Positions 1 to 49,937 of a DNA stretch of 49,937 nt are shown here, piece after piece. The translations under genes and the position numbers were made by a program. How positions within the stretch are numbered: the first letter of the stretch is position 1; each line of letters opens with the position of its first letter. The notes below the pieces were generated by a model, which had not been told where the DNA came from, did no database searches, and was given only the letters and a program-made list of their open reading frames with translations. The stretch is from a virus: IMG/VR virus record IMGVR_UViG_3300032020_000007, positions 1 to 49,937 of that record, one strand, 5' to 3'.

Positions 1-150
1 GTGCCCGCATTGTGAATCTTGCCATCGCATACGTTTTCCACAGGTAACACATTTAACAAACCCATCCTCTTCAATAGAACTGCGCCGCCTATATTCGGAG
101 AACACGGCGTCTAATCTTTTTTTGAGTTGGGAGTAAGTCTTATGTTTCAT
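1..150 (-). CDS. NinG-like HNH protein, 5' part only (cut by contig end)
   Basis: The ATG is at 150-148 and the reading frame runs off the left edge of the contig. The 50 residues present match the N-terminus of the complete gene at 49245-49643, including the CVTCG zinc motif. The only base difference within the shared coding part (position 127) is a synonymous CAA/CAG change. This is the same locus seen again through the contig-end repeat and not a truncated gene in the phage. Confidence 0.85.
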   Translation of the reverse strand, partial: MKHKTYSQLKKRLDAVFSEYRRRSSIEEDGFVKCVTCGKRMRWQDSQCGH

Positions 151-248
151 ATCTATAATTCCACTGGCGGGCAGGCAGAATTGGCATTTTTACGTTCATT
201 ACATACGGCGTAATGAATATCTAAACGTATCCTTCACGCCGCCGCCAG

Positions 249-392
249 CTATAAACCAAATCTTTTTAACAGATACATAATCAATGCAATCCCGCATACA
301 GGTAAGATCACATACAACAAAAACTTCAGTAAGTAGTGCCCCAAAAGATACAAAATACAGAGCCATTTCGGGAAGGAGGGTATGCCGGTCAT
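249..392 (-). CDS. Small membrane protein (47 aa)
   Basis: Reading from the ATG at 392 gives 47 residues. A hydrophobic stretch starts near residue 11 (LCILYLLGHYLLKFLLYV) and is followed by a second one (ILPVCGIALIMYLL) and a basic end, KRFGL. GGAG lies nine bases upstream of the start. The gene follows 397-732 closely. The right-hand copy (49759-49899) carries a 14-bp duplication that replaces the last five residues. Function is unknown; one or two membrane passes are predicted. Confidence 0.6.
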   Translation of the reverse strand: MTGIPSFPKWLCILYLLGHYLLKFLLYVILPVCGIALIMYLLKRFGL

Positions 393-396
393 ACTA

Positions 397-732
397 TCAT
401 TCTCCAAAAATTATTTTAGTTTCGCCACCATAATAAGTTAAAGCATTGTTGCGTCCTCCATCTGCTCCAAAATCACCACTCGGACAAAAAGAAATCCAAA
501 TGTCGTTACAATCTAATGCTCTCCTTAAAGATTGCTTGTCAATTGCAGATAAATTCAAAATAAGTCTTGCCGGGTAGCCAAACGAATAATAATTCACCGC
601 AGCAATCCATTCTTTATTTAAGTTTTCTTTTTCTATTTTTAATTCATTTTTTAATTCATTAAGTTTGCATTGTGAGTTTTTAATATCTCTTTCACATTCT
701 TCTATTTTTTGATTTAGTTCTTGCAAGTTCAT
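397..732 (-). CDS. Coiled-coil hypothetical protein, paralog of 43905-44225
   Basis: The 111-residue product starts with about 40 residues of charged heptad-like sequence (a predicted coiled coil) and ends with a compact globular part. It shares its architecture and several motifs with the protein at 43905-44225: KIEECERDI versus KIEQCKRDI near the N-terminus, and ARLILNLSA versus FRIILHLSA in the second half. The start overlaps the primase stop (ATGA), with AAGGAG upstream, so the two genes are translationally coupled. I do not recognise the family. Confidence 0.8.
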   Translation of the reverse strand: MNLQELNQKIEECERDIKNSQCKLNELKNELKIEKENLNKEWIAAVNYYSFGYPARLILNLSAIDKQSLRRALDCNDIWISFCPSGDFGADGGRNNALTYYGGETKIIFGE

Positions 733-1556
733 TTTAGCAACTCCTTTGTCTTTTCCAGACCATATTTTTCAAAAAAACAACGAAAGTCTTTTACGCCGTC
801 AGGTAAAACTATCACAGGTTTTACCAATCTGCCCAACAACTCTCTAATAATCCTTCCAGCACATCTTTCCCCCGCCGCATCATTATCTGGTACAATTACT
901 AATACGCCTTTGAACCCAATGTTGTTCAGATATTCTTTCAAAATCTTTTCGCCGTATGTAGCACAAGGTAAGCCAATGGCATAATAACCACAATGGTAAG
1001 CAACCATTGCGTCCGTAAGTCCTTCTGTAATAATGATTTCCTGTGGTGGTGGGATGTGGAGTGATAAACCAAATTCCCCAGAACACCCCTCATAAGGTAA
1101 AAATAACCCAAGTTTGCTATAAGGCACACAAAATTTTTCTTTGCCCCTCCTTATCTGAAGACCACAAATTGCCCTGTTTTCATCAAACATCGGGCAGATG
1201 TGGGCGTGATAGTCATCATCCCAGCCGATAAACCAATCTTTTGCAGAGCCATCATATACTAAATCCCCAGGATAATTTCTTCCTATCCGCCCGCCTACAC
1301 TTTTAACAAGTAGTTCAAACCAGTTAGGTTTTGTAATGGGTTGCTCTTCAAAAGTCCGTGCACATAATTTGTCCATTTCCTTTTCTGAAATCTGCCCTGC
1401 CTTGCCACACGCAAAACAATAGTAAAATCCTCTGGGCCTGCCATTATGCCTGCCCTTGTTAATCACCAAATTAGGACGTTCCCTGTCGTTGTGCCAGGCG
1501 CAAAAACAAAACAGAAACTTGTTATTTTCTTTTATGACTCTAAATTCAGGCATCAT
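729..1556 (-). CDS. DnaG/gp4-type primase (zinc finger plus TOPRIM)
   Basis: This 275-residue protein has the two-part organisation of phage primases. The N-terminal zinc-binding site is Cys17, Cys19, His22, Cys47 and Cys50. The TOPRIM domain shows the catalytic Glu at 178 (TEGLTDA) and the acidic pair at 224/226 (VPDNDAAGE). It would make RNA primers for replication in the cytoplasm. T7 gp4 carries a C-terminal helicase; here the protein ends after TOPRIM, and no separate helicase is visible in the window. The start overlaps the stop of the upstream methyltransferase gene; the two tandem ATGs at 1556 and 1553 are both possible. Confidence 0.9.
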   Translation of the reverse strand: MMPEFRVIKENNKFLFCFCAWHNDRERPNLVINKGRHNGRPRGFYYCFACGKAGQISEKEMDKLCARTFEEQPITKPNWFELLVKSVGGRIGRNYPGDLVYDGSAKDWFIGWDDDYHAHICPMFDENRAICGLQIRRGKEKFCVPYSKLGLFLPYEGCSGEFGLSLHIPPPQEIIITEGLTDAMVAYHCGYYAIGLPCATYGEKILKEYLNNIGFKGVLVIVPDNDAAGERCAGRIIRELLGRLVKPVIVLPDGVKDFRCFFEKYGLEKTKELLK

Positions 1557-2367
1557 AAACTGGCCTTATACAAAGTATATTATCGCCCCTGTAATCACAT
1601 TCAAGTTTGGAACAGTTATTACAGGTTATTTTATACCCCGCTCTACATTGCGGGCTTGGGTTGTCACAGGGCATTAAGTCATCAATTCCACAGCCGCAAT
1701 CTTCTCCGGCCAAACCGTCAAAACCTTTGATTTTTAGACATTCTTTAACAATTTCTTTTATAGTCATTTGTTTTCCCCATTGTTCCGCCATTGCATTGGC
1801 AATACCCTGAAAAGTCTTGCTCCGCAATCTTGCACGTTCTTTCGGAGGTAATTTGAGCGCATCAGCATACCACTTTGGCATAGACCTGCCGCTTGAATAC
1901 TTTACCTGCTCGCCTTTTCCTACGATATTTGTGGGGGTTAAGTTAGGCAGTCCTTTAAGCCATAAACAAGTTTTTTTGCTAAATGGTTCACCAAATTGAT
2001 AGGGATGTATTATTTGGTCGGGTTTCCTCCACACAGTTGACATAATCCCAACTGGACTCTCAATAGCAATTCGGGAACATTTGGCATTAGCAAAAAGCAT
2101 AAAAAAATCAATACCTTGTTGCTGCCGCCCATCCTTACGTTTCCTCTCAAACCAAGCCGCACCACTTGCGGCTAAATGTGTGCAGGGTGGAAAAGCAATT
2201 ATCATATCCCAGTTATTATTAAGCAGCGGGGAAACATCTTGTTGTAAATGCCATTCAGGATGACCCCCACTACAAGTTTCAATATCACAAGAATATGCTT
2301 CGTGGCCTAATTTCCTAAATTCATTTGTTACTACCTGTGATTCTTCACACGCCACAAGTATTTTCAT
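1546..2367 (-). CDS. DNA cytosine methyltransferase-like protein with Cys-rich C-terminus
   Basis: The SAM-binding start (MKILVACEESQ) and the FPPCTHL motif with the catalytic Cys of cytosine-5 methyltransferases near residue 62 are present, followed by an IESP motif with the expected catalytic Glu. After about residue 200 the protein changes to a Cys-rich tail (CGCG, PC, CxxC-like spacing) that probably binds zinc and may once have been a separate small protein. I chose the ATG at 2367 because AGAGG lies five bases upstream; a longer frame to 2430 has no such support. It overlaps the next methyltransferase by 23 bases. Likely role: protection of phage DNA from host restriction. Confidence 0.85.
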   Translation of the reverse strand: MKILVACEESQVVTNEFRKLGHEAYSCDIETCSGGHPEWHLQQDVSPLLNNNWDMIIAFPPCTHLAASGAAWFERKRKDGRQQQGIDFFMLFANAKCSRIAIESPVGIMSTVWRKPDQIIHPYQFGEPFSKKTCLWLKGLPNLTPTNIVGKGEQVKYSSGRSMPKWYADALKLPPKERARLRSKTFQGIANAMAEQWGKQMTIKEIVKECLKIKGFDGLAGEDCGCGIDDLMPCDNPSPQCRAGYKITCNNCSKLECDYRGDNILCIRPVYDA

Positions 2368-4423
2368 ACAAACCTCTAAACTCTTCAAGACGTTTATTGG
2401 CAAGAGCCACAAACTTTTCACTTGCATCAATCCCTACCCAATTCCTACCAAATTTCTCTGCTACGAGAGCCGTAGTGCCACTGCCCATAAAGGAGTCAAG
2501 GACTATACCCTCCACAGGAGACCCCGCCAATATACAGGGCTCTATCAAGTCAGGTGGATAGGAATTACCTGTTATTATTATGTTCCCTTTTCTTCTTGCA
2601 ATAAATGTTCCTGAAGGAGTTTCTGGACACCATACTATTCCCTGATATGATATGGATTTAACATTTAATTTTTTGCTTGCTGTTTTTCTGGCACTCGTTG
2701 TTTTCCGGTTTTTTACATATAAATGAAAAATGTTACGGCCTTTTTGCAAGCTCTTCTTAACACTGCTTCCTGTTTTGAAAATGAGGGCTTGAAGAATGTC
2801 AACAGTCTCCTCATTTTTTTGCATAACTACATAAGTGCCGTTTGGGTGAATCGAGCCGTCCCCAGCAACGAACCCTTTGATAAACCTTTTAAGTGCTTTT
2901 TTTGTCCATCCAAGCATTTGCCAGGAAGGTCTCTTGTTCGGTAAAAGATTAAAAATTCTTTTTGCGTTTATCCAGCTAATTGTAAAGCAAGCCATCTCAT
3001 AAATGCCAGTTTCACGCTGCCGTCGCACAATCCGTTTGGTATAATCAAGTTTTTCTTTACGAAAAAGGCGCTCAATTCTTTGAACTTTTTTTCTATTTCT
3101 CGTTAAAGATTGATAGACTTTAATGCTATATTTAGCATAATATCCTTCCGCAGCTATCCAACCGAGAATTTCACACATATCCAAAGATGGCTCATAAGAG
3201 AACCCATAGCTCCCCTTTTCCCATTCTGCACAAACAGGAAATCTATCCGCCGAATTTATGTTTTGTATTTCTTTGAAATAAAAATCCGACCACTCCTGTC
3301 GTTTTGCTTGCCATTTTCTACACACGGCTTTATGTTCCTGGGTATAAATAAAATTTGAGTTGGGATTTAATGTTTCTATGAGACAACCTTTATACTTGTA
3401 TGTATGGATATGGTTCAGTCTCTCAAATTGTAGTTTTTTGGAGGACAAGCTGAAAGTGCCAATACTCTCACCGGTAACAAGTTCGTTGTATCTTTTCCAA
3501 CCACTTAAAGTTAAACATTCTGTGTCAGCACTCACGCAGGAGAAGTGGCCTTTTGCACCAGATTTAACTGTAACAACCCAGACATCTCTCTTATTGCGTT
3601 TCAGATAGACTTTGACTTCAGGAATTTTGGAAGTATTGTATATGCCTGATGGACCTCCGGGCAGTATGCCAGAATCAAGTATAGCTTTGCGTCCTCTGAA
3701 TCTACGACCTGTTAGAGACTCTTGGTCAACACACGGCTCTTTTATAGCCTCGTTGTCGTAGTAATACTTCTTGTTCTTGGCCAGCATAAAAATATATTCG
3801 TGAGCGGTCGTGCATCTGTCTCTGACAGAGGAAGGCATCGGATTGGGTTTCAACCATATAATATCCTGGCGAAGGTACCATCCATCTGCACGGAGAGCAA
3901 AGGCAACCATCCAGGGGATTCCTATAAGGTCTTTTTGTTTTAAGTTTCCTTGTAATTTTCCGGCATAACTATCCCCCAGATTAAGCCAAAGTGTGCCCTG
4001 TGGTTTGAGAACTCGCCTAACCTCACGGAATATCCCTACAAGGTGCTGGACGTATAATTCAGGGCTTGGTTCAAGACCAAGTTGACCGAGCCAAACACCA
4101 CATTTTTGGCAGAATTGACCAGAATGAGGTTTTACTCTTGCTAACTGATAAATAATCTCATCTGGCCGTCCTTTTTGGCTAAAGCCGGTAGGAACTTTAT
4201 TGCCTGCCTGTTGACCACAAAACGGCTGTTTTTCCCCCCATTCGTGCCTGCAATCTGCCTGGCCTTCCCATCCCCAGACTATTGGCTCACAGGGGTTAGA
4301 CCTCAAACCATAATAGGGTGGGGAGCAAACACACATATCAACACTTTCAGCAGGCCAGTTTTTTAAGACTTCTCTGGCATCACCTTGCACAATTTGATTT
4401 ATTGGTAATTCAACCATATACAT
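2345..4423 (-). CDS. Amino DNA methyltransferase (N4-C/N6-A type) interrupted by an intein
   Basis: The host protein has the class beta order: catalytic SPPYY at residues 34-38 near the N-terminus and the SAM-binding FMGSGTT motif near residue 645 at the C-terminus. Between them a 325-residue intein (residues 296-620) sits after HFS and before SYPPDL, a conserved part of this family. Removing it gives a normal-sized enzyme of about 367 residues. A CxxC/HxxxxC cluster around residues 60-110 may bind zinc. I chose the ATG at 4423 because GGAG is nine bases upstream; a GTG at 4444 would add seven residues. Predicted role: sequence-specific DNA methylation, against host restriction. Confidence 0.9.
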   Translation of the reverse strand: MYMVELPINQIVQGDAREVLKNWPAESVDMCVCSPPYYGLRSNPCEPIVWGWEGQADCRHEWGEKQPFCGQQAGNKVPTGFSQKGRPDEIIYQLARVKPHSGQFCQKCGVWLGQLGLEPSPELYVQHLVGIFREVRRVLKPQGTLWLNLGDSYAGKLQGNLKQKDLIGIPWMVAFALRADGWYLRQDIIWLKPNPMPSSVRDRCTTAHEYIFMLAKNKKYYYDNEAIKEPCVDQESLTGRRFRGRKAILDSGILPGGPSGIYNTSKIPEVKVYLKRNKRDVWVVTVKSGAKGHFSCVSADTECLTLSGWKRYNELVTGESIGTFSLSSKKLQFERLNHIHTYKYKGCLIETLNPNSNFIYTQEHKAVCRKWQAKRQEWSDFYFKEIQNINSADRFPVCAEWEKGSYGFSYEPSLDMCEILGWIAAEGYYAKYSIKVYQSLTRNRKKVQRIERLFRKEKLDYTKRIVRRQRETGIYEMACFTISWINAKRIFNLLPNKRPSWQMLGWTKKALKRFIKGFVAGDGSIHPNGTYVVMQKNEETVDILQALIFKTGSSVKKSLQKGRNIFHLYVKNRKTTSARKTASKKLNVKSISYQGIVWCPETPSGTFIARRKGNIIITGNSYPPDLIEPCILAGSPVEGIVLDSFMGSGTTALVAEKFGRNWVGIDASEKFVALANKRLEEFRGLYENTCGV
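2564..3538 (-). mobile_element. Intein with LAGLIDADG homing endonuclease
   Basis: All splicing blocks are readable. Block A starts CVSADTECLTL with the nucleophile Cys. Block B contains TQEH (the TxxH motif). The end is IIITGN, followed by Ser as the +1 extein nucleophile. The penultimate residue is Gly, where His is most common. Between the splicing parts are two LAGLIDADG motifs, LGWIAAEG (about residues 420-427 of the precursor) and GFVAGDG (about 517-523), so this is a full-length inteinassociated homing endonuclease. There is no frameshift. It should excise after translation and may home into intein-less alleles. Confidence 0.93.
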
Positions 4424-4535
4424 AAATGTTATCTCCAGGCCCACTTGAATAAGTTAGTTTGCCAAGTATGTCCTGCCAACCTTTATTTTTAACTCTTTTT
4501 TGCCTTGTCTTTTTTCTCTTTTTTACCTTTTTCAT
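4410..4535 (-). CDS. Small basic protein (41 aa)
   Basis: The ATG at 4535 overlaps the stop of the upstream 61-residue gene in an ATGA pair, and the frame ends inside the start of the methyltransferase gene. The first 18 residues are almost all Lys/Arg; the rest (WQDILGKLTYSSGPG) looks like ordinary protein. The coupled position on both sides supports a real gene. Function is unknown; the basic N-terminus could bind nucleic acid. Confidence 0.5.
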   Translation of the reverse strand: MKKVKKRKKTRQKRVKNKGWQDILGKLTYSSGPGDNIYVYG

Positions 4536-4717
4536 ACATTCACTATTCGGAAAATGGATTTTTTGCAGGCATCACATACAATTTCTTTGCCTTTATAAAA
4601 CATTCCAGCCAGATAATATGGTTCAAGTTGATATATTGTATTTTTGCTACCATTATGAAATTTATCATTATGTCTTTTTATAAAAGAAACAAAGTTCTCG
4701 GAAGAAACATATTCCAT
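4532..4717 (-). CDS. Small protein with CxxC motif (61 aa)
   Basis: The product ends with CDACKKSIF, a single CxxC that could form half of a zinc site. AGGA lies eight bases before the ATG, immediately after the 3' end of the tRNA-like element at 4729-4850, so the gene may be read from a transcript carrying that element as its leader. It is coupled to the next gene by ATGA. Function is unknown. Confidence 0.55.
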   Translation of the reverse strand: MEYVSSENFVSFIKRHNDKFHNGSKNTIYQLEPYYLAGMFYKGKEIVCDACKKSIFRIVNV

Positions 4718-4728
4718 AATATAATTCC

Positions 4729-4850
4729 TGTTGGCGGGTGGGACTCGAACCCACGTTATTACTGTTTGGCTTTATATTTAACCTGTGCAGGAATCTTACC
4801 TGCTACTATGCCTTGTTAGTAATTGCTTCGCCCAACACGCTGCCGCCAAC
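4729..4850 (-). ncRNA. tRNA-like element with abnormal middle section
   Basis: On the minus strand the 5' end GTTGGCGG pairs over eight bases with the 3' end CCGCCAAC. The T-arm GTGGGTTCGAGTCCCAC is canonical and abuts the acceptor strand. A GGG in the D-loop position is present, but no proper D-stem forms. In place of an anticodon arm there is a six-base-pair helix (ATTACT/AGTAAT) closing a 54-nt loop that contains a five-base-pair hairpin (GCAGG/CCTGC). The element is 122 nt, too long for a plain tRNA, and CCA is not encoded. It could be a degenerate tRNA, a tRNA with an insertion or a tRNA mimic. The acceptor and T-arm are certain; the function is not. Confidence 0.55.
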
Positions 4851-4857
4851 TTAAAAA

Positions 4858-5136
4858 TTAGAACGGTACGCCTTCGTCCTTACTATTGCTGCCTTCCACT
4901 TTTGGCGCTGCTACATCCTTGCTCTCAAAACAAATCCATTCAAACGCTTTTTGAAGCAGCAGAATCGCTGCCGGAACATCACCGCTTCGCAAATACTCGG
5001 TGTCTTTCCACTCCTCCTTGATTTTATATCGCCGCTTCATAGATACACTAAACAGTGGCCCAAATTCGCCCTCCTTTGCCCATATAGCAACCTCAATTCC
5101 TTTGGCTTTGATTGATTTAACTGGCGGACTTGCCAT
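4858..5136 (-). CDS. Putative ssDNA-binding protein (PC4-like fold, SSB-like tail)
   Basis: This small protein has a beta-rich core (VAIWAKEGEFGPLFSVSMKR, then a W and an E-rich turn) followed by a helix with a conserved Trp. That pattern resembles small bacterial PC4-like single-strand binding proteins. It ends in an acidic tail closing with VPF, as in bacterial SSB tails that recruit partner proteins. The second ATG (5136) has AGGA seven bases upstream and is preferred over 5142. Its place among replication genes fits an SSB role. The assignment rests on pattern only. Confidence 0.55.
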   Translation of the reverse strand: MASPPVKSIKAKGIEVAIWAKEGEFGPLFSVSMKRRYKIKEEWKDTEYLRSGDVPAAILLLQKAFEWICFESKDVAAPKVEGSNSKDEGVPF

Positions 5137-5150
5137 AATCATTTCCTTTC

Positions 5151-5621
5151 TTAAAAATTTGTATATGCAAACTCACCAAAATACTCTATTGCTGCCTTGT
5201 CATACGCTTTTGCGGCCTCAACTTCAGAATTAAAACGACCAAGAGATATGGTCTTACTATTAACTGTTATCTGGGCTTTCCACTTTTTATCACGTTTATA
5301 GCAGAAAACACCCTTATATTGGCTTGTTCCGTTTTGACGAAGCCGATTATATTGATTCTCTCCTCTTGTGCATACTCGTATATTGCTTCGCTGGTTATCC
5401 AATCCATTATGGTTCTTGTGGTCTGTTTCAAATCCAACAGGAGTATTGAGGATTTCACGGTGCATAAAAATTGTTTTTGGCCTATCCTTTGAGTAATCAT
5501 TACGGACAGCATACCAATAACCGTGTTGTTGAAAGGCACACCACTTCCATTGGTTTAACCGCTTAAAGTCAGAGTCATCCACCAAAGCGATTTTATTTTG
5601 TGTAAGCTGTATTTCTCTCAT
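5151..5621 (-). CDS. Free-standing homing endonuclease, HNH plus AP2 domain
   Basis: The 156-residue protein has an HNH nuclease core in its first half (MHREIL, then DHKNHNGLDNQRSNIR) and an AP2 DNA-binding domain in the last 55 residues (YKGVFCYKRDKKWKAQI, then LGRFNSEVEAAKAYDKAA). This is the classical layout of phage HNH/AP2 homing endonucleases, which cut cognate intron- or gene-free sites and spread their own gene. It overlaps the upstream gene by ATGA, so it has settled cleanly between genes instead of inside one. Confidence 0.93.
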   Translation of the reverse strand: MREIQLTQNKIALVDDSDFKRLNQWKWCAFQQHGYWYAVRNDYSKDRPKTIFMHREILNTPVGFETDHKNHNGLDNQRSNIRVCTRGENQYNRLRQNGTSQYKGVFCYKRDKKWKAQITVNSKTISLGRFNSEVEAAKAYDKAAIEYFGEFAYTNF

Positions 5622-6085
5622 TTAGTCTTTTCATAGAACTGAATGAACTTTTCCACACTGGCCAGATTCTGGGGGTAAATTCTTTTGCCAGTAATCTTTT
5701 CAGCCCAATCCAAAACCCTTTTGTAAATAATCTTTTTACCCAGCCCCATCATCGATGTTTGCTTTACAATCTCATTCAGAACAGCTTTTTGAACAAGAGT
5801 GGGCACAGGCATATCCATAGGCAAATCATCACTTTGTGGCTCTACTGCCCCACCAGAGGCCTTCCCAGCGATTGTAGGGGGCATAGTAAGTTCCTTTGAC
5901 CCCCGCAACCACACCAAAAAGTCTTGTGCAACTGATAAGACATAAGGCACATCAGCTATCACTAAATCATTTTTGGGTAACAATCTGTGTGTTACATACG
6001 CCACCGCTTGTGCTAATGCCACGGCCTGCCGGATTGATTCTTGTTCTTCTGGACTTTTTGGCTTTTGATACTTCTCTTCGTTCAT
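5618..6085 (-). CDS. Hypothetical replication-region protein (155 aa)
   Basis: A mostly helical N-terminal part (about residues 10-75) is joined by a Pro/Gly/Ser-rich linker to a C-terminal helical part ending in basic and aromatic residues. I do not recognise the family. It is coupled by ATGA overlaps to the genes on both sides, so it belongs to the replication operon. A two-domain accessory replication factor is possible but unproven. Confidence 0.75.
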   Translation of the reverse strand: MNEEKYQKPKSPEEQESIRQAVALAQAVAYVTHRLLPKNDLVIADVPYVLSVAQDFLVWLRGSKELTMPPTIAGKASGGAVEPQSDDLPMDMPVPTLVQKAVLNEIVKQTSMMGLGKKIIYKRVLDWAEKITGKRIYPQNLASVEKFIQFYEKTK

Positions 6086-6258
6086 TTTGGCCTCACTTTC
6101 AAATCAAATTCCAGTTGAGCTTTTTCTGTCTTCAGGTCTAAAATCCTATCTATATAATAAGACCCCACTGGGCCAGATAAACTACCCAGCAAAAAAGCAA
6201 GTTGTGCATCTATACCTTCAAGTTTTCGCATTATTTTGCGGCATTTTCTATTTGTCAT
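6082..6258 (-). CDS. Small hypothetical protein (58 aa)
   Basis: The frame could start at 6291, but the ATG at 6258 has GGAG four bases upstream and limits the overlap with the preceding gene to 11 bases, so I chose it. The product has a basic start, a central hydrophobic part and a charged end. Function is unknown. Confidence 0.6.
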   Translation of the reverse strand: MTNRKCRKIMRKLEGIDAQLAFLLGSLSGPVGSYYIDRILDLKTEKAQLEFDLKVRPK

Positions 6259-6433
6259 TTTGCTCCAATTTCTTTTCATTTTTCTTTGCATCTTTTTGTT
6301 TTGGGTTCAGTTCCTGCATTATAGCTGGTAAATCATACCAAAGCCATTGGCCTAACAATCTTGGCCACAAATTAAGCCGACAAAAAGCAAAAAACCTAAC
6401 AATAAATTTTGGCAAATAATTTAAGAACCTCAT
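6248..6433 (-). CDS. Small basic, partly hydrophobic protein (61 aa)
   Basis: A strong AGGGGG lies four bases before the ATG. The first 35 residues are hydrophobic with several Arg and Trp (FIVRFFAFCRLNLWPRLL) and could associate with a membrane; the last 20 are highly charged. Function is unknown. It sits in the same operon as its neighbours with a short overlap downstream. Confidence 0.55.
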   Translation of the reverse strand: MRFLNYLPKFIVRFFAFCRLNLWPRLLGQWLWYDLPAIMQELNPKQKDAKKNEKKLEQNDK

Positions 6434-6458
6434 TTTACCCCCTTTTGACTTATCGTTT

Positions 6459-6680
6459 TTAATTTGCTTCTATTTCTTTAGATAGTTCCAAAAATGGAGT
6501 TATAACATCATCGAATAATTGTGCAAGTTGTAAATTAGTGATTTCTATACCTGTTTCTTCAAAAATTTCCCCAAAACAACAAGCATTATTCAAAGCTGTT
6601 GCTAAACTCCCTAAACCAAATCCTTTGATAATCCCTTTAATTATTTCTTCTAACCCATCAATTTCTTTTTGCGTTGACAT
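6459..6680 (-). CDS. Hypothetical acidic protein (73 aa)
   Basis: The frame is open back to 6830, but the upstream part overlaps the nuclease gene. The ATG at 6680 has AGGA six bases upstream, giving MSTQKEIDGLEEII as the start. The protein is helical and acidic, with an isolated CC pair. I do not recognise it. Confidence 0.65.
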   Translation of the reverse strand: MSTQKEIDGLEEIIKGIIKGFGLGSLATALNNACCFGEIFEETGIEITNLQLAQLFDDVITPFLELSKEIEAN

Positions 6681-6738
6681 AAAAAATCCTTTCAAAGTAA
6701 AGTCAAATATGCCAATATCGTTAATAACCAAATTTCTT

Positions 6739-7584
6739 TCACTTTGATAACCTCTTCGCATAAGGACAACAACTTCTGGCCTTACAATAATACATACAAG
6801 CAAGGGGTTCGGAAAGTTCGGCTGTAACAAGATTGGGCTTTATTCCCTCTTCCCGAACATAATTCTCCACATAAATCTGCGCCTCCAAAAAAGTATCGCA
6901 AACCTTCAAGGGTGTAATTCTACCTTTCTTTTTGACGTTGAATCGCTGCATTTTTTGAACCATACTACATTCTTTATGGGCATTTATTGTATGTAACTCA
7001 ATCTGGTCTTTGATGTACTGTTCCTGTTTCTCAAATGGCCACAAAGTTATCTCTATCTCCTGATAAGCAATAGGCGGGTAATTTTGAGTTCTCAAAGACT
7101 TAGTTATTGAATGGTCCCGATAAAAGACATCAGCAACCAATTTTTTAACCAGGTAGTCCCGTTTCAAGCGCTGCGAAGCGTAGCAATTAAGCTGGGCTGT
7201 AACTTTCGCAATCCAGTCTGGATAAGTCGGACTCCAAACTCCAGTTTGTTTTGTATCAACTATTGTCTTTTCCGCAGGAATGTAGTTATCTGCCTTGCCA
7301 ACTATGGTAACTCCGTCAATAACATCCTCAAACTTGGTTTCCGCTTCCTCATCTGATTCAACGGCCTTTTCTGCCTTTTCGTGAAGGGCTATTCCCTGCA
7401 CAACCAAAAGCATATCAGCATAGTCTATTATTAGCTCGTCCCACTTCTCCAAAAGCAGGGTGCGTGGTAGCGGGTCGGCTACAAGGTCAGTAACACTGTA
7501 TCGCCCCTCAACAGGCCTGTGAGACGTAGGTAACATCCTGATTATGCGACTTGGAATATTATATTTGTTTGTGTATGTTGGCAT
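6739..7584 (-). CDS. PD-(D/E)XK nuclease, Cas4/RecB-like with C-terminal Cys cluster
   Basis: The 281-residue protein shows the motifs of the RecB/Cas4 exonuclease group: HEKAEK near residue 68, Asp99 in GKADNY, and the D-x-K pair at 110-112 (IVDTK), then a Q-x6-Y-like helix (QLNCYA). The last 20 residues hold five Cys (CMYYCKARSCCPY), as in the iron-sulfur cluster of Cas4 and AddB. Predicted role: 5'-3' or bidirectional exonuclease in phage recombination or replication. GAGG precedes the ATG and the spacing to the next small gene is four bases. Confidence 0.88.
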   Translation of the reverse strand: MPTYTNKYNIPSRIIRMLPTSHRPVEGRYSVTDLVADPLPRTLLLEKWDELIIDYADMLLVVQGIALHEKAEKAVESDEEAETKFEDVIDGVTIVGKADNYIPAEKTIVDTKQTGVWSPTYPDWIAKVTAQLNCYASQRLKRDYLVKKLVADVFYRDHSITKSLRTQNYPPIAYQEIEITLWPFEKQEQYIKDQIELHTINAHKECSMVQKMQRFNVKKKGRITPLKVCDTFLEAQIYVENYVREEGIKPNLVTAELSEPLACMYYCKARSCCPYAKRLSK

Positions 7585-7588
7585 TTCT

Positions 7589-7675
7589 TTACCTCTTTAG
7601 CCCATCAAAAAAACCTAACCAATAAAACAGGGTAAGTAAAATACCTATAACAATGCCACCAATTACATACTTCAT
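7589..7675 (-). CDS. Single-span membrane peptide (28 aa)
   Basis: The peptide is nearly all membrane segment (YVIGGIVIGILLTLFYWLGF) with a short basic end, GLKR. Its ATG overlaps the stop of 7672-7806 (ATGA) and a GGAGA sequence lies upstream. It ends four bases before the nuclease start. Coupling on both sides supports translation. Function is unknown; a lysis or membrane-signalling role is only a guess. Confidence 0.55.
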   Translation of the reverse strand: MKYVIGGIVIGILLTLFYWLGFFDGLKR

Positions 7676-7806
7676 TTTATCAGTCTCCTCTTTTTACAGT
7701 ACCACCATCCCGCCAGCACCAAACCCGTTAATACTAAATCCTCAAGCGGAAGTCCCCAAAAATAATCACTTAATAGATAATACGCTGTCTGAATGGGGTT
7801 GTTCAT
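7672..7806 (-). CDS. Small membrane protein (44 aa)
   Basis: One transmembrane segment (LPLEDLVLTGLVLAGWWY) is followed by a Lys/Arg-rich end. It overlaps both neighbours by ATGA (7803-7806 and 7672-7675). Function is unknown. Confidence 0.55.
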   Translation of the reverse strand: MNNPIQTAYYLLSDYFWGLPLEDLVLTGLVLAGWWYCKKRRLIK

Positions 7807-7997
7807 TTTTCTCTTGGTAAAACACCTATTATTTTTTCATCCCCCACCAACCGAAACTTTGCAAAGGGATTCAGCCATAATTGTGTCTGTATATCGGGGC
7901 TAAAGTTAAAATAATCCAACAACTTCCCCAGCTTGCCTTTTTTAATGGTTTGCCAATGGATACCGTCAGGAGCAAACTCTACCTTTGCTTTTCCCAT
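7803..7997 (-). CDS. Hypothetical protein (64 aa)
   Basis: A strong GGAGGAGG stands directly before the ATG. The product is a compact basic protein with regular beta-like alternation (FAKFRLVGDEKIIGVL). It is not a recognised family. It overlaps the next gene by ATGA. Confidence 0.7.
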   Translation of the reverse strand: MGKAKVEFAPDGIHWQTIKKGKLGKLLDYFNFSPDIQTQLWLNPFAKFRLVGDEKIIGVLPREK

Positions 7998-8149
7998 ACC
8001 TCCTCCTTAAAATACTTACAGACAGATGTTTCGGGAACAAGTGTTTTACGTTTCCGCTTTTCGCAAATATGCCATTCACTTTTGAATGTTGGAGTAAAAA
8101 ATTTACACCAAAAACAACATTTAGCATTTTCTATGTTTGTTTTACTCAT
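7979..8149 (-). CDS. Small Cys-rich protein, putative zinc binder (56 aa)
   Basis: Starting at the ATG at 8149, which overlaps the methyltransferase stop by ATGA, gives a basic protein with CCFWC, a single Cys after a HI motif and a last Cys near VCKYF, a plausible zinc site. The longer frame to 8179 would overlap coding sequence. Function is unknown. Confidence 0.6.
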   Translation of the reverse strand: MSKTNIENAKCCFWCKFFTPTFKSEWHICEKRKRKTLVPETSVCKYFKEEVWEKQR

Positions 8150-8715
8150 TTTACAAATATCCAAAAGTAAGAATGACATTTTCTACTGTGTATTTGTCTT
8201 AAAGCAGGATTCCAAATACGTCTTTCATTTATCAAAACAAAAAGGTCTTTTGCGTAAAACCCCATAGTTTCCGCCCATTGCCAAACTAAACAATGGGTCA
8301 TTGTTGTTTTACTATCAGTATAGTCTTGACACTTGAATACAAGCACGCCTCCTTTTTTGAGAATACGATAAAATTCTCGCAACGAATCCTGATACATTGT
8401 TACTAAATCTTGAAATGAGCCAAACATTGTGAACCGCTTGGCCGATATATTCTGTAAAGTTTTTCCGTGAACACCAAAACAAAATGGAGGGTCAAACATA
8501 ATACTTTTAATACTACAATTTCCAAATGGTAAATTTCTACAATCCGCTTTTTCACAATCTTTTCTTTGCGGAAATATATCAAACTTGTATTTTGGCTCCA
8601 CCAAACCTTTGTAAAATGAGCCAGTAGAAAACGTAGAGTCAAGTTCAATTTCCCCGTGCAGGGTAATAATACTGCTAATAACCTCTTTATTTGAATATCC
8701 TATTGATTTTATCGT
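8146..8715 (-). CDS. Amino DNA methyltransferase (DPPF type) with ACG in the start position
   Basis: The catalytic motif DPPF is near residue 75, and the segment before it (FDIFPQ, then ADCRNLP) follows the pattern of phage DNA methyltransferases. The first canonical start in frame is a TTG at 8604, but the 37 codons upstream of it are also protein-like (LHGEIELDSTFSTGSFYKG) and match the usual beginning of this family. They begin at ACG (8715-8713), placed after GGGTGAAAAA exactly where two other genes here (10335-10499 and 11543-11737) have GGGTGAAAAA followed by ATG. Either ACG is used as a start, the codon is a mutated ATG, or a frameshift at the adjacent A run supplies the N-terminus. 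A C-terminal SAM motif I is not obvious, so activity is uncertain. Confidence 0.75.
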   Translation of the reverse strand, partial: TIKSIGYSNKEVISSIITLHGEIELDSTFSTGSFYKGLVEPKYKFDIFPQRKDCEKADCRNLPFGNCSIKSIMFDPPFCFGVHGKTLQNISAKRFTMFGSFQDLVTMYQDSLREFYRILKKGGVLVFKCQDYTDSKTTMTHCLVWQWAETMGFYAKDLFVLINERRIWNPALRQIHSRKCHSYFWIFVK

Positions 8716-8999
8716 TTTTTCACCCCACTTTTATCTAATCTTTTTTCATTTACAAAAGCAATAAGAACACGACTTGCAAATTTGCTTCCGACCCCCTCTA
8801 AAGCTAATCGTCTATGTATATTTGCCAAGTCCTTTGCGTTCATTTTTGTTCTCTTTATCCATTCCAGAACTGCATTAACCTGAAAGCATAGTTTTTCGGC
8901 CAAACTAACTGCCAGCAGCTCAATAAAATCATCACCTGTTGACTCTATCGTCAATTTTTTAGCAACTTTATTATAATGTTTTTGGTAGTAACCAGCCAT
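8709..8999 (-). CDS. Hypothetical protein (96 aa)
   Basis: A helical protein with hydrophobic helices in its middle (DDFIELLAVSLAEKLCF) and a basic end. It ends in GTG AAA AAA CGA TAA, overlapping the presumed start of the methyltransferase gene. The family is not recognised. Confidence 0.7.
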   Translation of the reverse strand: MAGYYQKHYNKVAKKLTIESTGDDFIELLAVSLAEKLCFQVNAVLEWIKRTKMNAKDLANIHRRLALEGVGSKFASRVLIAFVNEKRLDKSGVKKR

Positions 9000-9002
9000 T
9001 TT

Positions 9003-9308
9003 TCACAGCACCTTGTCTGCTATATCTTTTATTGCATTGTCCACACGTCTTTTCACTTCCGCCACACCATATTGCTGAACTCTTGCAAAAGCTCTATCCC
9101 GTGCTTGTTGCCTTGTTCCGCCCCAATCCCCAGTAGCCAGTATAAAACCGCTTACCAGCTCCGTTACACACCATCGTTTTGAACTATCTATGTTATTCCC
9201 TTCTTTGTCTATCCCCAAAGATAAGCCAAAAGGATTATCAAGAGCATACCCAAAGACCAGCGTTTTTACTCCTTCATTAGAACAGATATTAAAAGATATT
9301 TTTCTCAT
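9003..9308 (-). CDS. Hypothetical protein (101 aa)
   Basis: The first half is beta-like (SFNICSNEGVKTLVFGYAL) and the second half is helical and basic (ARDRAFARVQQYG). It lies between the ComM-like gene and 8709-8999 with one to three bases of spacing, so the genes form one operon. I do not recognise it. Confidence 0.7.
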   Translation of the reverse strand: MRKISFNICSNEGVKTLVFGYALDNPFGLSLGIDKEGNNIDSSKRWCVTELVSGFILATGDWGGTRQQARDRAFARVQQYGVAEVKRRVDNAIKDIADKVL

Positions 9309-9309
9309 A

Positions 9310-9801
9310 CTAACTCCTTGCCCGATAACTTATTGCTTCTGCTATATGTGCTGGTTCTATTTTGCCATTGTCCAGTTTTGCAATACTTTCGGCTATATCT
9401 ATCAATGTTACGACTTGGTCTGCTGTTAATCGTAATTCCCGCTGGGCTGCTTTTACTAACATCTGGCAAGCTTCATCAATACCCTTAAACTTAATCTGTT
9501 TGTTACTAATCCAACCCTCTATCCAAATACAATCCCTAAACTTTTCCCGCAATTTTAGCTGATGTTTTTCAATAGTCTGCGCAGAGCAATCACACTTTCT
9601 GACATCACTGCCAAAAAACCCACAAGGACAGGGCTGCTCTATGAATCTATGAGGAGAACCTTCATAATCAAGAAACTTCAGAAACAGTTTATCACCCGTT
9701 ACCACCACAAGGGGCTTATTTGCTGCTTGTGCCACAATCCACGCACGCTCCACATTTGCTGGCAATTCTACATCAAGATACTTGCTTTCATATAGTTTCA
9801 T
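9310..9801 (-). CDS. ComM/YifB (Mg-chelatase-like) C-terminal region protein without P-loop
   Basis: The middle of this 163-residue protein carries CPCGFFGS and CDCSAQTIEKHQ (Cys58, 60, 70, 72), the signature that follows the ATPase core in ComM/YifB. Its last 45 residues match the Mg-chelatase C-terminal helical domain (LTADQVVTLIDIAESIAKLD, then HIAEAISYR). The Walker A and B motifs of the AAA+ core are absent, and the N-terminal 45 residues are unrelated or reduced. ComM is a branch-migration helicase; this form could act as a partner or a competitor of the host enzyme. The family link is seen in the motifs, the role is inference. Confidence 0.75.
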   Translation of the reverse strand: MKLYESKYLDVELPANVERAWIVAQAANKPLVVVTGDKLFLKFLDYEGSPHRFIEQPCPCGFFGSDVRKCDCSAQTIEKHQLKLREKFRDCIWIEGWISNKQIKFKGIDEACQMLVKAAQRELRLTADQVVTLIDIAESIAKLDNGKIEPAHIAEAISYRARS

Positions 9802-9979
9802 AAAATCCCCTTTTTACATCTTGTTGTAAATACTCCTCACATTTTTTAGGGTAAAATCCTGCTTCATCACAAGCCAAGCACCACGTTTTGTGGCGTATTC
9901 TGCCATTTTTAGTCTTATAAACAGAATAAAATCTGCGCTCTTTGCTACCAATAGTAGTTTTGCAGTTACAACACTTCAT
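9788..9979 (-). CDS. Small zinc-ribbon protein (63 aa)
   Basis: The Cys pattern (CCNCK at the N-terminus, CLAC about 30 residues later) is a four-Cys zinc ribbon. It overlaps the ComM-like gene by 14 bases. Similar small ribbons are scattered through this arm. The partner is unknown. Confidence 0.7.
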   Translation of the reverse strand: MKCCNCKTTIGSKERRFYSVYKTKNGRIRHKTWCLACDEAGFYPKKCEEYLQQDVKRGFYETI

Positions 9980-9987
9980 CTAATCTT

Positions 9988-10128
9988 TTATAAACTATCA
10001 GTCAACTTCGTGAACTCATCAACAGACAGTTTGCACTCCATCATTAACTGAATCAGATAATCAATGAAGAGACCATAAGTTTCAGTTAGATATTTAAGAC
10101 GTTTTTTTGTCATTTGTTTTGCGCTCAT
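9988..10128 (-). CDS. Small hypothetical protein (46 aa)
   Basis: Reading from the ATG at 10128 gives 46 residues, helical, with a basic start (KKRLKYL) and an acidic end. AAAGGG lies six bases upstream of the ATG. The start lies inside the end of the gene at 10094-10324 (35-base overlap). Function is unknown. Confidence 0.5.
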   Translation of the reverse strand: MSAKQMTKKRLKYLTETYGLFIDYLIQLMMECKLSVDEFTKLTDSL

Positions 10129-10324
10129 TTTTTACCCTTTCAGTGGTTGCGCAGGATTGACGAAATTTGTGCCGAGTTTCTCGTAAACACTTTTTGCAAT
10201 AATAAAATGGATGTGGTAATCCACGTTTGTCAATAATCCAAAGCAAGTCCTCACATTGTTTGCCTATCAGTTTGAATTGTTTACCACAATCCTTGCAACG
10301 AATTTTTACATCCCAGGTTTGCAT
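10094..10324 (-). CDS. Zinc-ribbon protein (76 aa)
   Basis: Two CxxC pairs (CKDC near residue 10, CKKC near residue 43) separated by about 30 residues form a typical zinc ribbon, followed by a basic tail. Function is unknown; such proteins often bind nucleic acids or partner proteins. Confidence 0.7.
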   Translation of the reverse strand: MQTWDVKIRCKDCGKQFKLIGKQCEDLLWIIDKRGLPHPFYYCKKCLRETRHKFRQSCATTERVKNERKTNDKKTS

Positions 10325-10334
10325 TTTTTGCCAC

Positions 10335-10499
10335 TCAAAGTATTGTCTTTGTTAAACTGTCAACAATTTCAACATCATCGTAAATTTCCAGATTAAGGTA
10401 ACCCTCTAAAAGCAAATCCGCTTCTATAAAATTATCAGTCGTTTCTATCGTCCACGAGTGCCCCCTTTGACTCACTTGTATTTGGTATCGTTTGCTCAT
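10335..10499 (-). CDS. Small hypothetical protein (54 aa)
   Basis: The ATG at 10499 follows AAGGGTGAAAAA, one of the recurrent start contexts in this arm. The product has a beta-like N-terminus (RYQIQVSQRGHSWTIE) and an acidic second half. It is too short for most gene callers. Function is unknown. Confidence 0.55.
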   Translation of the reverse strand: MSKRYQIQVSQRGHSWTIETTDNFIEADLLLEGYLNLEIYDDVEIVDSLTKTIL

Positions 10500-10503
10500 T
10501 TTT

Positions 10504-10701
10504 TCACCCTTTTAGAAGTATTGCCTCTATCAAACTATCTGCCATCATTTGCAGCTCAAACATCAATTCATCTTGGTCTGGCCGACTTAATTTAGCTGCT
10601 ATCTCAAGTTGCTGCCGATTTACCTCTTGTCTGCGGCGCAGTTCTTTTAAGTCATAATGTAGCAGGAACGCTATCCAGTTTTGATTAGCCAATTTCAGCA
10701 T
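10504..10701 (-). CDS. Hypothetical helical protein (65 aa)
   Basis: GAGGG precedes the ATG by five bases. The product is amphipathic and helical with a basic centre (LKELRRRQEVNRQQ). Function is unknown. Confidence 0.65.
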   Translation of the reverse strand: MLKLANQNWIAFLLHYDLKELRRRQEVNRQQLEIAAKLSRPDQDELMFELQMMADSLIEAILLKG

Positions 10702-10710
10702 AAATTCCCT

Positions 10711-10764
10711 CTACCACAGAATCAACGTTATCATAATAAACAGATACCAGATTTCTTTGTTCAT
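10711..10764 (-). CDS. Membrane micropeptide (17 aa)
   Basis: AAGGA with ideal spacing precedes an ATG followed by 16 further codons, nearly all hydrophobic (WYLFIMITLILW). It stops just before the Shine-Dalgarno sequence of the next gene. It could be a leader peptide for that gene or a true membrane peptide; the sequence cannot decide. Confidence 0.35.
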   Translation of the reverse strand: MNKEIWYLFIMITLILW

Positions 10765-10821
10765 TTTATTTCCTTCTTATACAAAGTATAACACATTTTT
10801 TGCCAAATGCAAATTTATTTC

Positions 10822-11079
10822 TTATAATTCCAGTTTTCCGTTTTTTATTCCCCTGCGATTTGCTAAAATTTGATTTGCTCTTTCCTGTATTTTGTTATCA
10901 GCAACCTTGCCAAGTTCCTGATAGATTTCCGATACAGGCCAATCAATTCTGCAACTTGAATTGATTAAGTGCCACTGAAAGGCTATAAGATTGGCATACA
11001 TAAATCGCAGCGCATCCCCTTCGGCCTTGCTACAACCAACACGCTTTAATTCTTTTCTGGCTTCTTTAATGTCTCTCAT
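10822..11079 (-). CDS. Hypothetical helical protein (85 aa)
   Basis: A charged helical protein (KEARKELKRVGCSKAEGDAL at the start, a basic end with ANRRGIKNGK). The family is not recognised. A 7-bp hairpin (11089-11116) lies just upstream of its start. Confidence 0.7.
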   Translation of the reverse strand: MRDIKEARKELKRVGCSKAEGDALRFMYANLIAFQWHLINSSCRIDWPVSEIYQELGKVADNKIQERANQILANRRGIKNGKLEL

Positions 11080-11357
11080 ATAATTCCCGCCGGTTTTTGT
11101 TTACCCCAGAACCGGCAAAACTGGTTTAGGAGGAGTGAAAAATGAAACGATTATCTACTAATTGTTATAATCCCTAAAATCGGGAGCAAGAATACCATAC
11201 CCGCCCCAATCTTTGTGAATTTCTGCTGTTTTCGATTCCTTTTCAGACAGTTTAACCTGAACTGGCAAGGGCGGCCAAACATCACCACTTTAATTTAAGC
11301 CCCGCTATCGGAGTTGAACCGATGAGCCGTGCGGGGCTAATAATGGTTGGCTGTTGG
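11080..11357. other. Mostly non-coding stretch with hairpin, micro-ORFs and tRNA-like minihelix
   Basis: A GCCGGTT/AACCGGC hairpin lies at 11089-11116. On the plus strand a perfect AGGAGG (11129-11134) precedes a twelve-codon frame (11142-11177) running against all neighbouring genes. On the minus strand a 43-residue frame (11151-11282) with a hydrophobic end lacks a ribosome binding site. The minihelix at 11298-11338 is listed separately. I see no convincing larger gene. Confidence 0.5.
11298..11338 (-). ncRNA. tRNA-like minihelix (acceptor plus T-arm only)
   Basis: On the minus strand AGCCCCGC pairs perfectly over eight bases with GCGGGGCT. Between them lie a seven-base linker and a canonical T-arm, ATCGGTTCAACTCCGAT, with the usual TTCAACT loop. 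D-arm and anticodon arm are missing, so it cannot be a decoding tRNA. It resembles the acceptor/T half of a tRNA folded on itself. It may be a tRNA remnant, a processing signal or a mimic. Confidence 0.45.
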
Positions 11358-11459
11358 CTAATTTACTTTTACAAAGACTTTAGTGAGTTTCTCGGCAGGG
11401 GCAGAACGTATTATCTTTTTGGCCCATTCAATCTGTTTTTTTGTCGGTTTACGTTTCAT
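11358..11459 (-). CDS. Small basic protein (33 aa)
   Basis: The product has a basic helical start (KRKPTKKQIEWAKKIIR) and ends VFVKVN. A GAGAGAG stretch lies upstream of the ATG. Too short for most gene callers. Function is unknown. Confidence 0.4.
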   Translation of the reverse strand: MKRKPTKKQIEWAKKIIRSAPAEKLTKVFVKVN

Positions 11460-11542
11460 TTTTCTACTCTCTCAATCTAAAACTCTGTTTTGGTTTAGCA
11501 TACGGCCTGACCCATTATTCCTTTAATAGGCTCGGCTGTCGG

Positions 11543-11737
11543 CTATTGGTTTGATGTTAGATGTTTCAGCACCAAGTCACCTTCAAAAAATTTGCAGGTT
11601 TGACAGTATTTTTTGTTTTTCGGAAATTCTTTGCCAGTCTTTGTGCAGCTCAATATATTCCCATAACCTTTGTCAGTCCATTTAGCATTTTCACATTCTA
11701 AATAATTTTGGTTTATTTGCATAATTTCACGACTCAT
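11543..11737 (-). CDS. Small Cys-rich protein, putative zinc binder (64 aa)
   Basis: The ATG at 11737 follows GAAGGGTGAAAAA and is preferred over the open frame to 11761. Cys residues in LECENA, LSCTK and CQTCKFF give a four-Cys site. Function is unknown. Confidence 0.65.
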   Translation of the reverse strand: MSREIMQINQNYLECENAKWTDKGYGNILSCTKTGKEFPKNKKYCQTCKFFEGDLVLKHLTSNQ

Positions 11738-11748
11738 TTTTTCACCCT

Positions 11749-11817
11749 TCAACTTAAACAAGTCAAAACCACATAAACTAATAACAACAAGACAACTTCA
11801 ATTTCTGTTAATCCCAT
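11749..11817 (-). CDS. Membrane micropeptide (22 aa)
   Basis: AAGGGG precedes an ATG seven bases on; the peptide is one hydrophobic segment (IEVVLLLLVYVVLTCL). The stop lies a few bases before the ribosome binding site of the next gene, so it could also act as a translated leader. Function is unknown. Confidence 0.4.
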   Translation of the reverse strand: MGLTEIEVVLLLLVYVVLTCLS

Positions 11818-11992
11818 CTTTCACCCCTTCCTGCTAACCACTATTTACTTGTAAAAGAACTACTCAAAACTCTACTTAAATTATACCACAGCTAATACGA
11901 AATGCAAATATATTCTTAAAAATTTATTGAAGATTGTTATAACCTCTTGAGCCGCCGCCTCTTATGATTATTATTATTAAGCTGATTATACC

Positions 11993-12121
11993 CTATAATA
12001 GGGATGTATCCTTCTCTATATACAAAATTGCTTTCAAGAGTCTATTCTTATCATCATTAGACACAGATGGGAAGACTCTGCCTTTAGGAACGTATGGCTC
12101 TTTTATCCTTGCTTTTGTCAT
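11993..12121 (-). CDS. Possible small protein (42 aa)
   Basis: From the ATG at 12121 the minus strand gives a normal-looking, basic protein (TKARIKEPYVPKGRVFPSV) ending DTSLL. It has no clear ribosome binding site. A longer plus-strand frame covers the same bases but runs against the local gene direction and has poorer composition. Function is unknown. Confidence 0.35.
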   Translation of the reverse strand: MTKARIKEPYVPKGRVFPSVSNDDKNRLLKAILYIEKDTSLL

Positions 12122-12186
12122 TGTTCGCCGTAAAAGTAGAGAGGTTAATATCACTTACTACGACACTCGCCAGGGTTTTGTTCATT

Positions 12187-12221
12187 AACAGGGATGTTAT
12201 CCCAAACAGGGATGTTATCCC
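12187..12221. repeat. Tandem 18-bp repeat with inverted core
   Basis: AACAGGGATGTTATCCC occurs twice in a row (12187-12203 and 12205-12221) and once more at 48271-48287. Each unit contains the inverted repeat GGGAT-GTT-ATCCC. A shortened relative (ATAGGGATGTATCC) lies near 11998. On the minus strand the units translate as WDNIPV, the same peptide that ends the zinc protein at 48256-48462, so this may be a relic of such a gene or a protein-binding site. Confidence 0.7.
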
Positions 12222-12241
12222 ACGGTGGTATCCTGTCCCTC

Positions 12242-12265
12242 ACCTACCGGCGACCCCCGGTAGGT
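12242..12265. other. Perfect 9-bp GC-rich hairpin
   Basis: ACCTACCGG and CCGGTAGGT flank a six-base loop. There is no U tract on either strand, so it is not a standard terminator. It lies just beside the 18-bp tandem repeats in an otherwise gene-poor segment (12122-12331). Confidence 0.6.
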
Positions 12266-12331
12266 AGGCCCGAAGTAAGAAAGGATAGTGGGGGTGGTAA
12301 TATCCCGCTAAATTTCCACATATTTTCCCCA

Positions 12332-12430
12332 TTATTTTCTCAAATAAGCAAATATCAGTATCAACACATCCGAATATAAACATCCCATTAAGAACCAAAA
12401 GGCACTTTTATATCTATTCCAGTCTATCAT
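12332..12430 (-). CDS. Small membrane protein (32 aa)
   Basis: AAAGGA precedes the ATG by four bases. A hydrophobic segment (FWFLMGCLYSDVLILIFAYL) follows a short charged start and ends with RK. Function is unknown. An even shorter upstream frame overlaps its ATG but has no ribosome binding site. Confidence 0.45.
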   Translation of the reverse strand: MIDWNRYKSAFWFLMGCLYSDVLILIFAYLRK

Positions 12431-12541
12431 AACTTCCTTTCTTTAAGTGCGGCGGAGGTCTGGCCGACACTTTGTCTTGTTATAACTGCTCTTATCACAG
12501 CAAAAACACACATTCAAAAGCCCAAAAGAGGCGGCCCGACC

Positions 12542-12688
12542 CTATCCCACCAAAAACAGCCGTATCATCATAATCACCATTGTTATTACGACTACCATCA
12601 AACACCATTCTTCCCATCCCTGAAGACCTTGTTCTTCATACCACTTTACAAGTTTATCCCAATTAGACCCCCTTTTTATTCTTCTCAT
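12542..12688 (-). CDS. Small membrane protein (48 aa)
   Basis: A basic and aromatic N-terminal half (RRIKRGSNWDKLVKWYEEQG) is followed by a C-terminal membrane span rich in Val, Ile and Met. AGGA stands eight bases upstream. About 65 bases further upstream, TTGATT-17-GATAAC on the minus strand resembles a sigma-70 promoter (12753-12781), with low certainty. Confidence 0.45.
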   Translation of the reverse strand: MRRIKRGSNWDKLVKWYEEQGLQGWEEWCLMVVVITMVIMMIRLFLVG

Positions 12689-12846
12689 AAGTAGATTCCT
12701 TATTATTTGATAAATTTTGCAGTATTTTTAGAAATTCTTTAGCAGTTTTTTAGTTATCCTATTTGATATACTAAAAATCAATTTGGTAGATTATTCAGCA
12801 TAGAACTTTATTATTATGGGGCGTGAAATTAAAGTATCCCACTTTT

Positions 12847-13197
12847 TCAAAAATACACTAAAAGTGTCGGTTTTTTGGCTATTTTTGCCTTATTTATGGA
12901 ATCTTGTGTCCCCTTTGACTTACCGTCCCAAAAAGCCACAACCATATCACAGGCATCAATTATGGTTTGATTTCTTGCAAACCCTGCCGACTTCCCTAAA
13001 TTGTCCCAGTCTGGTTTGAATACAGTAAGAGCAGCACCCCAATTTGCGGCATAATTCTCCGCAAGGTGGTCTGCCCCCCTTGCCCCGCCAGAGATTATCT
13101 CTACTTCATCAGCTTGGGCACATCTAATCATATTCAAATAAGTGGCCATTAGTTCATAATCATTAAAAGTTCTTGACCCTATTACAGCTATCCGCAT
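12847..13197 (-). CDS. SLOG-family (DprA/YspA-like, DUF2493) protein
   Basis: The motifs of the SLOG Rossmann fold are clear: a beta-loop start MRIAVIGSRTF, the glycine-rich loop ISGGARGADHLAE, then FARNQTII and AFWDGKSKGT near the end. This superfamily binds nucleotides or their derivatives. In phages it is common and of uncertain role; nucleotide sensing or sequestration are candidates. The ATG at 13197 has AAGGAG seven bases upstream. It follows the nuclease-like gene 13215-13874 by 17 bases. Confidence 0.85.
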   Translation of the reverse strand: MRIAVIGSRTFNDYELMATYLNMIRCAQADEVEIISGGARGADHLAENYAANWGAALTVFKPDWDNLGKSAGFARNQTIIDACDMVVAFWDGKSKGTQDSINKAKIAKKPTLLVYF

Positions 13198-13214
13198 TTG
13201 ATTTCTCCTTATGT

Positions 13215-13874
13215 TTATGAATTTACACACCTTTGATAGTATTTTTTGGATGTGGCCAAACTATAACCACTGTTCAAACAACTGTGTATTAGCATAAAAT
13301 CTAATTTGCCATAATATGCGAGTAAGTTTTTTATTGCTTGCATATAGATTTTAGCAAAACCATCTCTGTTCCCAGTTGTAATACCACCACGAAAATTATT
13401 TTTTTCGTTTTTATAAGCCCAATAATAAATCATTCCTTTACTATAATAAATAGATTGCCAAAAATGCGGACATAGTAATCCTTTTTCATTATCACCCAAT
13501 AATTCTAATTCATCATCTTTGCCTGTATAACTAAATATCTTTCGTTCCTCTGGTAAATAATCTAAAATAGATTCATAAGAACAAACTTTTTTTGGTTTGT
13601 TATTGATTATACCAATAACTGGAATCCCTTTTCCTTGCGCATTACTAATTTGTTTAATAAGCGCTTTATAATTTTTTAACTTAAACTCAAGACACAAATA
13701 CTCCAAATTTTTCACATCTAATAAAAGCATATCTATTTGATTGTTGCTGAAATAATCTATTGGAACTTCTGGCACAAAAACAACATTCTCTTTTTTAGTT
13801 CCAATAAATATACCCGCAATCAATTTTGATACTTCATCACAAAAATCTGCTTCACTTTTCATTTTGTTGAACAT
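13215..13874 (-). CDS. Hypothetical protein with PD-(D/E)XK-like motif (219 aa)
   Basis: Near residues 40-70 the order QIDMLLLD ... LCLEFKLKN matches the D-x(n)-E-x-K core of PD-(D/E)XK nucleases, with a preceding Glu (PEVPIDYF) and a following Lys/Gln helix. The rest is not recognised. It could be an orphan nuclease or an inactivated relative. It is more AT-rich than its neighbours, which may mean recent transfer. It is paired with the SLOG gene. Confidence 0.6.
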   Translation of the reverse strand: MFNKMKSEADFCDEVSKLIAGIFIGTKKENVVFVPEVPIDYFSNNQIDMLLLDVKNLEYLCLEFKLKNYKALIKQISNAQGKGIPVIGIINNKPKKVCSYESILDYLPEERKIFSYTGKDDELELLGDNEKGLLCPHFWQSIYYSKGMIYYWAYKNEKNNFRGGITTGNRDGFAKIYMQAIKNLLAYYGKLDFMLIHSCLNSGYSLATSKKYYQRCVNS

Positions 13875-13956
13875 TTTTACTTCTTATTTTGCTATAATCC
13901 CTTGTCTAATAAGTGGTTAGATAGACATTTTCGGTTACATTACTTGCCACTTATTT

Positions 13957-14223
13957 TTACCTGTTAATTATTTCTCTTTCTTTATAATTTTTTACGGGAG
14001 TCCAGTCTTCACTCTTTACCACATAGAAATTGCACGCTTTCCCTTTTAGAATTTTTGCTAAAATTTCTGCAACTTTCCACGCTTCTTCTTCAAAAGGAAT
14101 TGGGAGTTCCCCTCTATCAGGGTAATAATCCGACCTCAAAAAACCATCACCATACCTTTCAAAAGCTACCCTAAATCCTTGTTGAACACCATATTGAATG
14201 TCTAAAATTTCTTGTAATCTCAT
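13957..14223 (-). CDS. Hypothetical protein (88 aa)
   Basis: The ATG at 14223 has GGAG six bases upstream and overlaps the polymerase stop region, giving MRLQEILDIQYGVQQ. The product is a mixed alpha/beta protein with no recognised motif. Its coupling to the polymerase suggests a replication role. Confidence 0.65.
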   Translation of the reverse strand: MRLQEILDIQYGVQQGFRVAFERYGDGFLRSDYYPDRGELPIPFEEEAWKVAEILAKILKGKACNFYVVKSEDWTPVKNYKEREIINR

Positions 14224-14224
14224 T

Positions 14225-16084
14225 TTACTCTCCAAAACTTCTTACGATGGACACATCCACTTCAGCACTCACAGATAACGCCAACGAAGATTCCATTATA
14301 GTTTTAACTCTCTTGGCAAATGCCTCTGCCATTGCCTCTGGTAATGACCATACGACCTCATCGTGTACCCACAATTTCAATTCTGCACCAAATTCTTTCA
14401 GAATAGACATAACTTTGCTTGCTGCAATTTTTGCCTGGTCAGCAGACAACCCTTGAATCTTATGATTAAACGCCTGCCTTAATGCCGCCGCCTGTTCTCG
14501 TTTGGAAAGGCCACTATAATCAAAGAATCTTCGTTTTCTACCTAAAAGTGTGGTAACATATCCCTGTTTCTCCAACTCAATCTTCGTCTGGGTTATTGCT
14601 TTCTGGACATCAGGATAAAGTTTATAGAACCTTTTTATCCATCTCCTTGCTTCCCAGACACTTACGTTCAATCTGCGGGAGATACCATATTCTTTAGACC
14701 CATAAACTATTGGGAAATTAACACCATTCTTTGCTAAATAACGCTCTTTCTCAAATTTAACACAGACATCTTTATAGGTCTCACCCCCAATAGTCATATC
14801 TGATTCAGAAAGTCCCAGATTGAATATACCTTCGTCATTGGCGGATATAAGGTGCATATCAAGGTTTCTTTTGAAAATATCCTTCATTCTTTTATCACCA
14901 GATACTTCAGCCAGATTCCTTAATTCCTGCCCCGAAAAGTCAGCTTTTACAAACACATTCCCCTTCTCTGGAATAAAGATTTCCCTATAATTTACTTCCA
15001 ACTTCTCACGTTTCGGGTTTGGGAGATTAGTAAGGTTAGGTTTGGAACAACTTAAACGACCACTTCTGACTAAATGGTAATCAGGTCGAATTTTGCCGTC
15101 TTTACTTATAAAGTTAGGACACGGTTCTATAAATGTGGTTAAAAGCGTTTGAAGCTTTCCCCGCCTATAAAGCAACTCAAAAAACGGGTGCTTCCCCAAC
15201 ATTTTTACCACATACTCCCGTGCTACTGATTTCTGACCTTCTGGAAACCTCGATGTAGGCCGTGTATAGGTATCAACATTAAAACCCAGCTTAAACTCAA
15301 TCAGGTCAACTAATTGCCGTGTGCTGTCAAAGTTTATAGGACTTATCAGTTCATTACCTTCACCAAATAACATTGTCTGGCAGTAATGCTGCATCCCAAA
15401 GACCTTCAACATTTCCGCCTCAATCTCTATTAGTTTTAATCTGACAGTTTGCTTAAAATTATGAAGTTTCATCTGGTCAATCAAAACCCCATTTGTTTCC
15501 AAATCTCTTAAAACAAACTGAAAAGGCATTTCTACATCATTAAATAGGTAGTCAAGTTTTTCCTCCTCTAATTCTGACTTTTCATACTGCCATAAATCCC
15601 AAGTCCATATAGCGTCATTAGTCCCATAGTCATACCATTCTTGGCTCTGATACCCAAAATCCTTTGCTTTTTCCCACTTCATAACTTGGTCTGCTGGAAT
15701 CTTCAACCAATCTACTGCCAAAGTCTTTAAGGTGTATGGTTCTCTACCTACACGGTTTTCGTCTATTAACTTTGCCCCAATAAGTGTGCAAATGGGTTTG
15801 AAACCATCAGTTATGTTAAAGAACTTTTTCAGACAAGCCATATCAAAAGGTGCGTGGTGCATTATAAGAACCTGGTTTTTGCTGAAAAAAGAGGACAAAT
15901 CAAACTGGCCTATTCCAAGCATATCCACATAGCAGGCATTTTCCCCATTATAAAGAGAAAAACCCACAAGTTCCATTTCCAGATAGCCAAGAGAGGTAGT
16001 CTCAAAGTCAATAGCCATCAGGTCTTTCCAGTTGATTTTCAACCAGACAACAAATTCAGCAAACGTCTTTATTACGGTTTTCAT
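14225..16084 (-). CDS. polA: Family A DNA polymerase with 3'-5' exonuclease
   Basis: The 619-residue enzyme has both functional parts. Exonuclease: IDFETTSLG (Exo I), HHAPFDMACL (Exo II) and YGTNDAIWTWD (Exo III). Polymerase: motif A ADFSGQELR, motif B running from RYLAK to YG, and motif C WVHDEVVW. The residue equivalent to E. coli Phe762 is Phe. Between the motif B Lys and that Phe there is one more residue than in E. coli Pol I and T7. There is no 5'-3' exonuclease domain. The ATG at 16084 is chosen because the frame further upstream starts only at TTG; it overlaps the zinc-protein gene by 29 bases. It is the replicative polymerase. Confidence 0.95.
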   Translation of the reverse strand: MKTVIKTFAEFVVWLKINWKDLMAIDFETTSLGYLEMELVGFSLYNGENACYVDMLGIGQFDLSSFFSKNQVLIMHHAPFDMACLKKFFNITDGFKPICTLIGAKLIDENRVGREPYTLKTLAVDWLKIPADQVMKWEKAKDFGYQSQEWYDYGTNDAIWTWDLWQYEKSELEEEKLDYLFNDVEMPFQFVLRDLETNGVLIDQMKLHNFKQTVRLKLIEIEAEMLKVFGMQHYCQTMLFGEGNELISPINFDSTRQLVDLIEFKLGFNVDTYTRPTSRFPEGQKSVAREYVVKMLGKHPFFELLYRRGKLQTLLTTFIEPCPNFISKDGKIRPDYHLVRSGRLSCSKPNLTNLPNPKREKLEVNYREIFIPEKGNVFVKADFSGQELRNLAEVSGDKRMKDIFKRNLDMHLISANDEGIFNLGLSESDMTIGGETYKDVCVKFEKERYLAKNGVNFPIVYGSKEYGISRRLNVSVWEARRWIKRFYKLYPDVQKAITQTKIELEKQGYVTTLLGRKRRFFDYSGLSKREQAAALRQAFNHKIQGLSADQAKIAASKVMSILKEFGAELKLWVHDEVVWSLPEAMAEAFAKRVKTIMESSLALSVSAEVDVSIVRSFGE

Positions 16085-16259
16085 TACTTTTTTCACTTTT
16101 TTCCCATAAAACACAACCAAAATCTTCTCTTGTTATAAAATTATCATCAAAGCAATAACCAACATAATCACCAAAATTATTATCTTCCTTTATTTCCTGG
16201 CAATATCCGTAATTTCCCCTATATCTATCCCACCAAAAACAGTCTTTACAAATTTTCAT
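16056..16259 (-). CDS. Small Cys/Trp-rich protein, putative zinc finger (67 aa)
   Basis: CKDCFWWDRYRGNYGYC at the start and C-x(n)-C later give a four-Cys site with the Trp-rich pattern common in small phage zinc proteins. It overlaps the polymerase start and is translationally coupled to it. Function is unknown. Confidence 0.75.
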   Translation of the reverse strand: MKICKDCFWWDRYRGNYGYCQEIKEDNNFGDYVGYCFDDNFITREDFGCVLWEKSEKSNENRNKDVC

Positions 16260-16407
16260 CTTCTACCTCATCGCCAAAATCATCATCTTCATACTCTTCG
16301 TCATATACAACTAAATCTTCCCTTTCACCAATAGGCAGATTGTCCCAACAAACTACACAGACATCGCAATCTAAAGGGATTATTACATTACAATAGGGGC
16401 ATTTCAT
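16246..16407 (-). CDS. Small zinc-finger protein with acidic tail (53 aa)
   Basis: CPYC at the N-terminus and CVVC about 15 residues later form a zinc ribbon; WDNLPIG follows and is reminiscent of the WDNIPV peptide found at 12187-12221 and 48271-48287. The last 25 residues are strongly acidic. It is the first gene of the leftward arm from the divergent control region and overlaps the next gene by 14 bases. Confidence 0.6.
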   Translation of the reverse strand: MKCPYCNVIIPLDCDVCVVCWDNLPIGEREDLVVYDEEYEDDDFGDEVEDENL

Positions 16408-16461
16408 TGTTTCAATCCAATTTACTGCTATAAAACTACTACACTAAAATAAGGTCTCTAT

Positions 16462-16478
16462 CCATTACTAAATACGAC
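16462..16478 (-). promoter_or_regulatory. Control motif, copy 1 (facing left)
   Basis: Read on the minus strand it is GTCGTATTTAGTAATGG followed by ATAGAGA, pointing at the polymerase operon. It shares CGTATTTAGTAATGG with copy 3. Confidence 0.65.
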
Positions 16479-16582
16479 AGATATTCAGGTAAGTTCACAT
16501 AATTATCAGAAAATATCAGGAAAATAAAAAATAAATTTTTAACACATTTTTGTTGATTTTTGCAAACAAAATACAAACTTTT

Positions 16583-16609
16583 GTCGTATTAGTAATGGCA
16601 GGATAGTAT
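16583..16609 (+). promoter_or_regulatory. Control motif, copy 2 (facing right)
   Basis: GTCGTATTAGTAATGG followed after three bases by GGATAGTAT. It lacks one T of the run in copies 1 and 3. Confidence 0.65.
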
Positions 16610-16657
16610 ATTGTTAATAATTCTTAAAGATTATTGTGAACAAAACAGGATTTACAG

Positions 16658-16685
16658 CGTATTTAGTAATGGGGGAAGATAGTAT
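16658..16685 (+). promoter_or_regulatory. Control motif, copy 3 (facing right)
   Basis: CGTATTTAGTAATGG is followed by a short G/A-rich spacer and GATAGTAT, as in copy 2. It ends about 25 bases before the ATG of the first rightward gene, a position expected for a promoter or operator. Confidence 0.65.
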
Positions 16686-16709
16686 TTTAGTTTATTACAA
16701 GGAGACAAA

Positions 16710-16895
16710 ATGCAAGAATCAGAAGAACATATTCAAAAATTGTCAACATTATCACCAGAGAGATTAAAACGTGATTTTCAACGTTCCACTCAACGATGTC
16801 TCTGCAAGTTGTGCGGCAGACACATCTACGAGGGTGATGGTGCCGAGGCGTGGGCGAAAGAGATTTGCACCGACTGTGAGCCGATAATAAGCTGA
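16710..16895 (+). CDS. Zinc-finger protein, duplicate of 48256-48462
   Basis: This 61-residue protein begins MQESEEHIQKLST and has RSTQRCLCKLCGRHIY followed by EICTDC, a four-Cys finger. The gene at 48256-48462 gives almost the same protein (RSTQRCLCKLCGRHIYAGD, then EICNEC), so one is a recent copy of the other. It is the first gene right of the control region and AAGGAG precedes its ATG. A regulatory or partner-binding role is possible. Confidence 0.8.
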   Translation: MQESEEHIQKLSTLSPERLKRDFQRSTQRCLCKLCGRHIYEGDGAEAWAKEICTDCEPIIS

Positions 16896-16908
16896 GGTAT
16901 TGTTACCA

Positions 16909-17064
16909 ATGATAAAAACTGTAAAACAACTATTCAGAGAAATTGACAACCAAATACATTGGTTAGACAATAAACATTGGCTTATAATGCCAGAAGATAA
17001 ATTAAGACATAGCTCTTTAAGTGAGGTTGCGATAAATAGAACCGTTGTAATGGTGAAAAAATGA
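16909..17064 (+). CDS. Hypothetical protein (51 aa)
   Basis: From the ATG at 16909 a charged protein is encoded (IKTVKQLFREIDNQIHWLD), ending in KK. A GAGG lies 11 bases upstream. It is joined by ATGA to the next small frame. Function is unknown. Confidence 0.55.
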   Translation: MIKTVKQLFREIDNQIHWLDNKHWLIMPEDKLRHSSLSEVAINRTVVMVKK

Positions 17065-17180
17065 GTTTTTCAAGCAGGTTTCTCAAAGTAGGAGTTTCTG
17101 TCAATACTCTGCGGCTTGCCGCCTATAAGACCTTTGGCCTACCTCGCTATTACAAATTAAAGAGAAGCAATAGCATATAA
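17061..17180 (+). CDS. Small basic hypothetical protein (39 aa)
   Basis: The frame starts in an ATGA overlap with the preceding gene and gives a basic, partly hydrophobic peptide (SRFLKVGVSVNTLRLAAY). Support comes from the overlap and the open frame only. The following 129 bases (17181-17309) hold no gene that I can support. Confidence 0.4.
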   Translation: MSFSSRFLKVGVSVNTLRLAAYKTFGLPRYYKLKRSNSI

Positions 17181-17309
17181 GTCAGGGGTTTCTCTCTCAT
17201 ATAACCTTTACCCTGATAGATAGTACAGAAATAAAAAACCTGCACTGGAAGTTCAATTCCTACTAAAACAGTATGAATTAAAATGTAAGTTATGGGTCAA
17301 TAACAAATT

Positions 17310-17780
17310 ATGAAGAAATCCTATGATTGGAAACGGCCACAAGCAGTTAAAGGGGGCAAAAGGTGGAAAAGAGCAACTGCCGTGGCAATGAAAAAAGCGG
17401 GATTTGCTTTACCTGCCATTATCAATGAAGTGGGGGAAGTTACTGAAAAAGAAATTTGTGCGTGGAGTAGAAAAAAGAATAAAAGATGGGAAAAGAAAGG
17501 CACTCGGCGGGCGGAACAACTCAAAACTGAACATTATCCTATTGTATTAAATCGGGAAGACAAAAGATATATTTGTTTTAGACTGAATGTTTTGAAAAGA
17601 GATAACTTTTCCTGTGTTAATTGTGGCAAAACCGGTGGGATGTTGCACGTTCATCATATTAAAAAATGGACAAAATTCCCCAAATTAAGATTATGTGATA
17701 AAAATTGTATTACTTTATGTTTAGATTGTCATATTAAGATTCATCCGTTTATGAAAAATTATGATATGTCAAGCGTGTAA
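17310..17780 (+). CDS. HNH endonuclease
   Basis: The C-terminal half carries a zinc-containing HNH domain: CVNCGKTGG, then HVHHIKKW, then NCITLCLDCHIKIH. The N-terminal half is basic and may bind DNA. HNH proteins of this kind next to terminase genes either assist packaging or are homing endonucleases; this position, just before the small terminase, fits both. The ribosome binding site is weak. Confidence 0.9.
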   Translation: MKKSYDWKRPQAVKGGKRWKRATAVAMKKAGFALPAIINEVGEVTEKEICAWSRKKNKRWEKKGTRRAEQLKTEHYPIVLNREDKRYICFRLNVLKRDNFSCVNCGKTGGMLHVHHIKKWTKFPKLRLCDKNCITLCLDCHIKIHPFMKNYDMSSV

Positions 17781-17943
17781 AAAGAACAAGGATTCAAGGG
17801 AGTTTCGGAGAAGAGAAGACCGTTGGGAAAATAACGGGTATGCTTTCTGTAACGATTGTTTGAAAAAACAAGTTCGGGACGTTGACTGGCCGCCAGAAAA
17901 CAAACGTGGAGGTGGGTTACTTTTTGGGGGATATTGTGAATAA
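17761..17943 (+). CDS. Zinc-ribbon protein (60 aa)
   Basis: CQACKKNKDSREF and, 25 residues later, CNDCLKKQ form a zinc ribbon. It overlaps the end of the HNH gene by 20 bases. Its own stop overlaps the GTG start proposed for the small terminase. Function is unknown. Confidence 0.7.
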   Translation: MICQACKKNKDSREFRRREDRWENNGYAFCNDCLKKQVRDVDWPPENKRGGGLLFGGYCE

Positions 17944-18493
17944 AGCGGACCAAGTAAAGAAAACCAAAGAAGGAGTTGTATCCCTAAAAAAGCATAGGAA
18001 GTTTTCCCCCGAACTTTTGCCTGTTATTCAGAATTTGCTTGGATTAGGTTTATCTGAAGCGGATATAGGAATTGTGGTGGGTTATTCAGGAAAATCTCCC
18101 AAAAATTTCCTAAAGAATCTGAAACAAAACAATCAAGATGTTCGAGAAGCGTGCGAAGTTGGCAAAAAACTGGCAAACGTCTATCTTGTGGCTACGGCAT
18201 TTAAGGCGGCGACTGGGGCAGGATTTGAGGAAAGAGAGACGGTTTATAGCGATAGTGATATTTTAGGGAATAAATTAGAAGAACCTATCCCCATTAGGAC
18301 GAAAGTAAAAACAAGATATGTTCCTGATACTGCTATTCTTGCAAAATTACTCGAAACAAGGATGCCACAATACTTTTCCGGCACGAAGAAAACGCAATCA
18401 GAATCTATAAATGTTGACGTCGAAGGCAAGATAAGTGAGTTATTTGAGATGTTGCCGGGCCGGAAGCGTGTTGAATCAAAGGAGATAAAATGA
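17936..18493 (+). CDS. terS: Terminase small subunit (probable)
   Basis: The protein has an N-terminal helix-turn-helix-like section (GLSEADIGIVVGYS), a central helical part (VATAFKAATGAG) and a mixed C-terminus, the usual build of DNA-recognising small terminases, and lies just before the large subunit. I chose the GTG at 17936 because GGGGG stands five bases upstream; the TTG at 17882 would make it longer without such support. The stop overlaps the next start by ATGA. Confidence 0.75.
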   Translation: MNKADQVKKTKEGVVSLKKHRKFSPELLPVIQNLLGLGLSEADIGIVVGYSGKSPKNFLKNLKQNNQDVREACEVGKKLANVYLVATAFKAATGAGFEERETVYSDSDILGNKLEEPIPIRTKVKTRYVPDTAILAKLLETRMPQYFSGTKKTQSESINVDVEGKISELFEMLPGRKRVESKEIK

Positions 18494-18711
18494 GCCTTCC
18501 GGCAGCGGCAGAGAAATTATTGGACGTTTTATTGTATAAAGTTGGGCAGGATGTTGGTTTTTACGGCATCTCTGGGAAGATAACTGCGATTGTGATTACA
18601 CCAGAAGAGATTAAGTATGAAGTTTGTTACAACAGGGAGGATACTCTTCAGAAGTGTGATGTGCACGAGTGGGAAATGCAACCAAAAAGTTCTGTTGGAT
18701 TTAATAAATGA
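18490..18711 (+). CDS. Small hypothetical protein, beta-rich (73 aa)
   Basis: After a short helix the sequence alternates like a small SH3-type barrel (DVGFYGISGKITAIVI, then EVCYNREDTLQ). It lies between the terminase subunits with ATGA overlaps at both ends. Function is unknown; it may be a packaging accessory or a virion part. Confidence 0.7.
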   Translation: MSLPAAAEKLLDVLLYKVGQDVGFYGISGKITAIVITPEEIKYEVCYNREDTLQKCDVHEWEMQPKSSVGFNK

Positions 18712-19619
18712 ATTTTGAGACTCTTACAGGAAAAGAGTTTTTTGCTTTGATTCCGACAGGGTTAGAAGACAATATACGATTCCGTATAGATTTTCATAAA
18801 CTGGCGAGTCAAAGTAAAGACCTGCAACAATGGTTTCTGGAAACGTGTAGAGATTATCTGCCAGTGATGTTCAATGCTCTCTTTTGGACGCTGAATCCCC
18901 GAAAACCGCCGAGTGAGAGTTTGAAGCCGTTTATTTTGCGGCCAAAACAGATTTTTGCTGTTGAGAAGATAGACCAATGTATTAAAATCGGTAAGGATGT
19001 TGGGATAGATAAAGCAAGAGAGGAGGGTGCAACAGAGATTGTTTCCAAGATTTATGCCGCACATTCGATTTTATACAAAAAGAGAAATTTTATTGTTGGC
19101 TCACGAACAAAAAAATTAGTAGATACAATAGGAGACGATTATACAATTTTTGCCAAGATAGATAATGCTTTTGAGTATTTGCCGTCTTGGATGGGATTAA
19201 ATGTCAACAACGGGTCTATTTATCGTAAAGATATGCTTCTTCGAGTTGTTCCCAACAGTTCTACAATAAATGGTGAAACTACAAATGAGAGTTTTAGCGC
19301 TGGAAGTCGTGGGACTTCAATGCTTCTTGATGAATTTGGGCGAGTGGATAAGTATATTGCTGATTCGATAGAAGGGTCTATTCACGATGTTACGGATTGT
19401 GTGATTTACAACTCGACTCACTGGCTGGGGTTGAACCATACTTTTAATCAAGTTTTACATCGGCCAGGATTGGAAATAATAACCTTTGATTGGTGGGAAA
19501 ATCCTGATGGGAAGAATCAAGGGCTTTATACGAGTAATTCGCCTGGTGAAGTAGAGTTGATTGATATTGAGTATTATCAGAAGAATTACCCAGAATTATT
19601 AAAATATGCGGAGTCTTGA
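18708..19619 (+). CDS. terL: Terminase large subunit, ATPase part (ends at in-frame UGA)
   Basis: The ATPase motifs are readable: an adenine-binding Q motif (RPKQ, residue 81), a deviant Walker A in AREEGATE (103-110), Walker B MLLDEFGR (205-212) and a coupling motif YNSTHW. At residue 304 the frame meets UGA and continues at once, in the same frame, as the nuclease part (19620-20705). Other large terminases carry both parts on one chain. The UGA may be a nonsense mutation, a readthrough site or the boundary of a real split gene. Confidence 0.9.
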   Translation: MNFETLTGKEFFALIPTGLEDNIRFRIDFHKLASQSKDLQQWFLETCRDYLPVMFNALFWTLNPRKPPSESLKPFILRPKQIFAVEKIDQCIKIGKDVGIDKAREEGATEIVSKIYAAHSILYKKRNFIVGSRTKKLVDTIGDDYTIFAKIDNAFEYLPSWMGLNVNNGSIYRKDMLLRVVPNSSTINGETTNESFSAGSRGTSMLLDEFGRVDKYIADSIEGSIHDVTDCVIYNSTHWLGLNHTFNQVLHRPGLEIITFDWWENPDGKNQGLYTSNSPGEVELIDIEYYQKNYPELLKYAES

Positions 19620-20705
19620 TTGGGAATAATTCTTAAACAAGAAGATTTGCCGGAAAAGTATCAATCTTTGTTTGTTTGGGACGGTTGTAAAAATTTGCCA
19701 GCAGACGCATCAAGGCGAGTTCGTAGCCCCTGGCACGATATTGAGGAAAAGAAAAGAGGGAAACGAGATTTTCTTTGTAATGTTTGGCGGACACCAATAG
19801 GCAGTTCTGACGTAGTATTTGATGTTGCTGTTCTTACTACTATAAAAGAGAAGTTTATTAGGCCGCCAGATTTTGCCGGAGAGGTTGTTTTTGACCGTTT
19901 GTCAAGCGGGAAGGTTGATACTGAAGTTATTAAGTTCTGGCCTGGGTTGGGGCAGAAACGGCTTAAATGGTGGGGGCAGTTAAAAAATGGCAGGCCAAGT
20001 CAATTTCATAATTACATAATTGCCAGTGATATTTCTTGGGGACTTGGCAGTTCCAATTCTGTTGCAGAGTTTTACGATGTTAATACAATGGAACAAGTTG
20101 GTGAGTGGGCCTGCCCAAACACCAAACCAGAAGATTTTGCTGATTTAGTTGTTGCCTCTGCTCATTGGGTTGGTGGTTGCCGGAAACCACTTTTAATTTG
20201 GGAAAATAATGGTGGGCAAGGGGTAAATTTTGGCAATAGAATTAAATGGCTGGGATATTCAAATGTTTATGTTCAAACAAGAGAGAATGAAAAATCCCGA
20301 AAGAAAGGAAAGAAACTTGGCTGGCGGTCTAATACACAAAGTAAACCGGATTTGCTTCAAGAGTTAAGTATTGCTTTGACGGAGGGGATTAAAGAGAAAA
20401 AGAATTATAAAGCAATTATAATTCATAGTAAGGACTTACTTGATGAATTGTTTGACTATATTTTTGCGGAGAGGGGGAAGGACGCAGAACTATCAAGTAA
20501 GATGGATGAAGGGACGGGAGCAAGAGAAAGACACGGAGACAGGGTAATTGCGGCAGGATTGTGTATATTGGGAACAAGAGACCAACAAAAAGGAGAAGGC
20601 GAAAGATTTACATCTATACCCGCAAATAGTTTTTTGGGACGAATGAATCGGTGGTTAGATGAACAAGAGGAAATTCAACGAACTTCAAAAACTTGGATGT
20701 ATTAA
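19620..20705 (+). CDS. terL: Terminase large subunit, nuclease part
   Basis: The frame directly continues the ATPase part after UGA. It shows the RNase H-like nuclease: IIASDISWG (first acidic residue), LLIWENNGG and HGDRVIAAG near the end. The first codon after the stop is TTG, with GGAG six bases before it, so a separate start on the same mRNA is possible. It ends just before the portal gene. Function: cutting concatemers during DNA packaging. Confidence 0.88.
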   Translation: MGIILKQEDLPEKYQSLFVWDGCKNLPADASRRVRSPWHDIEEKKRGKRDFLCNVWRTPIGSSDVVFDVAVLTTIKEKFIRPPDFAGEVVFDRLSSGKVDTEVIKFWPGLGQKRLKWWGQLKNGRPSQFHNYIIASDISWGLGSSNSVAEFYDVNTMEQVGEWACPNTKPEDFADLVVASAHWVGGCRKPLLIWENNGGQGVNFGNRIKWLGYSNVYVQTRENEKSRKKGKKLGWRSNTQSKPDLLQELSIALTEGIKEKKNYKAIIIHSKDLLDELFDYIFAERGKDAELSSKMDEGTGARERHGDRVIAAGLCILGTRDQQKGEGERFTSIPANSFLGRMNRWLDEQEEIQRTSKTWMY

Positions 20706-22484
20706 ATGATAGAAAATGCTAATAAAATAATTGATGAGAAAAACATCTCACAGAGATATGAGGCGCGTCTTCAGACACTTGCTGCGGCTTGGGGCAAAAA
20801 ATGGGAAGGTGCTTTAGACCATACACAGCGATTAACAAGATTGTGGGCGTCCGGTTATTTTGATAAAGGATATGCCCGATGGCATTTAATTAACTTAATG
20901 AATCGTGGTGTATCAACTGTTGTATCTTATTTGTGTGAAGGCAATCCAAAAGTATTAGTAGAACCAAAAGCACCGAAATTACGTTACTATGCCCGTGCAA
21001 GACAATTAGTTTTGAATCATCTTATTGAACAAAATAATTTTGCTGATGAGGTATTTATTCCTGGTGCAACGGCGTCAATGTTTGGTATGGCCATTGCACG
21101 AACATTTTTTGAATATGATAGAATTGTGGATTATAAAAATGAACAAATAAAAGTGGGTATTCCAAAAGTTGTAATTATAGAACCTTGTGATTATATTGGA
21201 GACCCATCAGCAAAACGTCAAAAGGATTTTGCAATAGAAGGAGATATTTATAAATTACCGACAGAATATGCAAAAGATTTATTTGGCAATAAATATGCTG
21301 ATTTTATTCAACCAGATTGTAAATTAGTTACTAAATATAGTAACGAAGAGATTGTGGCAAAGGCAGGTTCTTTTGATTTTAACCGTCTTGCAGAAGAAGA
21401 GTATAGCACTTTTATTGATATTTACCTCAAAAAAGAAAAAACGATTGTAACTATTATGCCTATGGGGCATAAAGCTGTAATTTTACGAGAAATAGAGTGG
21501 GATGGGCCTGGTGATTCACCTTATGACAAACTTGGGTATAAATATCTGCCAGGGATACCAATTCCGCTGCCACCGGCCTGGGACTGGTATGACCTTGATG
21601 TAACAATGAATATAATGGCACAAACAGCAAGGATTCAAGCTGAATCTCAAAAGAATTTAATTGTTGCAGACGCAGACGCAAAAGATGCGGCTGAAACAGC
21701 CCTTAAAAACAAGAATATGAATGTTGTAATTGCTCACGGAATGGACGCTGTTAAAACATTTTCTTTTGGGGGGGTTTCTCCACAGAATTATCAATGGATG
21801 GCTTTTGCCGAAACTGAATTTACTAAATCTGGAGTACCGGCAGAAGTTATGAGAGGGACGGGGGCAGAGGCAAATACACTTGGGCAAGAACAGCTTATAT
21901 TTGCAAATGCAAGTCGGATTGTTAATAATTTTTATACAAGATTTCATCAATGGATGACATCTATTTTGAATAAGTGGTCTTGGGCGGTGGGACAGACGCC
22001 TAATACCTATATAGAGATTTTAGATACAGTTAAAATTCCTGGTCTTAATGACTATGAAATGCCGGTATATTTTACAAGCAAAGAAAAATCTGCCGAGTTT
22101 GAAAGTTTTTTGTTAAAAGTAATTCCATATAGCACACAAAGAACTACTCCTGAATTGATGTATCAGAGATTATATCAACTTATGACGGCTTGGATGATTC
22201 CGACTATGCAGTTGCGTATGCAGCAAGGTTCTTCTATTGATTTTCCAGTGGTTGATAAACTACTTGCTGATTATGGGGGGATTGAAAGTTTTCAATTATG
22301 GTATAAGAGTGTTTTGCCAAATGAATCCCCCGATGTTGATTTTGTTATGAAAAGTAATAAAGGACAGGGAAATGATAAGGCCGGAGCGACATTGGCAAGC
22401 AGACAGGCGAATTTGCAGCAACAACAAGAAAGAACGCAGCCAACAGGCCCGATGGTGTTACCAGAACAAGAAAGTGTAAAATGA
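20706..22484 (+). CDS. Portal protein
   Basis: A 592-residue protein directly after the large terminase. It has the expected mixed build with a long helical middle (MNIMAQTARIQAES, then a Gly-rich part, then FAETEFTKSGVPAEVMRGTG) and a Gln-rich C-terminus. The SGVP-x-EVMRG segment is typical of portal proteins of podoviral type. It forms the ring through which DNA enters and leaves the capsid. Confidence 0.85.
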   Translation: MIENANKIIDEKNISQRYEARLQTLAAAWGKKWEGALDHTQRLTRLWASGYFDKGYARWHLINLMNRGVSTVVSYLCEGNPKVLVEPKAPKLRYYARARQLVLNHLIEQNNFADEVFIPGATASMFGMAIARTFFEYDRIVDYKNEQIKVGIPKVVIIEPCDYIGDPSAKRQKDFAIEGDIYKLPTEYAKDLFGNKYADFIQPDCKLVTKYSNEEIVAKAGSFDFNRLAEEEYSTFIDIYLKKEKTIVTIMPMGHKAVILREIEWDGPGDSPYDKLGYKYLPGIPIPLPPAWDWYDLDVTMNIMAQTARIQAESQKNLIVADADAKDAAETALKNKNMNVVIAHGMDAVKTFSFGGVSPQNYQWMAFAETEFTKSGVPAEVMRGTGAEANTLGQEQLIFANASRIVNNFYTRFHQWMTSILNKWSWAVGQTPNTYIEILDTVKIPGLNDYEMPVYFTSKEKSAEFESFLLKVIPYSTQRTTPELMYQRLYQLMTAWMIPTMQLRMQQGSSIDFPVVDKLLADYGGIESFQLWYKSVLPNESPDVDFVMKSNKGQGNDKAGATLASRQANLQQQQERTQPTGPMVLPEQESVK

Positions 22485-22513
22485 AATTTGTCAAATTTTG
22501 GAGGAAAATCAAA

Positions 22514-22621
22514 ATGGACTTTGGGGATTTAACTTTTGAAGACATTGAAGGATTATATTTTCCTGCGGAAGATGGTGATGATTTAACGGCACTTTGTAAC
22601 GATGCCTATCCTTTTGGTTAG
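22514..22621 (+). CDS. Small acidic protein (35 aa)
   Basis: The ATG at 22514 follows GGAGG and encodes an acidic peptide (DFGDLTFEDIEGLYFPAEDG). An ATG at 22481, coupled to the portal stop, would add 11 basic residues. Function is unknown. Confidence 0.45.
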   Translation: MDFGDLTFEDIEGLYFPAEDGDDLTALCNDAYPFG

Positions 22622-22654
22622 GAAATAACTTATCCTTTCAGATAAGGAAATAAT

Positions 22655-22828
22655 ATGCGTATTGGACGCAATAAATTAAAAATGAGTTCAGGCGAGGTCA
22701 GAACATTTCGTTCTGAAGGTGCAAGAGATAGATTTGAAAGATTTGCACAGGCGTATAAACGCGGATGGCGCCCCTCACATTTAAGAGCAAAAATTGCAAT
22801 AAGAAGAAGAAGGAAACAAAATGGCTAA
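22655..22828 (+). CDS. Small basic protein (57 aa)
   Basis: AAGGA precedes the ATG. The product is very rich in Arg and Lys (FERFAQAYKRGWRPSHLR, ending RRRRKQNG). It overlaps the next gene by eight bases. It could bind DNA or capsid; function is unknown. Confidence 0.6.
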   Translation: MRIGRNKLKMSSGEVRTFRSEGARDRFERFAQAYKRGWRPSHLRAKIAIRRRRKQNG

Positions 22829-23024
22829 AATTTCGAGAAAAATGATACAATGGAGACGAAAACAAAAACCTCAATCTATTATGACCACAGAAAAGTTTGA
22901 AGAGATAAAAGAAAGAGCTGCTGCGGGGGGCGCAACTAATCCAGAAGCGGTCGCAGGCTCCAGTTACTGGAAAACGGCACGAGCAAAATATCTTAAACGT
23001 AAAATGAGAAAAGGGAATAAGTAA
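22821..23024 (+). CDS. Small basic protein (67 aa)
   Basis: A second Lys/Arg-rich product (SRKMIQWRRKQKP at the start, a KYLKRKMRKGNK end) with a central Ala/Gly-rich part. It lies in the same operon as the preceding basic protein. Function is unknown. Confidence 0.65.
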   Translation: MAKISRKMIQWRRKQKPQSIMTTEKFEEIKERAAAGGATNPEAVAGSSYWKTARAKYLKRKMRKGNK

Positions 23025-23029
23025 AATGG

Positions 23030-23257
23030 ATGAGGACTGCGGTGGGGACTGTTCTTCAAATACTGACAACAATAGCAAGTTTGTTGACGGCTTGTTTAAT
23101 AAGTCGAAAAAAAGCAAAATGGGGATATTTTCTTGGTTTTGTATCTTTGCCCTTATGGGTAATTATGGAATGGTATTATCAACAATGGTTTTTCTTAATC
23201 CTCAATCCTCTGTATTTCTACATTTGGATAAAAGGATGGTTTAATCATAGAAAGTGA
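23030..23257 (+). CDS. Membrane protein with two predicted spans (75 aa)
   Basis: Segments GTVLQILTTIASLLTACLI and WFFLILNPLYFYIWI, with a basic loop between them, predict a two-span membrane protein. An overlapping frame starting at 23026 is Cys- and Asp-rich at its start and lacks this pattern. A holin is possible, but membrane proteins of unknown role are common here. Confidence 0.65.
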   Translation: MRTAVGTVLQILTTIASLLTACLISRKKAKWGYFLGFVSLPLWVIMEWYYQQWFFLILNPLYFYIWIKGWFNHRK

Positions 23258-23265
23258 GGTAATAA

Positions 23266-23658
23266 ATGACGGCAAGTTTAAGTTTAACACAAGTGATAGA
23301 TTTAAGTGGTTCAAACCAGGATAGAATTATTGCAAATAAAACTACTGTTGGAGTAACTCCAACGGAAGCATTGGAACAATGTCCCGTTCTTGGCACTGCA
23401 TCTGCTACACTTGATTTAGGGGATATAGCTGCTGGTAAAGGGTTCTTTATTTATATGGAAGCGGTTGGTGGTAATTTTTACGTTAAATTAGGTGCAACAA
23501 CAGGAGACCCTGTTCTTACAGATTCACATTTATATATCAAGTCGGGAGAGGGTTATTGTGTGCCAATCAATCCCAATGCTACTGCTATGCCTGGCATCCG
23601 AGTTAAGGGGGATGATGCTGCCGCCGTTCTCCGTTATTTCCTTGTAGGTGGGGCATAA
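23266..23658 (+). CDS. Putative head decoration or fibre-like protein (130 aa)
   Basis: A beta-rich, Gly- and Ala-rich sequence (LSGSNQDRIIANKTTVG, then ATLDLGDIAAGKGFFIY) with no membrane segment is typical of small virion proteins. It lies between portal and scaffold. The exact role is not clear. Confidence 0.55.
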   Translation: MTASLSLTQVIDLSGSNQDRIIANKTTVGVTPTEALEQCPVLGTASATLDLGDIAAGKGFFIYMEAVGGNFYVKLGATTGDPVLTDSHLYIKSGEGYCVPINPNATAMPGIRVKGDDAAAVLRYFLVGGA

Positions 23659-23685
23659 CGAAACAATTAAATTAGGGGATATAAA

Positions 23686-24045
23686 ATTCCTATCTACACA
23701 CTGAAATGTTTGTCTTGCGGTGAAGTAACCGAACAATTTTTGCCAATACAGAAAAAGATTAGAACAAGAAAATGTGGTTGTGGCGGCAGAATTATTCACG
23801 ATTTTGTTGCAGACCACAAGGCGGGGACAATTGATAGCCAGATGAGGGAATATCAATTTGACGGCTCGACTGGGACGAGGTTATATCCCGCAGCACTTTT
23901 AACAGAAGAACAAGTTAATAAAGCAAGGCAACAACATCCTGGCTTTGATTGGAAAAAGCATAATGGTTGTTATTTGCCAGTTATAAAAAATAGGCAAGAC
24001 AAAAAAAGATTTTTGAAGCAAAAAGGTTGGGTAGAGTTCGATTAG
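23686..24045 (+). CDS. FmdB-like zinc-ribbon protein; ATT in the start position
   Basis: From codon ATT at 23686 the sequence reads (M)PIYTLKCLSCGEVTEQF, the standard opening of FmdB-type zinc-ribbon proteins, followed by CGCGG as the second Cys pair. AGGGG lies seven bases before the ATT. The first ordinary start in frame, a TTG at 23710, would remove the first Cys of the ribbon. So ATT is either used as a start or replaces a former ATG. The C-terminal half is basic and not recognised. Confidence 0.7.
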   Translation: MPIYTLKCLSCGEVTEQFLPIQKKIRTRKCGCGGRIIHDFVADHKAGTIDSQMREYQFDGSTGTRLYPAALLTEEQVNKARQQHPGFDWKKHNGCYLPVIKNRQDKKRFLKQKGWVEFD

Positions 24046-24054
24046 GAGACAAAA

Positions 24055-24267
24055 ATGAAATGTCCAAAGTGTAAAAGTAAAAATGTGGTTGATCATACTG
24101 ATAGTGAATTGAGAAAAAATCATCTTTTGGTTTGGCAATGTTTTGATTGTGATGAGTTTTGGCAAACTGGTTGGGATATTGATATGCCGCCAAGACCAGA
24201 AATTGTGGAACATTGTAAAATATATGAGAAACAGATTAAAGCATATTTGAAAAAATATAAGGATTAA
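24055..24267 (+). CDS. Zinc-ribbon protein (70 aa)
   Basis: CPKCKSKNV and CFDCDEFW form a zinc ribbon of the transcription-factor type, followed by a helical tail. It shares its start context (AGGAGACAAAAATG) with its neighbours. Function is unknown. Confidence 0.75.
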   Translation: MKCPKCKSKNVVDHTDSELRKNHLLVWQCFDCDEFWQTGWDIDMPPRPEIVEHCKIYEKQIKAYLKKYKD

Positions 24268-24278
24268 AGGAGACAAAA

Positions 24279-24584
24279 ATGGAAAATGTTTGTAAAATTT
24301 GTGGCGGCGGATTTCGTGAAGGCACGTTAGTAAATGGTAAATGCCCTATTTGTGTTGTTGATTATCCTGATGCTAATAGTTTAGTTGAGGCAATGGTTCA
24401 AACTGGGAAAAAAGAGGACATTCACGTCAATCTTACACAAGAAAGAGTAAGAGAAATTGTGTATGAAATTTTAAGTGATGCTGGTATTAAGAGAGTTGCT
24501 TGTGAAAAATGCAAGAAACTTTTTTATAAAATCTCGCCTGCACAACGCCAATGTGAGAAATGTAAAGATAAGGAGACAAAATGA
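24279..24584 (+). CDS. Double zinc-ribbon protein (101 aa)
   Basis: One four-Cys site at the N-terminus (CKICGGGF, CPIC) and one at the C-terminus (CEKCKKLF, CEKCKDKE) flank a helical middle. It is coupled by ATGA to the scaffold gene. Function is unknown; three zinc proteins in a row here is notable. Confidence 0.75.
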   Translation: MENVCKICGGGFREGTLVNGKCPICVVDYPDANSLVEAMVQTGKKEDIHVNLTQERVREIVYEILSDAGIKRVACEKCKKLFYKISPAQRQCEKCKDKETK

Positions 24585-25528
24585 CGGATAGCATAGAAAA
24601 TGTAGAGGCGGATGTTGTTCAATCCGCTGCGGAAACAAAAGATGTAAAACAAGATGAAACTAAAGTTTTAGAAACAGATAAAATATCTGAACCTGAAAAA
24701 GAAAAATCTTTCAAAGATAGAGTTATAGGGACTATTAAAGATAAATTGGGTATTGGAGTAAAAGTAGAATCTCCTGAATTATCTGAAGAAAGTCCTGATG
24801 AGTTTATAGACGCCGCAATAAGTGCTGGATGGACAGATGAAGATATTGAGTTATTTGTTAAAGATAAAACTCCTGACGAATTATTAGAATTAGTGCCGCA
24901 TTTGGTGTCAAGTGTGGAACAGCCGGAAGATAAATCTGAAACAAAAGAAGGCGCTAAAGTTGATTCTTCTGTAAAATCTGAAACTGACGTTGAGAAAGAT
25001 AAAGACGTTGATGCTTTGCTTGAAAAGTTGTTGCCTAAATTACAAGAAAAACTCGGCATAGATAGTGTTAAAACATTGACAGATGAAATAAGAACAGAAA
25101 GAGAAGCAAATAATACTGCAAATACACTTAAACGAGCAGATGATTTGATGGATGATTTGAGTAAAGAATTTAAGGAATTTGGGCAAAGAAAAGATATGCC
25201 GGTATATCCTGCGGGCAATTTGAAAGGACAACTGATTCCTACAAGTCCACAATTCAAAGCCAGGTCGGAGTTATACGGTTTTGCAGTGCCTTTTATGAGG
25301 TCGGGGCAAAGCATAGATGACGCTATGGCCAATGCTCTTTACACATATAAAGGCAAATATCTAAAGGAACGGACACAAAGGGACTTGATTAAAGACCTTA
25401 AAAATCACGAAAAGAAATTATCAGGCCCTCGAACTGCCAAAGAGAGTAAAAAGATTTATGCTAATGACAGAGAAGAAGGCATTGATGCTATTCGTGATAT
25501 TTTAAGTTCACAAGGTAAGGAAGGATAA
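24581..25528 (+). CDS. Scaffolding protein (probable)
   Basis: The first two thirds of this 315-residue protein are extremely acidic and Ser/Glu/Lys-rich with coiled-coil character; the C-terminal part is basic (RTAKESKKIYANDREE). Its place directly before the major capsid gene is the classical scaffold position. No protease motif was seen. It would guide capsid assembly and be removed or expelled. Confidence 0.75.
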   Translation: MTDSIENVEADVVQSAAETKDVKQDETKVLETDKISEPEKEKSFKDRVIGTIKDKLGIGVKVESPELSEESPDEFIDAAISAGWTDEDIELFVKDKTPDELLELVPHLVSSVEQPEDKSETKEGAKVDSSVKSETDVEKDKDVDALLEKLLPKLQEKLGIDSVKTLTDEIRTEREANNTANTLKRADDLMDDLSKEFKEFGQRKDMPVYPAGNLKGQLIPTSPQFKARSELYGFAVPFMRSGQSIDDAMANALYTYKGKYLKERTQRDLIKDLKNHEKKLSGPRTAKESKKIYANDREEGIDAIRDILSSQGKEG

Positions 25529-25570
25529 TGTTAATATAGTATTTTAATAACGTGAAAGGGTCGGTGTTCA

Positions 25571-26701
25571 ATGAGTTTGCCTACGATTGACTATAATAGA
25601 GATGTAATCAATGCCACATTAGAGCATTGGTTGGAAAAACAACCACCTTTATCTTTTGCTTATCAAACATATCAGTTTTTTAATACTGGGTTTGCGGCAA
25701 ACGTAAAAAAGATAGGTGGACGTAAATTAAAAAGTGCTATTACTACTGGCACTGTTGGCAACGCAGGATTTACAAATATATGGGCGGAAGATAGTGTAGT
25801 TATCAAGAACATTACCAAGACTTATGAGCTTGATAATATAAAACACTGTCAAGGTGCAATGGCTTTTAATAAAATTGAAATGGACGCCAATAAAACCGCA
25901 GAAGCTGCCGAACAGATTTTTGATGTTGTTGAGCTTCAATATAACAAAGCTATGGCAGAAGTTATTGATAAGATTTATTTAGGGAGTTGGACAGGTCTTG
26001 CAAGTGCTTCTGATGTTGATAGTATATATAGTATTCCAAATTGGATTTCAATGGGGGCTTTAGCAAGCACAGGCGGATATACGGGCTATCGTGCCAGATA
26101 TAATGATGCAAGTAATACGGGTGATGCTGCTGGAACGGCATTTGATAAAGCGGGATTAACTTCAAGTGCAACCGTTAATCCAGAATATGCTAATTATTTT
26201 GCCGACCATCAAGGGGTTCTCGATGAATCATTATATTCAATACTTGATGAAGCAAATTTAGTGCAGCATTTTCAACCCCCTATTATGATTGCAGGGCATA
26301 ATGTTCCAACAGTTACTTATGTAGTTTATACTAACAAGAATGTTATTAAAACATTAAATGCCCTCAATCTTAAATTAAATGCTAATGTTGGGCCACAGCC
26401 GAATACTGCCGGATATTTTCCGACAACTGGACCAATTTTGCCTGGTGGGATTCCAGTAGTTTATGTTGATGTTCTTGATACTCAACGAGATTCTATTTAT
26501 GGCAAAGACCCAATTTTTGGTATCAATCATCGCATTTTGTATCCTGTTGTGCTTAATGGTTGGGATTTCAAAATGACAGAGGCGGATGCAACTAACAGAC
26601 ACTTGGTAACAGATAGATTTCTTGATTGGGTTGGCCAATGGTGGTCTTCAAGAAGTCCACGCTATGCAGGATACCTTATCTGCGACCGCCCCACGAGTTA
26701 A
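25571..26701 (+). CDS. Major capsid protein (HK97-like, probable)
   Basis: A 376-residue protein directly after the scaffold. The long N-terminal helix with many Ala, the central beta-rich part (NGWDFKMTEADATNR) and the position fit an HK97-fold capsid protein. Conserved family motifs could not be checked here. GTGAAAGGGT precedes the ATG. Confidence 0.8.
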   Translation: MSLPTIDYNRDVINATLEHWLEKQPPLSFAYQTYQFFNTGFAANVKKIGGRKLKSAITTGTVGNAGFTNIWAEDSVVIKNITKTYELDNIKHCQGAMAFNKIEMDANKTAEAAEQIFDVVELQYNKAMAEVIDKIYLGSWTGLASASDVDSIYSIPNWISMGALASTGGYTGYRARYNDASNTGDAAGTAFDKAGLTSSATVNPEYANYFADHQGVLDESLYSILDEANLVQHFQPPIMIAGHNVPTVTYVVYTNKNVIKTLNALNLKLNANVGPQPNTAGYFPTTGPILPGGIPVVYVDVLDTQRDSIYGKDPIFGINHRILYPVVLNGWDFKMTEADATNRHLVTDRFLDWVGQWWSSRSPRYAGYLICDRPTS

Positions 26702-26778
26702 TAGTTAAATAGATATGAAAATTGAAATATGTTTGGGATTACAGAGTTAATTCCACCAAAAGTGAAAGGGTTATAAAA

Positions 26779-27870
26779 ATGGCTCACGCTATTACTTGGG
26801 CTTATGATTCACAAGCTGAAGTCAAGGCCGTATATTATGAAAGCGAAAGCACCATATATGAAGGTATGCCAGTTTGTTATAATTTTGATACAACTGATAA
26901 CCGGACTGGTTATGGTGCTGCAACTTTAGCGGCTGCCAAAACAGAACAAGGCACGACTGCTGAAGGGGAATTGAATGAAGGTAAGTATATTAGAGTAGAA
27001 AATCCTGCTGCTGATAATCTTTTATGGTTTGCAGGTGTTGTTGCTGGAACAAAGAAAGCAGGCCAAATAGGCCCTTGTGTTCTTGATATTTATGTTCCTA
27101 ATGGGGCTGTTGTGCCAGTTAGAGCGGGTGTTGAGTGCACAGTTGGCAAAACAGTATTATCAATTATAAGTGCTACACAATATTTTGGCCAGCCACTTTC
27201 CGCAACACAAGCACGTCCTGTTGCTATTGCAATGGAAACTAATGCTACTCTTGATAGCACACCTGGATTGATTCTTGCTCGGCTTTGTCCAAAAGAATTT
27301 ATTTATCAGGAATTGACAGGAGATGCTTTAAGTGTCGCTGTTGCAGGCACAAGTGCTATTGTTGTAAATAGAATCAATGTTACTTCTGCGCAGACTGGCG
27401 GCTTATTTAATGCTTTTGATTGTGAGGCAACAGTTTCGGCTGGCGGATATAGTGAAGGTGGTGGGCTTGCAGCTTATTTTCAAGCTACTATTAGTGGCAC
27501 AGCAGCAGGTAAATGTAATGCCGTTGGTATTTGGACGAACGTTACTGGTGGCACACACGCAGACAATCTTTGTGCTTTGGAAGTTGGCTTATGGACAGAC
27601 CAATCTCTTGCAAGTGCTAAATGGGTTGCTCCATTGTGCATACGGGATGAGTTACAAACAGGGCCAACTGCCGCCAGCCACTTTATGATGGTGTTTATCT
27701 GTGATGGTAATGGCGACCATCCAGACGGTATGTTCCTTGCACAGGCGGCTGCGGATATTGCATTGACAAGTGCTGCATCTGTTACTACATCAGGGAAGAT
27801 TGCATTTAAGGTTGGAACAGCAGGAAGTTATACAACTTATTATATTCCTTGTGGAAATACAACGAGTTAA
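26779..27870 (+). CDS. Virion structural protein (363 aa)
   Basis: The ATG at 26779 follows AAGGGTTATAAAA and gives MAHAITWAYDSQ; the frame upstream begins at TTG and lacks support. The sequence is Ala/Gly/Thr-rich and beta-like throughout, as in head-decoration proteins. It follows the capsid gene and ends just before a hairpin terminator. The exact role is unknown. Confidence 0.65.
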   Translation: MAHAITWAYDSQAEVKAVYYESESTIYEGMPVCYNFDTTDNRTGYGAATLAAAKTEQGTTAEGELNEGKYIRVENPAADNLLWFAGVVAGTKKAGQIGPCVLDIYVPNGAVVPVRAGVECTVGKTVLSIISATQYFGQPLSATQARPVAIAMETNATLDSTPGLILARLCPKEFIYQELTGDALSVAVAGTSAIVVNRINVTSAQTGGLFNAFDCEATVSAGGYSEGGGLAAYFQATISGTAAGKCNAVGIWTNVTGGTHADNLCALEVGLWTDQSLASAKWVAPLCIRDELQTGPTAASHFMMVFICDGNGDHPDGMFLAQAAADIALTSAASVTTSGKIAFKVGTAGSYTTYYIPCGNTTS

Positions 27871-27885
27871 AGTTAATGACTTTGG

Positions 27886-27904
27886 GGGCAAGGCGTTCTT
27901 GCCC
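27886..27904 (+). terminator. Hairpin terminator after the capsid genes
   Basis: GGGCAAG-GCGTT-CTTGCCC forms a perfect seven-base-pair stem. A run of T (CTTTTTTG) begins about nine bases later. It would limit read-through from the abundant capsid transcript. Confidence 0.6.
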
Positions 27905-27935
27905 TCGAAGTTCTTTTTTGAAAGGAGATAGAACT

Positions 27936-28235
27936 ATGATTTTAGATGTAACAAAACCTCTGGTCAATTTTGCTGGACAAAATCTTAAAGACAGTGATGG
28001 GGCAGGTGAGGTTGTGGATGCCACAATTCGTATGGCGTTTGTTAATGCTCTTCTTGCTCCTGTTCAAAAAGATACTGGGATGGACAAGATGAAGAAAGGT
28101 GAGTTGGCCAGAAAGATTTACCAAAACGATGCTGTGGAGCTTACTGTTGATGAGGCAAAGATTATAAAAGATAGAATAGGGGAGATTTATCCTCCGTTAG
28201 TGGTTCTGCAACTGTGGGGTCTCTTGGACAAGTAA
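27936..28235 (+). CDS. Hypothetical protein (99 aa)
   Basis: GGAG stands eight bases before the ATG. The protein is helical (GELARKIYQNDAVELTVDEA) with a hydrophobic end (LVVLQLWGLL). A head-tail or scaffold-related role is possible. The longer frame to 27849 would cross the terminator hairpin. Confidence 0.65.
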   Translation: MILDVTKPLVNFAGQNLKDSDGAGEVVDATIRMAFVNALLAPVQKDTGMDKMKKGELARKIYQNDAVELTVDEAKIIKDRIGEIYPPLVVLQLWGLLDK

Positions 28236-28283
28236 TACATATTTTATAAATTGAGGCGGAAATTTCTGTCTCCTTGTTGGGGG

Positions 28284-28309
28284 GTTGTGGGCCAATCTTG
28301 GCTCACAAC
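28284..28309 (+). terminator. Strong hairpin before the adaptor genes
   Basis: GTTGTGGGCCA pairs with TGGCTCACAAC over eleven positions (one G-T) around the loop ATCT. No T run follows at once, so attenuation or mRNA stabilisation is as likely as termination. Confidence 0.45.
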
Positions 28310-28336
28310 TGCTCCAACGCTATTTGAGGAAATATA

Positions 28337-29098
28337 ATGAGTAATTTAAGTTTGCAGTTCAGCGAGTTATATACAAAAATTTCAGAATACTTGGGATTAA
28401 CGTCTTACGGAACAGCCCCAACAGGGACTGACCTAACTCGCTGTAAAGATATAGCATATAGGGGTTATCGTAGATTTCTTTATCCTATTGATTCTGCGGC
28501 AAGAAAGATTTATTTATGGTCTTTTTTGAGAAAAGAAGCGGCACTTACTACGGTAAATAGTAAATGGAAATATGAATTGCCCCCCGATTTTGTTTCTTTG
28601 GCGGTTGGATTTAAGTTTAACAATGCAGAGAATTATCCGCCACTTGAATTGAAGCCAGAATCTTTTCTTGCCAATTTAAGGTCAATGTCTGTTGCAACGG
28701 CTATACCAAGATATTGTTCTATTGTAAATGGCAAATTTGACAAAGAGACGGGGCTTAATAAAGAATTAAGGATGTTTCCAGCGCCTAATGCCGCTCTTAC
28801 ATATTATTATACTTATATCTTTATACCTGATAAGCCAGACACTTCTACTGATTTATTGGTAGGTGGTGCTATTGCAGCAGAAACAATTTTACAATGCTGC
28901 ATAGCTGCTGCTGAATTGCAAGAAAAACCTGAACAATTACAAGCGGGACAGGCGGGTTATCAGGAAACGAAAGCCCAACAGATGCTGCAAAGTTTAATTG
29001 AGATTGATAGGCAATCACAGCAAGTATTAGAGCCAGATATATCTGTTGAACAGTTGTTATCAGTAATGCCTCAACAATCACCGGCAGGAGTTACATAA
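28337..29098 (+). CDS. Head-to-tail adaptor protein (copy 1)
   Basis: This 253-residue protein shares a clear block with the next gene: YRGYRRFLYPID, then WKYELPPDF. Together with the position after the capsid genes this fits podoviral adaptor (gp11/tail-tubular A type) proteins, which attach the tail nozzle to the portal. Helical start and end flank a beta-rich middle. The two genes are a tandem duplication. Confidence 0.75.
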   Translation: MSNLSLQFSELYTKISEYLGLTSYGTAPTGTDLTRCKDIAYRGYRRFLYPIDSAARKIYLWSFLRKEAALTTVNSKWKYELPPDFVSLAVGFKFNNAENYPPLELKPESFLANLRSMSVATAIPRYCSIVNGKFDKETGLNKELRMFPAPNAALTYYYTYIFIPDKPDTSTDLLVGGAIAAETILQCCIAAAELQEKPEQLQAGQAGYQETKAQQMLQSLIEIDRQSQQVLEPDISVEQLLSVMPQQSPAGVT

Positions 29099-29099
29099 A

Positions 29100-29912
29100 A
29101 TGGCTAAACTTACCTTGACGTATGAAGCGCTTTATAATGCTTTGGCAAGATTTCTGCATCAACAGAAGCCAAGCAAGTTTTATGAAAGTATTACTGATAA
29201 AACAGACGACCCACAAACTGCGATTATTAAAGATATTTGTGCTCGTGGTTATCGTCAGTTTCTTTATCCTGTTGATGACCAAACTGGTAAAGAACATCTG
29301 TGGAATTTTTTGAAACAGTATTTAACAATAAATTTACTGCCAAATAAGTGGAAATATGCTTTGCCGGAGAATTTTTCGGAAATACTTACAGACCCCTCTT
29401 TCAGTGATGAAGATGGTTGTTATCAATTAACAAAAATAACACCAGAGCAGCTTATTGATTTGAGGGTTGGTTCTGTTAAATGTGCAATACCTTCTTATTA
29501 TGCTGTTACGGTATCAAATTATGATTTAGAAACGGGCACTTTCTATGAATTTTGGGTTTATGGAGAGCCAAGTTCGTCTTATGTTTTACAATTCTTTTAT
29601 AAAATAGACCCGTTAAAACCAGAATCAACTACACATTATTTGGTAGGTGGGATTAAAGCAACAGAAGCTATTATGGAAAATTGTTTTGCTATTGCAGAAC
29701 AACAGGAATTGAATGTTATAGGAATACATACACAGCTTGCTCATAAATTGACACAAGATTTAATTAGAGTGGATGTAGGTCAGGAAACAAAAACTGTGTT
29801 AGGAAATATGTTTAGCGGGGATTTTGAATCCTATTATGTGAGGGGAGACAATTCAAAATTTTCCCTGACCAATCTTTATAGTGGTGAAGGAACATCTTTT
29901 ACAGAACCGTAG
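29100..29912 (+). CDS. Head-to-tail adaptor protein (copy 2)
   Basis: The 270-residue paralog of 28337-29098 carries the matching block RGYRQFLYPVD, then WKYALPENF. One base separates the two genes. The copies have diverged strongly, so they probably have distinct places in the neck or tail. See the paired entry for the family argument. Confidence 0.75.
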   Translation: MAKLTLTYEALYNALARFLHQQKPSKFYESITDKTDDPQTAIIKDICARGYRQFLYPVDDQTGKEHLWNFLKQYLTINLLPNKWKYALPENFSEILTDPSFSDEDGCYQLTKITPEQLIDLRVGSVKCAIPSYYAVTVSNYDLETGTFYEFWVYGEPSSSYVLQFFYKIDPLKPESTTHYLVGGIKATEAIMENCFAIAEQQELNVIGIHTQLAHKLTQDLIRVDVGQETKTVLGNMFSGDFESYYVRGDNSKFSLTNLYSGEGTSFTEP

Positions 29913-29940
29913 AATCTAATTTTTATTGAAAGGTAAAATA

Positions 29941-30303
29941 ATGAGTGCTGGAAATCAATATGAATGGTTACGAATGTTGGATAAAGGTAAGAAAACTGTA
30001 ATTGCTACTTGCACATTAAAGGTGGGCACAGACGATAATTTGTTTATGGTAGATAACCCTGTTATTGTTGCTGACCCTGCTGCGGATGTTACAATTACTG
30101 TGCCGGATGGTGTGAAAGCAGGACAGCAAGTATTTATTGCTAATAAGACCAATTCTGGCGCTAAAACATTAACATTAAGTGTTTCAAAGCATTATACATC
30201 AAGCCCAGAAACATTTACAATAAGCACAGAAGGACAATGCTTGCTTCTTATGTGGGATGGAGAACGTTGGTCAACAATGGGCGGAAATGCCACCGCTACA
30301 TAG
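29941..30303 (+). CDS. Structural protein (120 aa)
   Basis: The ATG at 29941 follows AAAGG at good spacing; an ATG further upstream would add five residues. The product is beta-rich (VADPAADVTITVPDGVKAGQ), ending GERWSTMGGNA, like small head- or tail-fibre domains. The role is unknown. Confidence 0.6.
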   Translation: MSAGNQYEWLRMLDKGKKTVIATCTLKVGTDDNLFMVDNPVIVADPAADVTITVPDGVKAGQQVFIANKTNSGAKTLTLSVSKHYTSSPETFTISTEGQCLLLMWDGERWSTMGGNATAT

Positions 30304-30315
30304 AAGGAGTTTATT

Positions 30316-30540
30316 ATGGGATGGTTCACAAATAAAGATTCTTATGGTAGTAAAAACGAATATCTGGTTTATTATAAACAGTTAAGAAGTCAAAATCAAC
30401 TGCCAATGACTTATGCACAGTGGTTAATAAATCAAAAGAAAAAAAGTAAAACTACGCTCAAAACCAAAGCAGTGTCAAAAGAATTAAGTGCTGGTGGATT
30501 AACACAAACAGAGATAAATAAACTGCGTGGTATAAAGTAA
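30316..30540 (+). CDS. Small basic protein (74 aa)
   Basis: Lys-rich, helical in its second half (QKKKSKTTLKTKAVSKE), with an AAGGAG ribosome binding site. Function is unknown; it may be an internal or tail-associated part. Confidence 0.65.
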   Translation: MGWFTNKDSYGSKNEYLVYYKQLRSQNQLPMTYAQWLINQKKKSKTTLKTKAVSKELSAGGLTQTEINKLRGIK

Positions 30541-30543
30541 AAA

Positions 30544-30558
30544 GCAGGGCTTCCCTGC
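30544..30558. terminator. GC hairpin between tail genes
   Basis: GCAGGG-CTT-CCCTGC forms a six-base-pair stem. A run of A precedes it and CTT follows, so it could end transcription weakly in either direction. The same 15 bases, reverse-complemented, occur at 44272-44286. Confidence 0.4.
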
Positions 30559-30580
30559 CTTAAAGAAAGTAGAGGTTTAT

Positions 30581-30679
30581 ATGGTTGCTGGATTGATTGG
30601 TTTTATAGTGGGGATTATATTTTATCCTGTAATGAAAGCATTATTTGTTAGATTGTTAAAGAAAGCCGAAAAGAACTAA
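30581..30679 (+). CDS. Single-span membrane peptide (32 aa)
   Basis: A hydrophobic stretch (GLIGFIVGIIFYPVMKALFV) is followed by a Lys-rich end. Its TAA overlaps the ATG of the next gene (TAATG). AGAGG lies upstream. Function is unknown. Confidence 0.5.
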   Translation: MVAGLIGFIVGIIFYPVMKALFVRLLKKAEKN

Positions 30680-30906
30680 TGGCTTATCAAGAAATACAAT
30701 TACCAATTCAGGGCAAATCAACAGGCCTGGCCGCAACAAAAGAGAATGTTTTAACAAGCGGTTATTGCCTTAATATAAGACCTCGTGATACACTTGAGCG
30801 GCGTATTAGATTAGGCAAAAGGCCTGGATTAAAGAAAGCATATAGTCAGCAAATCGGCGGTGGAACGATAATAGTTTGGTTAGGTTCAATTACAACGGTA
30901 GATTAA
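30679..30906 (+). CDS. N-terminal piece of the tail nozzle protein (75 aa)
   Basis: The product reads like the start of a podoviral nozzle or tail-tubular B protein: NIRPRDTLERRIRLGKRPGL is the typical opening with its RPGL motif. It stops at 30906, and the next gene, in the +1 frame, begins at 30908. The main body of the nozzle lies in that gene, so the protein is split here. Confidence 0.65.
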   Translation: MAYQEIQLPIQGKSTGLAATKENVLTSGYCLNIRPRDTLERRIRLGKRPGLKKAYSQQIGGGTIIVWLGSITTVD

Positions 30907-30907
30907 A

Positions 30908-33472
30908 ATGTCTAATATCATTTATACAGGCGGGGCAATTTCTGGTGGGAAACATCTGTGGAAAATTTTAGATAATGGAACTACTCTTTCAACTTTAAGT
31001 AGTCATACTTTATCTGGAACTATAAATGCTTTAGCGTATTCTTCTGCAACAAATAGATTATATATTGCTATTGAGAGTTCTGTTTATTGTTATACTGCCG
31101 ATATTTTACCAGTAACTTCTTGGGGAACAAACGGTTCTATTGATGTGGGAGCTACTGTTAATGGTCTGGCTGTAAATAATAATGATTATTTAGCAGTGGC
31201 TCACGGTGTGGCGGATACAAATAAAAGAATTAGTTTATATTCTAATACGGGAACTCTTATTTGGAGAAGCACTGTATTTGGAACAAATACGACAGGAAAA
31301 GATGTTTCATTTGATTTGGCCGGTAATATAAATGCTTGCACTCTTGGTGGTGCGTCTGGGCAATACGAAGCAGCTTGTTTGAAATTAACAGATGGTTCAC
31401 TTCAAGTTGGGTACACTACAAAAGCTGCTTCGGGAGCGAATAGTTACGCCATAAGTTCATCCAAGACGGTTTCTGGTATTTGTTATTATTTAACTTCTTA
31501 TACCAGCTCTATTCTTTATTGTTATAATGGTTCTGGAAATCAGGTATTTTCCAAAGGTTTGGCAGGAAGCACGGTTAGAGATGTTTATCATTTGAACGGT
31601 GTATCTTTAGTTTTAGTAGCAGATTCAACAACATTAAGAAGTTGGGCAGATTCGGATGGAAGTAATCCACAATCTGTGGATACTTCAATAAGTTTAACAA
31701 AACTTGGCAGCAATTCAAATAATGAAATATACTGTATAGGAGCAGTTGGCAATATAAAAGTTTATAATTCAAGTTTATTTTTACAACGTAGTGCATCTCC
31801 TTCTACTGCTTCATTAAATGATATTCAAGTAGTTCCTTATGCAACACCAACAGATAAAACATATTCTAAAAAACTGATTAGTATTGCTGGTAATCAAGTA
31901 TGGTATGAATCTGCTGTTGATACAATGTCAGAATTAACGGCTGCAAATGGTGCAGTAGAATGTATTTTACCATTAGAAGCTATTGAAGCATACCAAAAGC
32001 TATTTATAGTTAATGGCACAAATAAAAAAGTTATAGATGCCGTAAATACAAAAATAAATACAGCAGACGCAGGCGCAAATCCTTGCACATTTGGAATGAC
32101 ATTAACTGGTGGGACGTCTGGCGCACAAATGATAGTTGATTATGTTGATGGTGTAACAGATAATGCTGCTGCAAATGTATATGGTTATAGAACAACCACT
32201 GCCACATTTTCTTCCGGCGAAACAGTAACAGGAACAAATAGTGCAGGTAATGCTGTTTCATTTGTAACATCTGCTGCGGAAACAGCGCCAACACCACCCC
32301 ATTGGTATAATTGGACAGTATTTGGTAATGACACTACAAATTATGGCACAATGCCAAGTTCATCTTCTTTGATTGCATTATATAGAGGCAGAATAGTATT
32401 CAACGATGATTTAAGACCACAAGCTTGGTATATGACTAAAGTAGGAAATCCTTTTAAGATTAAATATGATTATGCTAATGATGGGGATTTATCGGGATTA
32501 TCTTTTGCTAATAATTTAGTAGGTGTGTTAGGGGACATATTAACAGCTTTAATTGCTTATAAAGACGATTTACTTATTTTTGGTTGTGCTAATTCTATAT
32601 GGCTTTTGGTAGGAGACCCATTAGCAAGTGGCCAATTAGCACAAATAACAGATACTACTGGAATATGGGGAAGCAGGGCTTGGTGTATAGATGATAAACG
32701 CAATCTTTATTTCTTTGGAAATGATGGTGTTTATCGTATGCCTATATCTGAAACTACTTCTCCGCCAGAAAATATATCAAAGACTCAATTACCGGAATTA
32801 GTAAAAGATTGGGATTTAGATAAATCTTTACATAGAGTTAAATTATCTTTTGACCCCGTAAATTATGGTATTTTGGTTACAAAAACTACACTTGCAGACG
32901 GCACTTGTGAAGGATATTGGTATGATTTAACTGCAAAAGGTTGGTTTCCTGAATCTTATCCCCCAAGTTGCGGTATATTTTCTTCATATTTTTATCCCGC
33001 AATTGATGAAACATATAGAAAATTTCTTGTTGGTTGCAATGATGGGTATATCAGGGAATTTGATTGGTCAACAAAAAATGATGCAACTACCAGTTCTACG
33101 ACAGCAATAAATAGTTATCTTTCTATTATTAAACCATTAACTAATGATGATAGTAAAGAAGGGTTGTTACAAAGTATGAATGTAGTATTGGCGGGGGGAG
33201 CATCAAGCGGTGCATTTGCTGATACAGATGCCCTATCTTATGCTTTGTATAAAGGCAATGATGCTGAAACAGTTCTTGAAGATATTATTGATGATACTGC
33301 AACTGCATTTGCGTTTCAAAGTGGCACTTGGACAGGTACAGGTGAAAAAGATAGAATAAGACCTCGAATGAAAGGAACTTATATGGGTCTTAAACTTTAT
33401 AATAGCACTGCTTCACAAACATTTGCAATAGAAAAATTATTTTGTGATATTTATGAACGTGGAGAAAAGTAA
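30908..33472 (+). CDS. Tail nozzle / tail-tubular B-like protein, main part (854 aa)
   Basis: A long beta-rich protein with propeller-like repeats in its first half (many short strands with Gly/Asn turns) and, near the C-terminus, the segment RGRIVFNDDLRPQAWYMTK, typical of nozzle proteins that form the end of the podoviral tail. It lacks the usual N-terminal RPGL section, which is encoded separately just upstream. TAAAATG joins the two genes. It would form the DNA exit channel. Confidence 0.75.
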   Translation: MSNIIYTGGAISGGKHLWKILDNGTTLSTLSSHTLSGTINALAYSSATNRLYIAIESSVYCYTADILPVTSWGTNGSIDVGATVNGLAVNNNDYLAVAHGVADTNKRISLYSNTGTLIWRSTVFGTNTTGKDVSFDLAGNINACTLGGASGQYEAACLKLTDGSLQVGYTTKAASGANSYAISSSKTVSGICYYLTSYTSSILYCYNGSGNQVFSKGLAGSTVRDVYHLNGVSLVLVADSTTLRSWADSDGSNPQSVDTSISLTKLGSNSNNEIYCIGAVGNIKVYNSSLFLQRSASPSTASLNDIQVVPYATPTDKTYSKKLISIAGNQVWYESAVDTMSELTAANGAVECILPLEAIEAYQKLFIVNGTNKKVIDAVNTKINTADAGANPCTFGMTLTGGTSGAQMIVDYVDGVTDNAAANVYGYRTTTATFSSGETVTGTNSAGNAVSFVTSAAETAPTPPHWYNWTVFGNDTTNYGTMPSSSSLIALYRGRIVFNDDLRPQAWYMTKVGNPFKIKYDYANDGDLSGLSFANNLVGVLGDILTALIAYKDDLLIFGCANSIWLLVGDPLASGQLAQITDTTGIWGSRAWCIDDKRNLYFFGNDGVYRMPISETTSPPENISKTQLPELVKDWDLDKSLHRVKLSFDPVNYGILVTKTTLADGTCEGYWYDLTAKGWFPESYPPSCGIFSSYFYPAIDETYRKFLVGCNDGYIREFDWSTKNDATTSSTTAINSYLSIIKPLTNDDSKEGLLQSMNVVLAGGASSGAFADTDALSYALYKGNDAETVLEDIIDDTATAFAFQSGTWTGTGEKDRIRPRMKGTYMGLKLYNSTASQTFAIEKLFCDIYERGEK

Positions 33473-34467
33473 TGCCAGTTACAACTTATGACCCCAATCA
33501 ACTGATAAATCAATACTATACTGCTGCTCAAACAGCCTATGCCGCTAATTTGAAAAGACAGCAACAGGCAGAATCAATTTATGATAAAATTATAGCAATG
33601 TATGGAGAAGGCGGGACTTATGGTGCTGGCTATCTTAAACAATTAGCTGGTGAAAAGGTGCAGGATGTGGGTAAAGTAAGTCAAGCGGCTATCGGTAAAG
33701 GTTTATATGGACTTCGTGATTATGGCGCTGAATGGGAAGCCACTGTTGGTGAGCCAGGCAGATTAAAACTTGAAGATATTAAAATGGAAAGATTATCTTC
33801 GGCCTTAACATCAAAAGCAGGATTTTTATCAAGTATTAGTGAACCTTATCCTGATTATGGCACATTACAACAGGCGTTGACGGCAGCGGGTTCAATTCCT
33901 CGTGGTGGGATTGCTGGAACGACTACAACTGGCGGGGGTGCGGGCACTTCTTTGTGGGGTAGAGATGTGTTAAGTATGCCAACAGGTGGTACTTATGCAG
34001 GTGCGCCAACAACTCCTGAATCATATTATGGGCCTACACAAAAAGCAACAGCAGCCAGAGTTGCAGCAGGGGGAGAAACTCCTGAAATTACAATGGCACA
34101 AGGATATGGTCCTGCATTTCAAGCTCCTGAAACAACCCCATCACCGGCAATTAGTGGTGCTGCCGTTATGGGAACGCCAGGACTAATACCGCCCGCCTAT
34201 GGGGGTGCTTTAATACCACAAGGACCAATTAAAGGAACAACTGCTGGTGCAGCAACTGCTGTGCCAAAATATCTAACAGATGCTTATGGTAAAGAAGTTA
34301 CAGGACAAAGTGCTGCATTTGCTACTTTTCTCGTTAATACAGGAAAAATGCCAGCAACAACTAATGTGGCTTCTTGGGCACCTGGCCATATAAGCCAATT
34401 TGTTGCTGCTCAAAAAGCATTTAAGACACAATCATCTTATGGTGGTTTTCAAACGTTAGGTGGTTAA
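33472..34467 (+). CDS. Internal virion or tail protein (331 aa)
   Basis: The first 100 residues are helical (AANLKRQQQAESIYDKI), the rest is Gly/Thr/Pro-rich and low in complexity (GIAGTTTTGGGAGTS). It follows the nozzle gene with a one-base overlap. Such proteins in podoviruses are ejected or line the neck; the precise role here is unknown. Confidence 0.6.
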   Translation: MPVTTYDPNQLINQYYTAAQTAYAANLKRQQQAESIYDKIIAMYGEGGTYGAGYLKQLAGEKVQDVGKVSQAAIGKGLYGLRDYGAEWEATVGEPGRLKLEDIKMERLSSALTSKAGFLSSISEPYPDYGTLQQALTAAGSIPRGGIAGTTTTGGGAGTSLWGRDVLSMPTGGTYAGAPTTPESYYGPTQKATAARVAAGGETPEITMAQGYGPAFQAPETTPSPAISGAAVMGTPGLIPPAYGGALIPQGPIKGTTAGAATAVPKYLTDAYGKEVTGQSAAFATFLVNTGKMPATTNVASWAPGHISQFVAAQKAFKTQSSYGGFQTLGG

Positions 34468-34477
34468 ATAAAGCAAT

Positions 34478-35173
34478 ATGAGTCGAATTGGAATACCTAA
34501 ATCTGTTGGGAAAGATGTTCGGATTTGTTTGCAGAAATTTGCTACTGCTCTTGATAAAAATAAGAGCCCAGAACTTACGTCTTTTATATTATCAGATTTA
34601 ACTGCGTCCAGATTAGTTTATAGTGATTCTAATAAATTATTAACAAGTCTAAATGCTTTGACCAATAATAGTATTTTATTAGGTTCATCTACTACTCTTA
34701 TTACTTCATTAGGTGCTGCAACAAATGGTCAATTACCAATAGGCAGCACGGGTGCTGCACCTGTTCTGGCCGCTTTAAGTGAAGGCGAGGGAATAGATAT
34801 AACCAATGGTGCTGGTTCTATTACAATAGCGGGAGAGGACGCTACTGTTACTAATAAAGGCATAGCCAGTTTTAATACAACCGATTTTACAGTAACAAAC
34901 GGTGCTGTATCTATTCAAGATTCGGGTATTGCACATTCTGGATTGACCGGCACACACAATTTAACAACTGATATTGACCATAACACAATTACGAATTACG
35001 ATGTTAATAAACACTTTTTACAAAGTGATATAACAAATATATCGTCTGGATTAACAGGAACATTAAAAGTGGCAAGCGGTGTTTTAAGTATTGTTACGCC
35101 GTGTGCCGATAATACTTATGCAAATCCTACCAGTATTTCAACTGTTGGCGGGATAATTACAGCAATTTCATAG
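34478..35173 (+). CDS. Tail fibre-like protein (231 aa)
   Basis: After a short helical start the sequence is rich in Thr, Ser, Asn and Gly with strand-like repeats ([20 protein letters not shown], then [11 protein letters not shown]), the usual look of trimeric fibre shafts. It probably binds the host surface or links to a binding protein. Confidence 0.65.
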
Positions 35174-35181
35174 GAGAAAAA

Positions 35182-35703
35182 ATGGGCGAAAGACTTGTTA
35201 ATATATCAAATAGTAAAATAGTATCAAGTCAAGATTTATGGCAACTTATTGGAACTATAAGTGTGGCAGGAACTACGTTGGCAGTAGGCAGTCGTGCCTG
35301 GTCGGATGTAAAATCTTATTTTGCAACTGCAAGTACTGCATATCTTGCCTGGGATGTTCCAATAGGTGCTTATGGTGTAGAATTTAGATTTCAAACAACT
35401 ACCGATGCTGATGCAGATGTTGTTGAAATTTGGGGTGCTTGTGGTAAAGACCATTTTACACTGCTTGCAACTTTAACCTTAACAGGTGGCACACAAGAAG
35501 GGGATAGTTCATTAGTATTTGTAGATACTATTGTAGCAAGCACAGAGAATTTAGTTAATAGTGGCAAGGTAATGGATTCTGCTGCTAATAGGATATGTAG
35601 ATATGCAGTAGATTTATGTGGATATAGCAAACTTTTATTTATTTCTACAACCCTACAAGCCAGTACTGGACTAACAATACAAGGCAGAATAGTTACAGGA
35701 TAA
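35182..35703 (+). CDS. Virion surface protein (173 aa)
   Basis: Beta-rich, with a Thr/Ser-rich composition and no recognised motif. It lies between fibre-like genes and has AGGAG upstream. A tail-fibre or decoration role is likely by context only. Confidence 0.6.
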   Translation: MGERLVNISNSKIVSSQDLWQLIGTISVAGTTLAVGSRAWSDVKSYFATASTAYLAWDVPIGAYGVEFRFQTTTDADADVVEIWGACGKDHFTLLATLTLTGGTQEGDSSLVFVDTIVASTENLVNSGKVMDSAANRICRYAVDLCGYSKLLFISTTLQASTGLTIQGRIVTG

Positions 35704-35707
35704 TATA

Positions 35708-36256
35708 ATGAGCATACTTAAAGATTATTATTACGCTTCAGATAATTTATCTTCTTCTTCAATTTATAAAGAGAATTGGCAAGCACAAACTTTTACTACT
35801 ACTGAATCTTATAAGATTAAAAAAATACGATTAAAAATGCGAAGAAGAAGTTATTCCGCCATTATTACTATTTCCGTGCAAGGAACAGATATAAATGGAA
35901 AGCCAGATGGTGTGGATTTGGATTATGTATCATTTGATGATTCTAATTTATCTGTTTGGCCTGCTGATGCTGCGTGGGCAGATATTCCTTTAAGTGGAAC
36001 TGTTTCTTTGAATATAAACACAAAATATGCTATTGTTATAAGAAATTCAAATTCTGTTTATCCACCTAATAATGATACGATTCATTGCATAGGATATACA
36101 CCTGGTGGTTATTTGAATGGTTCTCTTATGTGGTCAAGTGATAGTGGAGTAACTTGGACTGTTACAGCTGATGATTTGTTATTTGAAATTTGGAGCAGCG
36201 GGGGAATAATTAGAAATACAAGAAGATTTAGAGGATTGAGGGAAAAATATAGTTGA
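35708..36256 (+). CDS. Beta-sandwich domain protein (182 aa)
   Basis: The run AQTFTTTESYKIKKIRLKM, then SLNINTKYAIVI and a final GVTWTVTADDLLFEIW follow the pattern of a common secreted beta-sandwich domain found in surface proteins and phage adhesins. It ends with an Arg-rich tail. Host recognition is the likely role. Confidence 0.6.
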   Translation: MSILKDYYYASDNLSSSSIYKENWQAQTFTTTESYKIKKIRLKMRRRSYSAIITISVQGTDINGKPDGVDLDYVSFDDSNLSVWPADAAWADIPLSGTVSLNINTKYAIVIRNSNSVYPPNNDTIHCIGYTPGGYLNGSLMWSSDSGVTWTVTADDLLFEIWSSGGIIRNTRRFRGLREKYS

Positions 36257-36265
36257 GAATATAAA

Positions 36266-36493
36266 ATGAGAAATAGATTTGCTGCTGGTGGTGTTGAAAA
36301 TTTTGATTCTGCTGAACCTGCGGATGGTAAATCAAACGGAACTGCGGGCGTGGCTACAATAGGAAGTGAAGGCAGAATATATTTTTATACAGAAGGACAA
36401 AAGTATTATATTACAGGAACATTGGTAAGTGCGCCAACAGGGCTTGCTGGAACACCAATAGGATTATTATTAGTTTTAACATATTCGGAGTAG
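36266..36493 (+). CDS. Small structural protein (75 aa)
   Basis: A Gly/Ala-rich, beta-like sequence (GRIYFYTEGQKYYITGTL) with a hydrophobic end. Function unknown; context suggests a virion part. Confidence 0.55.
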   Translation: MRNRFAAGGVENFDSAEPADGKSNGTAGVATIGSEGRIYFYTEGQKYYITGTLVSAPTGLAGTPIGLLLVLTYSE

Positions 36494-36496
36494 AAA

Positions 36497-38137
36497 ATGG
36501 CCGATAATTTGACAATAACCCAGGGTAGCGGAACAACTATTGCAACTGACCAAGTTGGAACTGTTCATTATCAAAAAGTAAAATTGATAGACGGAACTGC
36601 CGATAGTGAAACTCCTATTGCAGGCGGAGCAAATGGCCTTGTAGTAGATTTAACAGGCAATGTTGGTGAAGAAATAGGCAATGTAGTTATTACTTCTGGT
36701 GGTGGCGGAACAGAATATAATGAAGATACACCACATAGCACAGGTGCTATTGGTAAAGTAGCTTTAGTTGTTAGACAAGACGTTGCCGCACAGTTGGCAA
36801 CGACAGATGGTGATTATTCCATTCTTATAAATGACGCCAATGGCAGATTACATACTTTAGATGCTAATTCAGCAAGTATTAAAACAGCAGTTGAAACTAT
36901 TGATAATGCCATATCTGGCAATGAAATGCAAGTAGATATAGTTGCAGCATTGCCTGCTGGCACAAATGCAATAGGCAAATTAGCCGCTAATACTGGTGTT
37001 GATATAGGAGATGTTGATGTTACTACTTTACCCGCAATTACGATAGCAGCAGCACAAACATTAGCAACAGTTACAGCCATTACTAACGTAGTTCACGTTG
37101 ACGATAACGCCTCTACCATAAGTATTGATGATGGAGCTGGGGCAATAACAGTAGATTTTGCTGGAACAGCGCCGCCTATTGGTGCTGGTGTTGAAGCAAC
37201 TGCGTTAAGAGTAACTCTTGCTACCGATTCCACAGGTGTAGTAAGTATTGATGATAATGGTGGTGCTATTACAGTGGACGGCTCATTAACAACTGTAAGT
37301 GCTGTTACTGCTATTACTAACGCACTTCCGGCAGGTACTAATGCAATAGGTAAGTTGGCCGCAAATAGTGGAGTAGATATTGGTGATGTTGATGTTGCTT
37401 CTATGCCAGCAGATACATTTGCTGCTGATGCACAGGCGTATGGTAAAGGTTTGCTTTGTCAGGGTGATGATGGTACTGACAGGCACGCTATGCTTGTTGA
37501 CGCCAGTGGGCATTTACAAGTGGATGTTTTAAGCGGTGGCGGCGGCGGCGTATTAACAAAATCTGTTGCTTCTATTACAGATTGGACTGCCGTTGCTCAA
37601 AATACTGTGGCTGAAAGTGCTACTTATGATGTGTCTGGTTGTTATGAATCTCATTTATGTATTCAGGCATTTTTGGATACTACAACGGCACATACTGGAA
37701 CAGAGTTTATAGTTCAAATTTCTTCTAATACAACAGGAGATGAGGATTGGCAGGATTTTACAAAATTTACAGGACTTGTCGGAACGGCAGTAAAAGATGA
37801 TATTGAAGATAATCCTTTAGCACAAGGAGCAACTTCTATTACTTTAACTACCCACACCTATACTGTATTAGGTAAATGGTTGGCAATAGAGGATGCAACT
37901 TTAGTAAATAGTGAGCTGATTTATGAGGTTTCACAATCTGCAAATGCTGTGGTTATTCTTGATGGAACAACTAACGAACACGCCAATACTGCTGATACAT
38001 ATAATGTAGCTGAAACATATACAATTTTAATTCCTATATCGGCAAATAGAGTTAGGTTGCTTGTAAATAATACAACAGATTCGGATGGTTCAACATTAAA
38101 TTATAAAATAAGAATAAATAAGGTAACAGGAATATAA
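36497..38137 (+). CDS. Repeat-containing virion protein (546 aa)
   Basis: The first two thirds consist of Asp/Ala/Thr/Val-rich repeats. LPAGTNAIGKLAAN occurs twice, near residues 152 and 277, each followed by VDIGDVDV, and a related SIDD-G-AITVD motif recurs between them. The last third is a beta-rich domain (SCCYESHLCIQAF-like, ending RIRINKVTGI pattern). Such proteins are common near tail genes of podoviral phages; a fibre or head-decoration role is likely. Confidence 0.65.
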   Translation: MADNLTITQGSGTTIATDQVGTVHYQKVKLIDGTADSETPIAGGANGLVVDLTGNVGEEIGNVVITSGGGGTEYNEDTPHSTGAIGKVALVVRQDVAAQLATTDGDYSILINDANGRLHTLDANSASIKTAVETIDNAISGNEMQVDIVAALPAGTNAIGKLAANTGVDIGDVDVTTLPAITIAAAQTLATVTAITNVVHVDDNASTISIDDGAGAITVDFAGTAPPIGAGVEATALRVTLATDSTGVVSIDDNGGAITVDGSLTTVSAVTAITNALPAGTNAIGKLAANSGVDIGDVDVASMPADTFAADAQAYGKGLLCQGDDGTDRHAMLVDASGHLQVDVLSGGGGGVLTKSVASITDWTAVAQNTVAESATYDVSGCYESHLCIQAFLDTTTAHTGTEFIVQISSNTTGDEDWQDFTKFTGLVGTAVKDDIEDNPLAQGATSITLTTHTYTVLGKWLAIEDATLVNSELIYEVSQSANAVVILDGTTNEHANTADTYNVAETYTILIPISANRVRLLVNNTTDSDGSTLNYKIRINKVTGI

Positions 38138-38138
38138 T

Positions 38139-38417
38139 ATGGCAATGGTAAATATCACAAGAGTTTCTGTAAATAAAGTAATGGACGGAATGTTTGCCAT
38201 TACTTTGAATCTAACAGTTACTGAAAATTCTACAATTCTTATAGACTCTAATTTTACAGAAAATCATAAAATCAATAATTCTATAAGTTATACAGTAAAT
38301 AAATTTAAGGATAAAATGCAGAAATATATTGATGATTATAAAGCAAACCAGCAGATTTTTAACAGTTCTCAATTAAATTCTGCAATGACAAGTTTGAGAT
38401 ATTTATTGGTATATTAA
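38139..38417 (+). CDS. Hypothetical protein (92 aa)
   Basis: A beta-like N-terminus (MFAITLNLTVTENSTILID) is followed by a helical part (VNKFKDKMQKYIDDYKANQQ). One base separates it from the preceding gene. Function unknown; context suggests the virion. Confidence 0.6.
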   Translation: MAMVNITRVSVNKVMDGMFAITLNLTVTENSTILIDSNFTENHKINNSISYTVNKFKDKMQKYIDDYKANQQIFNSSQLNSAMTSLRYLLVY

Positions 38418-38420
38418 ATT

Positions 38421-39146
38421 ATGCGTAAATGGATACAAAAACCGCCATTAGGTGTTCAAATAAATTGGGATAATTCAATCGCCAAAGGTCTTGTCGGCTG
38501 CTGGCCGATGAATGAGAGCAGGGGAAATAAAGTCTTTGATTTGAGTGGAAACAGAAATACAGTCACTATTACCAATGCCATTTGGAAACCCTGCAAATTT
38601 GGTTCTGGTTTGTATTTTGATGGGACTGGTGATTACGTTGCTATAACACCTTGTCCTGATTCTCTAAAGTTCAATACAGGCGGTAATTTTACCGTTGTAG
38701 CTTGGATTTTCCCGACTGAAGATGCCCAGAATGTGATTTGTGGCAATGATCTGAATACTGCAAGCGGAGGATGGGGTTTTTTACAAATGACGACAGGCTC
38801 ATTACAATTATATGTTGCTAATGATGCTGAAGTAAGCTCCACTAACAAACTAACACTCAATGCTTGGAATCAGGTTGTCATTGTCTGGCAAGGTGCAGCA
38901 AGAACTTGTAGTTTTTATTTCAACGGAACATTTGATAAAACATCTGTTGCTTTCAGTTATGCTTTGGGATACACGGCAAATAGACCATTTACTATTGGAA
39001 TTGATTCCCGTGATTATACCGGTCAGGATTATCTTGGAAATATAGATAATCTAATGATTTTCAATCGTGCCCTTTCCGCATCCGAAATCGCCCGACTTTA
39101 CTATGAACCATTTATAATGTTTGATAAAAGAAATGTTTGGGACTAA
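38421..39146 (+). CDS. LamG/concanavalin-like lectin domain protein
   Basis: Nearly the whole 241-residue chain is one LamG-type jelly roll: GLVGCWPMNE at the start, LYFDGTGDYVAI, FTVVAWIFPT, then LGNIDNLMIFNRALSASEIA at the end. Such domains bind sugars. In this place it most likely recognises host surface glycans. The G+C content seems higher than that of neighbouring genes, which may reflect acquisition. Confidence 0.85.
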   Translation: MRKWIQKPPLGVQINWDNSIAKGLVGCWPMNESRGNKVFDLSGNRNTVTITNAIWKPCKFGSGLYFDGTGDYVAITPCPDSLKFNTGGNFTVVAWIFPTEDAQNVICGNDLNTASGGWGFLQMTTGSLQLYVANDAEVSSTNKLTLNAWNQVVIVWQGAARTCSFYFNGTFDKTSVAFSYALGYTANRPFTIGIDSRDYTGQDYLGNIDNLMIFNRALSASEIARLYYEPFIMFDKRNVWD

Positions 39147-39182
39147 GATATAGCAGGGTTTCTGCCTTAAAAGAGAATAAAA

Positions 39183-39845
39183 ATGCCAATAGAACTTCAA
39201 AATCCAGAATTTGTAAAACTTTACGGGCAAGCCGCATTATTGACCGGAGAATCTCTGCGTGCTAAAGAAGAATATAGACAGAATATAGAGATTGCAGAGA
39301 GATTAAATACCATCAGGTTACAAAAAGAAATGGCAGAATTTAATCAGCAGCTTGATATAGACCGAATGAAATTTGCTTCTTTATTGGGTTTTGAAAAAGA
39401 AAAACGTGCCCAGACTTGGGATTTAGAAAAAATGGAACAGCGTTCTCGTATTGATTTTCAACAAGAAGAGGCCAAAAGATTAAAGAACCAACAAGAATTT
39501 GATTTGGGATTAAAATATATTAAAGAAAAAGTAGCGGATGGAACTATACCGCCGGATGAAGGGCCTCGATTAGAATTTGATTTAACTATGGAGAAAGTTT
39601 ATAAAGCTCCTTCGGTTAATATACCAAAACCTGTTACAGAAAAACCTAAAATTCCTACAAGCTATGAACAGTGGGAACTCTATAAAGAATTGGGGTTAAT
39701 GCCGCAAGAAGGAGGTCTTGCACCAACAAATCAACTAACACAGCCCCACGCTATTGCAGAACCTAAATCAGAACAAGAATATAATGCTTTGCCTGTTGGA
39801 TCTACTTATAGATATATTGATGGTTCTATAAGGACAAAGAAATAA
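39183..39845 (+). CDS. Coiled-coil virion protein (220 aa)
   Basis: Most of the protein is a long charged helix (IEIAERLNTIRLQKEMAEFN, then QEEAKRLKNQQEFDLGLKY) followed by a Pro-rich and Gly-rich end. It overlaps the start of the giant ejection-type gene by one base. A structural or ejection role is likely. Confidence 0.65.
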   Translation: MPIELQNPEFVKLYGQAALLTGESLRAKEEYRQNIEIAERLNTIRLQKEMAEFNQQLDIDRMKFASLLGFEKEKRAQTWDLEKMEQRSRIDFQQEEAKRLKNQQEFDLGLKYIKEKVADGTIPPDEGPRLEFDLTMEKVYKAPSVNIPKPVTEKPKIPTSYEQWELYKELGLMPQEGGLAPTNQLTQPHAIAEPKSEQEYNALPVGSTYRYIDGSIRTKK

Positions 39846-42800
39846 TGGTTTGGGGTGAAAACGATACTATTGTTCAATTAGACACGCAGCAAACAACACC
39901 ATCAGTTTCCTGGGGCAAAGAGGATATTATCCAACAACCAACAACTGCTCAACCCATATTACCAGCAAATGTTTCCTGGGGACAACAAGATAAGCTGGTT
40001 ACTGATGAGGCAATGGGTTTAGTAGAAAGATTTGGCAAACAACTTTATAATGTTGGTGTTGCTACACCAGCACACGCACTTGGTAAAAGTGATGTTACTC
40101 AAGTTGAGTTTGCTGCTTTAGAAGCACAAAAGAAAAGAAGTGCCGATAGAAGCGCAAAAGGCATAAAAGAATTATCGTCTAATCTTTTAGATGATGAATT
40201 TTCTGATATTGTTGAACAATTAAAAAGTGCCCCTAAAGCAAGGGAAAGTGATGACCTCAAAACTTTGCCCCAATACCCAGAAAAAATAGACATAAATCCT
40301 TTTCTTGCTAATGTTTCCCCTGCAAAAACTTTCATTGAAAAAGGTGTTGATATAGCGGCCTCTGTTGCTGGTATGGCAGCGCAAATAGCAGTATTACGCA
40401 AAGTTCTACCAGCAGGAACTTCTGAACCTGTTATTTGGGAAACCCAAAATCTTGCAACAGGTGGCAAACCTGGAATGGGGGCTGTTTATGGGGGTATGGT
40501 AGGAATTACAAGCAAATTAAATGCTTCTGAACTTGCAAAAGCTACTACGGATGCTGCCGGATTTTATACTTTGGCTCGTGTGCAAGGTGCTACGCAAGAA
40601 GAAGCAATTACACAAGCATTAGTTCCTGCTGTATTGAGGGGGGCAGGTGCTGCATATAAAGGCGTAAAAGGTCAACCTGCGCCAAAACCACAGATTATTG
40701 AGCGAGGCGTCAGGCCGTCTGTTGAAAAACCCCCTACTGCGGCAATAGGGGCGCAACCTAAACCTATAACACCCTCTATTACAGCACCGGAGTTAGAACA
40801 AACTAATAAACAGTTATTAGATTGGTCTTTAACTGCAAAAAAACTTCGTAAAGAAGAAATTGTGCCTGCTGTTCACGAATTAAGAAAAAGACAGGCATTA
40901 AGAGGAACTGAATATCTGCAACGTAGCTTGGCAAAAAATGAGCCTGCGTGGGATTCTCTTGAAAAATCTATTGGTGGTTATAAAGATAAAGCAAACATTC
41001 CTGAAATTACACCACCAAATTTAACAACAGGCCAATGGGAAGGATATGCTAAAAAAATTCTTGATGTATATCCTGCCGAAAAAGTAATGAATCAATTTAC
41101 TCGGACCGAAACACAACAAGCATTAAAACAATTACGTCTTGGGAAAATTCCCACTAATAGGCAATTTGAGCTGCTTGAACCAATTTTAGGGCAAGAAACA
41201 ACTATCCCGCTTTATAAACAATTAAGTAAAGTGCGCCCATTTGCTTGGTCGAATATACCTAAATTAGTAGTGGCAATAGCTAAATCTCCTTTTGCTCTTG
41301 ATGTTCAATATGCTCGTCAAGCATCAGCATTTACGGCCCGTGAGCCTATTATCTATGGCAAAGGAGTTAAAACAGCATTAAAAGCATATACAAGTGAACA
41401 ATTTGCAAGAGATGTTGAAAATGCCATAAAAAGCAATCCAAATCACGCTGAAGCAGGCAAATATCTAAACTTTCTATCTCGTGCTCCTTATGCCAAAGGA
41501 GTAAGGGCAGAGTGGTTTCAATTTGGATTGGGGGAGCGTTTAACAGAGTTGGGATTGAAGCGTGGTAAAGTTGCTAAAACATTACTTGCCCCTGTTCGTG
41601 GTTATGGTAAATGGATGCTTGCCTCCGAGCGTTCTTTTGTTGTTTCAATGGACAGTTCTTTACAAGCATTGTGGGACAAACAAACAGAAGTATGGTCAAA
41701 TGAAAAGAATATGACTCCCGCTTTATTGGAAGCGTATAAAAAGAATTATGGCGGCGTTATAAATTCTTTTATGAAAATTATGAGGGCAAAAACGCCTTCA
41801 GGGAGAGAGATTCAAAGATTAAGTAATTATATTTTATTTTCACCAAGTATGACGTATGCTCGGCCTTACCAGCTAAAAACCATATTTACTAATGAAGGTA
41901 GTCGAGGTTATGCTGCCCAATTAACTGCTACGAATATAGCAAAAATAGCCTTAATTTCGACTATGGCAAGTTTAGTTGGAAATTATTATAGACAGCGTGG
42001 AAAGAAACCAGCCATAGATGGTGAAATAAATCCTTTGCGTGGAACGTGGGGGCAAATAAAAGTCAACAATACTTGGTTTGATTTTTGTGGTGGTGATGCC
42101 CAATTTTATAGAACACTTGGAAGATTGACAGTAGGGGCTTATGCTTATACACAACAACCGCCTATGCACGTTGGTAAATACGCCGTTCAAAAACCAGAAC
42201 AAGTTTTAACCAAATATGGGGCAAGTCGTGAAACTGCCGCATTGGGTTTTATAAAACAAATGCTTTCCGGCAAAGATTATAATGGTAGGTTAATTCCTCG
42301 ATGGCAAACTTTGATACGTTCTTTGCCTCCTCAATTTGCCACAAATACTTTTGATGCAATGTGGTCAGATGGCGTATTAACCGGATTACTTGCTACGGCA
42401 GCTTCAACAATGTCTGCCGGTGTATCAACTTATCCCACACCTGCGTATGTTGAAAAACAAGATTTACAGGATAAGATAGCTCAACAGAATTTCAAAAAAG
42501 ATTGGGATGATTTGAATAGGTCTCAACAAACTGCTTTAACATTCAAATATCGTAAAGAATTTGTGCCAACGGAACAACAAATTAAAAAAGAGCGCTATGA
42601 AGCACAACCAGAGCAGATTTCTATTGCGGAACAAAAACAAACGGAAAAATGGATAGTTAGTCAATTACCTGCAAAACAAAGACAGTTAATTAAAGATAAT
42701 GCAATTAGTATTCAGATTTCAAGAAACATCGGTGTTTGGCACTTGGACGATAAGAAATATAAGCGTTATCAACAATTAACCGTACACTATCTAACAGAAC

Positions 42801-42901
42801 AACTTAATAAAATGAAAACTGATAAACCTATTCTTTTGAAAACGGCTGTAAATATAGCAAAAGTTAAAGCAAGAGCACAACTTCAACAAGAAACTAAATA
42901 A
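39845..42901 (+). CDS. Large internal virion/ejection protein (1018 aa)
   Basis: The largest gene of the window, at the end of the virion arm, in the place of podoviral internal core proteins. The N-terminus has three short repeats (VWGEND, VSWGKED, VSWGQQD within the first 55 residues). The rest is mainly helical, with a hydrophobic part near residues 690-720 (NIAKIALISTMASLVGNYY) that could enter a membrane during ejection. The block with FDFCGGDAQFYRTLGRLTVG resembles large polyvalent phage proteins. It is packaged and delivered with the DNA by inference. Confidence 0.7.
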   Translation: MVWGENDTIVQLDTQQTTPSVSWGKEDIIQQPTTAQPILPANVSWGQQDKLVTDEAMGLVERFGKQLYNVGVATPAHALGKSDVTQVEFAALEAQKKRSADRSAKGIKELSSNLLDDEFSDIVEQLKSAPKARESDDLKTLPQYPEKIDINPFLANVSPAKTFIEKGVDIAASVAGMAAQIAVLRKVLPAGTSEPVIWETQNLATGGKPGMGAVYGGMVGITSKLNASELAKATTDAAGFYTLARVQGATQEEAITQALVPAVLRGAGAAYKGVKGQPAPKPQIIERGVRPSVEKPPTAAIGAQPKPITPSITAPELEQTNKQLLDWSLTAKKLRKEEIVPAVHELRKRQALRGTEYLQRSLAKNEPAWDSLEKSIGGYKDKANIPEITPPNLTTGQWEGYAKKILDVYPAEKVMNQFTRTETQQALKQLRLGKIPTNRQFELLEPILGQETTIPLYKQLSKVRPFAWSNIPKLVVAIAKSPFALDVQYARQASAFTAREPIIYGKGVKTALKAYTSEQFARDVENAIKSNPNHAEAGKYLNFLSRAPYAKGVRAEWFQFGLGERLTELGLKRGKVAKTLLAPVRGYGKWMLASERSFVVSMDSSLQALWDKQTEVWSNEKNMTPALLEAYKKNYGGVINSFMKIMRAKTPSGREIQRLSNYILFSPSMTYARPYQLKTIFTNEGSRGYAAQLTATNIAKIALISTMASLVGNYYRQRGKKPAIDGEINPLRGTWGQIKVNNTWFDFCGGDAQFYRTLGRLTVGAYAYTQQPPMHVGKYAVQKPEQVLTKYGASRETAALGFIKQMLSGKDYNGRLIPRWQTLIRSLPPQFATNTFDAMWSDGVLTGLLATAASTMSAGVSTYPTPAYVEKQDLQDKIAQQNFKKDWDDLNRSQQTALTFKYRKEFVPTEQQIKKERYEAQPEQISIAEQKQTEKWIVSQLPAKQRQLIKDNAISIQISRNIGVWHLDDKKYKRYQQLTVHYLTEQLNKMKTDKPILLKTAVNIAKVKARAQLQQETK

Positions 42902-42903
42902 AA

Positions 42904-42937
42904 GCAGCAGCACCTATCGTCTATAAAATGCTGCTGC
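42904..42937 (+). terminator. Hairpin behind the ejection protein gene
   Basis: GCAGCAGCA and TGCTGCTGC pair over nine bases around a 16-base loop. No T run follows at once, so it may be a pause or stability element and not a terminator. Confidence 0.4.
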
Positions 42938-42974
42938 CTGTGAAAGGGTCAAATTTTTCTTCCGTAGGAGTAAT

Positions 42975-43145
42975 ATGAAACGTAAAAGCTATACAGACGC
43001 ACTAATCGAATTGGAAACTGATATGGTATGGATGAAAAAGATTATGAGCAACCATCTTGCATCCCACACCCGGTATAATATCTTGTTAGTGGGGGCATTT
43101 CTTACCACACTTTTAACCCTCATTCTAACACTTATTACAAAATAA
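42975..43145 (+). CDS. Small protein with C-terminal membrane span (56 aa), holin-like build
   Basis: TAGGAG precedes the ATG. The first 30 residues are charged and helical (TDALIELETDMVWMKKIM); a single membrane span closes the protein (YNILLVGAFLTTLLTLILTL). This resembles XhlA-type or class III-like holin accessory proteins, and the place at the end of the late arm is usual for lysis genes. No endolysin lies beside it, so the role is open. Confidence 0.5.
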   Translation: MKRKSYTDALIELETDMVWMKKIMSNHLASHTRYNILLVGAFLTTLLTLILTLITK

Positions 43146-43162
43146 CTTATATTTTTATTGCG

Positions 43163-43191
43163 GGCGGGCAGTCCGTATTTTGCTGCCCGCC
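43163..43191. terminator. Hairpin between the convergent arms
   Basis: GGCGGGCAG pairs perfectly with CTGCCCGCC over nine bases with an 11-base loop. It lies in the 83 bases between the last rightward and the last leftward gene. An AT-rich stretch flanks it on the left. It probably stops transcription from both sides. Confidence 0.7.
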
Positions 43192-43228
43192 AAGAGAGAG
43201 GATGTATTTAATAAGTTTATTTATAGGT

Positions 43229-43528
43229 TTATTTAATAAAATCGGATAAATTACCTATTTTCTTATACCCAAACGCAATAAACTCCTGCTGACCTGTTGA
43301 TTGATGATGACCATCGATGCTAAACGATTTCAACTTATGGTCTATCTCAACAATAATTCTCTTTCCGCCGTATCCACCCCTTACAACATCCCCTGCCTTA
43401 AAGACATACTCTTCTTCTTTCGGGGCTGGTTCAGGGGTTGGAATCATTAAAACATCCAATACTTTCTTTGAATCCTCTTTAGTTAAGTTAAAAACCATAC
43501 AGTCGTGAACCATAAATGAATCTGTCAT
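43229..43528 (-). CDS. Hypothetical protein (99 aa)
   Basis: The ATG at 43528 follows AAAGGA and gives MTDSFMVHDCMVF; the frame further upstream has no ribosome binding site. The second half has an SH3-like pattern (AGDVVRGGYGGKRIIVEID). It is the last leftward gene before the convergent hairpin. Function is unknown. Confidence 0.65.
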   Translation of the reverse strand: MTDSFMVHDCMVFNLTKEDSKKVLDVLMIPTPEPAPKEEEYVFKAGDVVRGGYGGKRIIVEIDHKLKSFSIDGHHQSTGQQEFIAFGYKKIGNLSDFIK

Positions 43529-43550
43529 TTTAGTTCCTTTCTGGAAGAAT

Positions 43551-43624
43551 CTACACTCACTTACCAATTATCACTCTTTAGGGCATCCTACACTCTTTAT
43601 CACTCTTTGGAGCTTTCTACACTC
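43551..43624 (-). repeat. Iteron-like octamer cluster
   Basis: On the minus strand GAGTGTAG occurs three times (plus-strand starts 43551, 43588, 43617) and GAGTGATA twice (43569, 43598). All face the same way. Octamers of the same type are 29 or 37 bases apart and the two GAGTGATA copies are exactly 29 apart. The cluster fills the space between two genes and could bind a protein (operator or origin iteron). Confidence 0.65.
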
Positions 43625-43626
43625 AA

Positions 43627-43650
43627 AAACCCCCCACCATTAGGGGGTTT
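43627..43650 (-). terminator. Rho-independent terminator (minus strand)
   Basis: Read on the minus strand, AAACCCCC and GGGGGTTT form a stem directly followed by T residues. The stop codon of 43640-43864 lies inside the stem. This is the clearest intrinsic terminator of the window. Confidence 0.8.
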
Positions 43651-43864
43651 CAATGCCAGTTTTGGCTGTGTCATCCCCTTTAACCTTCTTGTAAGGACGA
43701 TATTGAAAAAGGGGGCATCCAGTATCGCTGCACAAAGCAACCTCATTTCTAACGTAACCAACACATTCCTGACAAAATGCCTTTATCCCAGCCGATTTAC
43801 TTTTACCTGATATTGCTCTACTATAAACATTTTTGTAAATTTGAGGTATATCTCTTTCGTTCAT
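43640..43864 (-). CDS. Conserved Cys-rich phage protein (74 aa)
   Basis: SKSAGIKAFCQECVGY, then CSDTGCPLFQYRPYK shows a four-Cys site of a type often seen in small phage proteins (a CxxC followed by C-x4-CPL and an R-P-Y end). Its function is unknown. AGGAG precedes the ATG and the gene ends in the terminator. Confidence 0.7.
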   Translation of the reverse strand: MNERDIPQIYKNVYSRAISGKSKSAGIKAFCQECVGYVRNEVALCSDTGCPLFQYRPYKKVKGDDTAKTGIETP

Positions 43865-43904
43865 TTCATTTACTCCTACGTTATATGTTACGGTTTGTTC
43901 TTAC

Positions 43905-44225
43905 CTATAAGATTGTTACTATGTCCGTATAGTACTTGTCAAGGCGTTGTGTTTTAGAACTTGCTGTAATAACTCCTGTCCTATTAAAAATGACCCAAGC
44001 GGAATCATTTCTTAATAATTCGACCAATTTTTGTTTAGACCAGTATGATAAAGCGGAAAGATGCAAAATTATTCTGAATTCGTGCATACCAGAAATCCCC
44101 AAATCAAAAAGACATTTTCTAACAATCCAAGTTTCTTCTCTTTTTTGTCCCTCCAACCCTCTTAAATTCTCTTGTAATGTTTCAATATCTCTCTTGCACT
44201 GTTCAATTTTTTCATTGGTATCCAT
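43905..44225 (-). CDS. Coiled-coil hypothetical protein, paralog of 397-732
   Basis: A charged coiled-coil N-terminus (KIEQCKRDIETLQENLRGLE) is followed by FRIILHLSALSYWSKQKL and DSAWVIFNRTG, matching the arrangement of 397-732 (RLILNLSA, then DIWISFCPSG). Identity is moderate, so the duplication is old. AGGAG precedes the start. Function is unknown. Confidence 0.75.
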   Translation of the reverse strand: MDTNEKIEQCKRDIETLQENLRGLEGQKREETWIVRKCLFDLGISGMHEFRIILHLSALSYWSKQKLVELLRNDSAWVIFNRTGVITASSKTQRLDKYYTDIVTIL

Positions 44226-44233
44226 ACTTTCTC

Positions 44234-44416
44234 CTATGTTATACCCAATATGGTTTTCTTGTTTTTCTTTGGCAGGGAAGCCCTGCTACGAATTTTTCGT
44301 ATCCTCTTATTAAATTCTTTATCGGACATTCTAATAGAACCATCATACATTGCCCACCGTAAATCCATTTCTTGTTGGGAAATTAGCATTGGTCTTCGAT
44401 TGGAACCTTTTCCCAT
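44234..44416 (-). CDS. Small basic phage protein, MGKGSNRRP type (60 aa)
   Basis: Starting at the ATG at 44416 gives MGKGSNRRPMLISQQEMDLR, an opening seen in many small phage proteins of unknown role, then a basic end (KRIRKIRSRASLPKKNKK). The longer frame to 44461 has no extra support. Confidence 0.65.
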   Translation of the reverse strand: MGKGSNRRPMLISQQEMDLRWAMYDGSIRMSDKEFNKRIRKIRSRASLPKKNKKTILGIT

Positions 44417-44420
44417 ACTA

Positions 44421-44693
44421 TTATCTCTGAAAGCGGTTTCTTCGTGTATAATACAAAGCAAGTATAACCCAGATGATATTCCAGACCACTATATGGCAAG
44501 CGCCCATAAGACTTATCCATTGATTGAGATGCGGGTAATAATACAAGTCCCATAAACTTCCAAATGCAAAACAGATAAAAGGACTTATTCGGACACCTTT
44601 AACAGTTTTATCTTTCCATAGTTGAACACAGTTTAGGAATATGAAAAGCCCCAGAAGAAACTTATATCCACCATTTATAATGTCCGGCGTCAT
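44421..44693 (-). CDS. Membrane protein with three predicted spans (90 aa)
   Basis: Hydrophobic segments FLLGLFIFLNCVQL, FICFAFGSLWDLYYY and IVVWNIIWVILALYY alternate with short loops; VKGVRISP and YYPHLNQW between them look like a family signature of phage inner-membrane proteins. It overlaps the exonuclease stop by one base. Function is unknown. Confidence 0.65.
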   Translation of the reverse strand: MTPDIINGGYKFLLGLFIFLNCVQLWKDKTVKGVRISPFICFAFGSLWDLYYYPHLNQWISLMGACHIVVWNIIWVILALYYTRRNRFQR

Positions 44694-45367
44694 CAGATGC
44701 TCCTGTTCGACCTCGGTGAATACTTCACAAGCTCACGATAATTTTTACGCAGCTCTTGAACGTCAATTTTACAATGCTTTAAGATGTAATTCAACGCCCT
44801 TTTATCCCCACGCAAGGCAGCCATCCACATCTCTGGGTCAACTAAAGTCTTCTCTGATTTACCTCGCAACAAACGAGAGATGTTTGCCTGGGAATTAGAT
44901 GAGATAAGCAATTTACCTTTAGCTAATTTCCAAACATCAGTAGTCTTAATATCACCGTAGAGAGGGAAAGGCAGTTTATGATACAGCGCCCGTGTTCTTA
45001 AAAGAGGCAAATCACAATTATCCCCGTAATGATGAATAATACGGTCATATTTCCACATCTCTTTAATACAAGACCGAACTATGTTTTTGTCCTGCTTTTT
45101 ATACAAGTCCTCTTTGGTGATTAAATCCCACTTGATGCGGCCCTTCTCGTCTCCGATTACCCAACAAAGTATGACCCCCCAGTCTCCGGCTATCTTACCC
45201 CAGTTGTTCTTACCAGCATAAAACTCGGTGTCCAGAAAACCGATTCTTTCTGGATGGTTTGTTTCTTCCCTCCAACATTTAGGATGTGCTAATGCGGAGT
45301 GCCCGTGTTTACAACGAAAATTGTTTAATTCTTTAACATCTTTGAGGGTCAAATTTGATAGATTCAT
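44693..45367 (-). CDS. DEDD-type 3'-5' exonuclease (RNase H-like)
   Basis: GFLDTEFYAG holds the first acidic pair, HHYGDNCDLPLL the second region and HCKIDVQEL the final H-x4-D type motif. A short Cys/His section stands at the N-terminus (CKHGHSALAHPKC). It would trim DNA or RNA ends in replication or recombination. It overlaps both neighbours by one to four bases, so it is part of an operon. Confidence 0.75.
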   Translation of the reverse strand: MNLSNLTLKDVKELNNFRCKHGHSALAHPKCWREETNHPERIGFLDTEFYAGKNNWGKIAGDWGVILCWVIGDEKGRIKWDLITKEDLYKKQDKNIVRSCIKEMWKYDRIIHHYGDNCDLPLLRTRALYHKLPFPLYGDIKTTDVWKLAKGKLLISSNSQANISRLLRGKSEKTLVDPEMWMAALRGDKRALNYILKHCKIDVQELRKNYRELVKYSPRSNRSI

Positions 45368-45552
45368 TTGCTTCCTTTCAAAATACCTCTTCTTTTTAAT
45401 TCAAACTCCAATACATCCCTACTTTCCCACTTTATTACACCACTATACGCAAGAGCGTAACCATTGCGTCTGCGTTCCTCATTCTCTGCATCCATAAAAA
45501 ATCTATCCGACTCAACTAACTCTGTTAATGCTGCTAATTCAACATCCTTCAT
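45364..45552 (-). CDS. Small hypothetical protein (62 aa)
   Basis: Helical and charged (VESDRFFMDAENEERRRN, ending KRRGILKGSK). AAAGGGAG precedes the ATG, which overlaps the upstream stop. Function is unknown. Confidence 0.65.
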   Translation of the reverse strand: MKDVELAALTELVESDRFFMDAENEERRRNGYALAYSGVIKWESRDVLEFELKRRGILKGSK

Positions 45553-45770
45553 CTTTGCTCCCTTTCAATATCATTGATTTCCTGCTCAATAATTTTAATA
45601 GGAGAAACATACCCAATAATGTCATCTGTTCCCGCATCATTATAAATTATCTTCTTTGCCCATTTCAAAGCAGCAAGATAACCAAACCTTATACCCTGCC
45701 AATACTCATAATCATCTGTTATAATGGATACCTGTTCGATTTGCGGAAACTGTTTCTCAAACTCGGACAT
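45549..45770 (-). CDS. Small hypothetical protein (73 aa)
   Basis: Mixed alpha/beta, acidic (EYWQGIRFGYLAALKWAKK in the middle). It is coupled to the gene downstream by ATGA. Function is unknown. Confidence 0.6.
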   Translation of the reverse strand: MSEFEKQFPQIEQVSIITDDYEYWQGIRFGYLAALKWAKKIIYNDAGTDDIIGYVSPIKIIEQEINDIEREQR

Positions 45771-45793
45771 TTTAACCCCACTTTCTGTCTCTC

Positions 45794-46528
45794 TTAATAA
45801 AGAGTAACTTTATTCTTATCAAGATACGCTTTAATAATGTCGATTGGGATTGCAACACCATAAGACCTGGCAAAAACGCCCACATACATACCAACCAATT
45901 TGCCCTGCATAGAGAATATGGGGGAACCTGATACCCCTGGCGCACCAATAGCGCTAATAGACATTAAAAAAGTATCATCCCATAAATCAGGAATCTTAAA
46001 ATTCTGGGCACAGATTATGCCTTGAGAGATAAATCGAGGATAAAGGGCTGGATTGGCTATTGTAAAAATGGAATCACCTGGTTTAAGGGTTGAATCATAA
46101 AATGATATAGAACAAAGTTTCTCAATACCTACCGGATTGACCTGAATCAAAGCAAGGTCAACAGCCGCATTAGCATCTACGATAGTAGCACTCAAAGAAC
46201 AACCCTCAAAAGGAACAACCTTAATAACAACTGGCTCATCAAGCTCATTTGGATCTGCAAACAAACCTACCTGTTTCCTAATAACGTGGTTAGCAGTAAG
46301 AATCAAACCTTTGTCTTTGTCCACAATAAATCCAGAACCACCGCCACCTTCCTCGTCTGTTACAACCACAATAGCAGGACTCAACTGGATATATAGTTCT
46401 GGTAAAGACTGATTTGTGTTCTGATTAGAAAATCGAAAGAAAATTAAAGGTGGCGTCAGAAAACAAGTTATTGTAAAAGCAATTACACAAATAAAACATA
46501 GTGGGCGAAAAAACTTTGAGCGATTCAT
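45794..46528 (-). CDS. Membrane-anchored trypsin-like serine protease
   Basis: The catalytic triad is visible: His81 in LTANHVI, Asp124 in AAVDLALIQV and Ser200 in APGVSGSPIF. The first 30 residues (FFRPLCFICVIAFTITCFL) are a signal or anchor segment, so the protease domain would lie outside the inner membrane. There is no PDZ domain, unlike DegP. The ATG at 46528 has AGGAG upstream and is preferred over 46576. A protease of this type is unusual in a phage; lysis, envelope remodelling or exclusion of other phages are possible roles. Confidence 0.88.
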   Translation of the reverse strand: MNRSKFFRPLCFICVIAFTITCFLTPPLIFFRFSNQNTNQSLPELYIQLSPAIVVVTDEEGGGGSGFIVDKDKGLILTANHVIRKQVGLFADPNELDEPVVIKVVPFEGCSLSATIVDANAAVDLALIQVNPVGIEKLCSISFYDSTLKPGDSIFTIANPALYPRFISQGIICAQNFKIPDLWDDTFLMSISAIGAPGVSGSPIFSMQGKLVGMYVGVFARSYGVAIPIDIIKAYLDKNKVTLY

Positions 46529-46583
46529 AGGTAATCTCCTAAATTCTGCAATACATTTATTGACATTTACTGACAATTACTGA

Positions 46584-46772
46584 TTACTTCACTCGTTTTC
46601 GCTCCTTAATTTCTTTAATCTCGACCGCACGAACATCTTTGAATCTTTTGCGGGCATCTTCTCTTGATGTAAATATGCCAGAACGATAGTAAAAACCGAG
46701 ATCATCTTCTTCAAGCCAGACAACTAATTTGTCATTTATACATCCAGCCCAGTATTTTTTGTTCTTTTTCAT
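46584..46772 (-). CDS. Small hypothetical protein (62 aa)
   Basis: Basic and beta-like in its first half (YWAGCINDKLVVWLEEDD), helical and charged at the end. It overlaps the upstream gene by ATGA. Function is unknown. Confidence 0.65.
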   Translation of the reverse strand: MKKNKKYWAGCINDKLVVWLEEDDLGFYYRSGIFTSREDARKRFKDVRAVEIKEIKERKRVK

Positions 46773-46957
46773 TTTTTGCTCCTAAAACTTATCATTAACC
46801 TACGATATTGACTATAAGCATCATTGTTTGGTAACTGTTCCCCGAAATAGCAGTAACGGGCCAAAGCCGAACCCGCAAGATGGTCAAGAAGATGTCTGCG
46901 TTTCTTCCTATCTTGGCTCAAGAACCAACGTAGCCACACTTTAGTATTAGGAAACAC
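46769..46957 (-). CDS. Small basic protein (62 aa)
   Basis: The start is GTG with AGAGGG five bases upstream. The protein is rich in Arg and Lys with aromatic residues (VWLRWFLSQDRKKRRHLLDH). It overlaps the end of 46947-47702 by 11 bases. Function is unknown. Confidence 0.6.
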   Translation of the reverse strand: MFPNTKVWLRWFLSQDRKKRRHLLDHLAGSALARYCYFGEQLPNNDAYSQYRRLMISFRSKK

Positions 46958-47702
46958 TTATACCCTCTTTTGTCAACCGCTTGATGAGACCATATTGACT
47001 CTCAATCTGTGCGGCCTGATTTGCATTTTCCACTTGATAACCATTAAACTGCTGGTCGAGCTGGTCATATCGTTGCCGCCACTGGTCAATCTCTGCCTGT
47101 TGGTTGGTATAGGTGTTGTAACGCTCAACAATTTCGTAAGGAGTATCAAAATCAAGAGTCATCACACCCAAGTAATAACCATCAGCATAAATGTCAACTG
47201 TTTTTGAACCTTCTATGGGCTTTATTTCAAGTTTTTTCGGTAGCATTTTTACTCTTTCTGTTTTTCGGATATGACAAGAACCCATTTTCTTTATATCAGC
47301 AATGAAATCTCCGATTTGCCAAATTGCTTCCCCTGCTTTACCAAGAGATGGTGGTTGTTCAAACATCATTGCTTTAATACTTTCTTTACGGGCAAAAGCA
47401 AATTCTCTATCCACCCCTGAAGATGCCTCCCATTTATGGCATAGGACGCCATCACAGTCCTCGATAATTTGGCAGTCTCCCCACAGTATATCTTTGCTGG
47501 ACAACTTGCCTGCTACAAAAAGAATCTGAATTAAAGTATCGCTTTCAGCAGGGCAATACCACTCAACATCAGGAAAATTTACCCGCAGAAATTTGACATT
47601 CTCTATTCCTTGTTGACAGTTAGCCCTGATGTACTCTATACTGGCACTGTCTCCCCACACACCACGGATAGGAGTACTGTAATACACCTTTATTCTTCTC
47701 AT
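46947..47702 (-). CDS. Nucleoside deoxyribosyltransferase-like domain fused to a coiled coil
   Basis: The N-terminal 115 residues show the Rossmann-like fold of nucleoside 2-deoxyribosyltransferases and relatives (KVYYSTPIRG at the start, then GVLCHKWEASSGVDREFAFA with the acidic/Glu pair). The C-terminal part includes a Gln-rich coiled coil (QQAEIDQWRQRYDQLDQQF). The first part suggests action on nucleosides or nucleotides; the fusion with a coil is unusual. It could modify or sense nucleotides in the infected cell. Confidence 0.7.
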   Translation of the reverse strand: MRRIKVYYSTPIRGVWGDSASIEYIRANCQQGIENVKFLRVNFPDVEWYCPAESDTLIQILFVAGKLSSKDILWGDCQIIEDCDGVLCHKWEASSGVDREFAFARKESIKAMMFEQPPSLGKAGEAIWQIGDFIADIKKMGSCHIRKTERVKMLPKKLEIKPIEGSKTVDIYADGYYLGVMTLDFDTPYEIVERYNTYTNQQAEIDQWRQRYDQLDQQFNGYQVENANQAAQIESQYGLIKRLTKEGISVS

Positions 47703-47705
47703 TGT

Positions 47706-47924
47706 TTATCCTCGTAACCTTTCTTGCCAATTCAGATTCAGTGCCTCACCTAAACAATTCAAAAACACCACCAGCCACTCACCACCATTCTCTTTTTCAT
47801 ACTCTTCACAAATTGCTGTTGCGGCGGTAATACCACATTCTGTTGGTAGTATAAAAACCTTATTATATTCTGTCTCACCTGTGGCTCTGCTTTTAATGGC
47901 CGCTACCCAAACATAATTCTTCAT
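47706..47924 (-). CDS. Hypothetical protein (72 aa)
   Basis: Alpha/beta, starting KNYVWVAAIKSRATGETEYN, with an acidic middle. It overlaps the preceding gene by four bases. The family is not recognised. Confidence 0.65.
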   Translation of the reverse strand: MKNYVWVAAIKSRATGETEYNKVFILPTECGITAATAICEEYEKENGGEWLVVFLNCLGEALNLNWQERLRG

Positions 47925-48259
47925 ACTATCTCCTCATCTTTTTCAGTATCTTTTTCAGTTAAAAGAGCAAGTAACAAAAACTGATAGTTAATGTGGTCTC
48001 TTATTTTTTCTTGCCACCATTTAAGAGGTCGTCTTTCATTTTCAGCCAAGTCAATCATTCCTTGTGCAATAGAAACACGGTGTTTTAGGTCCATCATATC
48101 AAGAGCAACTTCAGGAGAGCAATTCTCCATATTTCCGGCTAACTTAAAATTGGCCAGTTTATCATCACCCGCCGAATAATCAGCGTTCTTTGCCAACATT
48201 ATATCGTGGCACGCTTTGACCTCATTTTGAAAGAACTGCTCAAACTCATCAATCCTCAT
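47921..48259 (-). CDS. Nmad1-like protein (nucleotide modification associated, probable)
   Basis: The KNADYSAGDDKLANF motif and the following helical part (DMMDLKHRVSIAQGMIDLAE, ending in a WW-containing section) match the pattern of small phage proteins linked with nucleotide modification (Nmad1). It lies beside the deoxyribosyltransferase-like gene, which supports a shared nucleotide theme. The biochemical role is not known. Confidence 0.6.
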   Translation of the reverse strand: MRIDEFEQFFQNEVKACHDIMLAKNADYSAGDDKLANFKLAGNMENCSPEVALDMMDLKHRVSIAQGMIDLAENERRPLKWWQEKIRDHINYQFLLLALLTEKDTEKDEEIV

Positions 48260-48462
48260 ATTATCCCCTTAACAGGGATGTTATCCCATAAATTTATAGG
48301 CGAACATTCATTGCAAATCTCTTTATCAAATGCTTCGGCACTATCACCAGCGTAGATGTGTCTTCCACATAACTTGCAGAGGCATCGTTGAGTGGAACGG
48401 TAAAAATCACGATTGCTTGATTCTGTGGACAACTTTTTAACTTGTTCTTCTGATTCTTGCAT
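48256..48462 (-). CDS. Zinc-finger protein, duplicate of 16710-16895
   Basis: RSTQRCLCKLCGRHIY and EICNEC form the same four-Cys finger as in 16710-16895; the two share most of their length. The end differs: WDNIPVKG here is encoded by the same 17-bp unit that is doubled at 12187-12221. It overlaps the next gene by ATGA. It could be a regulator or a partner-binding factor. Confidence 0.8.
   Translation of the reverse strand: MQESEEQVKKLSTESSNRDFYRSTQRCLCKLCGRHIYAGDSAEAFDKEICNECSPINLWDNIPVKGII
48271..48287. repeat. Single copy of the AACAGGGATGTTATCCC unit
   Basis: This exact 17-mer is identical to both units at 12187-12221. Here it lies inside the 3' end of a zinc-finger gene. Confidence 0.75.
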
Positions 48463-48486
48463 TTCAACGATGCCTCTTGCCCCTTA

Positions 48487-48666
48487 TTAGTTTATTGACA
48501 ATCGGTCTGATTCCTTTGTATTCAGCCATTCGAGTAATTGCGCACGCTTCTTTGCAGTATCCTCTTTTCTTGCAAAGATAGCAAACCACAGACAGACCTC
48601 TTCGTCAGACATCCCTACCACTTGTTCCTTTGTTAATTTTTCAATTTGCTCATTTGCTTCAACCAT
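48487..48666 (-). CDS. Small hypothetical protein (59 aa)
   Basis: The ATG at 48666 follows AAAGGAG and gives MVEANEQIEKLT; the upstream frame is less supported. A charged helical protein with a central VCLWFAIFARK segment. It overlaps the membrane-protein gene by eight bases. Function is unknown. Confidence 0.6.
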   Translation of the reverse strand: MVEANEQIEKLTKEQVVGMSDEEVCLWFAIFARKEDTAKKRAQLLEWLNTKESDRLSIN

Positions 48667-49243
48667 TGTTTTGCTCCTTTCCATTCTTACCATTCAACTT
48701 TTTTTGAACCATAGATACAATACGAACAGTAGCCGGACTTTGTTCTCCATTATGCGCTTCTTTGAATAATATATCCGGTGTCATAACATCCCCAGCAGTG
48801 GAGGACACAGGGGCGGATACCATCAACTTAAACCTCTCCCCACCTGCTATTATCTCTTTCAATGCTCTACGATTGACCCAGATAGCCCACCCAGCAACAC
48901 CAACAGCCCCTACAAGCGTTATTACAGCCATCCAAGCAGCAAATCTTGCACACATAAAGACTGTCGATAAGACTACCAGAAGGGCAGCGATGGCCTTCAC
49001 ACCCCATAGGTGGCCTTGTAAGAAGGCAAAGACACTTAAACCTATGCCTATGACGGATAGTGTAACTAACCAGTCCTGCTTATACATTACTTTTGTACCA
49101 GGGTTTGAGGAGGCATCCTCTAATTGCTGTGTAAGTTCAACTATCTTTGCCTTATACGCCTGGCAACATCCACCAATCAAAAGTAATATAAGCAATACAA
49201 TTGCAACAATCGTGGAAACAGTAATGATTTTATCCCAATTCAT
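48659..49243 (-). CDS. Multi-span membrane protein with lipobox-like start (194 aa)
   Basis: The N-terminal segment ends LLLIGGCC, similar to a lipoprotein signal with Cys26 as the modified residue. Three further hydrophobic segments lie between about residues 57 and 122, before a charged C-terminus. It could be a cell-envelope protein, perhaps for lysis or exclusion. Two bases separate it from the NinG-like gene. Confidence 0.65.
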   Translation of the reverse strand: MNWDKIITVSTIVAIVLLILLLIGGCCQAYKAKIVELTQQLEDASSNPGTKVMYKQDWLVTLSVIGIGLSVFAFLQGHLWGVKAIAALLVVLSTVFMCARFAAWMAVITLVGAVGVAGWAIWVNRRALKEIIAGGERFKLMVSAPVSSTAGDVMTPDILFKEAHNGEQSPATVRIVSMVQKKLNGKNGKEQNNG

Positions 49244-49244
49244 A

Positions 49245-49643
49245 TTATTCTCCTTTCAGCTTATCTAACTTGTTTTGATACACTTTAATCATATCTTCAA
49301 GGTCTGCACTACGCAACTTGATTATTTGTTTACTTTCTTTTACCAGCTTTTCAATAATACCCTTGCCATATTTTTGTTGAAGGTATAATGTGTATTCCGG
49401 CATATTTCCAGCTTTGAAAACATTACACCCAACGCACTGGGGAGCAGTGTTTTTGGGATTCCAACGAACAGCAAGGCGATTCCGAGAAATGTAGTGCCCG
49501 CATTGTGAATCTTGCCATCGCATACGTTTTCCACAGGTAACACATTTAACAAACCCATCCTCTTCAATAGAACTGCGCCGCCTATATTCGGAGAACACGG
49601 CGTCTAATCTTTTTTTGAGCTGGGAGTAAGTCTTATGTTTCAT
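49245..49643 (-). CDS. NinG-like HNH/recombination protein (132 aa)
   Basis: CVTCGKRMRW, then CGHYISRNRLAVRW and CVGCNVFKAGN form the zinc-bound HNH-like core; the spacing and the helical ends (LKKRLDAVFSEYRRR, YLQQKYGKG) are those of the lambda NinG (Rap) family, which cuts recombination junctions. This is the complete copy; the start of the same gene appears again at 1-150. Confidence 0.85.
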   Translation of the reverse strand: MKHKTYSQLKKRLDAVFSEYRRRSSIEEDGFVKCVTCGKRMRWQDSQCGHYISRNRLAVRWNPKNTAPQCVGCNVFKAGNMPEYTLYLQQKYGKGIIEKLVKESKQIIKLRSADLEDMIKVYQNKLDKLKGE

Positions 49644-49758
49644 ATCTATAATTCCACTGGCGGACAGGCAGAATTGGCATTTTCACGTTCATTACATACG
49701 GCGTAATGAATATCTAAACGTATCCTTCACGCCGCCGCCAGCTATAAACCAAATCTTT

Positions 49759-49899
49759 TTAACAGATACATATTAACAGATACATAATCAATGCAATCCC
49801 GCATACAGGCAAGATCACATACAACAAAAACTTCAGTAAGTAGTGCCCCAAAAGATACAAAATACAGAGCCATTTCGGGAAGGAGGGTATGCCGGTCAT
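49759..49899 (-). CDS. Small membrane protein, right copy with altered C-terminus (46 aa)
   Basis: The first 42 residues equal those of 249-392. The 14-bp duplication shifts the frame so that ICIC and a stop replace KRFGL. One coding base difference elsewhere is synonymous (TTA/TTG). The protein remains a membrane peptide of similar length, so the change may be tolerated. Confidence 0.55.
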   Translation of the reverse strand: MTGIPSFPKWLCILYLLGHYLLKFLLYVILPVCGIALIMYLLICIC

Positions 49900-49903
49900 A
49901 CTA

Positions 49904-49937
49904 TCATTCTCCAAAAATTATTTTAGTTTCGCCACCA
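49904..49937 (-). CDS. Coiled-coil hypothetical protein, 3' end only (cut by contig end)
   Basis: The last codons of the gene seen complete at 397-732 appear again at the right edge. This is the same locus, seen through the repeat. Confidence 0.8.
   Translation of the reverse strand, partial: GGETKIIFGE

Follow-up and report, generated by a model that had tools for sequence, protein, structure and literature searches.

Phages are generally thought to start transcription with a housekeeping sigma factor or with a polymerase of their own. In divergent regions of the lambda PL/PR type, a single intergenic region fires both arms outward. Promoters of the ECF sigma factors carry a hallmark AAC at -35 and CGT at -10 (PMC8103513). 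The SigW consensus is TGAAAC-N16,17-CGTA(T) (PMC2375139). The AAC of SigE and SigW promoters occupies -33 to -31, with SigE having GGAAC and its C at -31 (PMC6713349), and the ECF -10 element CGTC spans positions -13 to -10 (PMC3397946).

The DNA analysed here, hereafter the window, comprises a complete IMG/VR virus record (49,937 bases) and is a tailed-phage genome. Its divergent control region contains three copies of a two-part unit. PL faces left and PR1 and PR2 face right in tandem, each toward its own arm, an orientation already described in a sequence-only reading of this DNA. The units resemble B. subtilis SigW promoters (TGAAAC-N16,17-CGTAT) and E. coli SigE promoters (GGAACTT) in their AAC, their CGT(AT) and a spacer of 16-17 nt, and their predicted start, like that of ECF promoters, is a purine some 13 nt beyond the -10 C. 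AAC is present in all three -35 elements, as GTGAAC in PL and PR2 and GCAAAC in PR1; these sequences, and GCGAACAAA in relatives, differ from the -35 of SigW and SigE promoters. Unlike the latter, the units would be the main promoters of a phage family. The arrangement is like lambda in that both arms would be fired outward from a single intergenic region. It is unlike lambda in that no lambda-type repressor/operator set was recognised and the arms share one non-sigma-70 unit, present twice in tandem on the right.

Results

The first 430 and last 444 bases of the window are 96% identical, and the map therefore closes, at about 49.5 kb. The 14-bp indel between these segments (1-430 and 49494-49937) is a tandem copy of AACAGATACATATT, which suggests strain variation in a closed map. 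Left-arm genes start at 16.4 kb and run leftward across the ends as far as about 43 kb; those of the right arm extend rightward between 16.7 and 42.9 kb. The sign of the GC skew switches at 16.5 kb and 43 kb, matching both points at which gene direction switches. Gene directions and skew together identify the unstranded, non-coding segment 16408-16709 (302 bp, GC 26%), where the skew changes sign, as the only divergent control region of the genome. Proteins identified in the left arm include a family A DNA polymerase, a primase, methyltransferases and exonucleases. An N6/N4 methyltransferase ORF at 2345-4444 is split by an intein-like LAGLIDADG segment. The right arm encodes the terminase, a portal-position protein that matches none of 50,697 phage records, and presumed structural genes. 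The large terminase gene is split by an in-frame TGA (19617-19619) into ORFs of 303 and 361 aa; one relative (L005) has a single 674-aa ORF and another (L007) an HNH gene at the break. The left arm opens with a 53-aa Cys-rich, zinc-ribbon-like protein (16246-16407, minus strand; Pfam DZR_2 E 0.004, below cut-off) and the right arm with a 61-aa Cys-rich protein (16710-16895, plus strand; AGGAGA before the ATG). These two had been put forward as candidate binders of the motif, and we found nothing that links either to it.

Each unit consists of (G/A)AAC and, 16, 17 and 16 nt further on in PL, PR1 and PR2, CGTAT, so the CGT and the 16-17 nt spacer of ECF promoters are present in all three. PL (16472-16496, minus strand) has GAAC at 16493-16496, N16 and CGTAT at 16472-16476. 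PR1 (16564-16589, plus strand) has AAAC at 16564-16567, N17 and CGTAT at 16585-16589, and PR2 (16638-16662, plus strand) has GAAC at 16638-16641, N16 and CGTAT at 16658-16662. With +1 set by ECF numbering (-13 CGTA -10), all three predicted starts fall on a G, at 16463 in PL, about 16598 in PR1 and 16671 in PR2, giving predicted leaders of 56 nt from PL to left gene 1 and 39 nt from PR2 to right gene 1. The 15-mer CGTATTTAGTAATGG, which on this numbering runs from about -13 to +2 and would comprise the -10 element, discriminator and start, is exact in PL (16462-16476, minus strand) and PR2 (16658-16672, plus strand). Those are its only two copies, and the genome has no other match at up to two mismatches. 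What had been read as three copies of one motif is thus two exact copies and a 14-base variant in PR1, CGTATTAGTAATGG (16585-16598, plus strand; CGTA-TTAGTAATGG), which is one T short; TTAGTAATGG is common to all three. The GATAG(T/A) formerly included in the motif starts 0, 4 or 6 nt after AATGG, a spacing that is not fixed. We therefore replace the 25-28-base form with AAC, 16-17 nt and CGTAT plus the discriminator/start region.

The upstream block, TTxTTG(T/C)(G/A)AAC, was overlooked in the sequence-only reading. Anchored on TTAGTAATGG, it reads TTATGTGAAC, TTTTGCAAAC or TATTGTGAAC at a constant distance, and 14 columns of the 40-bp upstream flank are identical in all three copies, which 0 of 5000 shuffles reach. 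A 10-mer occurs three times in 0.6% of shuffles of the 302-bp region, the examples printed all being low-complexity A/T words. A position weight matrix (PWM) of the whole unit scores the three copies at 75.7, 71.3 and 63.8 and the next site in the genome at 6.0, so that a genome-wide search finds them unique. Two further, weak GAAC-N16/17-CGTAT sites face downstream genes at 7780-7804 and 48720-48745 (both minus strand), with scores within background. Between PL and PR2 the -35 and the 15-mer are identical and the spacer has diverged (6/16 identical), whereas the ten bases 3' of CGTAT do not vary among the three copies. This suggests an additional constraint after CGTAT, either a discriminator and start tuned to the polymerase or an overlapping operator.

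The sequence-only reading held that the motif does not look like a sigma-70 promoter, and indeed no same-strand TTGACA-N16-18-TATAAT match at 9/12 overlaps a unit. Sigma-70 matches in the control region are weak, with a 9/12 count below that of shuffles and none at 10/12. A shared reading frame was also rejected: PL and PR2 both encode YLVMxxDxILV, but the frame is interrupted by a stop in PR1, and signals for a translation start were not seen.

A terminase search of IMG/VR yielded more than 90 relatives at about 34-58% identity; a first scan of genome contigs yielded none. The 15-mer, allowing up to two edits, is absent upstream of the terminase in 49 of 49 relatives checked. Its 55 exact matches in IMG/VR (one per locus) are attributable to chance, as they have no DNA similarity to the window and no upstream AAC at the right distance. 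The two-part unit, however, is kept. Among 81 non-redundant family loci, the control regions (119 kb in total) contain 23 sites for GAAC.{16,17}CGTA[TA], spread over 21 loci, and the other 606 kb contain 17 (binomial p 4e-9). When the spacing is varied from 4 to 35 nt, N16 accounts for 15 sites, N17 for 8 and any other value for at most 3, and scrambled or mis-spaced control patterns give near-zero counts. Since the search fixed the core letters, independent evidence comes from the flanking positions and the spacing alone: A directly follows CGTAT in 22 of the 23 sites, a purine stands at the predicted +1 in 20 of 23, and further positions left free show a T-rich upstream flank and GAACA(AA). 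Most sites lie 6-100 nt 5' of genes, the majority being within 6-80 nt of the first leftward gene, and some fall outside the control region. One locus (L090) probably owes its match to chance in coding sequence; the remaining 20 of the 21 loci were used to build a matrix. Scanned over both strands of the window, this matrix from relatives alone ranks the three copies first, second and third (28.1, 24.4 and 19.7), followed by a site in the primase Toprim coding sequence at 16.7; the best score in the reversed window is 15.2.

Two relatives repeat the pattern of the window. L092 has two distant intergenic sites with identical CGTATAGATAGTAGA (15/15) and a spacer matching at 4/16. L129 has a window-like outward pair, GAACAAA..GAGATTCGTATA, with GAACAAA-N14-CGTATA on both sides. 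An inverted-repeat scan of control regions found outward matched pairs above shuffles in the window, L101, L113, L119, L120, L122 and L129, and weaker ones in L124 and L114. Except in L129, the pairs of these relatives are outward matched promoter pairs of other sequence classes, such as ATGGTATAAT (with TTGACT-N17 in L119) or boxes ending in TATAGAGGG or similar. Many relatives are without the unit and have sigma-70-like promoters instead (L005, L066-L072, L119 and L122, for example). In the control regions of L066-L072 the dyad TTGTTAAGTGATTATCTAACAA occurs several times, and a TTGCAT-N16-TATACT promoter faces left. In those of L007 (2430-2790) and L005 (1400-1800) a segment is RNA-like and strongly structured (fold z -8.0 and -3.9, respectively) and belongs to no Rfam family. 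One 45-kb contig of the family (L160) has been assigned to a Candidatus Lokiarchaeota MAG; the binning is probably wrong, but the contig still gives a lead to the host. Archaeal TATA/BRE promoters, considered because of this contig, were rejected: relatives carry clear TTGACT-N17-TATAAT and no BRE was seen.

We then considered which factor reads the unit. Sigma70_r2 was found neither in the window nor in 21 relatives, with control genomes positive, and sigma region 4 was not found in the window. None of the large ORFs scanned with PHROGs matched an RNA polymerase; the single-subunit polymerase profile PF00940 had no match in the window and none in its control genomes either. In many relatives, L113, L114, L005 and L007 among them, the first left gene encodes a possible regulator: a protein of about 115 aa that has only sigma region 4, as a region 4-like HTH, followed by a C-terminal tail that is also conserved. 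It is encoded adjacent to the control region in 16 of 19 relatives with the unit versus 11 of 35 without it (Fisher p 4e-4, uncorrected for relatedness). Because the window has no such protein, it cannot be the general reader. Across 14 relatives, no window protein tracks the motif by being present where sites are and absent where they are not. With neither a sigma region 2 nor a motif-tracking window protein, a host ECF-type sigma factor is by exclusion the likeliest reader.

Discussion

The unit recurs at the divergent control regions of relatives with its geometry kept, and is very probably a conserved promoter-like element. With less assurance, we regard as probable the full reading in which PL, PR1 and PR2 are ECF-type promoters that drive both arms, with a host sigma as reader. 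We infer each step of it from sequence: that the units act as promoters, that an ECF-type sigma reads them and that this sigma is the host's. Host RNA polymerase with such a sigma would start both arms from 16408-16709 at three outward promoters of the same class, PL on one side and the tandem PR1 and PR2 on the other. Each would have a -35 (G/A)AAC, 16-17 nt, a -10 CGTAT and a start about 13 nt past the C of CGTAT; the ten identical bases after CGTAT would stem from a preference in the discriminator and start, or from an operator that overlaps them. Counting against this reading, the -10 is CGTATT in the window versus CGTATA in the family, the identity runs on beyond the promoter itself, many relatives have sigma-70-like promoters in place of the unit, and transcription of early phage genes usually relies on the housekeeping sigma. 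The phage-specific promoter or operator for both arms that was first proposed thus stands as a promoter or operator, well supported in silico; neither a phage RNA polymerase nor a phage-specific factor is needed, and the scans described above found none.

Alternatively, the 15-mer or whole unit could be the box of a phage activator or specificity factor at -35, as with T4 MotA boxes, with a host sigma-70 -10 (TATTTT/TATATT) 8-10 nt downstream and starts about 20-25 nt further downstream. We consider this unlikely. T4 middle promoters (MotA box plus sigma-70 -10) are similar in having a long phage-specific block near -35 and an A/T-rich, -10-like block at a fixed distance, and in the window a third block, TATTTTAGT, lies exactly 10 nt after the cores of PL (16443-16451, minus strand) and PR2 (16683-16691, plus strand). 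This block might represent leader sequence or a second -10. However, it is weakly conserved, with less support than the upstream flank (shuffle p 0.01-0.05), and differs in PR1, which has TATTGT at 10 nt or TATATT at 8 nt. L113, L114, L120 and L101 have outward pairs of long boxes just 5' of TATA-like -10s, and most relatives with sites encode the adjacent sigma-region-4-like protein, both points in favour of this alternative, but the window lacks that protein and none of its own proteins tracks the motif. Unlike T4, no MotA-like protein was seen, and what is conserved across the family is not a box plus TATAAT or the downstream block but the core, GAAC...CGTAT.

The units could instead be operators, sites for a phage repressor or regulator that shuts both arms and overlaps promoters not otherwise recognised. 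Divergent control regions of phages often have multi-copy operators, and ten bases past CGTAT are identical in the three copies when the spacer is not. Yet two half-motifs separated by 16 or 17 nt and lacking symmetry are unlike the site of a protein dimer, and a promoter would account for the A/T-rich flank and the purine at +1. We find this reading improbable on its own, although an operator role may exist in addition to a promoter role. It is very improbable that the copies are replication-origin iterons: the region is AT-rich with repeated sites, and the skew switches at 16.5 kb and 43 kb, but skew also tracks gene direction, the copies are orientation-matched to operons, and the sites of relatives mostly have promoter geometry shortly 5' of genes, some of them away from the control region. 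Less credible still is an RNA element in both operon leaders, such as a nut-like antitermination site, since the leaders have no significant structure or Rfam match above threshold and such an element leaves the upstream AAC block and the 16/17 spacing unexplained, even though every copy has the orientation of the transcript leaving on its arm.

Returning to ECF-type promoters, the class itself is already known, and we found no description of its use as main phage promoters in the literature searched. A more tentative proposal is that a broad lineage of uncultivated tailed phages may run its genome from promoters of a host ECF (envelope-stress) sigma, with damage or stress at infection itself switching on transcription and a genome-specific 10-base discriminator tuning the promoters to the host sigma. 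If true, a phage family with stress-sigma-like central promoters would represent a new transcription strategy and would predict the hosts and physiological states that permit infection, and the promoter consensus could guide the search for the host's sigma factor.

Follow-up and report, generated by a model that had tools for sequence, protein, structure and literature searches.

Packaging motors are thought to convert ATP hydrolysis into DNA movement by means of linked ATPase and nuclease domains. When the large terminase of phage T4, gp17, is split at the linker, the ATPase and nuclease activities are reported to be retained and translocation to be lost (available parts of PMC3012670 and PMC9958956). 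A naturally split large terminase gene (terL) is surprising because cutting gp17 in the laboratory stops DNA movement. The window, by which we mean the whole 49,937-nucleotide stretch of viral DNA analyzed here, carries such a gene.

The Break in terL

The terL region of the window contains the following features.

17882..18493, plus strand: terS (small terminase subunit), 5′ of terL (phrog_309, E 1.8e-7)
18490..18711, plus strand: 73-residue ORF in the gap between terS and terL, with an ATGA overlap with each neighbor
18708..19619, plus strand: terL-A, 303 residues, ATG start, predicted first polypeptide with the ATPase core (from translation and the match to the T4 gp17 ATPase)
19610..19613, plus strand: GGAG, a Shine–Dalgarno-like core (from the sequence)
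19617..19619, plus strand: in-frame TGA that closes terL-A (from the sequence)
19620..20705, plus strand: terL-B, predicted second polypeptide, 361 residues, TTG start, same frame as terL-A (from translation and fold)
20706..22484, plus strand: portal-like gene directly 3′ of terL-B, TAA then ATG (from position and weak matches)

The frame at 18708–20702 runs for 665 positions, and its sole stop is the TGA at position 304. Translation bears out the initial annotation in its description of a terL split by one in-frame TGA into ORFs of 303 and 361 codons in the same frame, and the restart signal that it pointed to is also present, with GGAG six bases 5′ of a TTG, a weak start codon, that directly follows the TGA. 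Other contacts around terL are of the coupled type (ATGA at 18490 and 18708, TAA-ATG at 20706), and Shine–Dalgarno cores lie within 20 nt upstream of 12 of the 23 plus-strand ORFs checked in the window. The setting is that of a large terminase gene, terS-like on the 5′ side and portal-like on the 3′ side, the portal-like gene having weak matches (Pfam P22_portal, E 0.032, under the cut-off; phrog_18409, “minor tail protein”, E 6.5e-4).

Across codons 31–635 of the terL frame, 228 codons are a stop or lie one base from a stop. Eleven of these are directly followed by ATG, GTG, or TTG, and one, the real TGA, has both an adjoining start and a Shine–Dalgarno core within 14 nt. The stop also falls within a 7-codon target, out of 664 codons, that matches the first-half ends of the 13 other split loci described below. 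At the level of sequence, a TGA break at this point is confirmed as beyond chance, the base itself being known from one assembled record; a second copy of the junction was looked for in IMG/VR, and none was found.

One frame on both sides of the TGA would also suit a UGA that some ribosomes read through, or that is recoded as selenocysteine or by a suppressor tRNA, to give a fused working terminase, and crAss-like phages are reported to pass late-gene stops with suppressor tRNAs (available part of PMC7886860). In the window, however, TGA closes 15 of 40 hand-picked ORFs (TAA 21, TAG 4), no tRNA genes were found in a record that may be incomplete, and the RNA fold around the TGA is not unusual (z 0.21). 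No recoding signal, decoding of UGA as a residue, or suppressor tRNA was found there, although a suppressor could come from the host or from DNA missing from the record; UGA holds as an ordinary stop in this virus and genome-wide recoding of UGA as unlikely, as had been annotated. The search for a promoter or terminator at the break gave nothing above chance.

Identity and Domain Layout of the Two Halves

Sequence searches of Pfam, PHROGs, NCBIfam, and PDB recognized neither half of terL, and a DNA-level search of phage records gave no match. The identity of the gene comes from fold comparison and from tblastn, in which the first half matched annotated phage TerL genes. The tblastn search with terL-A matched 112 phage records; of the 20 matches listed, 19 are annotated as terminase and one as hypothetical protein. 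In the same way terL-B matched two records, one of them annotated as terminase large subunit. The fused chain, with the stop read through, was modeled with AlphaFold2 from 69 aligned sequences (pLDDT 90.4, pTM 0.76), and the model finds its top PDB matches in T4 gp17 (Foldseek E 3.7e-19; 3cpe, 2o0j) and in further large terminases. The T4 gp17 ATPase domain, residues 58–360, superimposes on residues 17–367 of the fused model (VIA Z 23.8, rmsd 3.4 over 264), and the nuclease domains start at fused-model residue 364–368 (Z 20–23, rmsd about 2).

Because the ATPase match spans residues 17–367 and the nuclease starts later, the TGA at 304 cuts within the ATPase domain; residue 304 lies in a loop, 301–306, of the fused model. 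The UGA had initially been taken to separate the ATPase from the nuclease, a placement that the model corrects: on the modeled fold, the last ~60 ATPase residues sit on terL-B, ahead of the nuclease. The T4 residues that match the start of terL-B belong to what we take to be gp17 subdomain II. When terL-B is modeled alone, a confident nuclease is obtained from residue about 60 (T4 359–562; Z 23.5, rmsd 2.1 over 198), residues 1–70 fall to pLDDT 66–84, and a strand of the fused model is lost.

Across the 69 sequences, residues K102, R104, G107, D208, and E209 of terL-A are invariant and S236-T237 are conserved; we take K102xR104xxG107 to be a Walker A-like motif and D208-E209 a Walker B-like motif. 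In the second half, D441 and D611 (fused-chain numbering) are invariant and E499 is nearly invariant in the same alignment. These residues, D137, D307, and E195 of terL-B, presumably form the acidic triad of an RNase H-fold nuclease. The P-loop ATPase core and the RNase H-fold nuclease with its acidic triad that characterize TerL are both found here, on two predicted polypeptides rather than on one, and likewise in the 13 other split loci. On this modeling, the two halves together are a T4 gp17-like large terminase, in agreement with the initial annotation as a large terminase; gp17, which the fused model matches most closely in fold, is itself one chain.

Relatives Broken at the Same Junction

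Protein-based scans of IMG/VR, together with one scan of prokaryote genomes, gave 106 distinct loci with both halves, the window included, from among the matches listed (the best 80 of one scan, the best 80 of 226 of another, and a further scan seeded with split loci). The bacterial and archaeal genome scan returned three distant loci that are uninformative on the split. The frame through terL is unbroken in 88 of the 106 loci and not continuous in 18, and 14 of the latter, including the window, are broken at this junction. A search for related phages with the same split, which had been named as a check when the break was first noticed, thus returns 13 other loci broken at the same point. The first half ends 17–23 residues past one conserved Asp in all 14 split loci (18 in the window), and a fixed break point with unbroken orthologues in close relatives is a property of genes in pieces. 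The four other interrupted loci are L042 (a stop in the first half), L066 (contig edge), and L119 and L128 (frame broken within the nuclease). The L042 stop, an in-frame TAA at 1482–1484, lies in the ATPase part, off the usual break and just before TTNENF, and may be a mutation, an error, or another split.

The break takes the following forms in the 14 split loci and in duplicates of them.

Window: TGA-TTG, stop then start, in one frame
L021: TAA-AAA-ATG, an in-frame TAA with ATG three bases on and no cassette, much like the window
L002, L093: overlapping frames with an internal ATG
L019: 94-base spacer in the break
L005/L006: Endonuclease VII-type gene in the break (Endonuclease_7, Pfam E 6.9e-23)
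L136: a different HNH gene in the break, on a distant branch (phrog_2255, E 1.1e-37)
L028: DNA methyltransferase-like gene in the break, 1043–1618 (phrog_757, E 1.4e-53)
L013: small zinc-ribbon-like ORF in the break (weak Pfam matches only)
L025, L030, L056, L090: small ORFs in the break, no named family
L095: shorter small ORF in the break, no named family

In four splits (window, L021, L002, and L093) the inserted DNA amounts to 3 bases or fewer. Cassette ORFs share bases with the stop and start codons on either side of them, and in L056, L030, L028, and L090 the cassette ORF opens as TAATG on the first-half stop, behind GGAGACAGA. Three splits recur, each in two separate contigs at 99.6–99.9% DNA identity (L005/L006, L013/L094, and L019/L020). 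In L028, a further frame break divides the first half into two pieces. A free-standing endonuclease is found in the break of L005/L006 and L136; because none lies in the break of the window, its gene is likened to endonuclease-split genes by working only.

These forms bear on whether a fused protein could be made. In 12 of the 14 splits, the second half starts at an ATG of its own and lies either in another frame or past a cassette or spacer that contains further stops. Fusion by readthrough of a single stop is impossible in these 12 because the frame differs or the cassette or spacer stops intervene, and with the evidence from the window itself we regard readthrough or recoding of the UGA as very improbable. 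To make a fused product, the frame-shifted or cassette-bearing relatives would need splicing or frameshifting, and no intron family was found.

Splicing would be expected if the breaks of the relatives were self-splicing introns or inteins and that of the window a degenerate remnant. Such an origin draws some support from the endonuclease genes at the site in two relatives and from the group I introns that hit terL in other phages (available parts of PMC12363816 and PMC11878797). No Rfam family, however, reached its gathering score in 14 sources, and no intron family appeared at E up to 1 in a search of four junctions, which returned two sRNA models (E 0.18 and 0.45) that we take as chance. 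The four splits with almost no inserted DNA and the overlaps of the cassette ORFs with the flanking stop and start codons also argue against it, and neither intron RNA nor a splicing domain was found at the break of the window, where nothing is inserted. We regard an intron or intein origin as extremely improbable.

History of the Split

The phylogeny was examined with a tree of 72 rows that leaves out L066, L119, L128, and rows with less than 36% identity to the window in either half; L042 was kept and labeled as unbroken at the junction. Thirteen of the 14 split rows fall inside one 27-row clade (support 100/99) that also holds 14 unbroken rows. The initial annotation had expected a split terminase that still works to be uncommon, an expectation that is hard to reconcile with 13 split rows among the 27 of the window's clade, a share that comes from a sample seeded partly with split loci and gives no frequency in nature. 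The split/unbroken state changes 7 times on the tree, and at least 6 times by starred branches. A single clade of the 13 split rows was rejected (p-AU 5.9e-6).

Split rows have unbroken sisters (L004 to L005, L126 to L136), and the four nearest relatives of the window on the tree, L003, L163, L010, and L011, are all unbroken, so that its split is a separate state on its branch. To judge from the tree, the gene has repeatedly undergone fission, rejoining via recombination, or both; the counts are blind to gain versus loss. One loop is on this reading a recurrent fission site, and in several relatives it holds a homing-type endonuclease or another small gene.

The unbroken state of the nearest four relatives would also be expected if the TGA were an artifact of sequencing or assembly at one base, or a nonsense mutation newly arisen in a genome on its way to extinction, and terL were really one 665-codon gene. 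The record comes from a metagenome, a single base would be enough, and terL is broken elsewhere in the set (L042, L119, L128, and the second break in L028). An error or fresh mutation would, on the other hand, have had to fall within the 7-codon stretch that takes in the first-half ends of 13 other loci, and on the only one of 228 stop-near codons with an adjoining start and a Shine–Dalgarno core. The sequences flanking the break, PELLKYAES and LPEKYQSLF, are by eye nearer to the split ends elsewhere than to the linkers of the unbroken L003 and L010. We therefore consider this account of the TGA unlikely.

L013 has a history of its own. Its half-trees conflict, and halves derived from different parents at the break were considered and rejected: the switch in parentage comes some 80 residues past the start of the second half, close to the ATPase/nuclease border, with L056-like sequence before it and L021-like sequence after. 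At 582–610 of L013 (L094 has the same split), 29 bases running into the second-half start match the first-half tail of L090 at 28 of 29 positions (score 26; shuffled sequences reached 11 at most); no similar tail-repeat match was found in the other nine loci tested. This repeat, beside the zinc-ribbon-like ORF, is likely a recombination scar, not fully explained.

Selection on Both Halves and a Proposed Two-Chain Terminase

Among split relatives, dN/dS is 0.056–0.143 for the first half (15 of 15 pairs, six loci) and 0.052–0.099 for the second half (16 of 21 pairs, seven loci; the other 5 pairs are saturated), values that are rough because synonymous divergence is high. The second half is single copy per record in 16 of 16 records and the first half in 16 of 17, the seventeenth being L028, with its first half in two pieces. 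On these estimates, both halves are under purifying selection in the split relatives and are plainly kept, in indirect support of the notion that the pieces form an active enzyme.

The break, its fixed position and recurrence, the conservation of both halves in single copy, and the separate starts of the second halves are documented in the sequences, and they lead us to propose that TerL consists of two polypeptides, produced by a UGA stop and a UUG restart, and that the chains associate into one motor subunit. We consider this proposal probable. The ribosome would finish terL-A at the UGA, and GGAG and the adjoining UUG would help it to restart at once and make terL-B. TerL-A would bring the ATP-binding core, and one working motor subunit would form from TerL-A and TerL-B through non-covalent contacts, most likely those that complete the ATPase domain. 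We infer the restart of translation, the assembly of the chains, and their function, as well as the event that broke the gene in the window.

Against the two-chain terminase stand the unbroken nearest relatives, the single copy of the junction in IMG/VR, the weakness of TTG as a start, and the result with split T4 gp17. The last of these may be taken either as a warning that a split motor is impaired or as the reason for interest in this one, and the conservation of both halves favors the latter.

We also lean, by a little, toward a wider reading of the relatives, in which this phage lineage would have an obligate two-chain motor subunit produced by repeated fission in the ATPase domain. A chain with the ATP-binding core and a chain with the lid and the nuclease would assemble into each motor subunit, and small genes, endonucleases and a methyltransferase among them, would have come to use the break as a landing site. 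The covalent link, considered essential on the strength of T4, would be either dispensable or replaced by a strong interface. If the motor is indeed naturally cut inside the ATPase domain and under selection, the role of the covalent link becomes directly testable, and in a two-chain system each half would be open to labeling, mutation, and titration. The loci also set stages side by side: an unbroken gene, a bare stop, an overlap, a spacer, an endonuclease insert, and other cargo.

Comparison with Known Systems

By analogy, the closest systems in mechanism are nrdA/mobE and 43A/43B, both described in the available part of PMC2988022. In Aeromonas phage Aeh1, nrdA is split by mobE. As in that case, an essential enzyme gene has become two coding regions with both pieces kept, and an HNH endonuclease gene lies in the break of some terL relatives (L005/L006, L136); the UAAUG-type stop/start overlaps in the terL relatives resemble the UAAUGA overlap of T4 nrdA/mobE. 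Unlike Aeh1 nrdA, the enzyme here is a packaging motor, four loci (window, L021, L002, and L093) have no endonuclease at the junction, the split recurs on several branches, and assembly is predicted. In Aeromonas phages 25 and 44RR, the polymerase is split into gp43A and gp43B, with an endonuclease or an untranslated spacer in the break, much as one terL split holds an endonuclease (L005) and another a spacer (L019). The enzyme is a different one, and co-purification and activity are reported for gp43A/gp43B, whereas assembly of the split TerL is predicted.

Interruptions of terL itself are in print. Group I introns are reported in the Jug phages (PMC12363816) and in Bastillevirinae (PMC11878797), and an intein in Mic1 (PMC7156551); intron or intein interruption of terL also appears in PMC7886860. 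In the available parts of these papers, the gene is interrupted, as it is here, and nuclease genes or domains are found at the site, as in some relatives of the window. There, RNA or protein splicing rejoins the parts, whereas no intron signal is found at the break here. No terminase in two pieces without splicing was found in the open-licence PMC literature, a weak absence, as subscription journals lie mostly outside it. Among the papers found, terL is interrupted in print only by an intron or an intein, and a two-piece terL adds the terminase to the phage enzymes in pieces.

Elsewhere in the window, at 2345–4444 on the minus strand, a 699-residue DNA methyltransferase ORF has its methylase parts at about residues 12–301 and 625–691. 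Between them lies a LAGLIDADG-containing stretch with the look of an intein, its end motifs having been judged by eye.
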